Assembly (NCBI GenBank): GCA_000467715.1
Contig: AJFK01000093.1
Location: 186,001 to 250,000, forward strand
DNA: 64,000 nt
From: Hysterium pulicare CBS 123377
Taxonomy: Eukaryota > Ascomycota > Dothideomycetes > Hysteriales > Hysteriaceae
Reading direction: 5' to 3'
The notes below the pieces were generated by a model. The model made no database searches. It was not told the origin of the DNA and worked only from the letters and a program-made list of their open reading frames with translations. Shown here in pieces: positions 1 through 64,000 of the stretch. A program made the position numbers and the translations under genes. The stretch's first letter is position 1; each line of letters starts with the position of its first letter.

Positions 1-725
1 CCTCTTCGGGATGCTCCTGGACGCTTCGGGTGTCATGTATCGATTTGATGTCTCTGGCCGATTTCGCTGGCCACTTTTCAGCGGACCCCTTCCGCTGCAT
101 TGGCCACACGCAGAAGGGCGAGACGAGAGAAGTCTCTTGCGAACACTCTATTCGATGCGACACACCGCGGCCATGCACCCTCTGCTGGGTCGTGTTTGTC
201 ACAAGCCCAGCCTAATCATCAACCCTTCTGCATTCTGGGGATGAGTCCTCACTTCCTGACATGTGAAGATGAACATGCCTTTCGCCTTGCTACCTTCACT
301 TTCCTTCATATTCGCAGTCCTTTCCGCCACGCCTAGTTTCCTCTGCTTTCGCAACCTGGTCTTTCTCACGACGCGGTCCCACATTTTCACCTTAAAACAT
401 TCACTTTCTGAGGCGGTGAACTCAACGTTAAACGCCGCCACGCGATCCGCTTCTTCTGCTGCATGGGCATCGCCCAACTACCACTGCTAGCACCATCTCG
501 ACCAACCAACAGCATAGATCGTCGTCTTCATTGCCACGCTTGCCTATAAACAGTCACGTTCTTCCTCTGTCGCACCTCTTGGCACATACTGCGTGCCGAT
601 TTCCCATCAGTCTACTCAACCAATTCTTCCACTTATAAAGTCATCGCCCCATCCTCTCTAGCAGAGAAGTTGTTGCAGTGTTTCAACTAGAATTGCACGT
701 GCGTGCAGGAGTCTAGCATTTCCTT
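1..725. other. Gene-free stretch upstream of the first gene
   Basis: All frames are short and overlapping and none resembles a protein. The second half is C/T-rich, with several CACCTCTTGG- and CCAATT-like stretches, which fits a promoter and 5' leader for the plus-strand gene that follows. I see nothing else in it. Confidence 0.4.
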
Positions 726-1787
726 ATGAAATGTAAGATCATTTTACCTAAAAATGACTTGCCAACATGTCACACTGACCGTTCAATGAGGCAATGTCTC
801 GGTAGTGAGGAACACATAATGGCTGCCAAATACTCTCCGGATACCAAATCCAACACTACCCACATCGAACGCCACCAAAATAAGAGACGCATGGAAAGAC
901 TCGACAGTGTCGTCGACGACTCGTACCCGGAGAGTACACAACCACCTTCAACCGATAAAGACACGGTCAACCACCCTCGTAACAGTTCCTCGATAGCATC
1001 GATAAAGCCTTGCCGTCAGTCTGGCTCAATGTCTGATGAGAAATCCCGCTCAGTTGAGCCGCCATGTGAAGGGCCTCGTAGAGATTCGATGGGTTCGTCC
1101 TCCGCAAGTGCGGCCTCTAGATCTCGTAGGCCAAGGCCCAGTTCAAAACCATCGTCCCGCAGAACATACACCTTTCAGGATCCCTCGCGCCCAAAACGTC
1201 CTTGCAGAATGAGGACCTCGCAAACTATGCCAACTACTAGTCGAGATATCGACGATGTCCTTGCTCTTCACTTCCGAAGCTGCAGTCTTTTCACTAACGC
1301 TCAATCCTCGGGTGCTCCCGAAGCTTACGCTCCTGGAAACGGAACGGCTGACCCGAAGGCCCACTCTATCGGATCGGACGTTGTTTCAGCTCCCACACCA
1401 CCCCGGAGAGACCATCCTTCGGCTCCTGTCAGCTTGTCCAACATTCCCACAAATCATGATGCTGATGACATAGCTCCGGTGGAGATTCCAAGCACGGTCA
1501 ACTACTGGACCTCAATGAGAACGCGCAGACGGGAGTACGAAGAGATAGACAAATGCAACAAAGGCATTCGAGGACTGTTTAGAAGGATGACCCCTCGATG
1601 GTGTCCAGGCAATTCTGGGCCACATTTCCATGAGAAAGACACTGACGATGTTGGAAGCGTCCGACGCTATCGGTTGGATCTGTCTGAGTTAGACGACGAG
1701 TATGAGGATGACGAGAAGAGTACATCATCATTGCATCGCAAGAAAGAGAAGAAATCAGCATTATCAGGAGGATGGAGTTGTTTTTGA
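726..1787 (+). CDS. Conserved fungal protein, disordered, function unknown
   Basis: An uninterrupted frame of 353 codons. The first ~220 residues are Ser/Arg/Pro-rich and probably disordered. The likely conserved part is near residues 258-325: a Tyr-Trp-Thr-Ser start, an RRREYEEIDKCNKGIRGLFR stretch, RMTPRWC, then VRRYRLDLSE, an acidic run and a Lys-rich end finishing in GWSCF. Arrangements like this occur in fungal proteins that carry no assigned function, so none is given. Start choice: the ATG at 726 is followed at once by GTAAG and weak sequence. The in-frame ATG at 819 (giving 322 aa) is at least as likely, and a 5' intron is possible. No signal peptide or membrane segment is visible. 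Confidence 0.6.
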   Translation: MKCKIILPKNDLPTCHTDRSMRQCLGSEEHIMAAKYSPDTKSNTTHIERHQNKRRMERLDSVVDDSYPESTQPPSTDKDTVNHPRNSSSIASIKPCRQSGSMSDEKSRSVEPPCEGPRRDSMGSSSASAASRSRRPRPSSKPSSRRTYTFQDPSRPKRPCRMRTSQTMPTTSRDIDDVLALHFRSCSLFTNAQSSGAPEAYAPGNGTADPKAHSIGSDVVSAPTPPRRDHPSAPVSLSNIPTNHDADDIAPVEIPSTVNYWTSMRTRRREYEEIDKCNKGIRGLFRRMTPRWCPGNSGPHFHEKDTDDVGSVRRYRLDLSELDDEYEDDEKSTSSLHRKKEKKSALSGGWSCF

Positions 1788-2891
1788 GCATTTACGGTGG
1801 TAACGTCGGCATGAATACTGGCGTCTGCATGCGCTATGATACCCATGTTTACTGGCATGTTTATGGCATTTATTGGAGAGCATATGGTTTCTACTACAGC
1901 GTTGGATCACCTATCCTCGGTTACTCTGGCACTCTTTACATGGTATAACGATTACACCTTGTGGTGCCCGAACCTGAAAGGGAGATCACCATGTTTTGTT
2001 TATAGACATGCACAATATCTATGAAATAACATACCAATCAGTCACCTGAGTTTCTTTACTTTGACCATTCGATGGTCTAGCAGCATTTCAATGCAATCAC
2101 GACCCCAATCATCAAAATGAGAATGACCCAACGGCGTATGGTGCAGTACACCAAAGCCAAGCTTTGGATCCGTTTCACTCCTATCTCGAATCAGACTTTA
2201 ACAGAGCACTATAGCAGAGAACAGTTAGACAAAAGCACCCTTTTGGTAAACGGCAACGAACTCGACATGACGACCCATGTCTTTCAGATACTATTGTGGA
2301 CTCATAACGAGGCACGTGATTCACTCTGAACTTGGGTCCATCCAAGGGCTGAACAGTCGCATGGTGCTTGATTGTTACACCACGATTATCGATGTTGCAT
2401 GCGAGTCGAAACTCCCAAGCTTAAAATATCTCCGCGCGATAATGTAGCGTATATCCGGCGCATCATGTCCATCTTCTGGTTTCGTAGCTTCCTATTTGGG
2501 AAGTGACAGCGCCAATCGTGATTCGAAGCCACCTCTGTCATAACCCAGATATGCACGCTGCACCACACAATCTGGTACCTAGTTCCATGAGTGCGACCCC
2601 TCTCGCCATCGATCGACAAAATGTATATTCTCCACGCTTCGATGCCGTCACTAACGTTACGTGACCCCGGATATGAGATTATCATACCCCTTCCCTTATC
2701 AGGCATGCGGACCAGGTCCACGTCCCTGGGATCACTCTTTATCGCACCTCGCACCTTGGCCTGACTGTAAATAAACTTTTCAAAAGACTTTGATACCTAG
2801 CTTCCAGCGTTCCTTTGAATGCTAACAGTCTAGCTGGTGAAGTTCTTGACTCAACTGGTATTCTTGCATCCATCTGTTGGGTTGATTCAAC
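1788..2891. other. Intergenic, 1.1 kb
   Basis: Only short frames on both strands and no recognisable protein or RNA. It holds the 3' end of the preceding gene and the promoter of the MFS permease. Confidence 0.4.
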
Positions 2892-5167
2892 ATGGATACG
2901 TCAGGGAAAACGAATCATCCACTCGATGTCGAAAAGGAACCCATTCCAGGGACCACCAACGATGGGTTTCGTCGCGATAGCATCGTTACCGAGCAGATCC
3001 TGAAGCATTCGCACGATGCGGACGCTGCCATGAAGGCCTTCGTGGGGCGTGAGGGCGAGGTGATACATATTGATGAAGAGACGAATCGGCGGTTGTTGCG
3101 GAAGATTGATTGGAATTTGATGCCGGTGAGATTTTTCTTCGTTCTTGCTTATGTCTAATGTTGAATGAGAGTTATGGGATGTGGATTGAATATCTAGCTA
3201 ATACTTGTGCCAGATCCTCTGCGTTGTGTACGGATTAAATTATCTTGACAAGACTACTCTCAGTTATGCGTCCATCATGGGCATCAAATTGAAGCATTCG
3301 GATGATAAAGTCAAGAGCGGTATCAATTTGACTGGAAATCAGTATTCATGGCTCGGGTCGATGTTCTATTTTGGTTACCTGGTAAGCCACTTCATCCACT
3401 TGAAGCCTCATAATCTGATAGATCTATTTCAAGGCTTGGGAGTATCCTACCAATCGACTTCTTCAGAGGTTACCGCTTGGGAAATACTGTATGTTGCATC
3501 ATTCCATTCAAGCTTGCTCCAGAAACAATGACTGATTCCATACAGCGGCTTTCAATATCATCATGTGGGGCCTCGTTCTCTCCTGCTTTGCGGCCGTCGA
3601 GAACTATTCCGGAGCCATTGCCATTCGATTTTTCCTAGGAGTCTTTGAAGCAGCAGTCACACCTGGCTTCGCTCTTTTTACCAGTCAGTGGTATACAAAG
3701 AAAGAGCAAGGCACCCGAACAGGTATTTGGTTTAGTTTCAATGGATTCGCTCAGGTAAGATCATTCATGCTACAACAGGTTGCAGGATGTCCATTGTGGA
3801 GCTCCAACACCTGATTTGGACAGACATCTCACAGAACATGTTCTACACAGTGCAACCGTTTCATGCTCGAGTTCTACTACAGTTTCTTACCTCCGTATAT
3901 CTTGTACTAACATGTTTCCAGATCTTCGGCGGCCTAGTCGCCTACGGTATCGCCAAAGGCACCGCCAAACACGGCTCTTCTCTCGAACCTTGGAAAATCG
4001 TCTTCCTCGTAACGGGCCTTCTCACCGCCTGTATTGGCGTAATCTTCCTCTTCGTAATGCCAGATAATCAGATGAATGCCCGTTTCCTGACCAAAGAGGA
4101 GCGAATTCTAGCCATTGAACGTATTCGAATGAACCAGCAAGGAGTAGGCAACAAGCATTTCAAGTGGTATCAACTCAAGGAAGCTTTGATGGACCCATTA
4201 GCATGGTCTTTCTTTTTTTATGCCTTGATCGCAGACATCCCTAATGGTTTTTTACCTTTCCAGTGGTTTGATGGTACTTGACTGACCAGTTCAGGCGGCA
4301 TATCCAATTTCTTTTCCCAACTGATCGTGGGATTTGGTTATACGCCCCAGCAATCCCTCCTCTACGGTACTCCTGGCGGCGCTGTCGAAGTCATATCCCT
4401 CATCGCAGCCGGTTATTGTGGTGACCGATTCGGTCACCGCGTCTTGATCTCCATGACTGGTCTCTCGACCGCAATTCTAGGCATGATCCTAATCGTGGCG
4501 CTGCCGTTGGATAACAATAAAGGCCGCCTAGCTGGATATTATCTTACGGTTCGTATTTATGTCCATTGGCTTCCGAAAAGGTTTCCCCATAATACTAACC
4601 TCTGGATAGCAAGCCAGTCCAACGCCTTTCGTAGCTCTGCTGAGTCTTATATCAAGTAACGTGGCCGGCTACACTAAGAAAACAACCGTAGCAGCAATGT
4701 AAGCAACAGACCATCCCTCCGCTCATCCCCAAAACCCTAACCAGTATATCTCCAGGTACCTAATAGGCTACTGCGCAGGCAACATCATCGGCCCCCAAAC
4801 CTTCAAAGCAAAAGGTACAGTACCTCCCCTCCCCCTACTTGCCAATATTCCCCGTATCCCCTAATCTAACCCGCTACACCTCAACAGACGCCCCTCGCTA
4901 CGTCCCCGCCGAAATCACAATCATCTGCTGCTGGTGCGTCTGTCTCGTCCTCCTCGCCTTCATCCACCTGTACTCGCTATGGCAGAACAAGAAGAAGGCC
5001 AATATTCGAGCTCAGCCTGGCTATGTGAAATTGGAGAATCAGGAGTAAGTGTCCCACTTTTCCTTTCTTTTTCATCCTTGTTTCTTGGGGGCTAACTGGT
5101 GCATGTGATTGATAGATGGCTTGATTTGACGGATAAGGAGAATCCCGAGTTTGTGTATACTTTGTGA
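2892..5167 (+). CDS. MFS permease, Dal5/allantoate-type (anion:cation symporter family)
   Basis: Ten exons can be joined in frame: 2892-3125, 3214-3381, 3434-3488, 3546-3754, 3922-4246, 4295-4548, 4610-4698, 4756-4814, 4888-5044, 5116-5167, giving 533 aa, normal for the family. The protein has a hydrophilic N-terminus, then LNYLDKTTLSYAS in helix 1, YFGYLAWEYPTNRLLQRLP, GVFEAAVTPGF, WFSFNGFAQ, a charged central loop (LTKEERILAIERIRMNQ), DIPNGGISNF and a CGDRFGHR loop. These are hallmarks of the Dal5-like branch, plasma-membrane carriers of allantoate, ureidosuccinate, dipeptides or vitamins. The substrate here cannot be read from sequence. Introns are 48-167 nt with ordinary borders; the 167-nt one (3755-3921) has a CTAAC branch site just before its acceptor. 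No disabling change was seen. Confidence 0.88.
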
Positions 5168-5633
5168 GGAAGTTGGGCGGTTTTGGAATGGTTGGGGAAA
5201 GGAATGTTGGAATATTCAAGAGATATATTTGAAAAGAGGTCTGAGAAAGGGAAAGATGCTAGGTTCGATATTTCCATACCCAAGATTTGAAATTAAGTGC
5301 GTTACTATCACTCTTACTTCATGGTCACAGTGGGAATGTGTGCAGCTAGTCCGACCAAGCAAGCAAACAACATAAGATCTAAGATACCATCTAGAGAAGA
5401 TAAAGTGAGGCCACACTCTCATTGCAATGCAACGAACCCGAATACAGGACCCCAGAAAGAAGGGTATACTTTAAAAAAAAATATTGACACAAAGAACACA
5501 TACCAAAAACAACACCAACAAAATGCTCCCATCCAATCCCGATCCGAATCCGAATCCCTGGTGCCATTCTAACCCCCATGTTTCCAAACGAAAAGCAATA
5601 CCAACCCTCCTAATATCCTTCTCGAAGAATATC
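5168..5633. other. Convergent 3' intergenic region
   Basis: Lies between the 3' ends of the MFS permease (plus) and the coiled-coil gene (minus). It is A-rich in the middle and contains no gene. Confidence 0.4.
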
Positions 5634-7714
5634 TTACTGCGGCGCCACGTTCTCGTCTCCCTGGCCCCCCTTAAACCACCCCGCAATCCAACTCCCCCTA
5701 TTCGCCGCCTTCCGCGCCCTCTCTTCCTCCTTCTCCGCCTCCACAAGTCTCAACGGCCTCATCTTATTGCCCGTCATGACGCCCGCGCCCGGCCGCTCAA
5801 AAGACCCCGTATTCGATCTTGGCGGCGATGGCGTATCGATGTTTACGTTGCTATTTCCATCATCGCCTTCGTCGATGCTATTGATCGGTTTCCCGCTCGT
5901 AGGAGCGCCGGAGCTGGGAACGCGTGAACTGGCTAGTGAAGGAGGAAGGGGACCGCCGGAACTAGGGACTCGGGATGTGGCGGAGGAGGTGGGGGGTGCG
6001 GAGTTGGCTCCGCCGATGGGGATGCCGAAGAAGGAATTTCGGGGCGAGACGAGGCCTGGACTGACTTGTCCCGGGGCTGCGGCGGGAGGCGGCGCGCGAT
6101 ACATGCTGTTGACGACGGCGGCGGCGCCTGGGTTCTGCCATTCGGGCGTGCTGCGGCGGTTGGGATTGCTGCCGGCGCTCATGCGAGTGCTTTGCGAGCG
6201 TTGGAGAGGGATGCTGGGCGCTGTGGATGGGTCTTCGGTTACGGTGGGTGCTTGTGCCATACTCATTGGGCGAGGCCGAGCACGGCCGGTGCCGATTGCG
6301 ACAGATTTGGCACGCTGGAGGAAGGATGGGCCTTGGTTTTCCTTGGGCGGTGGTGGTGGAGGGAGCTCTTTGTCTGTGTTTGCGGGTTTGGTGGCTCCCA
6401 TGGTGACGTCGAGGTCGGTCTTGTCGAGAATAGATTCGAAGCCTTGGTGTTGGAGGAGACGTTCGATGATCTTGTTGATGTAGAGTGTTAGGGCTTTATT
6501 CTGGTCCTTTAGACTATTAACTTCGGTTTCGAGACGTCGGATCGTGTCGCCTTCAGCGCCCTCCGCAGACTCGAGCTCATCTGCAAGGCTTGTTGATGGT
6601 CCGCTTCGAGAAGGTACTCGCTCCTCCATAGCTGCTGTGCCGCGCATGAAGTCTCCCCGGCTGAAGTCACCGTTAAGAGTCTTTTCACTGAGCAATAATT
6701 GGAAGCTTTCGTTGTCCTCCATGAGTCGAGCGTTAGTCATTCTCGTCTCCAAGAGCTGCTTCTCAAGATCTCGCATGCGTCCACCGCCCATGTTCTCCAT
6801 CTCTACTAATTTGATTTGTACCTCGGCAAGTTCGAGCCGTAATCCTTCGATAATCTTGTCTTTCTGATGTATGAGTTTGGAGTTGTTCCTCGAATTGGTG
6901 CGTTGAAGGGATGCTGGCGGAGCGAATTGACCATTGTTGTCCAGGTGCTGGGAAGAATTACTTCGCGAATTGCTGCGGAAACTCGCTGTAAAATGTCAGC
7001 ATTTGCCCAATAGGCCAGAAATAGCGCTAAAGTGAGACCATGGTTCTTACATGTTCGCGATAATCGGCCCTCCTCTCCCTCTCCATTGCGAATATCCTTG
7101 ACTGCAAGTGTCTCCTTCAGTCGTTGAATAGTCTCCTGTAGATCCTCTTCTTTTGACTGCGATACCTCCTTTTCTTTCATTGTCTGGGCACGTTCCGCTT
7201 CGTAGATACTCTCTAGCTCGCGATGTTGTCGTGTAAGCTCCCTCTTCTCATTCTCGAGTGACTCCACTCTTTCCTCCTCTTCGTGCGCCCGTTCCTCCAA
7301 CTTCCCTTGCTCCTTGAGAGCATCATCAAGTCGGGAGTTCAGGACATCGACTTGTTTTTGTCGCTCTACAGCATCATCCTCTGCCTTTTGCAATCGTTCC
7401 TTGAGGTCCTGAAGATATGCCGCGGCTTCTTCCTGGGCGTCCTCGTCCTGACCATCGGCCTGCGATGGAGATGATGAGCTCTGGCTCAATGAGGATGGCG
7501 CGCCAGGTCTCCGAACCGATGCACGCGCCGATAGAGGCGTGCCATTTGCCCTGAGAGATTTTGTGCGCTGGACGCCGTTCGTGGAAGTATTTGTCGGGGT
7601 TGAGGCACGGGCGGGACTCCGGGTGGAGGCAGAGGGTGACGAAGGGGGATTCGTAGGCGCGCTGCGGCCTGTAGAGCCGGGTTGTGGTGGTTTCTTGACT
7701 GATGGTGTGGACAT
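5634..7714 (-). CDS. Coiled-coil protein with disordered flanks, function unknown
   Basis: Two exons, 7714-7051 and 6985-5634, joined over a 65-nt intron with GTAAG donor and TTTACAG acceptor; 671 aa. Residues 1-95 are Ser/Thr/Pro-rich with basic patches, typical of a disordered microtubule- or actin-binding tail. Roughly residues 95-210 form a long coiled coil (QDLKERLQKAEDDAVERQKQ, LENEKRELTRQHRELE). A second coiled coil follows the junction (DKIIEGLRLELAEVQIKLVE) and a third lies near residues 385-420. The C-terminal ~200 residues are Pro/Ser-rich and end in a short conserved-looking segment, GSWIAGWFKGGQGDENVAPQ. Fungal databases often label such proteins M-protein or involucrin repeat; that is a similarity label, not a function. 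A cytoskeletal or polarity role is inference only. Confidence 0.75.
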
Positions 7715-8649
7715 TGTTACGGAATGTGATCGAAAGTTGTGTTACTTCAAAGCTGTCACGGGCGGTAATAAAAGGTCTGCTGCGGAGTTGATATGTCTCC
7801 GTACTAAAGATAGAAAAACAAGATGTTCGCTTGGCTTGCCTAGGGCGACGGGCTGTGGCTGAGGATGGTGGCGATGCGGGAGCGATGACAAGACGCGGCA
7901 ACGAAGGTGTAGGAAGAGCAGTACACGTGTTGGGAGTCGCGATGTGAAGGGTACTTGGCGAGGGTGAAACTTGGACGACGTGAAATAACGGCGTTTATAT
8001 TACTCCCCAGGCACCTAATGCCCTGCATTACATGGCGCCAAGACTTGCCATTTGCGGAGTTTTAGGTAGAGCCGCTAGGGCTAGTCTTGCCTAAGGCAGG
8101 AACCACCGTCCATTTCATCATCAGTTCCAATTCTTACCGTTAACGTCTACAAAATGTCGGAAATAGCTAGCGTGCCATTTTTAAGTTACTCTGTCGCCTC
8201 CAGTCATCTCACAGCTCATTGGGACACGTTCTTGAATGAATATATTAATGCGCCATCTGAGCAGTGGAAGAAAGAAGACTAGCCAGTCTACATACAGTTA
8301 CAAAGGGGTATCTAAAAGAGAATATATAGAGGTATCCGACCATCTATAAAGCACATATACCCATTGCCATAGAATTTATAAAAGGGAGAACAAATAAGGA
8401 AATCATGCCGACCACCACTCAATAAATACCCCGACTCCTGAACTCCAGAAATAAGAGGAACATGGTAGAAATGACAATATTTCAGAAACAAGGGAAAGAA
8501 GACATAGTCGAGTGAGTGACCAAACTTCCCCAAGTGTAGAATATTATGGGTATTGTAAATGAAATTTGACGATTCAATGCCCGGTCATCCTAGAATTAAT
8601 CAGCGTAAGTCAGAGTTACATATCTAGGTGACGAAGAAAGACCAACCAT
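7715..8649. other. Intergenic, 0.9 kb; start of the AT-rich accessory block
   Basis: The first ~250 bases are the promoter and leader of the coiled-coil gene. From about 8280 the sequence becomes AT-rich and holds no gene. A C/T-rich stretch at about 8430-8460, on the 3' side of the small gene that follows, loosely resembles one near 11550. Confidence 0.35.
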
Positions 8650-8874
8650 CTATGTCTCCGGTTTATTCTTGTACTCAGGCTTCACCACACAATCGGGGCA
8701 AAATTTGTGATCGCACGTGCTCATTTTACACTCCAAGTTCGTGATATCGGCATCCAGAGGGGTATAACAGCTAAAGCCGCACCATTCCTTGTGTGTGGGA
8801 ACTGCCAGCTTATTGTCCGGATCGGACCCGCCGCAGCACAAATACCACGTCAACTCTCTTGGTTCGGTAGACAT
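8650..8874 (-). CDS. Small Cys-rich protein A (74 aa), putative zinc-binding
   Basis: A 74-residue frame with eight Cys plus His in an ordered pattern: WYLCCGG near residue 10, EWCGFSCY near 31, then LECKMSTCDHKFCPDCV near 48. The final CxHxxCxxC block looks like half of a RING or zinc ribbon. Protein B at 10.2-10.6 kb repeats the same plan (WLCCG, WC, LCGHAFCGDCV), so the two are probably paralogues. There is no signal peptide, so it should be cytosolic or nuclear. A TATA-bearing promoter module lies about 290 bp upstream at 9160, implying a leader of about 250 nt. Tiny proteins of this general kind, W-x-CC at the start and CGH-x2-C-x2-C at the end, are common and unassigned in filamentous fungi. 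No function is proposed. Confidence 0.6.
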   Translation of the reverse strand: MSTEPRELTWYLCCGGSDPDNKLAVPTHKEWCGFSCYTPLDADITNLECKMSTCDHKFCPDCVVKPEYKNKPET

Positions 8875-9154
8875 GGCTGATTTTCAAAGGTATCTTTTGG
8901 GAGGAGTAGACGAACGGCCGATTGCAATGAAGCAGGAAAGGTAACGGCTTGTTAGGAAGACCAGAGCGGTAACTGATAGGAGTTGCGGAATGCTCGACCA
9001 GGACGGTAGGGTTTCCTTTGGCAGTTTGAGGATTGTGTTGATTGTAAGAGAATCTTTAATAATTGAGGTTTTATAGGAGATTGATAGAGAACATGCCTGG
9101 CGGTCCAAAGCTGCAAAGAGGAGTGAAAGAATAGTGTACAAGAGAAGTACGAAA

Positions 9155-9390
9155 GAGGCCTTTATATACCCCTAGCTATGACCCATGACTCTTCTCAAGA
9201 TGCTCCTGAGATGATGGGTATGGCTCATAGAAGGAGCATAGTGTCATGGCTCCTGTGTCATATATCCAGCTCGTAGGACTCAAAGACGATGTATGTGTCA
9301 TGATGAATGGCTCAACTGATTGGAAGATGGCTCATGAAAGTAGAAAAGTACCTCAAAGCAATTAGAATGGCTCACACGATATCATAAGTA
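9155..9390 (-). promoter_or_regulatory. Promoter module A with ATGGCTCA motifs
   Basis: On the minus strand a TATATAAA box sits at 9168-9162. Immediately upstream is a core that reads CCCCTAGC, then CATGACTC and CTCCTGAGATG on the plus strand. Further upstream come at least six scattered copies of ATGGCTC (TGAGCCAT on the gene strand) between 9220 and 9375. The same order of parts recurs at 10.93, 12.71 and 14.45 kb. Confidence 0.6.
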
Positions 9391-10191
9391 ACCCATACTA
9401 CGATGGGGAAACATTATGCAACGGAAAACGCTTAAAAGCCATGGAATCCGCATTAATCATTGAAAAATGAGAGCATGCATACTAAATAGAATTCAAACAT
9501 TAGAGAGTGGATCGAACTTGTGAAAACTGGTAAATAGAAAAGGCACACATAGTTGGATGAATAAAGTATTAAATGGTTATTGGTCTATGGGGTATAAACA
9601 TATTATGGTAAACGTAATTAGAGAAATCAGTACATGTAAGAAGAATGAAAATTCCCACCGATCCTGTCTCGAAAACAGATCTAAAATGTGGAAGAAATAA
9701 AACAAACCACTGTCAGTATAAAACAATAGGAGAAATTAGCCATGGGAACAGTGTGATAACAGTAGCACCCAAATATTACATATATAAATCAGTCCAACCA
9801 ACACACTTAAGGGTTGAAGCTGTGCAGACGGACATAATGAAAGGAGCAGAGGATTCTGACAAACAGAGAAATTATCCAAGACACAGTGTATGTGTCTTGA
9901 GAAGTACAAAAGGAAGAACAGACAAACTAACCCTATCAAGAATGGAATTGCAAAACAAAAAAAGGGAAACAAGAGTGAAATGGTCTTCAACTCCCAAGAA
10001 GAGATACCGATACCGGATGTATCAAAGAATTGTTCGTGTTATTGTCAAGAGTGTCCCGAGGTGTAACATTGGGCGGCACTCATCCCGGCTCCGTAGATGT
10101 TTGTGATGTTTTCCCACTCGGACCAGAGCCCTTAAGCCAGAGCGCTCAATCCAATTTCTGTATCATCGAACAACAGATGATTTGTAGACTT
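9391..10191. other. AT-rich intergenic, 0.8 kb
   Basis: A-rich on the plus strand with no convincing gene. A 153-codon plus-strand frame at 9645-10106 has a low-complexity Lys/Arg-rich translation with no domain, as expected by chance in purine-rich DNA. Confidence 0.35.
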
Positions 10192-10647
10192 TCAGGCTAC
10201 TTCAGGCGCCTTCTCCCTCGTCCCTCGGTCTTGTTCCTGACCAGCCCCATCATCGCCCTCTGGAGAGGGACTGGGTGATGACGACCAGTAACTGTCGAAA
10301 AACCCTGGAGGATCATCTGGTTGAGGCTCGGTAGAACCACCCACGCAGTCACCGCAAAATGCGTGTCCGCACAACTTGTCTAAATCACCATTGGGCTTAT
10401 ACAACTTTCTGGTACAAGTGTTTGTCTCGTTGGGATTCCAATATCTGCAGTGACACCAGTCTTGGTCCGCCAACCGATGATTCGCATACTTTCTTGGGCT
10501 ACCGGTGTATGGCGGTACCCTCTTCTCCGGATCGGTTTCGTTATAAGTTGATTTAACTCCCGGTCCTTTGTAGTTTCCGCAGCATAACCAACCGGTAGAT
10601 ACCCTTCTTTCCTTAGCTTTGAGACTCTCTTCAGGCGGCATCGTCAT
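10192..10647 (-). CDS. Small Cys-rich protein B (151 aa), putative zinc-binding
   Basis: A 151-residue frame from the ATG at 10647 (an upstream in-frame ATG at 10710 would add 21 residues; another start lies at 10641). Order of parts: WLCCGN near residue 20, a Tyr/Pro/Asn-rich spacer, DWCHCRYW near 64, a further Cys, then KLCGHAFCGDCVGG near 92, followed by an acidic Pro/Ser-rich tail of about 45 residues. The Cys/His spacing repeats that of protein A, so this is a longer paralogue; the CGHxFCxDC block resembles the second half of a RING or zinc ribbon. Promoter module B lies about 290 bp upstream. No transmembrane or signal segment is visible. Function is not known; an adaptor or zinc-ribbon role would be a guess. 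Confidence 0.62.
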   Translation of the reverse strand: MTMPPEESLKAKERRVSTGWLCCGNYKGPGVKSTYNETDPEKRVPPYTGSPRKYANHRLADQDWCHCRYWNPNETNTCTRKLYKPNGDLDKLCGHAFCGDCVGGSTEPQPDDPPGFFDSYWSSSPSPSPEGDDGAGQEQDRGTREKAPEVA

Positions 10648-10927
10648 TCTGAGGTGAGTGTCGATGGGATCCGGTATCAGGGTATGATGATTCAGGTCGG
10701 AATAAAGCAACTGAGGTAATGGTTGGATGCTGAGAAATGGAAAGATGGAGAATGCTTGATCTTCACCAAGTATGTGGAATCTCCCGGTGTACTTTCGATT
10801 GAAGAAATGGAAGACCTGTCTGATATCGAAAAGTTTGTTTGAGAGAGGTTCGTTCTAAAGATATTGAGGATTGAGAGAATTGTGAGGAAGATATTTGAAG
10901 AATGGTGTAAAACAGCACTAGACAATT

Positions 10928-11015
10928 ACTCTTTATATACTCCTACCCAAGACTCATGACTCCGCTGAAGACGATGTTGAGATGGTGGCATGGCTCATAC
11001 AAGTTGCTTATAGTA
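10928..11015 (-). promoter_or_regulatory. Promoter module B
   Basis: A TATATAAAG box on the minus strand at 10939-10931 is followed upstream by a core that on the plus strand reads CTCCTACCCAAGACTCATGA then CTCCGCTGAAGA. It matches module C at 12.71 kb almost base for base and module A more loosely. The 20-bp repeat array begins just upstream. Confidence 0.65.
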
Positions 11016-11020
11016 AAATA

Positions 11021-11120
11021 GAATGGCTCACAGCAGAAAGGAATGGCTCACAGCAGAAAGGAATGGCTCACAGCAGAGAGGAATGGCTTATAGCACAAGA
11101 GAATGGCTCACCAAATAAGA
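11021..11120 (+). repeat. 20-bp tandem repeat, five units, upstream of gene B
   Basis: Five head-to-tail units start at 11021, 11041, 11061, 11081 and 11101. The first two are identical (GAATGGCTCACAGCAGAAAG), the third differs by one base and the last two are more diverged. Each carries the ATGGCTCA/TGAGCCAT core seen at the other small-gene promoters. The array lies about 90-190 bp upstream of the TATA box, the position expected of an upstream activating sequence. Confidence 0.85.
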
Positions 11121-12090
11121 AGACGAACATTTAACAAGGAAATAGGCGTGGGTTTGACTTGAAAAGCGGAAGGCATTGATGGTGCGAATCTGGCGAGTTA
11201 AGCACCTGGGTAGACTTCGTAGAAAGAGAAAGAGAGACCGTTTATGCTTCTGAGAACTATTGAAGGGGTTTAATGGATCCTGTCTAATAATAAGAAGTAA
11301 CTTAATTATAAGAGAAAATGATTGTGAAAATGATAGAGAAGAGAATATATTAAAATAGTGTCTAAGAATTGAAAGAAAGAAAACTAGCTCGCATACAGTC
11401 CTTAGGGCTATCTAGATAAAAAGGACACATCCCTTTAACTATCTAGGAAGGAGATGTGTTACTTGTAATATAACAAAAACAGGAAAGAATATAAAAGATG
11501 AGGCAAATATGCTAACTAACCACCCTCTAAATAAACCCCAACCGCCCATTGATATCCTAACTCCTGGACTGCAGCGAAAAGAAAATAACAAGAAGCGCAA
11601 GAGGAATGATAGAAACATGTTGGAGAAGAGTGTGAAAGTATCTAGTATGTTATAGTAAAAAGGTAGTAAAAAGAAGATATAAAGAAAAAGGGTAACTCTT
11701 CTACATAAAAGAAGTAGGTAATTCTTAGTGGAGAATTAATGTTATGTATCGTGCACGGATATAGTTAGTTAGCATAGTCTTATAGGAATACCTAGTTCCT
11801 TGCACTCTTTCTATAGTTTAGAACCTTAGTTTCTAATTCTACTTATTTAATAATATTATGTCTAATCGTGTCTACTACTTAACTATATGTGACAATTAAT
11901 GCCGATTCGTTCTGTGAAATAGATTAGCCTATGGTAGTGACATACATGTGACATTGACGTGATAAAAGTGACCTACCAAACTCAACGGGAGGTAGATCCT
12001 CAATCTTAGAAGGAGAAGAGTCGTACGTCCCGACTAGGGTTGTAGACATTGACTGATGGCTGATGTCTGATGACTGGGAAGAAGTTCGCA
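11121..12090. other. AT-rich intergenic holding the first copy of a duplicated block
   Basis: No gene is visible. The part from about 11220 to 11440 is similar in order and sequence to about 13060-13300; for example GAGAACT-N-TTGAA(A)GGGGTTT occurs at 11252 and 13088. The rest is AT-rich and featureless, including the 3' flank of gene C. Confidence 0.45.
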
Positions 12091-12402
12091 TCATCTCACT
12101 CCTATCGATCGCGCATAAGCTCCATCAGCATCGACTCTTATTCCGAAGTTCTTGTGTGATATGAGGTCGTTATTCTTATCGTCCCAATTATCAAACATCC
12201 AACGCAGTAGTTCTTGAACGTGGTATCGTTGTACCACGAAATTCAGTTCTTTGAATGCCTCTTCTTGTCTTGTTTCCTCCTTGTTAAGTTCTGCGGCGAT
12301 CGTTTCCGTGTTCATTTTGTAATAAGCAAAAAATGTGAGGATTTACCTGTGCTCTCCATGATCGTTGTTGAAGAAATTCACCCATATAATTTCTTCTGAC
12401 AT
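12091..12402 (-). CDS. Small protein C, unknown; exon structure uncertain
   Basis: The clear part is a 74-codon frame, 12315-12091, rich in Glu/Asn/Asp with no Cys (core QELLRWMFDNWDDKNND). Upstream on the same strand, 12402-12347 reads MSEEIIWVNFFNNDHGEH and ends at a good GTAAAT donor, so a first exon joined across 12346 to within the downstream frame is possible. An acceptor that keeps frame exists only as a weak AACAAG. I recognise no domain, signal peptide or membrane segment. It lies downstream of promoter module C exactly as A, B and D lie downstream of theirs, which is the best reason to believe it is expressed. It could instead be a decayed gene. Confidence 0.4.
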
Positions 12403-12707
12403 TTCGTGCAAGGTAGATGGATAGACTTCGAAACAGAAGTGCCTTGTGTACCTGGAAAAGCGGGAGCTGATGTGTGTGCGCTCTGAGGACTGCGGAGTGC
12501 AGATATGTGAACGCTCCGAGTGATAAGGCGTATGGATGTATGAGCGTCCGAAGCAGTGAGAGGCACTGATATGTAGAGATGTAGAGAATCGAAAGATAGC
12601 TGTATTGTTCAATAGTAGATCGGTAGTCTTGAAGATGGTCTGCGAGAGAGCTGAATGATTGAGGAGAAGATATGTATGAAAGGGAGTGTTCTGGGGCAGA
12701 ATAAATG

Positions 12708-12790
12708 GCCCTTGATATACCCCCTACCCAAGGCTCATGACTCCGCTGAGGATGCTGTTGAGATGTTGATATGGCTCCTAAAAGTGGGAG
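12708..12790 (-). promoter_or_regulatory. Promoter module C
   Basis: A TATATCAAG box on the minus strand at about 12719-12712, with a core that on the plus strand reads CCCCTACCCAAGGCTCATGA followed by CTCCGCTGAGGATG. The core is nearly the same as in module B, placed about 310 bp upstream of the putative exon 1 of gene C. Confidence 0.62.
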
Positions 12791-12946
12791 ATGGCTTATA
12801 AGATTGGGGAATGTCTCATAGAACCGGCCTTTGGCTCATAGGACTAGGATATTGCTCATATTAGAAGGGGATGGCTCACAGGAAGGGAGTGGCTCTCAGC
12901 AGAACGGAATGGCTCATAGCAAAATAGAATGGCTCACAGCATAAGG
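12769..12946 (+). repeat. ATGGCTCA repeats, last three units in 20-bp register
   Basis: Degenerate copies of (A)TGGCTC(A) recur from about 12769. The last three units at 12887, 12907 and 12927 keep the exact 20-bp period (GAATGGCTCATAGCAAAATA at 12907). This is the counterpart of the array at 11021 and sits at the same distance from its TATA box. Confidence 0.75.
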
Positions 12947-13059
12947 AGATGAATCCCGGAATTAGAAGACAGGGTCAATTTAATTTAAAAGGTGAGAAAT
13001 TTGACGAGGCATGGTATCGACGGTTTAAGTTCGAATCAAGCACCATGTAGAGTCCGCTG

Positions 13060-13300
13060 AAAGAAAAATTGGATAGTTTATGTTTCCGAGAACTGTTGAA
13101 AGGGGTTTGATCGCTCCTGTCCATCCACAGGAGTGTATTGAGAAGTGACATAATTAGATGAGAGAATAATTATGAGAGTATCGGATACAGATATATGGAA
13201 ACAGTGTCTAGAAAGTAGAATAAAGAAGACCAGTCGGCCTGATCGCAGCTCAAGGAGTATCTAGTCAAAAAAGACATTTCCCTTCCACTGCCTAGAAAGG
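13060..13300. repeat. Second copy of the duplicated upstream block
   Basis: Similar in sequence and order to about 11220-11440: TTTATG, TTC, GAGAACTGTTGAAAGGGGTT, then TGTATTGAGAAGTGACATAA, AACAGTGTCTAGAAAG, and ATCTAGTCAAAAAAGACAT. Together with the promoter core and 20-bp arrays this shows that a segment of at least 600 bp upstream of genes B and C was duplicated. Confidence 0.55.
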
Positions 13301-13764
13301 TGATATTACAGTGATTCAACAGTGAGTAAGAGTAGAATAAGTAAGAAGAGTTTGTTGGCCAACAACCCCAAAGAACAACCACCACCCATCAACGCCAACA
13401 CGCCAACACAGTAAACAACCAAAGAAACACGGAGAACAGATATAGAGGTACAGAATGCATTCAAAATGTACAAATGAGAAACCGGCCGGCCGAGCTTGTG
13501 GAGCAGAAAGGAGATATGATGGTGAAAGGACTAGTAGCCTCATATTAACGACCGTATGGATATTATTGGGAAAAGGAGATAATGCTGAGTCGTCCTGTAA
13601 GTATGGTTAGTGTAAATTGAGGAATACATATTGGCATGCCGACGAAAACCTACCATCCAAGTGTTTAGACAGATATCGGGAAGCAATATTCCTGGATCAA
13701 GATATCCCTCGGCCCAAGAAGTCATCAACGTTGTATTGATTATGACTTGTTAAGAGCCCACCCG
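13301..13764. other. Intergenic 3' of gene D
   Basis: No gene is clear. A short minus-strand frame at 13728-13650 (SWAEGYLDPGILLPDICLNT) reads more like protein than its surroundings and might be a 3' exon of gene D, but I could not find splice sites that join it. Confidence 0.3.
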
Positions 13765-14100
13765 TTACCTCATTACTTCCTGTTTTGGCGTCCTGGCACC
13801 CGTGCGATTAGATTGCTGGATCAGATATCGAACGAGTTGCTCTAAGGAAATATAGTTCTCCCAGACGGCACGCTGGCTCTCATAGCCATCTGTCTCCCAA
13901 TTGTCTTTTATATGTGCCAAGTGATTCTCGATCATGTTTCCTGTTAGGGGTTTGACGTCATTGATTTCTGGAAGACCTTCAAGTCTGTCCATTTCCTCTG
14001 CTATCTTGGCAAGGCTACGGCCTTGAACAACTTTTTGCAAAAGCCGGCTATCCGCTTCCCTTTCCTCCACGCCCCAAAGCCTCTGTGTATTATCAGACAT
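13765..14100 (-). CDS. Small protein D (111 aa), possible helix-turn-helix
   Basis: A 111-residue frame beginning MSDNTQRLWGVEEREADSRL, followed by LQKVVQGRSLAKIAEEMDRL and a C-terminal half with LTGNMIENHLAHIKDNWETD and WENYISLEQLVRYLIQQS. The spacing W-x3-E-x3-D-x2-L-x18-IAEEM resembles a Myb/SANT-like or homeodomain-like helical unit, in which the second helix would read RSLAKIAEEM. That is a judgement by eye and no DNA-binding role is shown. The C-terminus ends at a codon overlapping GTAATGAGGTAAC, so a further 3' exon is possible. It lies about 350 bp downstream of promoter module D. Confidence 0.58.
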   Translation of the reverse strand: MSDNTQRLWGVEEREADSRLLQKVVQGRSLAKIAEEMDRLEGLPEINDVKPLTGNMIENHLAHIKDNWETDGYESQRAVWENYISLEQLVRYLIQQSNRTGARTPKQEVMR

Positions 14101-14439
14101 CGTTGCCGCCGGGAACTGAGATCTTGAAGTATGATCCTTAGAGTTGATGAAGGTCCAGGGAGTATGAGAATAAGAAGAATCGATGGAAATTATCGCCGAA
14201 AGTAGCAGCTTGTTAGGCTAGAGAGACGAGTGAGCTTTGCTTAAGAACGTGAAGTTTGAAGTTTCTGATTTTGATATGGCGTGTAATCGATCCGAATCAC
14301 CGAGTCTTGTGTAGGAAAGAATAGTAAATATGTTTAATAATCAAATAGTGGCCCGAAAAAGTTGTGTTGCAACTATGTTGCAATTGTATTGGGAAGTGAA
14401 GAGAGGATTGTTGGAAGTGTGTCGAGGAGCAGTAGAGAA

Positions 14440-14515
14440 CAGCTCTTTATATACCCCTGGCCAAGAACCGTAACAATCATACTCATCCGCAATATCGGAC
14501 AAAGAGTATGGCTCA
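14440..14515 (-). promoter_or_regulatory. Promoter module D
   Basis: A TATATAAAGAG box on the minus strand at about 14453-14443 with GGGG upstream, then GGCCAAG and ACTCATCCGC on the plus strand and a GTATGGCTCAG motif at 14507. This is the most diverged of the four modules, but it keeps the TATA box, the C-run and the TGGCTCA motif in the same order. Confidence 0.55.
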
Positions 14516-14960
14516 GAAGGAGAAGACGTGTACCTCTGACTGCGAGAATATGAGTAGAAGTAAGTCATAAAAGGAGAGCTGGGTTCAGCTAGTAGTATCG
14601 ATATCATATACCATGATAGAACTTCATAAGCATGGTTCAAAACCGAAAACGTGCGAGTGTTGACTGCAAGGAGATGAGCAGATGTGCAGTCATAAAGAAG
14701 AGCAGGACTCCTTCAGCGGTAGTGACAGCATAAAATATGACAGAACTTCATGAGCATGGCCCAGAACTGAATACGTGCGAGCGTTGACTGTGAAGAGGTG
14801 AGTAGGTAAGAAGTCATAAGGCACAGCTCAACTCAGCCAGGAGTATTAACACCAACACTTATGACAGAATACCATGAGCGTAGCTCGGGATTCGAGAGGT
14901 GCGAGCGCCGACTACAAGAAGATGAGTACCTTGGAAGCCATGGAGAAGAGGACAGACTTA
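14508..14960 (+). repeat. 124-bp tandem repeat, about 3.6 copies
   Basis: Units begin at 14508, 14632, 14756 and 14880, so the period is exactly 124 bp three times despite considerable sequence drift. Landmarks repeat in each unit: (A)TGG-TCAGAA at the start, GTGCGAGYGTTGACTGC, GATGAGTA, GTCATAA, AGAGC, ATGACAGAACTTCATGAGC at the end. The fourth copy breaks off near 14960. The array starts at the motif of promoter module D and extends away from gene D. Confidence 0.8.
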
Positions 14961-15449
14961 TCTTAGCCCCGTGGTCGCTTTCGATAGTCACCTATTGCTG
15001 AGCGGGTGCCCCCAATTGACTCCTATGGAGGATAGGAGGTAGTGAAAACTGACGGGAAGGTTGGATGCAGTCAACGGTATTGACTAACGTTGAGTGATGA
15101 GCTTGAAGGCGGCCTGACTATGCGTTTGTATCATCTCGTCGATACCGGAGTATTATTCAAAGCTGCTGTGAGCTCTACAGAATCGGGAACGCAACTGTAC
15201 CACATCAAAGGAGTACATGATAAAAGACTATGCAAGAATTGTTTGGAAACAGATTGATGATGATAGGGATGACGATCGTTGTTCTAGGTGGACGACAATG
15301 AGAAAGCGAAGCCCAAAGACGAGCAGGATTGAAGTACTCTGTACGCTCTAGTAACACAAAAAATCTGAAGGTTGAAAAAAAGTCTATTGCAATTCTATGT
15401 CAACGAAGATGTTAATTTACGCGCTGTTATCAAATGGCCTCAATAGGGA
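14961..15449. other. Intergenic, 0.5 kb
   Basis: No gene seen. It separates the AT-rich accessory block from the conserved desaturase gene and contains the latter's 3' flank. Confidence 0.4.
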
Positions 15450-17203
15450 TCAATGCATTCCAAAATCGCCTTCCGAAATAGTACGTTGACATTCGGCAAG
15501 AATAGCGGCCTGCCTGCCAACATCTCCAAGCTTGCCAATAACCACCTGGTTACCGTCGATAAAGCCAAACGTGGCATAAGGTATATCCACCTCCTTGCAA
15601 TACTCCCGCACAAGCTGTTGAGTCCTACGAAGATTGTGTCGAGGGATCCTTGGGAAGAGATGATGAATGGCTTGGAACTGAAGCCCGCCGTGGAAAAAGT
15701 CGAGCCATTGGGGGCAATCGACGTCCATTGTCGTCCTCAACATTTTCTGTGGGAACGATTCTGTAGTTCCGAGGTCTGCCGTGCTCATGGCGAAGTGACT
15801 GAGCGTGATCTGTACGTGTAGAGGCATCGTAATCATGTGGCTGATCATGACGAATGCGAATCGATTCCATCCGCCCGGAATGCTCTTGTAGACAACTCCG
15901 TATCCAAACCAAGTCCAGAAGAACACCTGGCCAATAATTTCAAAATAGCGGTACCACCAAGCTGGCCCTTTCCGAGGGCCTTGGCCAAGCAGAAGATATG
16001 CCCAGCTCAATCTGTAGAGGTTGAAACGTCCAAAGGAGAGGATCAAGTAATATAGATAATCTTGATATCCTATCATGAATTTTGCAAATGCATCGTAGGA
16101 CATGACTCGTTCGTAATAGCTGGAGAAGAGGTTTTCAAAGAATCGATGCGAGATAGCGAAAAAGGGCATATGCTCGATGTCGGGGTCGTGTTCCGGAGAA
16201 TTCGTGACTAAATGGTGGACGTTATGGTTATACTTCCACCAGCAAACACTTAGACCACCCATGTAATCTGCAACAATCATGCCTATAACTGAATCTATCG
16301 TGAAGTCGTGAGTTATGCCCATATGTCCTGCATCATGGACCGTGAATGCGAGTTGATGCCACAAACAACCGAGGAAGAATGCACTCGGTATGTACCACCC
16401 CCATTTGAGGAGAACGAGGAACATGCTGAAATAGAATGCATACCGGATGCACTCAATGGCATACGATGAATACCGACAATCATACAAGCCTGCTGCTCTA
16501 ATGCGTTGTTCTAGTAATCGGTACTTCTGGACAATATTTTCCTGCGTTTCCGGGTCCAAAGACGGATACTTAGATTTGTCGAGGTCTATTTCTTTTTGTG
16601 TTCGAGCATCCATGACTGACATCTTTGGGTGCTCAGGCCTATCGTCGAGACTAACTGAGGAGATTGAGGAGGCGGAAGAAGATCGTGTGAGCTTGCCAGT
16701 GTCGCGCCTTCGAATGGAGGAGGAGGGATGATCCGCAGGTTCGAAGATTGGGGAAGGGTCTGCCGAGGTTTGCGAGCTTTCAATGTCTTGCTCCGAGGAG
16801 CTATCGACAGAAGTGGCCTCATTGAGTTCGTTCACTTCCTCCTCGCTCCTAAACTTTCCACCTTGTATGGGTGGAACGAAGTTGATCCATCGACCTTCTA
16901 CTCGACCGATCTGGTAGCGGTGAATGCTTGCTAGAGTACCCGCGGAATGGAAGCTATCCAATGCCTGTTAGATACTTCCTTGAAGTCGTAGGCCATTAAA
17001 TGGACATACCCGTGAAACTCGTCTGTAGCATCCCTTCCCACCATATGCTTGATAGCTTTGTCACCACCAGGATGGTACGGGAGCCACGCATCGACCTTCA
17101 AGACCTTGTTGTCGACGATTACGATAGAGTGGCCTTTCGCGATAAGAGTTTCAATTTCGCCTCGGCCGAGGACTTTGGCCCTGCGGGCTGCTCGGGACTC
17201 CAT
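15450..17203 (-). CDS. Cytochrome b5-fusion desaturase, probable delta-8 sphingolipid desaturase
   Basis: Exons 17203-17010 and 16953-15450 give 565 aa. The 56-nt intron (GTATGT donor, CTAAC branch site, GGATAG acceptor) joins DEFHG to FHSAG in frame. Residues ~10-100 are a cytochrome b5 domain with the haem motif YHPGGD. The desaturase part has the three His boxes of front-end desaturases: HDAGH, HNVHH and QAIHH, where Gln replaces the first His as is usual in this class. Hydrophobic segments between them fit an ER membrane enzyme, and a Ser-rich acidic linker separates the b5 domain from the desaturase. In fungi this architecture and length match the sphingolipid desaturases (SldA) that introduce the delta-8 double bond into long-chain bases of glucosylceramide. 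A front-end fatty acid desaturase is the alternative. Confidence 0.87.
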
Positions 17204-17897
17204 ATTGAAACTTATTTGTGGGGCAGTGCGAGTGGTGAGAAGGGTTGAACTCCTAGCAGAGTCTCCAGCTGCAATCGAGAGTCAATGCTAGAATTGAAGG
17301 GTGCTTGGAAGTAACATTGGAGGGAGCAGGAGAAAATAAGGGAGGGAATTGTGCGAGTGAGGCGGGGAAGCAGACAGGGAAGGTTGATGGCATTGGGTTT
17401 GAGGTCCACCACCCCCAAGCTCGGACGTTTGGCACAGATCGGCGACCGTGGAAGAGCCACTCCAACTCGAAGCACTCGGCCTTCTTGGAAGAGGTGGAAG
17501 AGCAGCTGGAGCTTTCTTGGTATTACTTGGTACTCGCCATCGAGTGGCGACATTACAAACATGTTGCACAACCGTGCCTGCTAATCGCCGAAGCAATTCC
17601 GATCGATCAGGTTATCGTCACAGGTTTTGCAAGCTCTTCATGGGCGGTTCCGAAAACGTCCCCAAGGCAAACGCCATAAAGAGATCCAAATCTCTCTGGT
17701 CCTGCTTGTAACTTCTGATTCATATCTTCGATATTTCTCATCCTCTCCCATACCACGTTTACTAATCATTCCGACGACAAGATTCCTGGACTCTGATAAC
17801 ATATCCTTCCCTTGCGACCGCAGAATAAATTGAGACGGCTGCTCCGTCTCGGTCAAATCAAGCCGTTAGCTTCACTAATTTGGTCGAATCAAAAGTC
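17204..17897. promoter_or_regulatory. Divergent promoter region, desaturase and phosphomutase
   Basis: A 694-bp region between two genes that face away from each other. Frames on both strands are short shadows. No TATA box is obvious; it is presumed to hold both promoters. Confidence 0.4.
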
Positions 17898-19725
17898 ATG
17901 TCCGAGAACAAACCCATCAAAGAGCTAGCAGAGGAATGGCTCCGGTTGGATCAAGATAAAAGCACAACAGACGAAATTTACAGCCTTCTCGTGAATGGCG
18001 ATAACGACGAACTAGAAAGGAGGCTTCGAAGTCGCATTGCATTTGGAACGGCTGGCTTACGCGGACGAATGCAGGCTGGCTTTGCATGCATGAACTCGTT
18101 GACCGTCATCCAAGCTTCTCAAGGCCTGGCAGCATATCTGCTTGACAATGAGGAGAATGTCAAGCATAGAGGAGTGGTCATTGGTCGTGATGCGCGGCAC
18201 AATTCAGAAAAGTTTGCCAAGTTGACCGCTGCCGCATTCGTAGCCAAGGGGATCAAGGTATGGTGGTATGAAGGCTCTACTCATACCCCTCTCGTCCCAT
18301 TCGGGGTACAGGAACTCAACGCTGCCGCTGGAGTCATGATTACTGCCAGCCATAATCCTGCGCAGGATAACGGGTATAAAGTGGTATGTGAGAAATCCGG
18401 GCTTTGAGGATTAACACAGGGATGATACCTGACACTGGACTGATTCTTCTTAGTATTGGAGTAATGGCTGCCAAATCATTCCTCCACATGATTCCGGAAT
18501 TGCCGCAGCAATCCTTCAAAACCTGCAGCCACTTTCTTGGGATACATCTATGATCGATGACGACTGCCTTCTTGTTGAGGGATCTTTAGGTTTGGTTCAG
18601 GATGCATATTACAAGGCCGTCGAAGCGGCGGCTATACCTGAACACGTCCACGTTTCCTACGATCCAGACTTCAGATTCGTCTACACGCCCATGCATGGCG
18701 TCGGGCTTCCGTTCATGAAGCAAACAATAGAGAATCTCAGACTTTCGAAACACATGATTGTCGTAGATGCTCAAGCAGAACCCAACCCAGACTTTCCGAC
18801 TGTCAAATTCCCGAATCCAGAAGAGAAGGGAGCGCTGGACCTAGCCATTCAAACTGCAGATGCATCTTCAACCACTTTGATACTGGCGAGTGACCCTGAC
18901 GCAGATCGATTGGCAGTGGCGGAGAAGGTATTAGGTAGTTGGCATCAATTCACAGGCAACCAAGTAGGGATATTACTTGGTTCCTTCTTCCTCGATACAT
19001 ATCCAGCATCAGAATCTAGCAGAATGGCTATGCTAGCTTCCACGGTTTCATCCCGCATGCTCTCTACTTTAGCATCGGATTCCGGCTTCAACTTTACCGA
19101 GACTCTAACAGGCTTCAAATGGCTGGGCAATGTGGCTCTCGACCTTGAAAAGGATGGATTGGATGTTGTCTTCGCCTTTGAAGAAGCTTTAGGCTATATG
19201 ATTCCATCGGTGGTGCACGACAAGGACTCCATAAGCACGGCAGCCGTCTTTCTAACCGCCTATGCATACTGGAAAGCAAGTGGCCTTAGCCCGTACGAGA
19301 AGCTTCAAAGGCTATATCAAGAGCTAGGATATTTCGAGGATGCGAACACCTATCTTGTTTCGCCTTCTCCAGCAACAACTAATAAAGTATTCGCCTCCAT
19401 CAGGGCGCTGGGCGATCCATATCCAAGCAAGCTTGGCCTTCGCAAAATCCTTCGATGGCGCGACTTGACCGTTGGATTTGACTCGAAGACCGACGATCAT
19501 GTGCCGGATTTGCCGGTGGATAAGTCAAGCCAGATGATTACGTGTGATCTAGATGGTGGGGTTCGATTTACGGTGCGAGGATCTGGAACGGAGCCTAAGA
19601 TCAAGCTGTATATCGAGTGTTCTGCGCCCAGCCGTGACGAAGCCAAAGCGGGAGCGAACAGTGTCTTGCAGGACTTACTAAAAGAGTGGTTTAAGCCCGA
19701 AGAAAACGGGTTGAGATTGGCGTAA
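17898..19725 (+). CDS. PGM3: Phosphoglucomutase-2 type enzyme (phosphoribomutase)
   Basis: Exons 17898-18383 and 18454-19725, intron 70 nt (GTATGT...TTCTTAG), 585 aa; an ATG at 17880 would add six residues. All alpha-D-phosphohexomutase motifs are present: GTAGLRGRMQAG near residue 50, active-site TASHNPAQDNG with the phospho-acceptor Ser at about 151, metal-binding DPDADR at about 309, the sugar-specificity loop FAFEEALGYM, and phosphate-binding RGSGTEPKIKLY near the C-terminus. Length and sequence follow the PGM2/Pgm3 (PRM15) branch, which mainly interconverts ribose 1-phosphate and ribose 5-phosphate, with weak glucose phosphate mutase activity. It is cytosolic, linking nucleoside salvage with the pentose phosphate pathway. 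The symbol follows the yeast orthologue and is an inference. Confidence 0.9.
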
Positions 19726-21164
19726 TGATGGTGTTATATGATAGAATACAGGGTTACAGGGCAATAGATCTTGTCGATTTTGGGCGTCAGGGCGAATACA
19801 TTTCAGGTCGCTATTGGTGCTCATCTTCAGGAATGTCTGCAGTTATGGTTTGATTTTGGCGAAAATAGAAGACTAGGACTATTAGTGTATCATTAAAGGA
19901 CATTCAAATAGGACACCGATCGCCTGATGCGTTAGGCAACGATCTCACGTGACACATATTCATAGACCTGTTCCAAATGCGTGCATCGTCCGTTATCATT
20001 GCGTGTTCATTCCCTTTCAGATCTGAAACCTCTGGACACCCATAGATTGAGTTGCGACATCCAGATCGAATCTGGCCAGGAAACAATAGATGCACTTTCA
20101 TCGCCGACGACAGGATGAACCTAGCCAGACGTGTCGGCAGCATGCACATTTAGATCAAATATCTGTCGTGACAGGGCGATTACCTGGATTAGGGACGTAT
20201 GCGTGAGTGATTTTGCTGTAGCCGATCGGCAGGACGAAGACGACTAGCTGACGAAGACGCCACGATTTTCCCCGTGCGTGCACACGTTGACTCGTGAAGC
20301 TGGGAAGGCAACACTTTTGGCGTGTCGGCCTCCAGATTAGTCTACCAAGATGCATCGATCCGCCGCCTCCTATGCATCCGCGGGATGGGCCACTGGCGGG
20401 CGGGCCTATGAGAAGCGCCGGATTAGTGGCAGGACCGGAGAAAAATGGAGGACGCAGATGCAAGGCAAATTGTGACAGGTCACTGCGGCGACAATCTACA
20501 TGTTGCGACTGCGGTTGCTGCCTTTGGGGATCTCGTCCAACAGAACTCGAGTTCGGTCACCCTTTTCGGCACTATCGATGTGACGGAGCGCAGAGAATTC
20601 ATTTCTTTTTGGTCTCACGGCGGCCATGTCCACGTTGTTGGCGCAGCGAAGAATGGGCGAGTAGGTGGCAGGAGGGAGGTCTGCCGTTGCACGGGGGCTG
20701 CGCTTATCGTTGCGCTCGGAAGACTTCGACCGTTTCCCCAGAAATCGGCAGCCAATGGGAACTGGTACCAAGCAGCATTTAGGGCAGCCTCAGCAACCAG
20801 ACCTCTCCACGCGCGAGTCTTTAGTTTCGTGCACGGTTTACGTTGCCCAAGGGTCGAACGAAGGAGTCAGACTTTCTATCGCGGCCCTCCTCCCCATCTC
20901 TCCTCGCCCTCTGTGCCCCGCCATTCCACCTCCTCGCCGTCGTCCTCCTTTTGCATCCACTATATATTGTCGCTGTCGCTCTTTCTAAAAGCGTTTTGGG
21001 TCGCTATATCTCGCTCGCTACATATTTCTCGGTAGGCGCCAGCTCCCCCGCCAAAAACTTCATCACCACCGCATTTCTAACACGATGAAAGCTTTTGTAG
21101 ACTTCAAGCAATGGCTCAATGCTAGGCACCAAGCGTCCTCTCTGGGATGCTCAAGTAGGCGCCC
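19726..21164. other. Intergenic, 1.4 kb, with C/T-rich promoter end
   Basis: Several moderately long plus-strand frames (for instance 20445-21035) have no recognisable domain and change composition abruptly, so I regard them as chance frames in GC-richer DNA. Near the end a TATATATT at 20961 followed by C/T-rich sequence fits the promoter of the next gene. Confidence 0.4.
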
Positions 21165-24100
21165 ATGTCGGCGTTTGCACAGGCGCCGAATGCAGATATC
21201 ACTCCTCCCACTCGCTCAGAACGACCGCCATCCTCGAGACAACCCCTACCGAACGGACCTTGTAGTTATCGCGACTTGACCATCGGGTCTTGTGGATGTA
21301 ATCAATTTTGGGACAAATGCAGTGCAGAGCTCCACGCAGCCAGCACAGAGCATCGCCCAAGTAGCGAGCGATCTACTTGGTGCGTCTGCGGGCATCATGC
21401 CTGCTTCCACAAGTTTGAGTGTCGAGCTAGTGGTGGGAGTCTTCTCTCACCTTTAGCACCGGCTTCTACTTCTGCTCATTCCAGACGCGAGGGGCTCGGT
21501 CAATTGCGACCTACATTACATGGACACATACCAAGAGGTCTCGGGAGAGTCGACGAGGAACTACAATTGTCGGATGGAAGTCAGGGAAATCCATCAGGCC
21601 GCTCAAAGAGCGCCCAGCCAGTGCCTCGGCAACGACTCTCCCAGCTACGTGCTGACAGCCATGCTGCTCTGAGCCAAGCTTCCCGGGATGTACTCTCTCA
21701 ACCGAGTACATCTTGTCTACCTCCGGTTCCTTCTGTATGCTTCCTGAGCTCTAATGAGTTTCGCCATCCGTTGTCCGGTGAACGCGGACAGGTGAGGCAT
21801 GATGGAGCCGGTCAACCAGACTCTAGTCTTCTTGGTCTTGGTCTTTTGATGAATGCTGGAAGCATTGGCAACTCGACTGACCGCCAACAGTTTGTCTCAA
21901 CTATACCAGGTGCTGATAATCCTCAAGATGGATCTCGCAGTGGATCGCAGATACCCTCCACCAAGGCTAATTCTATAGCCGAGGGTAATGAACGACAAAA
22001 TAGCCCGGTTCAGGGAGGCTTGGGCCATCACTGTGACCTTCCCCAGCTTGAAGTCAACGATACTATGCCAAACACATTCAATCCGGAGGACTTCCTTCAA
22101 AGTGCGACCGAGGTTGCAACGCCAAGTCTCGCGAATACGCCCGATCTTAGAGCAGCTGATCAAGCTGTTCAAGACACCAAAAGGCTTGTAGACACTCTTT
22201 TACGTTTGTCTGCCAATGCCGAGCGCAATACCACTGGTACTGAAACTCGCCCTAATAGCTCGAATTCTGGAGGTCGCCCGCAATTGCTACTGACCAACTC
22301 CCCTGCCACACCCCAGGAACAGCTTCAACATGCTTTAAGATCTGCTTCGCCCCAAATGCTACAACGGATAGCTTCTTATCTCGGTCCTCTTCATAATCTG
22401 TTAAATTCGATGCCAAACGTAGCCAACACCATGCGAGAGTTGACACAGCGTCTCGAGTCCCTAGAAAACAACTCCTTCAACCATGTCCAGCCCGAGGATG
22501 TGAATCAAGCTTTAGAAATGTTTGATGGCAGAGTACTAGACCTTGAAAGTCGCATGGACGAACATGACAAGCTACACGCAGCCATTGATGCTGATCAAGG
22601 CAGTCACAACAATTCTTTCACAAGACGCCGATTTGCTCCTCCCACAGAGTCATTTGCTTCAAATCACTCTTCGTCTGCACACTCTGTGACCTCGTCTGCA
22701 CTTATCGTGGCTGCAATAGATCGCAGGGAGATAGACACAGAATTCGAGGGCATTAAGGATCGTCTTGGTGTACTTGAGTCTGCAGCAATGCCCACATTTG
22801 GTGATCCTTGGCAAGTTGAAGTCGTGCTTCTGCCTTGGGGAAGGGACCTTCGTGGTATTTGGTATTCGACCGATGATCAAATGCATGACCAATCAAGAGT
22901 CACTACTCAGGATACCGAAGAATGGGCCGAATGGCCTCAGGCACGAAGTATGAGGTCCTCATCACGAAGCTCGTTGCCTGGGAATGAGGCAGAAAGCGGA
23001 TGGAGTAGTCAAGCCATCAGCGAATGGGCCGATACCATGGATGAATGGTTATCGCCCAAAGCTTGCGGAAGTAACAATCTTGTCTACAAGCGACTTCACA
23101 GCAGGGGATTCATCCGAAATGTGACCTTGAAAGGCGCGAATTCGATAGACATCCAAAACGCCATTGCAGACACCTTTGGTGATCTGCTAGAGCATTTGGA
23201 GTACTCACACGAAGCAAACGACAAGCAATCCGAGGCATCTGGTCGTACTGTCGGCTCGTACGCTGGGCTCAAGGCACCGTTCATCCCTCTCCGGAAGATC
23301 CTGAAATCTTCCAGACTTCGCTTTCTCACACCTGCCGAGATGTCAAGTTCAGCGCTTTGGACTGCGCAATTTCTATCCTCAGGTGTGTTGATGCGTGTCT
23401 CGGGAGGGCAGAAGAGACTCTACGTGACTCAGCGCGAGGCATATTTGCAGAACAGCGATCACCGCGATGACGGATGGACATGGCAGCGTCTACGCGAACT
23501 CCCTCGCTTTCGTCCCAACGTTGATACTCCGATGGAAGACAACGACGAACTGGGCCATTCCCACGTCGCTGAAGCAGACGCTCGAGAAGGCTGCTGGTCC
23601 TTTTATCCCGCCTACGATCCACCTATGAGCATTACTTCTTCATTCAGTAGTACCCACTCAGCACAGCTCTCGCTTCGGCCTGCGGAGCAAGCTCAATGGC
23701 GCAAATCAATCACACCATCCCCTCGTAGCAAAGCCAAAGAGCCTATCTCTCCGCTCTCAGAATTTCCTCCTCGTCGCCCGATCCACCGCCGCAATCGCAC
23801 AGCCTCTACATCCATCATCGAAGAAGCCACACTCAACATGCAAGGCCCATCCAAACGCCGTCTCCACACCTCATTCGACCAGCAACCCTCCATCCGTAAC
23901 TACTCCAACATCCCGCCCTCCCAATTCCAATCTTCGTCGCGCTCAGCAGCCAGCGCCACGATCTCGAAACCGAAACGTCGTCGACTCACTCATTCTCCCT
24001 CGCCTGGTCCCTCACACTCCCAGCCCAGCGCTAGAGCCCCTGCAACAGTGTGGATCAACAATACACCCCGGCGATCCAGAGAACCCCCTTCACCCTTCTA

Positions 24101-24572
24101 CTCTTCGCACCCGGAACTCCCGCGCTCGAATTCGGATACCACGAGTCGAAGCCAGAGATCCGTCTTCGGAGTTGCGGTGGGGAAGAACACCCCGTTCGCA
24201 TATGCGACACCGCATTCAGGTCTCGTAGGCCGTGATGGGTTTGGAGATATGGGAGAGGGCGATACGGAGGTTGATGACGACGATGACGCAGGGAGTTGGC
24301 ATGGAGTTGAAGGCGACGAAGACGATCAAACGCACGCAGCTAGCGAAGTTGAAGATGAAGATGCGCATGTCGACGATAGCGGTAGTGAGGATGAACTTGC
24401 TGCTCTTACTATACCCGGGGCCGAGATGGATGATGATCCAGCTAGTTTCTCGGCTGAAGAGGATGATAGCGGGTTTGGGGACGAGGATGAGGATGAGGAT
24501 GAGGAGTATGACTCTGAGCAGGACGCGCAGGTTGGAGAGGAGGAAGAATATGATGAGGATGGGGTGGAGTAA
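21165..24572 (+). CDS. Conserved large fungal protein with CGHH motif, function unknown
   Basis: One uninterrupted frame of 1135 codons. Visible parts: a short N-terminal Cys-rich element (YRDLTIGSCGC, then a spacer, then WCVCGHHACFH, residues ~35-88) that could bind a metal; a long Ser-rich disordered region; coiled coils near residues 420-475 and 520-540; a conserved-looking block FGDPWQVEVVLLPWGRDLRG (~545-565); another (FIPLRKILKSSRLRFLTPAE, ~705-725) followed by LRMRVSGGQKR-like sequence; a basic KPKRRRLTHS near 935 that could be a nuclear import signal; and a very acidic Asp/Glu-rich C-terminus from ~1025. It is probably nuclear. I do not recognise a named family. An upstream exon cannot be excluded. 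Confidence 0.75.
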   Translation: MSAFAQAPNADITPPTRSERPPSSRQPLPNGPCSYRDLTIGSCGCNQFWDKCSAELHAASTEHRPSSERSTWCVCGHHACFHKFECRASGGSLLSPLAPASTSAHSRREGLGQLRPTLHGHIPRGLGRVDEELQLSDGSQGNPSGRSKSAQPVPRQRLSQLRADSHAALSQASRDVLSQPSTSCLPPVPSVCFLSSNEFRHPLSGERGQVRHDGAGQPDSSLLGLGLLMNAGSIGNSTDRQQFVSTIPGADNPQDGSRSGSQIPSTKANSIAEGNERQNSPVQGGLGHHCDLPQLEVNDTMPNTFNPEDFLQSATEVATPSLANTPDLRAADQAVQDTKRLVDTLLRLSANAERNTTGTETRPNSSNSGGRPQLLLTNSPATPQEQLQHALRSASPQMLQRIASYLGPLHNLLNSMPNVANTMRELTQRLESLENNSFNHVQPEDVNQALEMFDGRVLDLESRMDEHDKLHAAIDADQGSHNNSFTRRRFAPPTESFASNHSSSAHSVTSSALIVAAIDRREIDTEFEGIKDRLGVLESAAMPTFGDPWQVEVVLLPWGRDLRGIWYSTDDQMHDQSRVTTQDTEEWAEWPQARSMRSSSRSSLPGNEAESGWSSQAISEWADTMDEWLSPKACGSNNLVYKRLHSRGFIRNVTLKGANSIDIQNAIADTFGDLLEHLEYSHEANDKQSEASGRTVGSYAGLKAPFIPLRKILKSSRLRFLTPAEMSSSALWTAQFLSSGVLMRVSGGQKRLYVTQREAYLQNSDHRDDGWTWQRLRELPRFRPNVDTPMEDNDELGHSHVAEADAREGCWSFYPAYDPPMSITSSFSSTHSAQLSLRPAEQAQWRKSITPSPRSKAKEPISPLSEFPPRRPIHRRNRTASTSIIEEATLNMQGPSKRRLHTSFDQQPSIRNYSNIPPSQFQSSSRSAASATISKPKRRRLTHSPSPGPSHSQPSARAPATVWINNTPRRSREPPSPFYSSHPELPRSNSDTTSRSQRSVFGVAVGKNTPFAYATPHSGLVGRDGFGDMGEGDTEVDDDDDAGSWHGVEGDEDDQTHAASEVEDEDAHVDDSGSEDELAALTIPGAEMDDDPASFSAEEDDSGFGDEDEDEDEEYDSEQDAQVGEEEEYDEDGVE

Positions 24573-27500
24573 GGGTTGCTTCTTTTGGGCTTCTTGGGAG
24601 GCTTTCCACCTATCTACTTGGATACTTTCCGGATTTTGGGGCCATTTGGTAGGCGGCACTGGACATGGCCCGCTTCATATTTCTCATCTCGGAATGGGAT
24701 TCTTGGATAGGGATTGGCTAGGGGCACGGCACGGCACGGCAGGTATCGGTGGGCTGTCAGGCGGCATTTCAAACAGATCTTCTAGGAGCGCGACATGTTT
24801 CACTTTTTTGTATCACTACATCTCTTTTTCGGATCTTTGATTGTCTTCTGCTCTCTTGGCGCCGCTGTTTTTTTATTTCTCAGCGAAAGCCGTTTCAGCA
24901 GATTTATATATTCTCCCATCTCTGCTCGCGTTTGCATGGTAGATGAAGGAGGGAGGGAGTAGGATGATGATCGAGCATGTACGTTTAGATGGCTGTTCGC
25001 TAAAATATTTTTTCCTTGAACATGTGATACACACTGGTCTTGATTCAGATACGAGAGTGAGTGACATGGTCGTGATGATAGGCTTTTCATATTGCTAGGA
25101 CGCAGGCTAAAGATCCACGCGACTTCGAAGTTGATAAGACTGCTAACCGCAAAGCAATCAGCTTCTGGCATACATATCAGAAGCGTGAAAGTTGGGATAT
25201 GAGAAAATGGAACTTGGGTATGATGTAAATTGAACTCCTTCATCTGGTCCCCTTTCCCTTCGCATCAAAACCACGTTCGCCTCCAAAAAGATGGAATACG
25301 AACCTCGTGCGGTAAACCATCCATTCACAACCCGTCGCAGAAATCGCTTTAGCTTCTGTATATAGCAGGAACACCCATGTGGTCTAGAATCCTGCAGGTA
25401 TGGAGGTAACAATATGTAAGTAGCTACTGAAAGTGGGATATCTTGCTCCAGCCTTATTCTTTACTACAGGATGCGTATGAGGAGTAGATGAGAACCCAAA
25501 AGGAAGTTTCTAACCCGTTGATGGGGCAAAGCGATACCCACCATCTTGCTCAGTCCCACTATAGAGACTCACTCTTCTGCCTTATCTTTAACTTCTATCG
25601 CTAGGTCCATAAGTAGACTTTCTTTCGTAGCCGGAAGCAACGGCATTTTGGACTTCCCAAAGGAGCAAGCAGTAAATCACGTAGGCCAAGCTTCTCGATC
25701 ATGAAACGTTAGCTTACCACATACATACATGAGAAGCTTCCCATTGGGATCGAATTTCAGTTTGGATCAATGACTGTATCGGGGAAAGCGCTTACGGGGA
25801 GGTTAGTAGATCCGTCGGGTTGGTTTCTGAGCCGAGTGCATCCTTCCTCGGATGAATTGTTAGAGCCGTTTGAAGGAAGCATCTAATGAACAATCACAGT
25901 TTCAGATCTTTTGTGGCCCTTCCGTTCTGGGTGTAATACTTTCCGACCCTGGTCTCAGTCTTTCGGTCTAGTCGGGAGGATCTTTGCGGATTTCAAGTAC
26001 ATGTAGCTCAGTGTACGGTGTTAGCCATGCACAACGCCTATGACCATGGTTTCTTTCATCAGAACTGTAATTAGTACGCTCGCATATGGTTCCTTCGAAG
26101 CTCGAAGCTCGAAGCTTTCAACACGTTACTGGGGGCCCGATCGACCTTACTACAACCGGAACACGAAGGAGCTACGTTATGGTAAATAAGCGATAGGTTG
26201 GAGAAGTAGTAAAGTCGTACATAGAGCAACTTTGAAGCTCTGTGTGCGGCGTAGGCTCGAGTAAAACATGGGGAATTATTAAAATTCTGCATTAGGCCAA
26301 AGGGATCGTATGGTTAATTGAACCCTAGCCTGAGGATGGAAGTAGGAATCTAGCGAAAGCGGCTGGTTTTGGGAAGTTGATCAAAAGCGGTGACGGCTCT
26401 AGGGCTTCTTCGGTGACCGGTATAAAGGGTGCGCCTTACGGTGCGCCGCACCTGGAATACGTCCTTTGGAGGCTTTGTTGAGATCGGTGGTGGTACATAT
26501 GTATTGGAAACAATTCAACCTTGTGCAAAAAGCCCCGAGTCTTTTAGCCCCCAATTGTGATGCGTCTGTTCCTTCAACCCCGATGATGATTGTGGCGTCA
26601 CCAACAGAGGTGTACAAGAAAGGCGTATAGATTCATTCTTTAGCTGTATGATTCGCAAGTAGTGTAGGACAAGTTAAATGAAAACTGGGATGTTGTGCAG
26701 ATCAAGCAAAGTCCGAAGGATTTTATTTGCATCTTGCCTTGCAACCGATAGTATATGCTGAGGGTGCGCAAAAGGGGGCCTTGATGAGTGTAGCCAATAA
26801 ACGAAGGTAGTATGTAGTGCCTATAACGGCGCAGCAACTTGTCCGAGGTAACAAGGCAGACGAGCGTGAGCAATGCTAGATAGTCCCAATTACTCGGTGT
26901 TTATCTACTAAATTGTTTGCTGCCTTGTTGGGGTCACCTTCGAGGCTGGATGTTTTGCCATGGCTTGGTTTTGATTGGAGGTTAATGAATCCTTCCCCGG
27001 TTTGTGTTCTGCACGCACAGAGCCTGAAACTTTAAACGTAGAGATAACGGAAAAGGAGCAATAAACTCATGTGAAACTCTACGGGAATGAATAGGAAGCT
27101 GAAAATTGCAACACACGAAAAGTATTTGACGTTATTCGGCACTTTTTTCCAAATCAAGGTATTGAAGCAGGAAAAAGATAAAACATCCTAAAGCTGTAAG
27201 GTTCTCTAATACTGCAAGCTAGGAGCTTTTGGAATCCGTAACGAGTCAATCCTATGTTAAGGTTCTGAGGTAAGCTGCTTGTCAGTGGAGAGGCGCCCGC
27301 ACAGGAGGCCAGTGACACCGTGAATCCTGATAACATCCGCAGGATTGCTGATCAAAGAAGGCGAAGGAACGTTGTTACCGACCCAGCCCAATCTCGCGCA
27401 CCCTGGGAATCTTAAATTAAGAACTTTATGCCTAGATACGGATTGCGGCGCAAAGCTGGGCCCGACATCGCGGTTCTGTCGTCCCTGTTTCTTCGCTGAG

Positions 27501-30500
27501 GTGAGCACGGGATTAAGTTCGCAGGCCTTTGCGCCTGTATACCTTATTCGTACAAGGCTTAGTCCGAGATTAAATGATGTTTCTGTTGGGCTCGTGGTAC
27601 CAAACGCAAGTAATATGTCGTCGATTGTGCGAACCCGGATTTCGCAAGTTGAGCAATATATTGCCGGAATCTTGGCTGGCAGCATCAAGGCCTCTTTGGG
27701 GGTTGTCGGTCGAGAAACGTCCAGGAAAGCTTCAGTTCGATCTGGCGCCATCTGGACACGAATCGTACCAGCCCGGTTGCTTGGCCTACCTTAATTTTGA
27801 GAACATGGCGGGATGCCAGCGCTACTTTAGAAGGAAAGGCGCTGATCTAGAACTTGGAACCGAACGCGACGGTGGCTGAAGGAGGCGGTGGGCCCTCCAC
27901 TGCTGAAGTCAGCGTGGATAATGTCCTGAAGAGGCATTCTCTGCGCGGGCTCTCAGTGGGGGGGAAGGGGAGCCGAGTGGACGGCTTTCTGCAATGCAGA
28001 ATGCAGGGAGAAGCCTCGTGAAGGCAGCATCATCACATTTGGCTTATTGGCGGAGGCCCGCGCATAGCATTCACAACTCAGGCCGAAAACATGCTCGATG
28101 GAGGGCAGGAGGCGTTTTTGTCGACGCCTTGTGGATGGTCCAGCGGGACAAGCGGGACATTAACTTTTAACCTTATCTTCAACCATGCCACCCAACCGAA
28201 GATCGTATGATTCGGGGCCAAGCTCTCGTTCGCATGCCCCCTGGAGCACTTCCTCGGCCATGGTCTACTATTTATTCACATATTGGAGGACGGTGCCGTG
28301 TCTTCTTGTGCAAGTAAGGGGCCGTATGATGAAATACTTAGTCGAAATTCGTTTGAGACCCCCGTTGCCTTTCTGATTGCCCAGTTTTGTGGAGACCTTA
28401 GGCCTTCATGATGTTCCTCCCTAGCAAGCTCCATTCAACGCTGACGCGGCCTGCCTCCGTGCAAGCCGAGCCCGCCGTTTACACGACGCCGACCACCTAC
28501 GAATGCGCTTTAACACATGCTCTTGATTAATGGGCGGCTTGGCCAAGTATCGAAACAAACCCGCGTTTACATCTTGGCAGGCTCTTGTGTAACCCGACCC
28601 AATAATTTATGACTCGGTCTAATGTCTCGCTGTGGCAAGCTGAGACGCCAGTCAATCGAGCTCCTTGCGCTCGACGTCGCTGAAAATGGGTGCTGCGTAA
28701 CAAAGCCTCGCACGACGACTGGCTTCGGCCAGGCTGTTGGGCAAAAACGCCCAGGTCGATAACGGCCGCGCAAGAGTTGGCACCAAGGACTCCATTCAGA
28801 AACATGCCGGATTGATTCGCGTGGAAATGCCGGCGCAGCAGCCATGCGATGATGATGGCGACGTGCGTGTTTGTGTCGGGAAGATCAGCACACATCCATA
28901 CCTACTTGTACATGGAATCTAGCAACGACTTTCGACAGGAGTCTATTTCGGAACTTGGAAGAATGTTCGATATACGAGGATGGGCCCTGTCAGCCATAAG
29001 CGTGGACGCCAAACCTGGCTGTGTGGTGCGGGTACGGAGTAAGCTTAAGTGCAATATGCTCCATCGTAGGCTTATCGCAGACTAGCCGAGCGCGATTACG
29101 TGGAGAGCGAGAGCGAGTGTGGAGCCGAGCGGAAGCCATTCCAAGAAGGACTCCGCATCGACGCATGCTCCAGGGCTTGCATCGTGAGAATCATTGGCTC
29201 CACTCTTGCCGCTCCCTGCGACTGTCCGCTGCCGGTTTTTATTTTTCTGTGTGCGAGGGTGGACGCTTGCATCTGTGTGACGAAGCAACAAACCGTCATC
29301 AGCGGAGGACTGTCCAAGACAGGTAGTCGCTAGGGAGAGTGCGAGATAAAGAGAATCATCGAGCGACCCAAGACATACTAACATCAGGCCGCTGACTTCT
29401 GACAAAGGTACCTAAGCGCGCCGAGAGGCACAGCAGAGACCGCCAGGACGCCAAGCACTGCCATGACCGCCAGAGTTCGCGTGGAGCACAGTCAGTCGAA
29501 CAGCAGCGACACGTTGCTCCGTGTCCGATGGATGGAGTCGGACCAAATAGAGTGCTCGCCCAGCGGCAGTCTGCGGTCAGCCGGAGAGCAGTATCACAAG
29601 AGTAGCAGCCTTTTGTTGCGCATGACGGACTTTTCACCACCATCAAGATGCCAGGGCTTGGGGCCGCGGCTGGGGGTCGCAGCCGGGATGGGATTGGACT
29701 GGCCAAGAGATGGAAGGCTTGTCGCCTTTAAAGATTAGGATTAGGTTGATTAGCGTCGTTTAAAGTTATGAGAGAGTGCCTTAGGGGAAAGCTTGGCCGA
29801 TCGAGGCTTTGGCCCTTTGGGTTGAGGACAAAGTCGCCTGTTGGGCCGTCCCAAAGTCGAATCAGATACATAATGTTTCTGGCGTCTGAGGAGGACAGCG
29901 TTGCGGCGTCGCACCGAGCAGTAAGGGAGGCGCACCTCGCAGGCCCTCCATGATCCAACCGGTGCGGCGAGGCCAACGAGCAAGCATTCAGCTCCGCCTT
30001 GACTTGTTCTGGGATTGTGCAGGCCCAGGGTAGACAAAGTTAGAAGCCAACGGCGTTTAATAAAGCTTGTCCCGACTCCTTGACGGGCCTTATTTCGCTA
30101 TCAGCGCGCCACACCAAGCCGTCGGGGACGATCACTGACCCAGGGCGGCGCCGAGCAAAGCGTTGGTGCATTCCGCTCAATTCATACTTTGAGGCACGCC
30201 TACCCACAGGCGCATCCATTATTTCACTCTGCTTCCACGATTCCACCGCCTCCCTCACCTCCCGCCGCCTGTCCTCCTCGCCACACCTTCTCTCCGTTTC
30301 ATCCTCCGCTCTTTTGTTTCAAATGCCCTTGGAGAACACCTGGACTTTTGAACCGACTACGCTGTCCTCGGCTTCGCTCCTGCAGTGACGCGTCAATACG
30401 TACTATTACGACAGCGCTAATTCGTCCTAATACGCCCTTACTCTGGTGAGTTTACGCAACAAAACACATTTTGTTTCCTCATCCTTTGAATCTGGCTTGG

Positions 30501-30982
30501 CTCCTCCAGCCACACAAGGATTCCTATCACAACCTCATCCACCACATCATCGAGCTCGTCAGAGCCGCATCACCTCCCACCAGCCTCATTGGCTACTACT
30601 ACGAGGCTGCACCGAGCATTACTCAGGCGACGGTATTGCGTATGGCAAGTCCAACTGTCCTGTGCCGCGTTGCGATCCTCATATTGCCGTAACACCTGCT
30701 TCGCCGCCTCGCCGCATCCTTCAGTCAAGGGTCGTTGCCATAACCGCCAGACTGTATTTGGGAGGTCTATTTTCAGCCTTCCCTTTTCACTTCGCTCCAC
30801 ATAGCTTATTTCTCGAACTGGGTTAACACATATGCTTTTTCAGTTTCCATGAAACTCTAAAACTAGTGACTTTCGCTTCTCACCTGGAACCACAGTTCCT
30901 CCACACCTTTCCACCTTGAACAGCAGCAGTCACCGAAGCACACGAAAACTTCATTCATCTAACTTCCCTCACCGTCTTCGCC
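24573..30982. other. Gene desert, 6.4 kb, upstream of the WOPR regulator
   Basis: No frame here has a recognisable domain or consistent coding character. The longest pair, minus 27751-27257 (164 aa) and plus 27345-27794 (149 aa), overlap on opposite strands and are both compositionally unremarkable. Small repeats: CACGG repeated four times near 24724-24742, and TCGAAGC repeated three times at about 26094-26115. The last ~800 bases before 30983 are C/T-rich like a long promoter and leader. Giant upstream regions are typical of WOPR master regulators, so much of this may be regulatory. Confidence 0.45.
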
Positions 30983-32470
30983 ATGGAGACGTACAACGGA
31001 CATGTACGCACTCCATCAGATGCTATCCTCCTCTTCGAAGCTTGTCGCATCGGTCTCTTACCACGCGTACAACGACGACTGTCCGAGAAAGAACGACAGC
31101 AGATAAAATCGGGCTCAGTCTTTGTGTGGGATGAAAGGGAAGCTGGCATGCGAAGGTGGACCGATGGGAAATCATGGAGTGCAAGTCGAGTTTCTGGCAG
31201 CTTCTTGACTTATCGAGAGATGGAAGGGAAACGAGGAGGGAACGGCTTCGCTCCACCAGTACAAGCAGCAAAGAAGCCTACAAAGTCGCCTGATGGATCG
31301 AAGGGGGATGATTCCGACGAGGATGGCCCAGATGGATATCGTTACAAACCGGACGGTCTCATGAAACAATCTTTCAGCATCACAACCTCGAGTGGACAGC
31401 ATCTGCATCTGATCAGCTACTATGCTCGTTCACACCCAGCGGCGACTAACCTTCAGCAACCAACACAGGACCCATCCCTTCGCCACATTCGTCCACCAAA
31501 GAACATGTACCCTGAATCGACGGTCAACGAGACTTCGAGCGTCCCTGCCGTGACCCGAGGTCCAATGGGCGGTTCACCGTACGCTCATGCTCCTTCACCA
31601 CATCAAGCAGCAATGGGGTCACCTTACAGTCGACCTGTACCTGCACCTGCAGGCTACATTCCCGCCGGCAACTGGCCACCAACACCAAATGGTACTCCCC
31701 CATACCAATATGGCTACTATCCAGCGCAGGGGCCCCCTCCCCCAGGTCATTCTCCGATCCACTATGCTTATCCGCCACATGCATATGCACAGCACCCACC
31801 TGGACCGACTGTATTTGACAGGCCTCCTCCACCGATTAGCACGAGTGCTCTGCCACCGCCGCCACCGACTCATCTTGCTGGGCCACCGAATGGTCACCCT
31901 CAATATATTGCACACCCACCGCAGTTTATGCCTAACCCGTCACCACGAGCTGTTCAAGCTACTCAACTGCCCCAGCAACCGCCGCATACCAATGGCTATT
32001 CGAACGGTCACCAGATCGATCCAAGACTCGCACCGTCCGAGCATACCAATGGCTATTTGAACGGTCACCAGGTTGATCCAAGACTCACGCAGCCGGAGCA
32101 TACGCAAGGACCCCAACTTCCCGCATTGAATGCACCTGCCGGTCAATCATCAATGAATAAGCCGCCGTCACCACAACCCGCGGAGCCGAGATCACAGAAC
32201 TCAGATTCATTAACAGTTCCCGAAACGAATGGCGCTAGCAATGCTCCTTCTCCTGCTCGAACTATCCCAAGCGTCGACTCCTTGCTCAATAGCCATCTTG
32301 CTGAGAACGTTGCAGACGGCCGGGCTGATCAGACCAATAGCCGATCGGGCAGCAAGAGTCCCAATAGCAATGCCAGAGCCACTCGAGATATTCCTGGGGA
32401 CAGGCTTGACAGTCACGCTGCAGATCAAAAGGCATTGCGCAAACTTAACTCTATGATGCTCATTCGATGA
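30983..32470 (+). CDS. Gti1/Pac2-family (WOPR) transcription factor
   Basis: A single-exon frame of 495 codons. The N-terminal WOPRa half is clear: YNGHVRTPSDAILLFEACRI at residues 3-22, then RRLSEKERQQIKSGSVFVWD, and REAGMRRWTDGKSWSASRVS, SGSFLTYREME. The WOPRb half (LMKQSFSITTSSGQHLHLIS, YYARSHPA) follows after a linker at about residue 130. The remaining ~320 residues are Pro/Gln/Tyr/His-rich and disordered, as in other members. WOPR proteins bind DNA directly and control morphological switching, sporulation, effector expression or mating; the Pac2 branch (shorter, with WTDGKSWSASR) fits better than the Wor1/Ryp1 branch. It contains a near-exact internal duplication near residues 335-375 (NGYSNGHQIDPRLAPSEH versus NGYLNGHQVDPRLTQPEH). 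Confidence 0.92.
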   Translation: METYNGHVRTPSDAILLFEACRIGLLPRVQRRLSEKERQQIKSGSVFVWDEREAGMRRWTDGKSWSASRVSGSFLTYREMEGKRGGNGFAPPVQAAKKPTKSPDGSKGDDSDEDGPDGYRYKPDGLMKQSFSITTSSGQHLHLISYYARSHPAATNLQQPTQDPSLRHIRPPKNMYPESTVNETSSVPAVTRGPMGGSPYAHAPSPHQAAMGSPYSRPVPAPAGYIPAGNWPPTPNGTPPYQYGYYPAQGPPPPGHSPIHYAYPPHAYAQHPPGPTVFDRPPPPISTSALPPPPPTHLAGPPNGHPQYIAHPPQFMPNPSPRAVQATQLPQQPPHTNGYSNGHQIDPRLAPSEHTNGYLNGHQVDPRLTQPEHTQGPQLPALNAPAGQSSMNKPPSPQPAEPRSQNSDSLTVPETNGASNAPSPARTIPSVDSLLNSHLAENVADGRADQTNSRSGSKSPNSNARATRDIPGDRLDSHAADQKALRKLNSMMLIR

Positions 32471-33220
32471 GGATCCTGGGTGGCTACATCTTCAACCCAT
32501 TTCCTTCTGCTACTATAACTTTCCGATGGTGGGTCAATGTTGACTATTATCTTCTTTGTCATTGCGTGTTCACAAAAATGGGATAGACGGGCATGCTAAT
32601 TCTACGGGAACATGCTGGCCGATGCAATCACTGATAATATTAGCCTCGGCGCATCAGGTGCATTTGGGCGGTGATTATTGTGATTATTGTGTTTTTTTTT
32701 CATTCTCCACATTACCGGGCTACCATGGAGCGATATTTGCTCTGTTTCTAAATTGTGACATGAGCCACGGATGAGCTCTTAGGGACTTCTCATGCTTATA
32801 GCGAGTGTACAATATACTTGTTGATGGGAGCCTTCGGAAATACCTCTGGTTGTGGCTAGATTTGTGGGATCGAAGCGGATTGCTTCGGGATACGAATAGG
32901 CATATGTGTCCTGCGATGGAGTTTTCTCAATTGAACATGTTATACTTAACTTTTCCGGTGTGACACGTGCTCTCTTTTTAAGGTTTATCGAGTGACAGGA
33001 AGCCGCGATGGTCAAGCTTTGAATCGTGCTCTAGTATTTACCAAGAATCTAAATTTGACCATGCCATGGGTAATGTACCTGCTGTCCGAAGATGGTCTTG
33101 CACTCGACCATGGATCCGTCTTGAACCAGCGCCCCGTCCCACTTCTACATCTCTGAACACGTATAGGTGTAAAAATACCGGATCATTTGACGCTCTGCCT
33201 CAAATCACATGCGAACATTC
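32471..33220. other. Convergent intergenic, 0.75 kb
   Basis: 3' flanks of the WOPR gene (plus) and of the cytochrome b5 gene (minus). GTGATTATT repeats near 32675 precede a T run. No gene seen. Confidence 0.4.
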
Positions 33221-33591
33221 CTACAGCTTCGCCTCCTCCTTCACAGTCCCAACCTTCAGTTTCGGCGCATACTTCTTCAGCACGCTCTCATTATGATACT
33301 ACGAATCCAACCCATTAGCCTTCATTTTCTCCAAAACGAAACCATCCTTCCTTCCTTTATATTACCCTTGCCTCTTCTACCACTATCATTGGAGGAGGAG
33401 GGGTGTTGACATACCTTCCAGAACTGCTTACTTGCATCCTTCCCACCCACCCTCTTTAATATCTTCGCTCCACCCGGGTGCTCATCTACGAAACCGGCCA
33501 TACCGTAGACTTCATTGTCGATTATTATGTAGAGGCCGTTCTCGACTGTGTTGTGCGCTGCGACGTCTTTTGTGGTCAAGGACTCGGACAT
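33221..33591 (-). CDS. Small cytochrome b5-domain protein (84 aa)
   Basis: Exons 33591-33415 and 33298-33221, intron 115 nt (GTATGT...TTCGTAG), giving 84 residues. Core features: KDVAAHNTVENGLYIIIDNE, then VYGMAGFVDEHPGGAKILKR with the first haem His in HPGG, and KQFWKYHNESVLKKY with the second haem His, near residue 62. There is no C-terminal membrane anchor; it ends KLKVGTVKEEAKL, so it is a soluble b5 unlike the anchored microsomal form. It may serve as a small electron donor; the partner is unknown. The start at 33591 (MSESLTTKDV) is preferred over an upstream in-frame ATG at 33693, which would add a weak 34-residue stretch. Confidence 0.85.
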
Positions 33592-33970
33592 GGTGGATGG
33601 GATGGCGTATTGATTGCGAAGTTGAAGAGGTAGGGACGAGGTTGAGTTGGTGAAGGTTATATCGGGTTGCTCGTAGATTGAAGGTAAGAGCAATTGAGGA
33701 GCTGGAGACGGAGATAGAGATTACTCGGTTGGTCGCGAAGTTGGGATTCGGTTATGCCGAGGTTGTTTTCGTCGGTGCCGTCAGCGGGTTCTATGGGGGA
33801 TTGATTGGTTGAATGGTAGGGCTGAACAAGGGCGACACGTGATGCATAGATTGACAACACTGGGGCTCTTCTCCAGCTTGCAGCGTACCACAGAAGGATT
33901 AGCATCTGCGCTCTATGAAAACCGCACGATAACTCTCACTCACTAACCACAACTCAATGCTGTATAGAGA
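33592..33970. other. Divergent intergenic between b5 and F-box genes
   Basis: About 380 bp between divergently transcribed genes. No other feature seen. Confidence 0.35.
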
Positions 33971-35871
33971 ATGAGAACCAAAGATCCATCAGACGATCGC
34001 TCTCAAATACCGGAGTTGCATGAGGATGCGCTTCGGCTGATCGTTGAGCAGGTAACTGAGACTACTATCTTTTGATGCAGTGCATCCTATTGACCTGTGT
34101 CTGCCAGTGCTAATACGTGCTCAGTTATTTTACAAAGATGATCTATCGACTATTGCCCGTGTCTCAAGGGTATCGCATTCTCTCTACCGGATATCAATTC
34201 CATGGCTTTATCGCAAAGTACAGGTCACATTCACTTCTAGGCCACATCTAGATCTGCTACTCCGATTGGTGAAGAAGGATTCAAGATTACCTAGTTTTAT
34301 CCGTGAACTCAAGATTTCGGAGCATCATCAAAGTACAAGCGAGCAGTGCAATCAACTATTAGCGCTACTTCCCCAGCTTAAACGCCTAAAGGCCTTTCAA
34401 TGGGATGACTATGGTGGAATGCCTTGGATAGCATTTCGCTACCTGCTGAAGGCACCCCCAAACATCCACTCAGTCATAGAAGCGGCCCATATTCGTCAAA
34501 TACCGTGGATACATCCAGGCTCCCAGACCGTTCGTCGGTACCCGTTTTTTCCCAGCGGTCCCTCCTCCATTCATACTTTCGTATTTGTAGCATCACCGAA
34601 ATATGAAGTCGCTGCCTGGTTCAAAAGTGAATTGTTGAAATTCATGGTTCGAGCACTATCTCTCAAAGTCTTGCATATCACCGACTCAGCTAGCCGTAAC
34701 CGTAACGTGACCGTAAACCTCGATTGGCTTCGCAGGGATCTCCCCCAACTTGAAGAGCTCTACCTGGTCACTGGAGGACAACATATCTTCTCGATCCCAG
34801 AATTAGAAATGATTAGATCGAAAGGTACTTTCCAAAACCTGAAGAAATTGAAACTATTGAGCCAGTGCAGCTGCCTCCTGCCTTTTGTTGGATGGGTGCC
34901 TTCGTTGGAAGTACTCTCATTTGGTAGTGCGTACAAAGATGTCAGCGAAGTAGTGCAAAGATCAAAAGGTCTAGATGCCCCGTTGGGAACCCTACGAGAA
35001 TTCTCTTATCTCGGCACACCACCGCGTAAGGCACACATCATGCTCATTTTTTCCAAATCCTTGAAACGAGTAGTGTGCGCTAACCGGTCCAGATGTATCA
35101 TATTCTCCTCCCCACGCTGAAGCGCAATTCTTCGAACCCACAGTCTGTGACGTACATGCGCTTAAAGAAGCCTGTTCTCACCTCCACGGCCTTACTATCA
35201 GCCTTCGTTTTGCTTCCGAATGGCCTGATGAGTTACTTATAGCTCTAGCACAGTTCGAGAACCTTACCCATCTAGAGCTTGTCATATTTCAGCCTCCAGA
35301 CGTAGACGAAAAACTACAATTAGATCGAGCATTAGTCCACGACGAGTCTATGAGACAACTGTTTGACTCTCTGCAAGGCCGAAAGCGTGGAAGAGCTTTC
35401 AAGCGGGTTACTATGACTCTTCTGACTGAGCCAAAAATTGAGCACCAAGATGAGCTGTACCAAGATCTCCTGCAAGTAAACTTGCAATCCAAGTCAGAGA
35501 CGCCTGACTACATGTTCAGTGTTGATTTGAATGGTGACATTGATTTCACAAAGCCGCGCTTACAGCAGAAGAAGGAAAAGGAGTTGGAATCGATTGCAAA
35601 GGATCTCAGGTCATATTCCACCGCAAGACTCATATTTCTCGCTCGCGAGATGGACGACCCTTGGACCAAGAAAGAGATGAATTCTGATATACTCGCTGAA
35701 TTGGAGCAGAACCTAAATGAGAGTCTGAGCGACTCAAGCAGCGGGACGTTGAGCCACCTGCGAGAATTCAGACTTGACTATCCAGACAACAATGACACCG
35801 ACAACTCTCGATTCCTTGGTATGAGTCTCCCTTGTTCCAAAGGCCTTCCCGTATTGTACCTCTGGAACTAA
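33971..35871 (+). CDS. F-box-like protein
   Basis: Exons 33971-34051, 34125-35025 and 35093-35871 give 586 residues. Intron 1 has a GTAACT donor and a GCTAATAC...GCTCAG end; intron 2 is 67 nt with a GTAAGG donor and GCTAACCGGTCCAG end, both well supported by frame. The N-terminus reads IPELHEDALRLIVEQLFYKD, then LSTIARVSRVSHSLYRISIP and WLYRKV, a standard fungal F-box. The rest is a weakly leucine-repeat-like substrate region (LPQLKRLKAFQWDD, LPQLEELYLV, FQNLKKLKLL, FENLTHLELV). It would recruit targets to an SCF ubiquitin ligase. The frame ends at 35871 in LYLWN, but the following ~65 codons in another frame look coding (next entry), so the 3' end is uncertain. Confidence 0.78.
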
Positions 35872-36156
35872 ATGAAATAGATGAGAAGCGTCGACATCGA
35901 GAGGAGATCATCAAGGAAGAGCTCTTGCTTCGCCAAAGTGAGATGAGGTCAAAGAAGATATTCGCCGAAGATGATACACTTTACGATATCATGATGAATA
36001 GTCAAACTAGGCCGGATAATGACTTCGAAAGTTCCTAGCGATGAGTGTTTCGGTCAAGTCGATATGGTTTGCGTCATCCTGGAAGAGACTCATGGTGTCT
36101 ACTGGAAAACCAAGAGTGTCGGTACTGGCCTTTTCCAGCGGACGAAAGATTAGGTC
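35824..36156 (+). pseudogene. Possible displaced 3' end of the F-box gene
   Basis: Just inside the end of the F-box frame, another plus-strand frame reads ESPLFQRPSRIVPLELNEID, EKRRHREEIIKEELLLRQSE and stops at 36038. From 36040 a third stretch, DECFGQVDMVCVILEETHGV, runs to 36156 in the frame of the F-box exon. Both look like protein. No splice pair of normal size links them: the obvious GTATGA...CCAAAG pair gives a 24-nt intron that also fails to change frame. A frameshifted or degraded 3' end, or an assembly error, are the options. Confidence 0.35.
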
Positions 36157-36454
36157 CACATTCCAAAGCACCGGTGCGGAAGACTTGGATTAAGAATTTG
36201 ACTTGTGAGTCTGGCGGAAGTACATATGATGATGCCCTATAGCATTCATTGACTTTCCCGGGATACATATAACCTTTCAAGACAGCTGAACATGGTCTTT
36301 ATCCATGGCTAATAGCATCTGTTCGATGAATCAAGGTTCTATGATTCAGACCCCTGACTCCTTCCAACATGGCTCACCTTTGAGTACACTCACTCGTATA
36401 TACTCACCATCATCCAAATATTCCATTCTAGGGAGTCATATTCTGGCCTTGGCC

Positions 36455-36530
36455 AGACGTATAAATAACCCCCATAGCTCACCTTTCCCTTCTTTCTTTT
36501 CTCTCCTTCACCAAACAGTTTTCTTCAATC
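36455..36530 (+). promoter_or_regulatory. Promoter of the first MC-type Cys-rich gene
   Basis: GACGTATAAATAACCCCCAT at 36458-36477, followed by a strong C/T run (TTTCCCTTCTTTCTTTTCTC, near 36484). This is a TATA plus C/T-rich initiator layout that should start transcripts near 36500 and give a leader of about 320 nt for the gene at 36827. An ATGGCTCA motif lies at 36369, as in the modules at 9-15 kb. Confidence 0.55.
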
Positions 36531-36826
36531 TTCGAACATCGATCTGCAAAGCTACCAATCAGAACTTTACAAATATCATTGCAACACCTTCAACGAGCTC
36601 TCTTAATCCATAACATCGATCGCGAAACTCCGATCCTGATCGACTCTCACGACGTTGTCTGCGATTTCGACAAGGGGGCCACAAACGGTTTTCGGTTAAC
36701 ATTGAGATTATCAACGAGGTATCAGCACGAGTTATTGGGTTTCTATACCAATTTGTAAGATGGCTGCATGATTGTTGACTGCGAAGCCTCATTTGCTAAG
36801 CCTCGGATATAGTTATAGCCTCCAAC

Positions 36827-37219
36827 ATGTGTTTTCAGGAGAACACGATATGTTCATACTGCCCTAAGACTATGGCGAGGCACTGCAAGGGTAGATGCGA
36901 CTCGGCGAAGAAAGACAACACTGACTACAGTGACTGTCCCAACTTAAAGGTCGAGGAAGTCAAGGGCCCCTATATATGCGACCGAAGGGAATGTGCAGAC
37001 CAATGGTATCTCGGTTTTTCGAAGATGATCAATGGAGATACGACTCAAGAAGAGGCAGAGAACGCACGCAATGAAGAATGTTTCAATCAGGAACCTGACA
37101 AGTCAGTCCAGGAAACCGAAAGGCTCGGCAAACAAGGGACGGCGGAGAAGCCGAACATTGGCGGAGGTAAGAAAGATGCTGCAACAGAGGAGACTGTTTC
37201 CTCAGAAGGCCAATCTTAA
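36827..37219 (+). CDS. Small Cys-rich MC-type protein 1 (130 aa)
   Basis: 130 codons without an intron. It starts MCFQENTICSYCPKTMARHC and continues KGRCDS, YSDCPN and ICDRREC, eleven Cys in all (two of them the pair CSYC), most in the first 70 residues. The remainder is a polar Glu/Lys/Gly tail. Proteins that begin MC and then show Y/C-x2-C, a basic stretch, KC-D, DCP and C-x3-EC are a large unassigned family of tiny fungal proteins. There is no signal peptide, so secretion as an effector is unlikely by the classical route. First of three similar genes in 1.75 kb. Metal binding is plausible but unproven. Confidence 0.6.
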   Translation: MCFQENTICSYCPKTMARHCKGRCDSAKKDNTDYSDCPNLKVEEVKGPYICDRRECADQWYLGFSKMINGDTTQEEAENARNEECFNQEPDKSVQETERLGKQGTAEKPNIGGGKKDAATEETVSSEGQS

Positions 37220-37786
37220 TCTCAGGGTAAAGGTCTAGCTACCTTGGCTTGGGAATCTCAGCCAGGACGCGGTCCATCGGGCTCTTAGCAGCACACAGTC
37301 AAATTTTGTTTCCATCATTGGACGGCTGTTGAGCTATGCTTTGCACATCCTTTCGATTGTTTACTCATTTCAATCCGGAGCTACATTTAATCGGCTCTCA
37401 GGGCTTCTGTACTCACTCTTCTTGCATCCATGTTTTCTCCTTCATGTGAGAGGTATCACTCTCGACTACTCCTGTTCTAATTTCTGTATTCAACCACATA
37501 TGCAGGCCCGCGTCAGCATCAAAGACTACTTTCACTAAATCTGATTCTTTTTGTCAATACGATACCATCATCAACGTCGTGAAATTTGTAGCGAGTCCCT
37601 GATCTCTTCAACCCTCATCATTCACTTCCTACCCAGCGTACCCACCACATACAATGCCCTCTTCTTCCTTCCCCATTCTCAAGAACACCCTACAAACAAC
37701 CTCACTGAGCCCTATCCCACAAAACTACGACATCTCATATTTTTCAACTTCGACATCCACACATTGAACAACTTCATCTTATTGTC
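37220..37786. other. Spacer between small Cys-rich genes 1 and 2
   Basis: 567 bp; T- and C-rich towards its end, which fits a promoter for gene 2. No obvious TATA box. No other gene seen. Confidence 0.35.
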
Positions 37787-37960
37787 ATGTGTGGCGTAGA
37801 TATCTGGCATTGTCGCCTCTGCGGAGAAGAAATCCGTCGTCAAGCCTTTAACTGTCGCCCATCTCAGTATTACGGTCGATGTCAAGACACCGAGCAGACC
37901 CGGTACCACGAAGACGTGTGCCCTGTTCGACGATGGGGATGTCCGCCGATGAAGCGATGA
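37787..37960 (+). CDS. Small Cys-rich MC-type protein 2 (57 aa)
   Basis: A 57-codon frame too small for routine gene calling: MCGVDIWHCRLCGEEIRRQA, then FNCRPSQYYGRCQD, DVCPVRRWGC and a basic end PPMKR. It contains seven Cys in the same order as its neighbours (MC, C-x2-C, basic stretch, C, C, CP, C). The preceding ~150 bases are C/T- and A-rich, as in a fungal leader. I judge it real because it shares the MC start and Cys order with genes 1 and 3 on the same strand. No function can be assigned. Confidence 0.5.
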   Translation: MCGVDIWHCRLCGEEIRRQAFNCRPSQYYGRCQDTEQTRYHEDVCPVRRWGCPPMKR

Positions 37961-38376
37961 GGTAGGACCATGCGTATTAGGTTGCACGACGGCATCGGGA
38001 TAGCGCTGGACTCGATTGTATTATTGCTTTGATTAACTGTTAGTGGTGTGTTAGGTTGTCATGGCCGTGTTTGTGAATTGGACTTCGGGGGTGACCTGTA
38101 AGTTAGTGATTCCTGCCCACGCTGTGAGGTCTATCATGAACATTCACTGCCACTATGGGTGACTGCACCTAGAATGCGGTTAGAACAATTTTTTTTGGAA
38201 TGTCTTTCAATGCCCAAACTCCCGCCCGCGGTTAAAACCACTTACCAAACATCCTCACAAACCCCCCTGCTTCTAATCAACAAACCCACCACTACAAATA
38301 ATAACCACTACAAACGACCACCCTCATCTCCGCACGAAGACCCTCCACCAACATACTTCATCAATACGAGTCCACA

Positions 38377-38562
38377 ATGTGTGGTTCCACGAACTTCAAA
38401 TGCTCAGCCTGCAAATGGCAAGTCCGCACCGAGAACTGGCGATGCGCCCATGCAGAGCAGCATTGTATGAGTCCGCAAGAATGTCCGATGGGATATCGGC
38501 GAAACACCCAGTCGGTACCTCCGAGTGAGTGTAAGTGGTGTAGTGGTAGAATGGTGTTTTAG
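38377..38562 (+). CDS. Small Cys-rich MC-type protein 3 (61 aa)
   Basis: A 61-codon frame: MCGSTNFKCSACKWQVRTEN, then WRCAHAEQHCMSPQECPMGY and SECKWCSGRMVF. Nine Cys make three C-x2-C or C-x4-C pairs, so it could form one or two small zinc ribbons. It begins MCG like protein 2 and contains the C-P element of proteins 1 and 2. Upstream is an A/C-rich leader. Third member of the tandem set; no signal peptide. Function unknown. Confidence 0.55.
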   Translation: MCGSTNFKCSACKWQVRTENWRCAHAEQHCMSPQECPMGYRRNTQSVPPSECKWCSGRMVF

Positions 38563-39014
38563 TGAGGAGACGTGGGTTGGAAAGGACAGGAGGTAGATGA
38601 GAGTTTAGAGTGGTTTGTTTGAAGAGCTTGCCATCACAAGCCTTTCATTCCTCTTTCATGATTGGGGTCTAACCCCGCTTACATTTCCTTCGCCACCTGC
38701 AACCGCACTCAGCTATGCCAGAAGAGATTTCTAGAGCTACTAGGTAGACACCTTCCAAGCGAGTTAAGAGAAAGGGTTGACTTGAAGCGGTGATTTACGG
38801 TCCATGAGAAAGGTATGGAACTGTATTAATCTTTTGCATTGAAGCAGTCTGTCAAAGTTATGTGAGAGAATTTACCCAATTTGTGTGAGACCCGGTTTTG
38901 GAGGTCATTTAGCCACCACCTGCGATATGAAACAAGATAGGACCATGTAGCGGTGCCACGATTACTTAGTAATGCGACGCAGTCAACGTTGACAGTAGCT
39001 TAGCCGGTCGACGT

Positions 39015-39115
39015 CAGTTAGTGTATAAAACCTCTGAATGGGCCTTCCACCCCTCGCTCTTCTTCAATCAACTTGATTCCTTTCAACAGTCAAAACTTAC
39101 CCAATCCGGAGCAAC
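39015..39115 (+). promoter_or_regulatory. Orphan promoter without a downstream gene
   Basis: GTGTATAAAACCTCTGAATG at 39020-39039, then a C/T-rich run ACCCCTCGCTCTTCTTCAAT and TTTCAACAGTCAAAACTTAC. The layout matches the promoter at 36458. Downstream, on the plus strand, only codon runs of ten or fewer precede the antisense 3' end of the membrane protein gene. It may be what is left of a lost fourth small gene, or may drive an antisense RNA. Confidence 0.4.
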
Positions 39116-39133
39116 ATTTAACGATCCTCTTAC

Positions 39134-40585
39134 TTAGCCCCAATGTGGCAATGACCCAGACCAAGTATCTGCAAAGGTTTTAGATGGTTGAAAGAAAAGA
39201 CTTCGAATGATCTCTGCTAGAACAAACATTCGAGCAACGAAGTAGGGAACGACGAAAAATACAACGAGGATTACACCCATAACTCGTCGCCTCACTGCCT
39301 CCTCTTTCGCAGGGAGGAAGGTGTATTTCGCAAAAAAGTAATTCGGAAGAATGGACAATAGAGGCATCGTCGCCGTTAAAATCGAGCAAACTCTCCACAA
39401 ATGAGCTTCAATATCCGTTGGGAAATTGAAGTTCCAAGCAACAACATGTATGCTGCCGAACACAACGCCCCCAAAGACGGCTCCAGCCTGAAAGTTTAGA
39501 ACCTCATCGTCTCTCAAGAATCCTTCTGTTCCGATGTGATGAATTGCATCATTGGGGATTGGCATCACGTTGTACTCGGCATCCTCTTTTCCTTGACTAC
39601 GATGCCAGGTCCACAAATAGTCTGGTCCAGCGCGCATCACACTTTGTAGCTCACCCACACTCGGAAGCTTTGAAGCTGGTATTCTGTAGCGACGCTCGAT
39701 GCCCCGGGGACGGTCCCAAAGAATGAGGTACGTGATGAAGCTTGATGCCGCGAATGCTAGGACAGCGATTTCTAACTGGGAGGAAGGGAGATCGGTAAGC
39801 TTGCGGACAAGGAGCTGGATCATGAGCCAGGAAACTTGGACGATGGCTAGAAGTTTGACGAGGGTATCGCTCTTGCTGAATCCCTCTAGATCCCGCGTAG
39901 AGACTTTCGGTAACGAGTTGGCCTTCAACAAATTTTGCATCTTTGCTTCGTAAAGCTGGTGGAAATTTAAGGACCAATGATTGTACCTCAGCCGCGACAG
40001 GTTGGTCTTGTTGATATGAGACAATGGGTAATGCTTGAATCCGCTATCTTGGACTTGGCTTGTGAGCTGATTCATATGGGTAATACCCTTCTTCCCACGA
40101 AGCAAGTGAGAAAAATCTAGGTAATATCCTCCCATATTTGCAAAATAGCCGTGTATTTCCTCAAATTCCTGTCCCCCCTCCCCAGTCCAAGATTGTAATT
40201 TTTTATAGGCAAAACGAGCCGCAAGCTTTTCATTCAGCGCCTTTCCCATAATATATTCCGGCATCAGGACCGTCAAAAGCATCCATCGCAGCTGTGTCCT
40301 GGCGTCCCAGACTCTCCACCACACCCTACGTAACCATCCTTGCTTCGGATGTGACGGTCGATTGGCCGGGATGTTCAGATGCTGGATGTTCCATGTGCAG
40401 AGAATGATGATGGAGAGGCAGTCCCACAAAATCTGGAGAGTGCCTCGAAATTTTGGCTTGGCGACGAAGTTTGTGCCCTCTGGTGGTGCTGTGCAGTTGA
40501 AACTAAAGGTTGAGGCAGCAACGGCCAGCTTTTGGGAAAGGAGGAAGGTAGCGAGAACATGGAAGAATACAAACGCGCGCGGCAT
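39134..40585 (-). CDS. Multi-pass membrane protein with signal peptide, fungal family of unknown function
   Basis: A single-exon frame of 483 codons. The N-terminus (MPRAFVFFHVLATFLLSQKL, AVAAS) is a signal peptide with a likely cut near residue 24, then a lumenal/extracellular segment with one Cys. Further hydrophobic segments lie at about 50-68, 242-262, 268-288, 365-385, 395-415 and 435-455. Diagnostic stretches are IILCTWNIQHLNIPANRP and MLLTVLMPEYIMGKALNEK near residues 60-120, shared by a large expanded family of fungal membrane proteins that have no known function. The middle (residues ~125-240) is soluble. No enzymatic motif is seen. It is transcribed in tandem with the synthetase-like gene, 685 bp apart. 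Confidence 0.8.
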   Translation of the reverse strand: MPRAFVFFHVLATFLLSQKLAVAASTFSFNCTAPPEGTNFVAKPKFRGTLQILWDCLSIIILCTWNIQHLNIPANRPSHPKQGWLRRVWWRVWDARTQLRWMLLTVLMPEYIMGKALNEKLAARFAYKKLQSWTGEGGQEFEEIHGYFANMGGYYLDFSHLLRGKKGITHMNQLTSQVQDSGFKHYPLSHINKTNLSRLRYNHWSLNFHQLYEAKMQNLLKANSLPKVSTRDLEGFSKSDTLVKLLAIVQVSWLMIQLLVRKLTDLPSSQLEIAVLAFAASSFITYLILWDRPRGIERRYRIPASKLPSVGELQSVMRAGPDYLWTWHRSQGKEDAEYNVMPIPNDAIHHIGTEGFLRDDEVLNFQAGAVFGGVVFGSIHVVAWNFNFPTDIEAHLWRVCSILTATMPLLSILPNYFFAKYTFLPAKEEAVRRRVMGVILVVFFVVPYFVARMFVLAEIIRSLFFQPSKTFADTWSGSLPHWG

Positions 40586-41270
40586 TGGGAGGCTCGGGGT
40601 GAATTGAATGGCTTCGTTGGCAGATCAGACTAAAGGTGGAGAAGGAGAAGATGACTTTCGGCAAGATGCACCCAAAAATTCGTAGTACTTATCACTGCTC
40701 TTGCACGATCCCGCTTGTTCAGTATTTTTGTTCGCCTTTCCGTCCGGGATGACGACTTCAGCTGCGGCTGAACATGCGGGGGGCATCGCAGTGATTCCTT
40801 TTCAACACCATGCATAACTAGCGTAACCAATCGGACAATTCCTGCTCGTGGGCCCATATCTTGGGGGTATCGACTTCCTGACACACTAGCATACCTTTTC
40901 ATCGAAGAGATAAACCGAATTCGGAATTGAAAGTTGGGATAGTTCCTTCAACGATATGTTCCCATACATTGCTCGCCTGTCTCCGTTTAGATATCATCAT
41001 GCACTTATGCGAGTTAATTCAGGCCAAATAAAGCCATACGTCTGTTCCTCCGACCACCAATATGCTGAGAAGGTATCACTAAATCCAAATGGTTATTTTT
41101 TTTGCTCGCATACCCAGTCTCCCCCTTGCGACTACTATCATGCCTCAATTTGAGCTCTGCACTGATGTGTGGTACTCGTTGATTGACGTTCGAGTCTCGG
41201 AGATACTGGGTCGTCGTTAGAGAGCGTGTTCACTATCTTTCCGTTATCTATAGTAGCGCGCTAGAATTGT
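40586..41270. other. Intergenic, 0.7 kb
   Basis: Promoter of the membrane protein and 3' flank of the next gene. No feature was found. Confidence 0.35.
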
Positions 41271-43275
41271 TCAACTGATATGATTTTTGTCCCTCTGGCG
41301 CCGCTTCAGCTCTCGGTCATTCTATTGACAAGTTAGGAAGAACGAGTCAGAGAGAACTCAAAAAGATACGCACAATATAGTTCGACTGGGTAGGCCCATT
41401 CATATCCACTTGGGGCGAAGCGATCCGTTCTTTTGCGGCGAACAACTTGGACTCGCGTGGGAAAAGCGTCGCGTGTCGGATATCATCAAGGGCAAGCAAT
41501 GATATGAGCAAGCGCTCTAAACCAACATGACCGCCGCCATGTGGAGGCGCTCCCCATTCGAAAGCCTGAATGTAATCTTCCATCACCCGTGGGTCTGCAG
41601 TCTTCATAATCTGCTCAGATAAGACCCTTGCGTCGTGTACACGCTGCCCACCGGTCAGAATTTCCTGGCCGCGTAAGAAAAAGCTGAAGGAGTTCGTGAC
41701 CTGTTCGTTGTACGGATCTAGCAAAGCATAAAATGGTCTGAGAGCAGCTGAATATTTATCCAAAATGTAGTAATCCGTACCGTATTTTTCTTTAATAAGA
41801 GTCCCTAAATGGAGTTGGTCCTTTGGTCGCATTTCTTTATCCTCTTTGAGTGGCTCGCCATACTCGTCACACCAGCCGGACTCTTTAAGCATCCCAATAG
41901 CTTCAGAGAAGGCAATCAGTGGAGTCTCATCTATCCAGACAAGATCATCATGGGGAAACTGCCTCTTAACGACTCCAATGTCGTAGTGGTACCTTTCGTG
42001 GACATCTTTGAAAAGTTGCTTGAAAATGCGATCAAATAGCTGTAGAATCTCATGATAATGTTTGAATATGGCCATTTCCACGTCCAGCCCGGTGTATTCT
42101 ATCACTTTGCCACTCTTTTCCGTGCAGAAAACGACCCCAATCTCATACACTTTATCAAAATCGGCCAATATACACATTTGCTGTGCTTGTTGTGGAACTG
42201 TGCGACTGAAGTAATCCATTGTGGAGAGGCTTGCACCGGGTTCAGCAGAGCTTCCTTGCAGCTTCGGAGTGTTTATTTCGATAAAGCTTCGCTCATCGAG
42301 ATACTCACGAAGTAGTCGACTAAGGCCAGATTTGATCTTGAAGATACTCTGCGGCACGATTGACCGGAGGTCAAGGATTCTGTTCTGCATTCTTATATTA
42401 TCGGGCACGGGTACCAGCAGGAAGCCCTCGTGCCTTCCATACGATTCCGCAGGCGCCATCTCAATCTCGTGCGTCATGAAAGGCAATCTCCGCACGATTC
42501 CTGCTTCAAGATGGAGCTCGGTGATGAAGATTTCGCAGTCGTGAACAGAAACTCCAGTGATTTCACCCTGTATTGCCCGGGGTTTTTGGACAATACCCCG
42601 TACATTTACGACCGACTCAATGTGTAGACCTTTGGCCCAAGATAAAAAGAATTTTGAACTCCGCTCGTGCTCGATTAGAACCCCTTGAATAGTTGCTGAC
42701 CGTTGCCTAAAGACGAAAAACATCAACTTAGAGGCCATAATGCGCTTTCTATGTACTCGAGCACGGAATTCAATCTCTCGTCCGATTTCCTTGGCTGATA
42801 TTTGAAGTAGGTCCGCCGAGTCACTCTGTTTCCACTCGCTGGTGAAATCGTTTGTTGAGAAATTGCCATATCTTGCCCTCGCCTCAGTGGACTCTTCTTT
42901 CAGCGATTGCTCCATTTCTTGCCGTCTCCGCGCCATAAGTTCTTTGTTTACCATCTCAACCTCCTCGCGGCGCTTTCTCTTAGCCTGCAACTTCTTACGT
43001 TTTCTATCATTATTTTTGCTCATTGGCTCACCATCATTGTCTGACACAAGGCTAACCGACGACACATGCAGCTTTTCTATGACCGCTTTTATGGGCGTGA
43101 AGTCATCCGAGTCCGGAGCTGCCGTTGCTGCAAGTTCTGATTTTATTTCTTTTGTGTAGTAGCCAGATTGATCCTTGGAGCTGCTGTCGTAGCCTCTGGC
43201 TTTAGGCTTCTTGAGCTTTTGAAGCGCCTTCTGGAGGGACATTGGTGGTGTCCTGTGCGAGATGGTGGGGTACAT
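41271..43275 (-). CDS. Aspartyl-tRNA synthetase homologue with degenerate active site
   Basis: Exons 43275-41374 and 41321-41271; the 52-nt intron has a GTGCGT donor and CTAACTTGTCAATAG end, and replaces a weak end by NDRELKRRQRDKNHIS. Total 650 aa. Order: Lys/Glu-rich N-terminus (~1-140), OB-fold anticodon-binding domain (~160-270, EIGREIEFRARVHRKRIM), class II catalytic domain from ~300. Motif 1 (FIEINTPKL) and motif 3 (GGHVGLERLL) are recognisable, and overall similarity to cytoplasmic AspRS (YGTDYYILDKY, HDARVLSEQI) is clear. However motif 2, normally VFRAE...RH, reads VFCTE with Cys384 where the ATP-binding Arg belongs, and the following loop is shortened. The substrate segment AQSPQ...K is PQQAQQ, and GEE is GQE. 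Probably a catalytically dead or altered paralogue; a canonical copy would be needed elsewhere. Confidence 0.82.
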
Positions 43276-44358
43276 AGAAATATTGCAGCTTTTTAAAATT
43301 TAGCGACAGAATAAATCCGCCCGTACCAAAGTGAGCTCAGCCTCACTTGAACGACAACCAGTCAGGTACGATGGTAGAGACAATTGCGGATTGACATATT
43401 ACGTCTAAGGTAGTTAAGTCCTTCCTTGCCTGCTCTATGGCAGACTTCATCTATGTATATAGCTGTAGATGCTTCCCCAGTCACCAACGTTTCGTAGCTC
43501 TTTTATGCAAGGTCTTAATCTCTTGGGATAAGCCGGAAAACTTTTGTCTACTTCCTTATTAGGTTTGTCTTCCTCAAGTACTTTGCCTGCATTGAGTTCT
43601 GCATGTTTCTGCGTTGCCTGGTAGTTCTAAGAGTTATACTCCGTTTTGGGCCTTGGAAGGCTGGCCCATTCTAGTGAACGCAAATCCAGAACAGAACGCA
43701 GAAGAACGACTCGAGATCGTGCAAAAAACTGCCATCTTTATCAGCCTAAAGTATAGCTGACGTTGGAGGACAAGAAACAAGGGTTGTGGGCGGAACAAAT
43801 ATTATCTGAATCCCCAAATTCATTAGCTTAGAGGCCTCCAAGCTCGGAAGCAAAACTCGTAAGATACGGAGGCCTCTAATCTAGCCCAATATGGCTTTTA
43901 GAAGTGTTTGAATGCGACGGGACACAGGAGATACGGGTTGAACACTGAATGAGTCTACATAGATTTAGTCATGGTTTTGGAACCTTACGAACCCTATGCG
44001 CCACTCATGCAACTCTGAGGGAACGTAATACACTTTGATGACGAACATGGTTCTTCATGCTTTACCATAGTGTTCCTTCACTGTAGTGAAACTTTGCCTT
44101 TAGCACAACTTCCGCTATAGCGTGATTAACATATAGGATGTGCATATGTTCAATCTAGGTGGGTTTTTACGAACTCCTAGAAATTATCAACATTCTTAAC
44201 CATTTCGCTTTCAACATAGCTGGTAGCGAGTGCATACTACAATCTGAACGAGCTATTCAACAGTCAAAACAAGGAAGAACTCACTGGCTTGGCATTTTGA
44301 TATTCTGCTGCTGGGAGCGGAACTTCTTGAGAACAGATCGGTTGCAGTCTTATTCAAG
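43276..44358. other. Intergenic, 1.1 kb, with one perfect hairpin
   Basis: No gene. It contains an exact 12-nt inverted repeat, TTAGAGGCCTCC at 43828-43839 and its complement at 43868-43879, with a 28-nt loop. Confidence 0.4.
43828..43879. repeat. Inverted repeat, 12-nt arms
   Basis: Arms TTAGAGGCCTCC and GGAGGCCTCTAA are perfect complements separated by 28 nt. It could fold as a hairpin or be a relic of a small inverted-repeat element. No flanking duplication was noticed. Confidence 0.55.
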
Positions 44359-44814
44359 ATGTTCCGAGCTCGTAGTCGCGGCACTATCTTCCTCTTCTCC
44401 TTCGCCATTACCGAATACCAACAATGGCCCTTCGACATCAGTCAAGTGAACGGCATTCCAGTTCTGAGGGTCTTTAAGGTACTAACTCGAGCGCCTCCCC
44501 CTCAAATTTGTCGCCGTTACAGCGGGATCCACCCAATCGTGCAAGACTTCGTGTCACGGGATCCCGAGTTTCAGAGGCGTCTGCGAAACGCAATCCAAAC
44601 CGTTCAGGCGGGGTTTGGGCCTGGTGGAATGGGAAGTCGAACAGGTGCGGTAGCTCTCGGAGCAGCGTGTGGTGGAGGCACGCATAGAAGTGTGGCCTTT
44701 ATTGAAGTAATTGGGAGGGAGTTGCGTGCGCGTGGGTACGAGGTGAGGATTCAGCATGTTCACCGCCAAGACCACGCAGGGCACCGTGAGCTTTCTGGAA
44801 TGAGAATGAGGTGA
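44359..44814 (+). CDS. RapZ C-terminal-domain-like protein (151 aa)
   Basis: 151 codons, one exon. The second half has the hallmark of the RapZ C-terminal domain: TGAVALGAACGGGTHRSVAF (~residues 94-113), then IEVIGRELRARGYEVRIQHV and HRQ; in the bacterial protein the corresponding loop is GCTGGKHRSV followed by a distal HR. The preceding part, RAPPPQICRRYSGIHPIVQD, matches the conserved PP-x-I-R-x-x-YTG region. RapZ binds glucosamine 6-phosphate through this domain in bacteria, where it follows a P-loop ATPase domain. Here that ATPase part is absent, and the Lys of GGKHRS is Thr. Small stand-alone versions exist in fungi without an assigned role. The exact N-terminus (before IFLFSF) is uncertain; an upstream exon is possible. 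Confidence 0.7.
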   Translation: MFRARSRGTIFLFSFAITEYQQWPFDISQVNGIPVLRVFKVLTRAPPPQICRRYSGIHPIVQDFVSRDPEFQRRLRNAIQTVQAGFGPGGMGSRTGAVALGAACGGGTHRSVAFIEVIGRELRARGYEVRIQHVHRQDHAGHRELSGMRMR

Positions 44815-45163
44815 TGTGTCCGAGGATTTATCATAGGGAGACTGTCGTGCAGGAATGAGTTAAAGACTGTGGTGGATGAACGTTCCCTTCATCTCTTGGA
44901 CTGCTCCAACCTCCAAGGACGTTTCAAAGTTTCAAAGTAGAAGACTGATTAATGAACCAACCGTGAAATCCTTTGTAATTGCATAGCCATGTTATGAGAA
45001 AGCCTTGATGGGTGCGTGCAAGAAAATTTATGGGAAAAGAGTTTTATCGAAAAGGATTGCCATGTTGTGACAAGAGTTAAGAGTCTTCCAGTAGCCGAGC
45101 ATCGTAACACCACCAGATAACGGAATCGTCTTACTGTACTCATCTTTGGATATAAAGGTTCCT
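44815..45163. other. Intergenic, 350 bp
   Basis: Nothing beyond short frames. It lies between convergent 3' ends. Confidence 0.35.
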
Positions 45164-45441
45164 TTACAGACCAAAGCCCTCCTCAGTCGGCCTGGGATAC
45201 TTCTTCAGCCACTCTTGCTGACTGAAAGCATGTCCTTGCTTCTGTAGCAGCTGTGTTATTTTCTCATCGAGATCTATACAGAGACTGTAAGCTACATTCC
45301 AAATGGTATATTGAGGAGATTTAAAGGAGTACCATTACGTACCACAACATACATCTCCTTTGCAGGTTGTAATGACCAATAGTCATGCCGTTCATGACCG
45401 AGCAAGAGGTCAGAGGATAGATCTACATCTACTTGTTGCAT
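45164..45441 (-). CDS. Small spliced protein (78 aa), unknown
   Basis: Exons 45441-45333 and 45291-45164 join across a 41-nt intron (GTACTC...GGAATGTAG) to give 78 residues: MQQVDVDLSSDLLLGHERHD, then YWSLQPAKEMYVVVRNAYSL, CIDLDEKITQLLQKQGHAFS and QQEWLKKYPRPTEEGFGL. The joined sequence reads as natural protein on both sides of the junction, which is my main evidence. The second half (LDEKITQLLQKQGHAFSQQE) is helical and the end EWLKKYPRP looks conserved. There is no signal peptide, membrane segment or recognisable domain. It lies 46 bp downstream of another small spliced gene on the same strand. Confidence 0.55.
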
Positions 45442-45487
45442 TAATTTCCATGCACTTCAAGAAAGGGGCATTCAAAAGAAGTATAGG

Positions 45488-45834
45488 CTACGTCCTTTTA
45501 GGAATGGCATAGATTACAGTATCGTCTCCTTTAAACGCTCGCACAAGGTAGTGCTGGTAAGGTGAGTTGGAGCAAATTAATAAACCGTTTGGAGCTAGGA
45601 ATGCTAGAGTTAGCCAGTTCGTGGATATGATTTAAGGTATAAGTAGAAAAGGTGCGTTCAGTCACCTCTATATGTGTCAGGATAGAGTGCCTTTGGCACC
45701 ACCTTTCCGAGCTCGTTGATAAATATATCAAACCGAGCAGCATATTGGCCATGAGTTAGTGCTCGAAGTCTGACCGTGGGACCATTGTTAACTCGGAAGA
45801 GTTCCTTCGGAACACTTCGATATGCTTTGATCAT
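45488..45834 (-). CDS. Small spliced protein (91 aa), unknown
   Basis: Exons 45834-45666 and 45594-45488; the 71-nt intron has a GTGACT donor and GCTAACTCTAGCATTCCTAG end with a clear branch site. Joined product: MIKAYRSVPKELFRVNNGPT, VRLRALTHGQYAARFDIFIN, ELGKVVPKALYPDTYRAPNG, LLICSNSPYQHYLVRAFKGD, DTVIYAIPKRT. Both sides read as one continuous protein. The frame is open for five codons upstream of the chosen ATG and then hits a stop. I recognise no named domain; FINELGKVVPKALY and YLVRAFKG look like conserved cores. It may be a member of a small fungal family; function unknown. Confidence 0.55.
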
Positions 45835-46196
45835 CCCAAGAGCCCACACGGAATATCAGATCGCATGGGTATGCAAGTTGTCAGATGGCGAAGCTGGTGG
45901 TCGGAGGTTGAAGGTAGCTAGTAACCGAACCATATTGGGGATAGCTCAGTTGTGCAGCGACGGGAACACAAACGTCGGAGACCCGAACAAAAGGTGAGGG
46001 AAGGAGAATTCCGGAACTTCAAGTTATTTATTAGTTTGCTAGGGTGAATATCTTGGCCTCTATTTCGAAAGCGTAATCAATTCTACTCCTAAGCCTGGCT
46101 CTGCCGTTCTAGTACAACCTGTTATTAACTCCTTTCTGGATCAATATCATGATAAACCATTCATACAAAGCCTAAACCCGCTATCCAGTCATCTTC
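45835..46196. other. Intergenic, 360 bp
   Basis: Promoter side of the preceding small gene and 3' flank of the possibly broken gene beyond. No other feature. Confidence 0.3.
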
Positions 46197-46565
46197 TCAC
46201 CTCCTTCGAGCCTGTAGACGCTCATTATCTTTTTTCCTCATCTCCTTTACCGCCCTCGCCCCGACTAGCCACATCTCCAGTTCAATAGAATCAGGACAAG
46301 TATACTTCAAAGCATGATAAACCTCGACATGGTCCCACCCCAGACTCTCCCTCATATACCTTTATAGCCTCACAATGTTTGGATTTGGGCCCAACTCCCC
46401 GTTTGGTCCTTGAGCATTTGGTGCCCCAAACGCAATACACATTCCACCCAGAGGACAATCACTGATCCAGCCAGAGCGCAGTTCGCAGACTGCGTCGTCG
46501 AAGCTGTGGAAGCATCGCTGGCAGGCTGCAATATGCCCCCTCCCACGATGGCCGGAGATGTTCAT
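46197..46565 (-). pseudogene. Cys-containing fungal gene with one in-frame stop (or a 69-nt intron)
   Basis: On the minus strand one frame from the ATG at 46565 to 46197 (123 codons) reads as protein throughout: MNISGHRGRGHIAACQRCFH, SFDDAVCELRSGWISDCPLG, GMCIAFGAPN, then RYMRESLGWDHVEVYHALKY, TCPDSIELEMWLVGARAVKE. It is interrupted by a single TAA at 46364-46362. Coding character continues in the same frame after it, which suggests a decayed gene. The alternative is a 69-nt intron with a GTGAGG donor at 46373 and a TTTGAAG acceptor at 46305, which would also keep frame but would remove protein-like sequence and lacks a branch site. The N-terminus may lie further upstream. Confidence 0.5.
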
Positions 46566-47184
46566 GTCATACCAGTGGAAGATCTGGCTGAAGGGCCCGA
46601 TTTAATTTGGGGTAGGCGATGAGTTGAACGCTGTGGCCGGGGTATAGGAGAAGAGAAGAATGCGAGCGGGACGTTCTGGAACAACGTTCGGGCGTGGGCT
46701 GAGGGGCGGTAGACTGTAGGGCATGTTTGGATACGAAGTGGGCCCAGAAGGGCTGGCCATCCTTTTAATTCGGGGCATTGGAGGTGTGTAAAGAAATTTG
46801 GCTTATCGAGTGGTGCTAAGAATATTGATGGAGATAGATTATGGATTTGAAAAGTAAAATTGTGAATGGACGATCCCGCTTCACCACAATGACAGTATGT
46901 TTGAAAACGTGAAATTATTTGACGGTTGCTAAGAGATTTGTTGGGGAACATTATGGAGCGCGAATGTTGGACTGATAAGGTTGGATAGTTGAATTCTCCG
47001 AGATCCCTCTCGGAGTACCAGAGATAATGAAAGCCCCTGCGCGATACAAAGGTGCTTGGCTAATTCGTCCGCTTCATGGACCAGCTTCGGTGCTGCAAGT
47101 GTCAGTATGCATATCCTCACATTAGCACGGTATTAAGGGGTATACAATATCAAGAATTCCAACATGTATAATACAAGCCATCAT
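46566..47184. other. Intergenic, 0.6 kb
   Basis: A minus-strand frame of 129 codons at 46951-46562 overlaps the start of the possibly broken gene. Its translation has no domain and I do not count it as a gene. Nothing else seen. Confidence 0.3.
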
Positions 47185-48622
47185 CTATAGCTCATCATGC
47201 GGCTTTACCGGCCTGCCGCTATCCTCTAATATATTGACCCCTTTCTTTTTGCGCCATTTTTCCCAAACGCCCCAAAAGTCCTTCTCCATTCCACTCTCCA
47301 GTTGGTCTGGCAGGACGACCACATACTCGACATGCAACGCGCCAAACGCCTCACCCGCTCCCTCTGGTAGTTCTTGATGCCATATAGGCATGCCTTCGTT
47401 CGGAACAATTTCGACAGTATTCGGTTGTACGACTTCTCCGCGTTTTCGGGATAGTTGGACGATATGACCGTCAAGGTGGGTGATATTTCGCGTCCAATCG
47501 CCCATCCATGCTTCTCGTAAACTAAGGACTTCTCTCCAAAATAGATTCTTGCCTCGTCTGCGGAAAAAGGTGCCGTCGGTTCTTTCATGATCCTGCGTAC
47601 CCATTTGCGGATCTGATTCCACAAGATGTACAATAAGATCTCCGGCAACCCAGTCTGGGCTCTCGTCGGCCTCGTTTTCATAGGCCACCTTGACTCCGCG
47701 TGGCATACCCTTCTCGACATGTAGTTCGTGGGTCTCGGGTTCGCGAACCACGCGTGATCCTCCGCATACGGGGCATGGGTGCTTAATGGTCTTTCCCTTT
47801 CCACCGCATTTATCACACATGGTCTGTACCTGCTGGAATAGTCCTGGCGCCAACTGCTGTCTTTGAATCCTGACACCGCGGCCCCCACACACGTCGCAAG
47901 TATCCACATGCCCATCCTCACTTCCTGAGCCCTCACATGCACTACAAACCGCTTGTTTCTCAACTGTGAACTCTGTATCCCGTCCATTGTAAAAGTCTCG
48001 TAAAGGAACGGCAACCCGGACCTCCATATTAGGACCTCGCCGCTCGCCTCCGCCGCCAAAATGTCCGCTACCGCCGAAGAAGCGCGAGAAGAGGTCAAAT
48101 GGGTCGTGATGTTGAGCGGGACGGCCGCCACCCCGTTTGTGCTGTTCTATACCATCGTGACCGTATTGGTCGTAGATCCTCCGGGTTTCTTCATCTATAA
48201 GAGCGTCGTATGCTTCAGCTACTGCGACGAATTTCTCGTGTGCGGATTCATCGCCCCTTCAGAAAGAATGTCAGCAATGTAAGAGGTAGTGAGGGGGCCG
48301 GTCGTGGATGGGGGCCAATAGAGGAGAAGCGCAAAGAAAGAGTGACGAGCTGAATTGAAGACGTACGGGTTCTTGTCCGGGTGGTATTTCTTGCTCAAGC
48401 TTCGGTATGCTTTCTTGATTTCGCGGTCTGAAGCGTCTTTCTTTATGCCCAGTAGCTAGAAAGTATAACGTTAGCAATGGGATTGGAAGACGGAGAAAAG
48501 CAGCAGTATATTTGAATTGGGGTAGAATGACTCTAGAAGCTCTAGCATACCTTGTAGAAATCCTCGGCGCAAAGAGCAAAGCCTAGAAGACAAGCAAGTA
48601 GTATGGTTATTCGAAGCAGCAT
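47185..48622 (-). CDS. SCJ1: ER-lumenal DnaJ/Hsp40 co-chaperone (Scj1-type) ending in HDEL
   Basis: Exons 48622-48551, 48455-48367 and 48256-47185; 410 aa. Residues 1-19 ([20 protein letters not shown]) are a signal peptide. The J domain follows ([20 protein letters not shown]) with HPD in KYHPDKNP, then a Gly/Phe-rich segment ([12 protein letters not shown]). Four zinc-binding CxxCxGx(G) motifs come next: [32 protein letters not shown], then the two-domain substrate-binding C-terminus and the ER-retention signal HDEL at the very end. This is the type I DnaJ of the ER lumen that stimulates the Hsp70 BiP/Kar2 in folding and degradation. All parts are intact, and the introns (95 and 110 nt) have standard borders. 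Confidence 0.93.
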
Positions 48623-49119
48623 ATCGAGAGAGCGAGAGCTGATAAAGTCTAAAGAGTGATAGAAGTAGACGAGGGAGTGAACGGAGATATCCTAAATAGC
48701 TCAAGATAAATACTACATGAATACTGTACGCCGAGTCGAAGATTTGAGAAGTCGGGGATTGGGCATGGGGGGAAAGAAGCGGTTTATGTGTGAATTGTTC
48801 AAGCTTCGCTTTATGAAAACGCCAGATAACCAAAAGTTATGCGACGAATGCCAAGCGACAGGGATTATTTTATGTCGACCTTCAACTTTCATCGCAACAC
48901 CGCCGAACTCACTTCATTCAACCAATTCATTTTCTTGTTATAATATCAACGCTCTGGGGTGGGGTTAGTATACACTGAGATCAAATCCTTCTCTCCAGTC
49001 ATTTCCTCAGGTTCCTCAACGCCAATTCTTCTCCACTTGGCCGGACTCGACTTCCCCGTGCTCTGCACATCTTCCTCGAAAAGAACGGCGACCACGCTTA
49101 CAGTTCGAAATAGGCCATC
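48623..49119. promoter_or_regulatory. Divergent promoter region, DnaJ and uS17m
   Basis: About 500 bp between divergent genes. CAGCGTG-type unfolded-protein boxes were looked for and not convincingly seen. No other gene. Confidence 0.35.
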
Positions 49120-49835
49120 ATGGCCACAAATTTAGTATCCCGCCAGCTGACCGGCGTGGTAATTTCCGCCGGGAAGATGGATAGAGCCGTCAAAGTACGC
49201 ATCGCAAGGCAAGAGTGGAACAAACAAGTGCGAAAAGTACGTCTTCACTTCCCCTCACTTTTTTTCAACATTCCTCTTTGCCCTGGCGCTGATTCATATT
49301 GTAGTTTTTTCCGTCAAGTAAAACATACTTAGTATCCGACCCGAACTCCTCACTCCACGAAGGCGACGTTATCCGTATCTCCTCCGGCTGGCGAACCTCC
49401 CGCAACATTCGACATGTCGTCTCCTCCATCATAGCACCGTTCGGTCCTCCAATCGACCAGCGGCCTCCAGTACCTACAGAAGAGGAAAGATTAGCAGAGC
49501 GTGAACGAGAACGGATGGAAAAGGACGTCAGGCGGGCAGCGAAAGGGAAGGAAGCGAGTATAACAAGACTAAAAGAGGCGGAAACGCAAGGGAAAGAGAT
49601 ACCGAGTTTAGAACATGCGATGAGACATATCCGTGAAAGAGAGAGATTACAATTAGAAGAGGAGGCGAAGAAGGGTCCGCGTAAGGCGAAGCAGGTTAAA
49701 GGTGTGAAGGACGTGCTGGACTCGAGGGCGAAGAGGTTAGAGAAAGGGCAAACGATTGCGGAGAATGCTTCTAAGAGAGCTACTGCTCAATCAAAAGCGG
49801 AAAAGAAACAGGCGGAGGCGGCGGCCCCAGCATGA
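49120..49835 (+). CDS. MRPS17: Mitochondrial small ribosomal subunit protein uS17m
   Basis: Exons 49120-49236 and 49305-49835, intron 68 nt (GTACGT...ATTGTAG) after VRK; 215 aa. The N-terminal ~95 residues form the S17 OB-fold: LTGVVISAGKMDRAVKVRIA, RQEWNKQVRK, FFPSSKTYLVSDPNSSLHEG, DVIRISSGWRTSRNIRHVVS. Then comes a long Glu/Lys/Arg-rich helical extension (residues ~105-215) of the kind seen in fungal mitochondrial ribosomal proteins; it is absent from bacterial S17. The protein binds small-subunit rRNA in the mitochondrion. The N-terminus serves as a targeting region without a classical cleavable presequence being obvious. Length is normal for filamentous fungi. Confidence 0.88.
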
Positions 49836-50247
49836 TTGATGCCATGGCATGGTGGATGTATGATGTTTCGAAGGTCTACGAAGAGATTGAAGACTGTTGT
49901 ATTATAAAGGTATACTTCAATGTAAATTAAGGACGTAGGCCACACAATGTTGCTTGCGGAACAATTGAAAGCATCGTTGCTGCGCAGCACTACTATTATA
50001 TCATACGAAAGTTAAAGGGTATCATAATAATACAACTGGCTCCAACACATGAATTAGAATCGGTCCAGAAATGCACTCCCCAAAGATCAATCCTCCCGCT
50101 CTTAGTAACCCCAAACGCGTAACACCACCTATGCGTATCATAACCTAAAGGAACCTTTCCACCTCTGTACAGAACGCCGTTTGTGCCGCCAATGACAATG
50201 TCTCGTACCGTGAAATGCTTATAGTTATACAATGCTTCAGACCGTGA
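49836..50247. other. Convergent 3' intergenic
   Basis: A 412-bp stretch between the ends of uS17m (plus) and the kinase gene (minus); no feature seen. Confidence 0.35.
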
Positions 50248-51772
50248 CTAAACAAGGTCAACCATATCCTCGTCAATCCCATCTTCTTCTCCTGCTCTTA
50301 CGACGAAAGGATGTTTGAGAGCCTCGTCGGCAGTGATTCGTTTGCTGGGTTCGCACTCCATCAATCTGTGTAAAAATTCCACCGCTTCTTTCTCTTCGCC
50401 ACTAAGCTCGATCTTCTTTCCGTTTTCGTCTTTTCCAGAACGGCTCGTACACCACAATATAATCTTCTCAAGGCTATGGCCGCTTTCACTATAGCTCGGG
50501 ATGTTCGTCTCAAAAACTTGGCCGTGGAGAAGGGAAACCTCGCGAAGTTTCTTTCTGCCAAAGATGTTGGTGATCTCCAGGAGGGCATCAATATCGTCTG
50601 CGCTATGGAAGAAGGGAAATCGCCGAGAGAGCAGAGTCAGTAGGATGACGCCAGCACTCCACATGTCGATCGAGGTGTTTTGTTGCGTGCATTTAAGAAG
50701 GACTTCTGGTGCTCGAAATCCACGAGTTCCCGCACGATTGGCACGGCGACTTGACCTTGTATCGTTTTTTGGATAGCTTGACGGTTGATTTGACCCAGCG
50801 TTATGGCTCGCCGCATAGACACTATGCGTAATCCTATACCGACGTTCGTCATTTGGCAGTGTGCATGCACACTGGTGCCAATCCGTGCCTTCTCGCTCAG
50901 CCAAGCCGAAGTCTACAAGCACACCACGTGCCAGTAGCGGATTGTAGAGGAAGTTGGTTGGTTTTATATCGCGATGAAGAATATGATGCGCGTGTACTGA
51001 GCGTAAAGCGGTGAAGAGGCTCCGGAAATAAAGACGCATGTCAGAAATCGACATGTCTCGAAAGTACTCGCGAAAGTCGCGGTGTTGGAAGTATGGAAGG
51101 ACGGCAATAACCTGATCCTGGTGGCGAAACGCGGTAATGAGCGGGCATACCGAGTCGGAACTTTTCAAATCATGGAGGAGCTCGAGTTCGTTGAATATGC
51201 GGATAGGACTGCTCGTCACATATATCTTCTTAATCGCAACATACTTGGGCTTCCTTCTCGACGAATTGAAGGATCCTCTTTTGGATGCGGGAGACCATTT
51301 GCTGTATTCTTTCTCTTCGATATCCCATTCATTGTGGTACTTATCATATTGAAGGTCTTCAGCTTTGTATACAGTGGAGAAAGTTCCTATAATGTTTTGG
51401 TGAGTACGAAACATCTCGTACCTGCATAAGACCAGCCAATGGACGTGACTTACCTTCTCCGATGCGGTTTATGAGTCGATAGCGTTTGGTAATCCCCAAA
51501 AAGCTATCCTCAAATCTTCGCATGTCCTCGGCCACGGAGTCTTCCACCTCTTCATCGCTGCTATCCTCCATAGTACGGCCACTCTCTTCCAATGGTCCCC
51601 TACTTTCGTCCAATGTTTCTTCGTCTTGGGACTCGTCTTTATGTATTATCAGCTCATCAGGTGGTTGTCTGAGCACTCTTGCTTTTCCCATGGCTATGCG
51701 ATGCGACTCAGTTGGCGGTTTTCTTGGTTGCGATTCGACTATCACGTTGAGAGGGACATGGTGAGGGAGCAC
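50248..51772 (-). CDS. CDC7: Cdc7/Hsk1-type serine/threonine kinase (DDK catalytic subunit)
   Basis: Exons 51772-51454 and 51386-50248, intron 67 nt (GTAAGT...ACATTATAG) splitting the glycine loop; 485 aa, or 458 aa if translation starts at the ATG at 51691. The acidic N-terminus is followed by the kinase domain: GEGTFSTVYKAE, catalytic Lys in VAIKKI, HRDIKPTNFL, DFGLAE in place of DFG-plus, then an insert of about 50 residues (typical of Cdc7 kinase insert II), GTRGFRAPEVLLKC and DMWSAGVILLTLLS. A shorter first insert lies between the glycine loop and VAIKK. These features fit Cdc7/Hsk1, which phosphorylates Mcm2-7 at origins together with its Dbf4 regulator in the nucleus. All catalytic residues are present. 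Confidence 0.9.
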
Positions 51773-51961
51773 CTCGGAAGGGAAACCAGTCGCGAAAACG
51801 TCACAAACAACGCTATTCCGAATTGGGGCAATTCATCACAAACACAGCCGACGCGATTATGCGACATGCCACCTTGATCTCACGTCAAATCACCACAGAA
51901 CACCGCGATATCGTCTTCCTTTCTCTTTCCACACTTTCAGTTTCGCGTAATCCTCGTTATC
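51773..51961. promoter_or_regulatory. Short bidirectional promoter, CDC7 and condensin subunit 1
   Basis: Only 189 bp (270 bp with the shorter kinase start) between divergent start codons. It contains CGCGAAAA at 51791-51798 and ACGCGA at 51851-51856, resembling SCB/MCB boxes bound by the G1/S factors SBF/MBF. No TATA box is seen. Confidence 0.5.
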
Positions 51962-54900
51962 ATGGATGAGCGTGTCAACTTTGACGTTAATGAATCCCTC
52001 AAATACTATCTATCGGACCCAAGTTCAATAGCCACTCCTGAGGCGCCCTCAGAGCTGGTTGAATGCGAGCACGATCCGGAAGCTCTAACACCTGCATTGA
52101 TAAACAGCGAGTTGAATCCTGTCGTCGATGCGGTTGCTGAGAGCCCGGACGCGATCGCTCGTACTTCTTATTTCGATACCTTGCAATTCCTTCTCAAGTG
52201 TGCACCCACTTTCCCTCAAGATGTACAGATCCATACCTCAGAACCTGACTGTGAACTCTTCCGCCGATCTAGGACTTCTTCTCAAATTCCTCCGGTTACC
52301 CTCAGCAAAATCCTCGATCTCATTGTTTCCGCATTGTCTGCCCAAGCCGACGTCGCTCATTCAGATCTCGAAGCCGACGAGCAAGACACCTTACAACATC
52401 ATAAGCAATTGCTGGAAATCTTTGGATTTCTGTTGCAATGGACCATTGCTGCAATCGAGACAAGGGCGGCCGAGAAGTCAGCTTCAGCACCAGCTGCAAG
52501 AGGTCGAGGAGGAAAGGGCGCAAAATCGAAGTCTGGCGCAAACAAAGAGGCCAACTGGGATGCGTCAGGGCAGCTACAGACGGCGCTCGATGTAATGAGC
52601 AAAGTGCTTAAACTAAAGCTTGCAAGAATATTCGTGACCACTTCTGAGCGGGATACATTCATCAGTCTGTTCACACGGCCCGCTTATCTGATCTTAGAGA
52701 GCGAGGCTCGAGTCAAAAACACGGCCATTCGCATGCATGTTTTCAGGGTTCTCTGCATCTCGATAAAGCATCATGGACATGCATTTGGTAACGTCATCTA
52801 GAGGATATAAGTACATATTCTTTGCTAATTCGTGAGCTTAGGTGCGCAAACATCCATCATTCAGAATCTATCGTATTTTGAGCACTTGTCAGAACCTATG
52901 GCAGAATTCCTACAGATTCTGGCAGAGCAATACGATTACCCCCAGCTCACTGAAGAAGTCTTAAGGTGCAAAAGCTTCTGTTCATGTACAACAAAATCAT
53001 ACTGACTTTTAGCAGGGAACTGAGCAATAAAGAGTTCAACAGCAACGATTTGAAAGGTCCCAAATCTGTCTCGACCTTCGTAATCAAAATTTCAGAACTT
53101 TCCCCCCGTCTTGTCATAAAGCAAATGACCCTATTAGCAAAATTTCTTGATAGCGAGGTAGCTCAGTATTCCGTGCTTGTATTCTTTATTTCTAGCTAAA
53201 ATCTGGTTTAGTCATACACACTCCGTTGTGCCATTATCGAAGTTTGCGGAAACTTGATTACCATGTTGAGCAAGCAAGAGGGCGAAGAACGAAGCGAAAA
53301 TCACAAAGGTCAAATGAATGCATTTTTCGATGTCCTGGAGGAAAGATTCCTTGATGTGAATCCCTATTGTCGGTGCCGTGCTATCCAAGTCTACGCCAAG
53401 CTCTGCGACCTGGACCAAAAGTTTCCAAAGCGTCGGCAAGCAGCTGCGGAGCTTGCAGCGAGGAGTCTCGAAGATAAGAGCAGCAATGTTCGACGAAATG
53501 CGATCAAACTTCTTGGGAAACTGGTGTCCACTCATCCATTCAGCGTCCTACACGGCGGACTGCTCGCGTTCAAAGACTGGAATGCTCGGCTGGAGACCGT
53601 TGATGCAGAGATCAACGCCCTGAAACCGCCCGAAGCGCTCCAGGAGAAGCCTGCGACGGATGAACCTACTGTTGACGAAACCTTGTTAGCAGATGCGACC
53701 CAAACAGAACATGCACCAGCTCCAGAACCCAAGCCAATGACGGACGAGGAGAAAGCTGCTGCTATCGAAAAGGCAGCCGCGGAAGCAGCGACGTCAGAGG
53801 CCATAAATAAACTCCAGCTCACCCGTCGGTATTATATCGAGGCTCTGAAATTCATAGAGGTGGTTGATGAAGCTGCTCCGATCGTAGCTCAGCTCTTATC
53901 GTCCAAAAATAAGAGCGAGGTCATAGAAGCTATGGACTTCTTCGTGATTATCGACGCGTATAAGATCGAAAGCGCCCGCACAGGCATTCGACGAATGCTT
54001 CGCTTGATATGGACGAAAGGCAATAGCGATGAAGGCAAGGGTGTTCAAACGCACCTCATTGAGTGCTACAAGGGGCTCTTCTTTGATGCACCGGATTCTT
54101 TCACCGCAAATGACGCTGCAAACTTTATCGCGAAGAACATGATTAGTCTAACCTTTGGTGTTACACCTGCGGAATTGACATCGCTGGAGCAGCTCTTAAG
54201 TACTATGATGAAACAGGAGCTGGTGAATGAGCTTGTCATTCAGAAACTGTGGCAGGTTTATGGAGTCCAGAAGAAAGAGATCTCGAAGAGCCAGCGTCGA
54301 GGAGCCATTATCGTGTTAGGAATGCTTGCCCTCGCTGATCCCAGTATCGTTGTTAGAGAGATGGAGATCTGCTTGAGGATAGGTCTTGGTGAGCTTGGTC
54401 GACGAGATCTTGGGCTCGCCAGATATACCTGCATTGCTCTGCGACGAATCAGCGCACCTCCTGGAAAACAAGCTGCGGGATCCGCACCAGTGACAGTCAA
54501 GCTTCCTAACGACCACGCGGTTCTGGTGAAGCTTGCCGCAATGACTGAAGTGGTGTCTGACAGTAAGGAATGGTTCGGTGTTGCTGAGCAGGCTATCGGT
54601 GCCATCTACGCATTATCAAAGCATCCAGACATTCTATGCTCCGAGATTCTCAGAAGAAAGACGAAACATGTCTTTGCGCCCCAAGCACCGTCCAGGCCAA
54701 CAACAAGTGAAGGAGAAGCAGAGACTAGTCAAATGCCATCTCCGCCCCCAGAAGAGGCCATCAAAGCCGATGAAAAGCCAGCGACAGCGAAGCAACGACC
54801 TGCTCTAGCTCTCTCTCAACTCCTCTTCATCGTGGGCCACGTCGCTATAAAACAAATTGTTCATCTTGAACTTACCGAACAAGAATTCAAACGTCGCAAG

Positions 54901-56129
54901 GCCGAAAAAGAAAAGAAAGCCACACCTTGCCAATCTATTGCGCCCTCGAATGCCTCTCCGACCAAGAAAAAGAAGAAGTCGGCTGGGAAAGAAGAGACTC
55001 CAGCCCCTGAAGAAGCGGACGAACTCGATCTCATGGCTGGAACGACTGAAGACGATTTCACAGAAGCGCTGGCACATATCAGAGAGCGCGAGCTCCTCTA
55101 TGGTCCACAGTCTCTCCTCGCGAACTTTGGCCCACTCGTAGCAGATCTCTGTGCGAATAACACGACATATGCGGACCCCACTCTGCAAGCTCAAGCCGCT
55201 CTCTGTCTTGCTAAGCTCATGTGCGTGAGCTCAGAGTACTGCGAGCGAAATCTAGGTCTGCTCCTTACAATCCTTGAACGCAGTAAAGACGCCGTCGTGC
55301 GGAGCAATCTTGTCGTCGCTCTCGGCGACATGGCTGTCTGCTTCAATCATCTCATAGACGAGAACACCGACTTCCTCTACCGTCGCTTGAACGATGGCGA
55401 TCCTTCTGTGAAACGAACTTGTCTCATGACTCTGACCTTCCTTATCCTAGCTGGTCAAGTCAAAGTCAAGGGACAGTTGGGCGAAATGGCGAAATGCCTG
55501 GAAGACAGTGATAAGAAGATCGCAGACATGGCTCGCATGTTCTTCTCTGAACTTGCGACGAAGGATAATGCCGTTTACAACCAGTTCGTCGATATGTTTA
55601 GCGTGTTGAGCGCAGATACAGGATTGGACGAAGACGCGTTTAGGAGGATCCTCAAATTCTTGGCTGGGTTTATCGAAAAGGTATGTTCATTCTCTTGTTT
55701 TATTTGTTATATTTCCATGACAGAGCATAGTTTTGCTTTGCCGAGTTTGCCGAAACTGGTAGCCGCTATTTTCTGACCCATGCATTTTCCCCAACATGAA
55801 TATTACTACTAGAATATCCATGTTGGGGAAACTGTATTAGGAAATGGGGGCGGCCGTTATGGGTTAAGTGCTTATTGATCGCTTATCCCTCAGGTCTTGT
55901 TCAGTTTTCCTAGAACGATTCATTACCGTACGGTCATGTGCTAATGTACATGATACAGGACAAACATGCTAAACAGCTCGCTGCGAAGTTTGCGGCGAGG
56001 TTACCTAGAGCCGAGAACGAGAGGCAGTGGAACGATGTCGCCTTTGCTTTGGGCTTGCTGCAACACAAGGATGAAGAGATTCAGAAGTTGGTTGGAGAGG
56101 GTTTCAAGGTTGTCCAAGCTACTGCATAA
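51962..56129 (+). CDS. CND1: Condensin complex subunit 1 (Cnd1/Ycs4/CAP-D2)
   Basis: Exons 51962-52787, 52842-52965, 53016-53157, 53212-55680 and 55959-56129 give 1243 residues, normal for the family. It is an all-helical HEAT-repeat protein: an N-terminal Cnd1 domain (YFDTLQFLLKCAPTFPQDVQ), a charged Ala/Gly-rich patch near residues 175-190, HEAT repeats (CIHY-like YTLRCAIIEVCGNLITMLSK, RAIQVYAKLCDLDQKFPKRR), an acidic Glu/Pro-rich insert near residues 510-580, and the C-terminal HEAT block ending FIEKDKHAKQLAAKFAARLP. Condensin compacts chromosomes in mitosis; this subunit anchors the HEAT part of the complex to DNA. The last intron (278 nt) is far longer than the other four (50-54 nt) and contains a perfect hairpin. 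Confidence 0.92.
55786..55831. repeat. Perfect 13-nt inverted repeat inside the last condensin intron
   Basis: TTTCCCCAACATG at 55786-55798 and its exact complement CATGTTGGGGAAA at 55819-55831, loop 20 nt. It lies in an intron about five times longer than its siblings, so it could mark a small inserted element or a structured intron. Confidence 0.65.
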
Positions 56130-57703
56130 ATCTATCTGAACCCCGAATTGGATCATATTGGTGCCCTGACAATGGTCTGGCATGAGTGCTTGGATTGGCT
56201 TTGGAGTTTGTAATGACTGGTGTGAAAGGGACTTTGGTGTCGCAATGGAACTCTATTTCTGAGCATTATGCACCTGTTCTGTAGTAAATCGTAAATCTGC
56301 GTACACTTCACTTCGCTTCACTTTCCTTATCGCGCTTCTGAACAGAAACCGGCCTTTACGTCTCAGTTTGACCTCTGAGTGACAGGATGATAGACGCAGA
56401 CCGCCGAGGCACACTTGTTTCTTAGTATGATTAGAATGAAGCCGAAGTAACGGCAAGCAAGCGCTCTGCAAAGTAGAAATCAGTAGCCGCAAGTGAAAAT
56501 ATCGTGGCCGCCAAGGGGCCTCGAAGTCGGATCGATGACATCCACGTGGTAGCTTCCAGGACTGGGTCGAGCTATAGTTCCGATCGGAACCTTAGTACTG
56601 TTGCCACTTGAAAGATCCTCGCATCAAACACTCGGCCTACGTAGTACGTGCTCCTATACTCATTACTCCCCGGACTGCAGTTCCCCGATTTTGATCTGTC
56701 CTCAAGTGGACCCATCATTTCTCGCGCTTGTCTTATTGTGACGTCTCTTCCCTCGTAGTTCCATTCAGTCACGGAATCATTAGGATCAAGATCTACAGTA
56801 GCTGTTCAGGGGCTCAGGAGATCAACATCGATTTTAAATCACGAACAAAGTGCATTACAGTAGTTTCCGGAGCGGCGACCTGGCGCGTGGGTTTTAGGAG
56901 AATTAAATGATGTAGTTACGCGTCCTACGAACTATCTCAGCGGCAGACAGAACCTTCAGCTGCAGCAAAAGATTTTCCGTCAACCAGGACGACGGGACAG
57001 TTGCTGAACCATCACCGGGCTTGTGATAGCGGGCGGGAATCCAGCGCCACGAGATTTTCAGCCTTGTCGAACTCGATGAAGAGAACGATCAAGAACGCGA
57101 TGCCAGTACTAACAGAGACAAGTACAGAACTACGGCATGGTAGTATACAGACAAAGACGTCGGGAATGCCGCAAGCTTTCGCCAATTCCCCTTTGATTCG
57201 TGGATAAACCCCGGTCCGGTATCGGCGAATTAAGACTGATGCAAGTGCCGGTACCTTGCAGGTGTCAGAAACCGCTTTTGGATCCGAACGACCTCACGCC
57301 AACCGCGATAGCGCATGGACTGGACCTAATGCGGCTTCACGATCGGTTGCGGCTGGCTTTGAGCCGCGTTCTTGCGCAACGGAGATTCGGCCGACATCAG
57401 AGGTACTACGGAGATATATTCCCAAACGGTCTTCCGCGAGATCCATCCAGCAGCACGTCTTGTGGCCTGGAATGTTCCTGGGGCGAAATAAGATCTATTA
57501 GGACTAAACAAGCTATTGTGCTCCGATGCACATGGCAAAAAATCTAACCCGCAGCTGGGTTCTTCCAAGATCCAGGTTGGCGGGAAGATGATCAAGTATC
57601 TTCGGTAATGTTATAGGGATATATACTTTCACCCCTGGACCCCTGGGTAAATCAATCTTTTGGCCAAACAGTTTCAATTGTGGTACGAATCATCTGATTC
57701 ACT
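56130..57703. other. Intergenic, 1.6 kb, with TATA-type promoter at its end
   Basis: No gene is convincing; the frame 57200-57547 (plus) has no domain. A TATATACTTTCACCCCTGG stretch at 57621 followed by a short leader marks the probable promoter of the pectinesterase gene, about 80 bp before its ATG. Confidence 0.45.
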
Positions 57704-60700
57704 ATGCGGCTCCATGTCACTGCTGCAGCTGCGCTCTTTGGAGTCGCAGCTGCGCAATCAAGCACGCTGTCCACGCTGTCTTCTACTCCTGCATCTTCTT
57801 CCTCTACTCCTCTTGTTACTACGATCTCTTCTTCTCCTTCCGCTTCGTTATCTTCATCGACTGCACCGTCAGCATCAGGGAATGCTGTGACCGTAGCATT
57901 AGATGGCTCTGGACAATTCAGTGTCATTGAGGCTGCCATCTCCTATGCACAGAAAAGCGGCTTCCCTACTGTAACCATCAAAGCTGGGTTAGTGGAATTG
58001 GGTTCTTCCGCATAAGACTGTTTCTGACTTGGATCTTAGTACATACTCACAAACCGCCACAATCCTTGCCACTCAAACCGTCACTGTCGTTGGCGAATCA
58101 GACTCTTCGGATGATTATTCGCAGAACAAGGTCACTATTACTAACACTACTCTTCCTCTGAAGATTGGAACGTACTCTTTGAAGGGAGCAACTTTCAGGA
58201 ATATCAATTTTGTCAACCCCAGCACGGCCGACTCTTCCAATGCAGTACAACTCAGCGGGACTGATCTCGCCTTCTACACCTGTCAGATCGTATCCGCCGG
58301 CGGACAGGCCATATATGCAAATAACGGAATTGGTTTCATTACGAACTCTTACATCGAGGGGTCCACCAAACTGTTTGCAGGATACCCAACCCTATATGTG
58401 TACGATTCAGTCATCAGCGCGACTGCTGTGTCAAACACAATTATTGTATACACAAAGGGGCCAACATACTCGGTTAACTCACAAGTCTACAACTCGACCG
58501 TGGTATTTGATTCATGCTCAATCACCCCTAAGTCGGGCTCCACCGCTTCCGGCGTGTATCTAGCAGCTCCGAACGCCAATGGATCCGTTGCCATCTGGCG
58601 AAATTGCAACCTTGCAAGTTACATCAGTAGCGCAGGTGTTCATTCAAGCTCGTCGAAGTATGCCTGCTTCTACGGTGAATTTGCGGACACCGGAGCAGGG
58701 AGTTATGCCAGCCAGGCAAGCTCTCGATCTATCTACGATGTCCTTCTTTCTGCCGATCAGCTCGGTTCGTTTTCTTTGAGCAACGTTTTTGGCAATTCAA
58801 TGCCTCCTTATGCCACCTCCAACACAGATTGGATCGATCAAAGTGTTGTACAGGCAATAGCTCAATCTGATGCTGCCCAGATTGCGTCAGCAAAAGGAAG
58901 CTCGAGTATCTCGAGTTCGAGTAGTACGACCTCAACCGCCACGTCAGTTTCCACCTCTTCGCCAAGCGCTTCCACGTCGGGAGTCACGACGACGACGCCG
59001 ACCAGTGTTAGTTTGTCAAGCTCGAGCACAAGCATTTTAGTTTCATCCTCCGCGATTCCAAGTACAACTTCGTTGGTGGGAACAAGCACTAGCGTCGTGT
59101 CGTCAGTCTCGACTGCTTCCGGCTCAGTCTCGACCATTTCCAGCTCGATTTCTTCCGGCTCAGTCTCATCTTCCACGATTTCTTCCGTGGCATCCTCGAC
59201 ATCAGGGTGCTCCCTCCCAAGCGGCGTTTCTTCGAGCGCTGTTGTCGTTGGCCCTGCAGGCTCATGCGCGCAGTACAATAGCATTTCTGACGCTCTTGGA
59301 AACTTTACATCATCTGTTTCGGCCTACATATACGTTCTTGCGGGAACGTATACGGAACAAATTGTCACCAGCCGCACAGGCGCTACAGTTATTCGAGGAG
59401 AGAGTAGTAACCTATTGAACCCAAACAGCAACAAGGTTACGGTCCAATTCTCAAGCGCGGTGGCATCTAATGCCGGTAGTTCTGAGCCATCAAGTGTGTT
59501 CCGATCAATGACATCAAGCGCAAAGAACTATGCCTTCTATGGCATTAACTTCGAGAACACATACCCCTCAACTACCGGCTACATCGCAATCGCTATGGAC
59601 ATTAAAGCCCAGCAAGTAGGCTTTTATTCATGCACATTCAAATCTTCGCAAGGCACTTTGTTGGTCAACACCGGAACATTCTATTTCTCCAATTGCGTGA
59701 TCTATGGAACCACCGATTTTGTTTGGGGTTATGGTGGGGCATATTTCTATAATTCAAAGATTGTGAGCTTGAGTACGAGCGGAACTTCAACAATTGCCGC
59801 TCAGTACTATCCTGCAAGCAGTGGGCCATCACAGATCGTATTTGATACCTGTGCCATTGTCCCGTTCAGCTCCTCCGTGCCGCAGGGTTCCGTATATCTT
59901 GGACGAGACTACACAACCAGCTCACGAGTTGCGGTGATAAATTCCTTCCTAGATGCTCACATAGCGTCAGTTGGTTGGTACCTGAAGAGCTCTACGACAA
60001 ATGTCACTTTCGTGGAAGCGAACAATACTGGGCCAGGAGCTGCAACATCAGGCCGGATATCTGTAGTACTCACAGATGGTTCTGGATATTCCGCTGCCAA
60101 TGTCCTTGGTTCCACTAGTTGGATAGACCAAAGCGCTGTAGCAGCATTCAGTGGGTTTCCAGATTCCGTGTACTCCGTCTCAACATCCAGTTCCGTTACG
60201 TCTTCTATCGGCTCTACCACGTCTTCTGTTGGCTCGGTCACGACCTCTGTGGGCTCGGTCACGTCTTCTGTCGCCTCTACAACTTCTTCATCTGCTGCTA
60301 CATCTACTGCAACGCTCATCGTCTCCACATCCCCAGGCGCCGGTGAATATCCAAATATCACCGCTGCCATAGCTGCACTTCCGAACGACTCGAAGCCCTA
60401 CACGATCTTAGTACGTGCTGGTACTTACAACGAGCAGCTTTCGGTCACGAGAGCTGGGAAAGTGACCCTTCGTGGTGATACTGACTTCCCTAACGATTTC
60501 TCTCAAAACCAGGTATATAAAATCCAAAAGGGACCCCCGGGTTTCATGTTTTTGACTAATGTTTCTCTTCTAGGTCATTGTGACATTTTCGAGCGGTAGA
60601 CTGACCAGTCTCAGCCAGAATGAGCAGACTCCAGTTTTGAACGTCAAACACCAGAACTCAGATGTTTCGGGTTTCGCTGTCTACAACATCGATTTCATTA

Positions 60701-63700
60701 ATAGCTATCCGCAGACGGCGAATACTGCCGCACTGGCGGGTGACTTTTACCTTTACGACTTTGCCGCCTATGGATGTAGTTTCAAGGGGTACCAAGACAC
60801 GTTACTGGCCAACAAAGGATCTCAAGTTTTCAGCAACTGCTACATCGAAGGAAGTGTGGACTTCATATGGGGCTACTCAACAGCTTATTTCCATGGTTGT
60901 TATATCGCAAGCAACACCCCAGGTGCTTGTGTTGCTGCTCAAAGCCGCTCCAGTGCAACTGCAGTCGGAGGATACGTATTCGACTCTTGTTATGTCACAT
61001 ATACCGACACGTATGGCAGCAGCTACGGCCTATCATACCTCGGTCGCCCGTACTCGAACTACTCGATCGCAGTGTACATGAACTCGTATATCGACAAACA
61101 TATCAACTCTGCGGGATGGTCCGTCTGGCAGACAAGTAACCCCCAAACTGGAGGTGTCCTTTTCGGAGAATACAATAACTCTGGTCCTGGTTCCTGGTCG
61201 GCTTCTACCTCGCGTGCTTCATTTGCAACCAACTTGACCGCGTCACAAGCCCAAGCGTACACTCTGTCCAGCTGGATCGGGGACACATCTTGGATCGACA
61301 TGACAGCATATAACTATGCCCCATCATACGATATATCCGGATCTTCTCCCACGACAACGTCTCCTTCCGGAACCGCATCTGCAAGCAGTACTGTCTCTGC
61401 AAGTAGCACCGCAAGTGCTACTTGGGGACACCCAAGCTCTGGTATCGTTCCGCCAGCAGGCGCCGTACTGGTCTCGCCAAGTGGTACAGTGAATGGATCT
61501 TACGCCAATCTTACCAGTGCATTGGCATCTCTCCCTTCTGGAAGCAGTGTTCAGATCATTTTCATGTACCCTGGTACGTACAATGAGCAAGTTCCCTCCA
61601 TCAATCGTGCTGGTCCGGTCCAGATCATTGGGTACACAACAGACTCTCCTGGTAAGAATTATACCACCAATCAAGTCACAGTGTCTTTTGCTAGAGGCTT
61701 GTCTGTCTCTCCTTTGCCCACTGGCCATTCCGACGCGGAAACCGCAGTATTTTCAACCGCTTCCACTAAAATTGCACTCTATAACATCAACATCATCAAC
61801 ACCGATAATTTAGATGGTGCTCTCTCAAGCTACGTCACTTTGGCCGGTTCGATTTATGGAAATGACATTGGATTCTATGGATGTTCTTTCATTGGCTGGC
61901 AGGATACGCTCCTGACCGGAGCAACCTCTGGATACCAGTACTACGAGTCCTCGTATATCGAAGGAGCAATCGATTTTATTTGGGGTTACTCAAAGGCATA
62001 CTTCAAAGGCTGCACCATTGGCGCTAAGCGTGCGTCCTCGTGTGTTACCGCGCAAAGTAGAGCATCGTCCTCTGCTATCGGAGGCTATATTTTCGATCAA
62101 TGTCTCTTCACTGCAGCCTCAGATGCTACTGTCGATCTCACCCAATCAGTTTACCTTGGTCGTCCATACTCCAAATATGCTTGGGTCTATGTCAAAAACT
62201 CATATCTCGACAAGACCATTCAGCCAGCGGGATGGAAGGTCTGGTCAGCCAGTGATCCAAGAACAGACAACATCTACTTTGCCGAGTTCAACAACTCCGG
62301 GCCCGGTAACTGGGAAAGCAATTCTGCAGCTCGCCTGGCTTTTGGAAATGCCACCCTTCTTACATCCGATGCATGGAGCTTGGCGAGTGTGATGGACTCC
62401 ACTTCTTGGATTGATATGACATACTGGAATACCATTCAGACGCCGACTCTTTCTGCCCAGGCTGCCACCACTACGACTCCAGTCGTCAATGGTAGTTCTA
62501 CGTTCAATGGTACCACTCCTCCAGCGGGTGCGTATATTGTTTCTAAGACCGCAATTGAAGGTGTGACGACATACTCCTCCATTCAAGATGCTCTGAACGC
62601 CCTGCCCACATCAACCAAGGTGACACCTATCGTCTTTATCTATCCTGGAGTGTATACTGAACAGCTCATTGTCAACCGCTCTGGAACCACCATTTTCCGC
62701 GGTTACTCGGCGAGCACGGACGACTATACTGAGAACCAAGTCACTATACGATACAATGCGGCGGTCGACACTCAATCGGACGCTTCTAATTCCGACTCAG
62801 CTACCGTTTATGCCACCGGAAACTACTTCCAGGCTTACAACATTAATTTTGACAACAACTTCGGCACAACAGAAGACTATGCGTCGCTAGGCTTTGCGGT
62901 GAAGAGCAGCAAGTATGCATCACTCTACGGCTGCTCTGTAACTGGTGGTCAGGACTCCCTTCTGATAAATGGCTACTTCTTCGCTTTCAACTCCTACATT
63001 GCAGGAACGGTTGATTTCATCTGGGGATCTGGGGCTGGATATTTCCTAAGCTCCACGATCTCACCTCTCGAGGACGATATCAACATTACAGCTGACAAGC
63101 GAGCTTCTAACATCACTAACGCGGGTTTTGTTTTCGATCAGTGCACCATCGTCGCTGCTTCAAGCGCTGGGACACTGACTGACGTCTCGCTTGGCCGACC
63201 TTGGAATGACTTAGCAAGGGTTGCGTATATTAAATCTTATCTGAGTTCAATGATCATTCCAGCTGGTTGGGAGCAATGGTATGTTTCGAGACTTCTCTAG
63301 AAAACGCTCTATTCTAATCAAAGCTAATTGTTATGAAATAGGTCGAAGAGCAGTCCCCAGACTGACCAAGTCACATTTGGCGAATATTGCAATACTGGGC
63401 CCGGCGCCGCTTCCCTCAGCAGTCGTGCAAGCTTCTCGCAGCAGCTTTCTGATGCTAATGTTGTTCAATTCGAGCTGGCGAACTTCTTTACCACGACCAG
63501 CTGGATCAACTTCACTTACGTCGATGTCACACCCTTTGTTCCAGGCAATTGCTCGACGACAAGCCCGACGAGTTCATCAGTTCGTCCGACGTCAACCTCA
63601 GCCTCTTCGTCTTCGCTTAGTGCTGTTTACAAGACCATCACCGTTTCTTCGCTGTCTACATTCTATGTTACAAGCCCAATTACCGTCCTGAGCAGTACTA

Positions 63701-64000
63701 CGACTCGCATCACTTCAAATGTTGGCTTGACTATAACTCCCGCTGTCAGCTACGCGACTACGACTGTAAAATCGACCAATAGTGCCACTATTACGGTTTC
63801 GGAACCTGATGTCACGAAGACGTCGTCCACAATCCTTACTGAAAACCAGAGTGTGACGATAACGTCCGCTCCTGTGACGAAGACCAGCACTTTGAAACAA
63901 ACGTCAACAATGACGATAACCCAAAGCGTCCCTGGTGACACTCAGACGATCAAGTCTACTTCCACCATTCTGAGCACGTCTACTTCGACTCTGAAGTCAG
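57704..64000 (+). CDS. Giant secreted protein with five tandem pectinesterase domains (3' end outside window)
   Basis: Exons 57704-57987, 58040-60512, 60574-63278 and 63342 to beyond the window; at least 2040 aa. Signal peptide MRLHVTAAAALFGVAAAQ. Five CE8 pectinesterase beta-helix domains lie at about residues 59-369, 500-800, 862-1165, 1218-1540 and 1572-1888, separated by Ser/Thr-rich linkers that should be heavily O-glycosylated, with a Ser/Thr-rich stalk after the fifth. Domains 3-5 keep the catalytic set: QD (GYQDTLL, GWQDTLL, GGQDSLL), the nucleophile Asp in VDFIWG/IDFIWG, and Arg in LGRP. Domain 1 has lost all three (GSTKLFAGY; VYLAAPN); domain 2 has QG instead of QD but keeps TDFVWG and LGR. 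Normal enzymes have one domain; the products demethylate pectin at the plant cell wall. Confidence 0.9.

Follow-up and report, generated by a model that had tools for sequence, protein, structure and literature searches.

Among the closest known relatives of the protein reported here is the pectin methylesterase (PME) of Aspergillus niger (PDB 5c1c/5c1e; CE8, PF01095), which is the top solved relative of module D2, of module D4 and of a profile built from modules D3-D5. It is a solved chain of 299 residues that consists of one domain and possesses all five active-site residues. Larger architectures are known from bacteria: large multi-domain PMEs carry lyase, hydrolase and surface-binding domains (PMC7807696), and a Butyrivibrio fibrisolvens pectinesterase of the PmeC5 type is a secreted protein of 2089 aa in which CE8 is combined with adhesin-like domains (PMC12109409). 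The latter is similarly very large, but it differs from the chain described below in being bacterial and, in the cited part of its description, in comprising one named, unrepeated CE8 together with a PL9 lyase (PMC12109409). Among plant proteins, the maize PMEs Ga1, Ga2 and Tcb1 carry a CE8 domain with mutated conserved residues, and a mode of action without PME activity of their own has been suggested for them; repeated CE8 modules go unmentioned in the cited portion of that work (PMC9010485). CE8 genes, modules or proteins were also counted in other studies whose relevant sections leave repeated CE8 unmentioned (PMC8028249, PMC7807696, PMC4769552, PMC7981871), and full-text searches of open-access papers yielded no fungal protein with repeated CE8 among the papers listed and the sections consulted.

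In the window, a stretch of 64 kb from Hysterium pulicare CBS 123377, one gene encodes a very long protein with five CE8 modules (D1-D5; Table 1), in contrast to the single domain of the A. niger enzyme, and none of the five has a full active site. An earlier note on this DNA had proposed one polypeptide of at least 2040 residues. Rejoining the exons from the DNA gives exactly this length: the spliced frame extends from the ATG at 57704 to 63999, and stop codons between the domains, which the same note had named as evidence against a single chain, are absent from all 2040 spliced codons. Based on local base composition, the chance of a stop-free run of 2039 codons is about 7e-40. The frame is still open at 64000, and both 2040 residues and five modules are thus counts within the window. 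An in-frame stop is located just upstream of the ATG (the stop-to-stop frame begins at 57698), and the three splice junctions restore the residues KAG/TY, QNQ/VIVTF and WEQW/SKSS. We infer a single transcript for the whole chain.

Table 1. Features of the five-module CE8 gene (window positions; S+T, serine plus threonine).
Feature	Position	Strand	Remarks
Start codon and signal peptide-like N-terminus	57704-57757	+	MRLHVTAAAALFGVAAAQ; from translation
Exon 1	57704-57987	+	
N-terminal Ser/Thr-rich linker	57758-57880	+	residues 19-60, 62% S+T
D1, degenerate CE8 module	57881-58871	+	residues 60-372; PF01095 56.9 bits (spliced)
Intron 1	57988-58039	+	52 nt, GTTAGT...CTTAG, inside D1
Exon 2	58040-60512	+	
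Ser/Thr-rich linker 1	58872-59204	+	111 aa, 64% S+T
D2, CE8 module without Asp136 and Gln113 equivalents	59205-60173	+	residues 484-806; PF01095 97.5 bits
Ser/Thr-rich linker 2	60174-60308	+	45 aa, 69% S+T; 21-nt tandem repeat inside
D3, CE8 module	60309-61341	+	residues 852-1175; PF01095 126.9 bits (exon-3 part)
Intron 2	60513-60573	+	61 nt, phase 0, GT...AG, inside D3
Exon 3	60574-63278	+	
Ser/Thr-rich linker 3	61342-61428	+	29 aa, 62% S+T
D4, CE8 module	61429-62460	+	residues 1205-1548; PF01095 125.5 bits
Short linker 4	62461-62505	+	15 aa, 47% S+T
D5, CE8 module	62506-63549	+	residues 1564-1890; PF01095 115 bits (exon-3 part)
Intron 3	63279-63341	+	63 nt, GT...AG, inside D5
Exon 4	63342-64000	+	runs up to window edge
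Ser/Thr-rich stalk	63550-64000	+	52% S+T over 150 residues; open at window edge

That adjoining single-domain genes were misjoined, in the gene model or in the assembly, is very improbable. The linkers are in frame and free of stops, and all three introns fall within domains and none within a linker, which argues against fused neighbouring gene models; the divergence between the modules is also too great for a duplication introduced by the assembly. Separate neighbouring genes were consequently rejected, the frame being continuous and every intron lying within a domain. Recent internal duplication or an assembly artefact was rejected as well, given that the modules are too diverged and large direct repeats are absent: in a search of 55000-64000 for direct repeats of at least 40 nt, the only hits were the 21-nt array of the linker and a single pair of 41 nt at 71%.

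Membership of the family was assessed by scanning the regions one by one against PF01095 (gathering cut-off 27 bits). The earlier note had suggested such a search of the translated exons, and all five regions lie above the gathering score, with 56.9-126.9 bits; the exon-2 part of D1 alone reaches 31.9 bits. A profile of the five modules and the A. niger and carrot PMEs was also run over all six frames of the 64 kb (minimum frame length 30 residues), and it matched only the four frames of this gene. With regard to the right-handed parallel beta-helix fold of the family, an AlphaFold2 model of D4 of modest confidence (five aligned rows; mean pLDDT 66, pTM 0.77) has the A. niger PME 5c1e as its top Foldseek match (E 3.1e-14, TM 0.70 by query length). 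For D1 (residues 96-372) the confidence of the model is too low for conclusions on its cleft (mean pLDDT 55, pTM 0.67), and its top match, again 5c1e, is weak (E 3.1e-4, TM 0.56). By sequence, the best solved match of D1 is carrot PME 1gq8 (E 2.6e-11), followed by the A. niger enzyme (E 3.4e-8).

The active sites give a different picture for the individual modules. In PMEs, Asp157 acts as nucleophile and Asp136 as acid/base. We mapped the active-site positions on the carrot and A. niger enzymes, using carrot numbering. D1 retains none of the five conserved residues: Gln135 is replaced by Gly, Asp136 by Gln, Asp157 by Lys and Arg225 by Ala, and position 113 reads Asn or Ser depending on the alignment; in addition, Trp227 is replaced by Asn. 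Three of the five (Gln135, Asp157 and Arg225) persist in D2, with Gly in place of Asp136 and Gln113 gone. D3, D4 and D5 each keep four, namely Gln135, Asp136, Asp157 and Arg225; the Gln at 113 is absent, and the letter that replaces it varies with the alignment. Thus the full set Gln113, Gln135, Asp136, Asp157 and Arg225 is kept by none of the five modules. Gln occupies position 113 in nine of the ten reference rows, which comprise the A. niger and carrot PMEs and eight bacterial sequences (two near-identical pairs among them); the tenth, L011, has a Gln one residue aside. In plant PME the five active-site residues are highly conserved, and according to the cited part of one study their mutation significantly lowers activity (PMC9010485).

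The five domains that the earlier note called complete are so in the extent of the family match, whereas their active sites are incomplete throughout and degenerate in D1 and D2. Its further proposal, five working PMEs that act processively or multivalently on one chain, is in line with the PF01095 score of every module. However, D1 lacks Gln113, Gln135, Asp136, Asp157 and Arg225, and D2 lacks Gln113 and Asp136; with Gln113 missing from all modules, we regard this proposal as highly improbable. D1 does not fit it, and D2 probably does not either. Multivalent binding of pectin by the chain is possible. D3-D5 may be weak or inactive enzymes, as Gln113 is missing. However, a bacterial tandem frame (L012, see below) has Ser at 113 in both modules and keeps the other four residues; the loss of Gln113 is therefore not unique and need not mean the death of the enzyme.

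Another pair of positions changes jointly. Trp is found at 160 in D2-D5 and Tyr at 227 in D2-D4, so that Phe160/Trp227 is replaced by Trp/Tyr in D2-D4 (59205-62460), and the same pair occurs in the bacterial rows L010 and L011. This could be a compensating swap in the substrate cleft.

The modules share 24-45% identity with each other (24.3-43.4% in the five-domain alignment, 26-45% in a wider one), and 29-36% with the A. niger PME (D2-D5, 33-36%), values that argue against a recent duplication or an assembly error. In the phylogenetic tree, D1-D5 and the A. niger PME group together with a support of 98/98, apart from carrot and the eight bacterial rows. Within this group, D3 pairs with D4 (93/96) and D2 with D5 (86/87). 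The five modules as a single group received a support of 73/56 and were recovered in 74% of 200 bootstrap trees, which weakly favours a common origin after the split from the A. niger PME. Constrained trees, with groupings picked after the tree had been seen, gave p-AU 0.027 for D3-D5 with A. niger and 0.052 for D1, D2 and D5 with A. niger. A transfer from bacteria was also considered and is unsupported, as D1-D5 join the A. niger PME at 98/98, with this one sequence as the only outside fungal representative.

D1 has an end branch of 2.46 compared to a median of 0.86, and because of this length its position in the tree is unsure. Such a branch is expected after the loss of catalytic constraint with the frame still open. 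Together with the loss of all five active-site residues, it would also fit a gene in decay, whose N-terminal domains drift and retain no role. However, 2040 codons without stop or frameshift, and the fact that D1 and D2 still score above the PF01095 cut-off, speak against decay, which we consider improbable.

We rather favour, with some reservation, a secreted array in which three probable PMEs (D3-D5) are placed behind two degenerate N-terminal modules (D1 and D2). The four residues kept in D3-D5, despite a pairwise identity of only 34-45%, suggest continued selection for catalysis. Five diverged CE8 modules would thereby be spaced by Ser/Thr-rich, probably O-glycosylated linkers within one secreted protein. 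D3-D5, which adjoin the C-terminal stalk, would most likely de-methylesterify homogalacturonan, and D1 and D2 would most likely be non-catalytic, serving contact to pectin or other glycans, or spacing. The activity of D3-D5, the binding by D1 and D2 and an anchoring of the chain are all putative. One more specific version, possible though rather unlikely, is that the outer CE8 modules are dead pectin-contact domains which hold the substrate for three active copies nearer to the cell.

Alternatively, all five modules might be inactive or nearly so, and the protein might be a multivalent surface lectin or adhesin made from CE8 folds. The absence of Gln113 from all five, the further degeneration of D1 and D2 and the presence of a Ser/Thr-rich stalk would agree with this idea, as would the maize cross-incompatibility PMEs, which the cited part of the maize study suggests to be inactive and to act through other PMEs (PMC9010485). 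However, Gln135, Asp136, Asp157 and Arg225 are retained in D3-D5 across the divergence mentioned above, and we judge this alternative unlikely.

The N-terminus of the chain is hydrophobic and resembles a signal peptide as judged by eye, in line with the earlier claim of a secreted polypeptide, and we consider the protein to be probably secreted. Ser/Thr-rich linkers and a stalk had been claimed as well, and the composition bears this out (47-69% S+T in the linkers, 52% in the stalk). Ser/Thr-rich stalks are common in fungal surface proteins, and the spacers are probably O-glycosylated.

To place the module count, prokaryote samples that share a few genomes were searched with PF01095 at an E-value limit of 0.001. 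For the genus of G001, at least 8 of the 59 genomes contained a match, for the class of G045 at least 41 of the 291 and for the class of G003 at least 21 of the 141; these are lower bounds, since in some genomes only some of the first-look candidates were scored. Where two matches were fragments of a single domain, the pair was excluded from the tandem count. Among the matches listed, two CE8 matches per frame occur in G045:C134, G320:C13 and G352:C9, the latter two pairs being inferred from shared contig, strand and frame length, with a partial second domain in G352. Neither three or more CE8 per frame nor five modules with graded residue loss were seen among the matches listed for these samples; one extra stretch beyond the two CE8 of G045:C134 scored only 6.0 bits and was left uncounted. 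Narrow sequence patterns gave 65 matches on genome contigs, with three distant bacterial relatives. On viral contigs there were 10 pattern matches, with no relative. In the three genomes with these relatives, the D3-D5 profile hit 13 places, the same number as PF01095. Plasmid proteins contributed 30 records, all below 60% identity (24.8-32.4% among the 15 matches listed).

A similar arrangement is L012 (G045:C134:1500-9500), a bacterial frame of 1963 aa, from a genome of the genus of G001, with two CE8 modules that are 60% identical. It resembles the fungal chain in its tandem CE8 within one frame and in the lack of Gln113 from both modules. However, it comprises two modules, both with Gln135, Asp136, Asp157 and Arg225, whereas the fungal chain comprises five that are 24-45% identical. 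Thus the principle of tandem CE8 already exists in bacteria, and it is the number of modules that is unusual. Should the chain prove real and be expressed, it would offer a natural example of one family contributing both catalytic and pseudo-enzyme modules to a single polypeptide. One could then test directly whether a dead CE8 fold acts as a carbohydrate-binding module, and whether tethered PME units alter the pattern of pectin de-esterification.

Elsewhere in the window, a low-GC stretch contains two arrays, at 11021-11111 and 12863-12946 and thus some 1.8 kb from each other, whose 20-nt units (GAATGGCTCACAGC...) are related, and a 124-nt unit is repeated about twice at 14613-14869 with a 73% match. 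Gti1/Pac2 regulators are a fungal family, whose presence in the window agrees, as do the short introns, with fungal DNA, and a frame of this family at 30920-32470 contains a 57-nt tandem repeat at 31984-32103.
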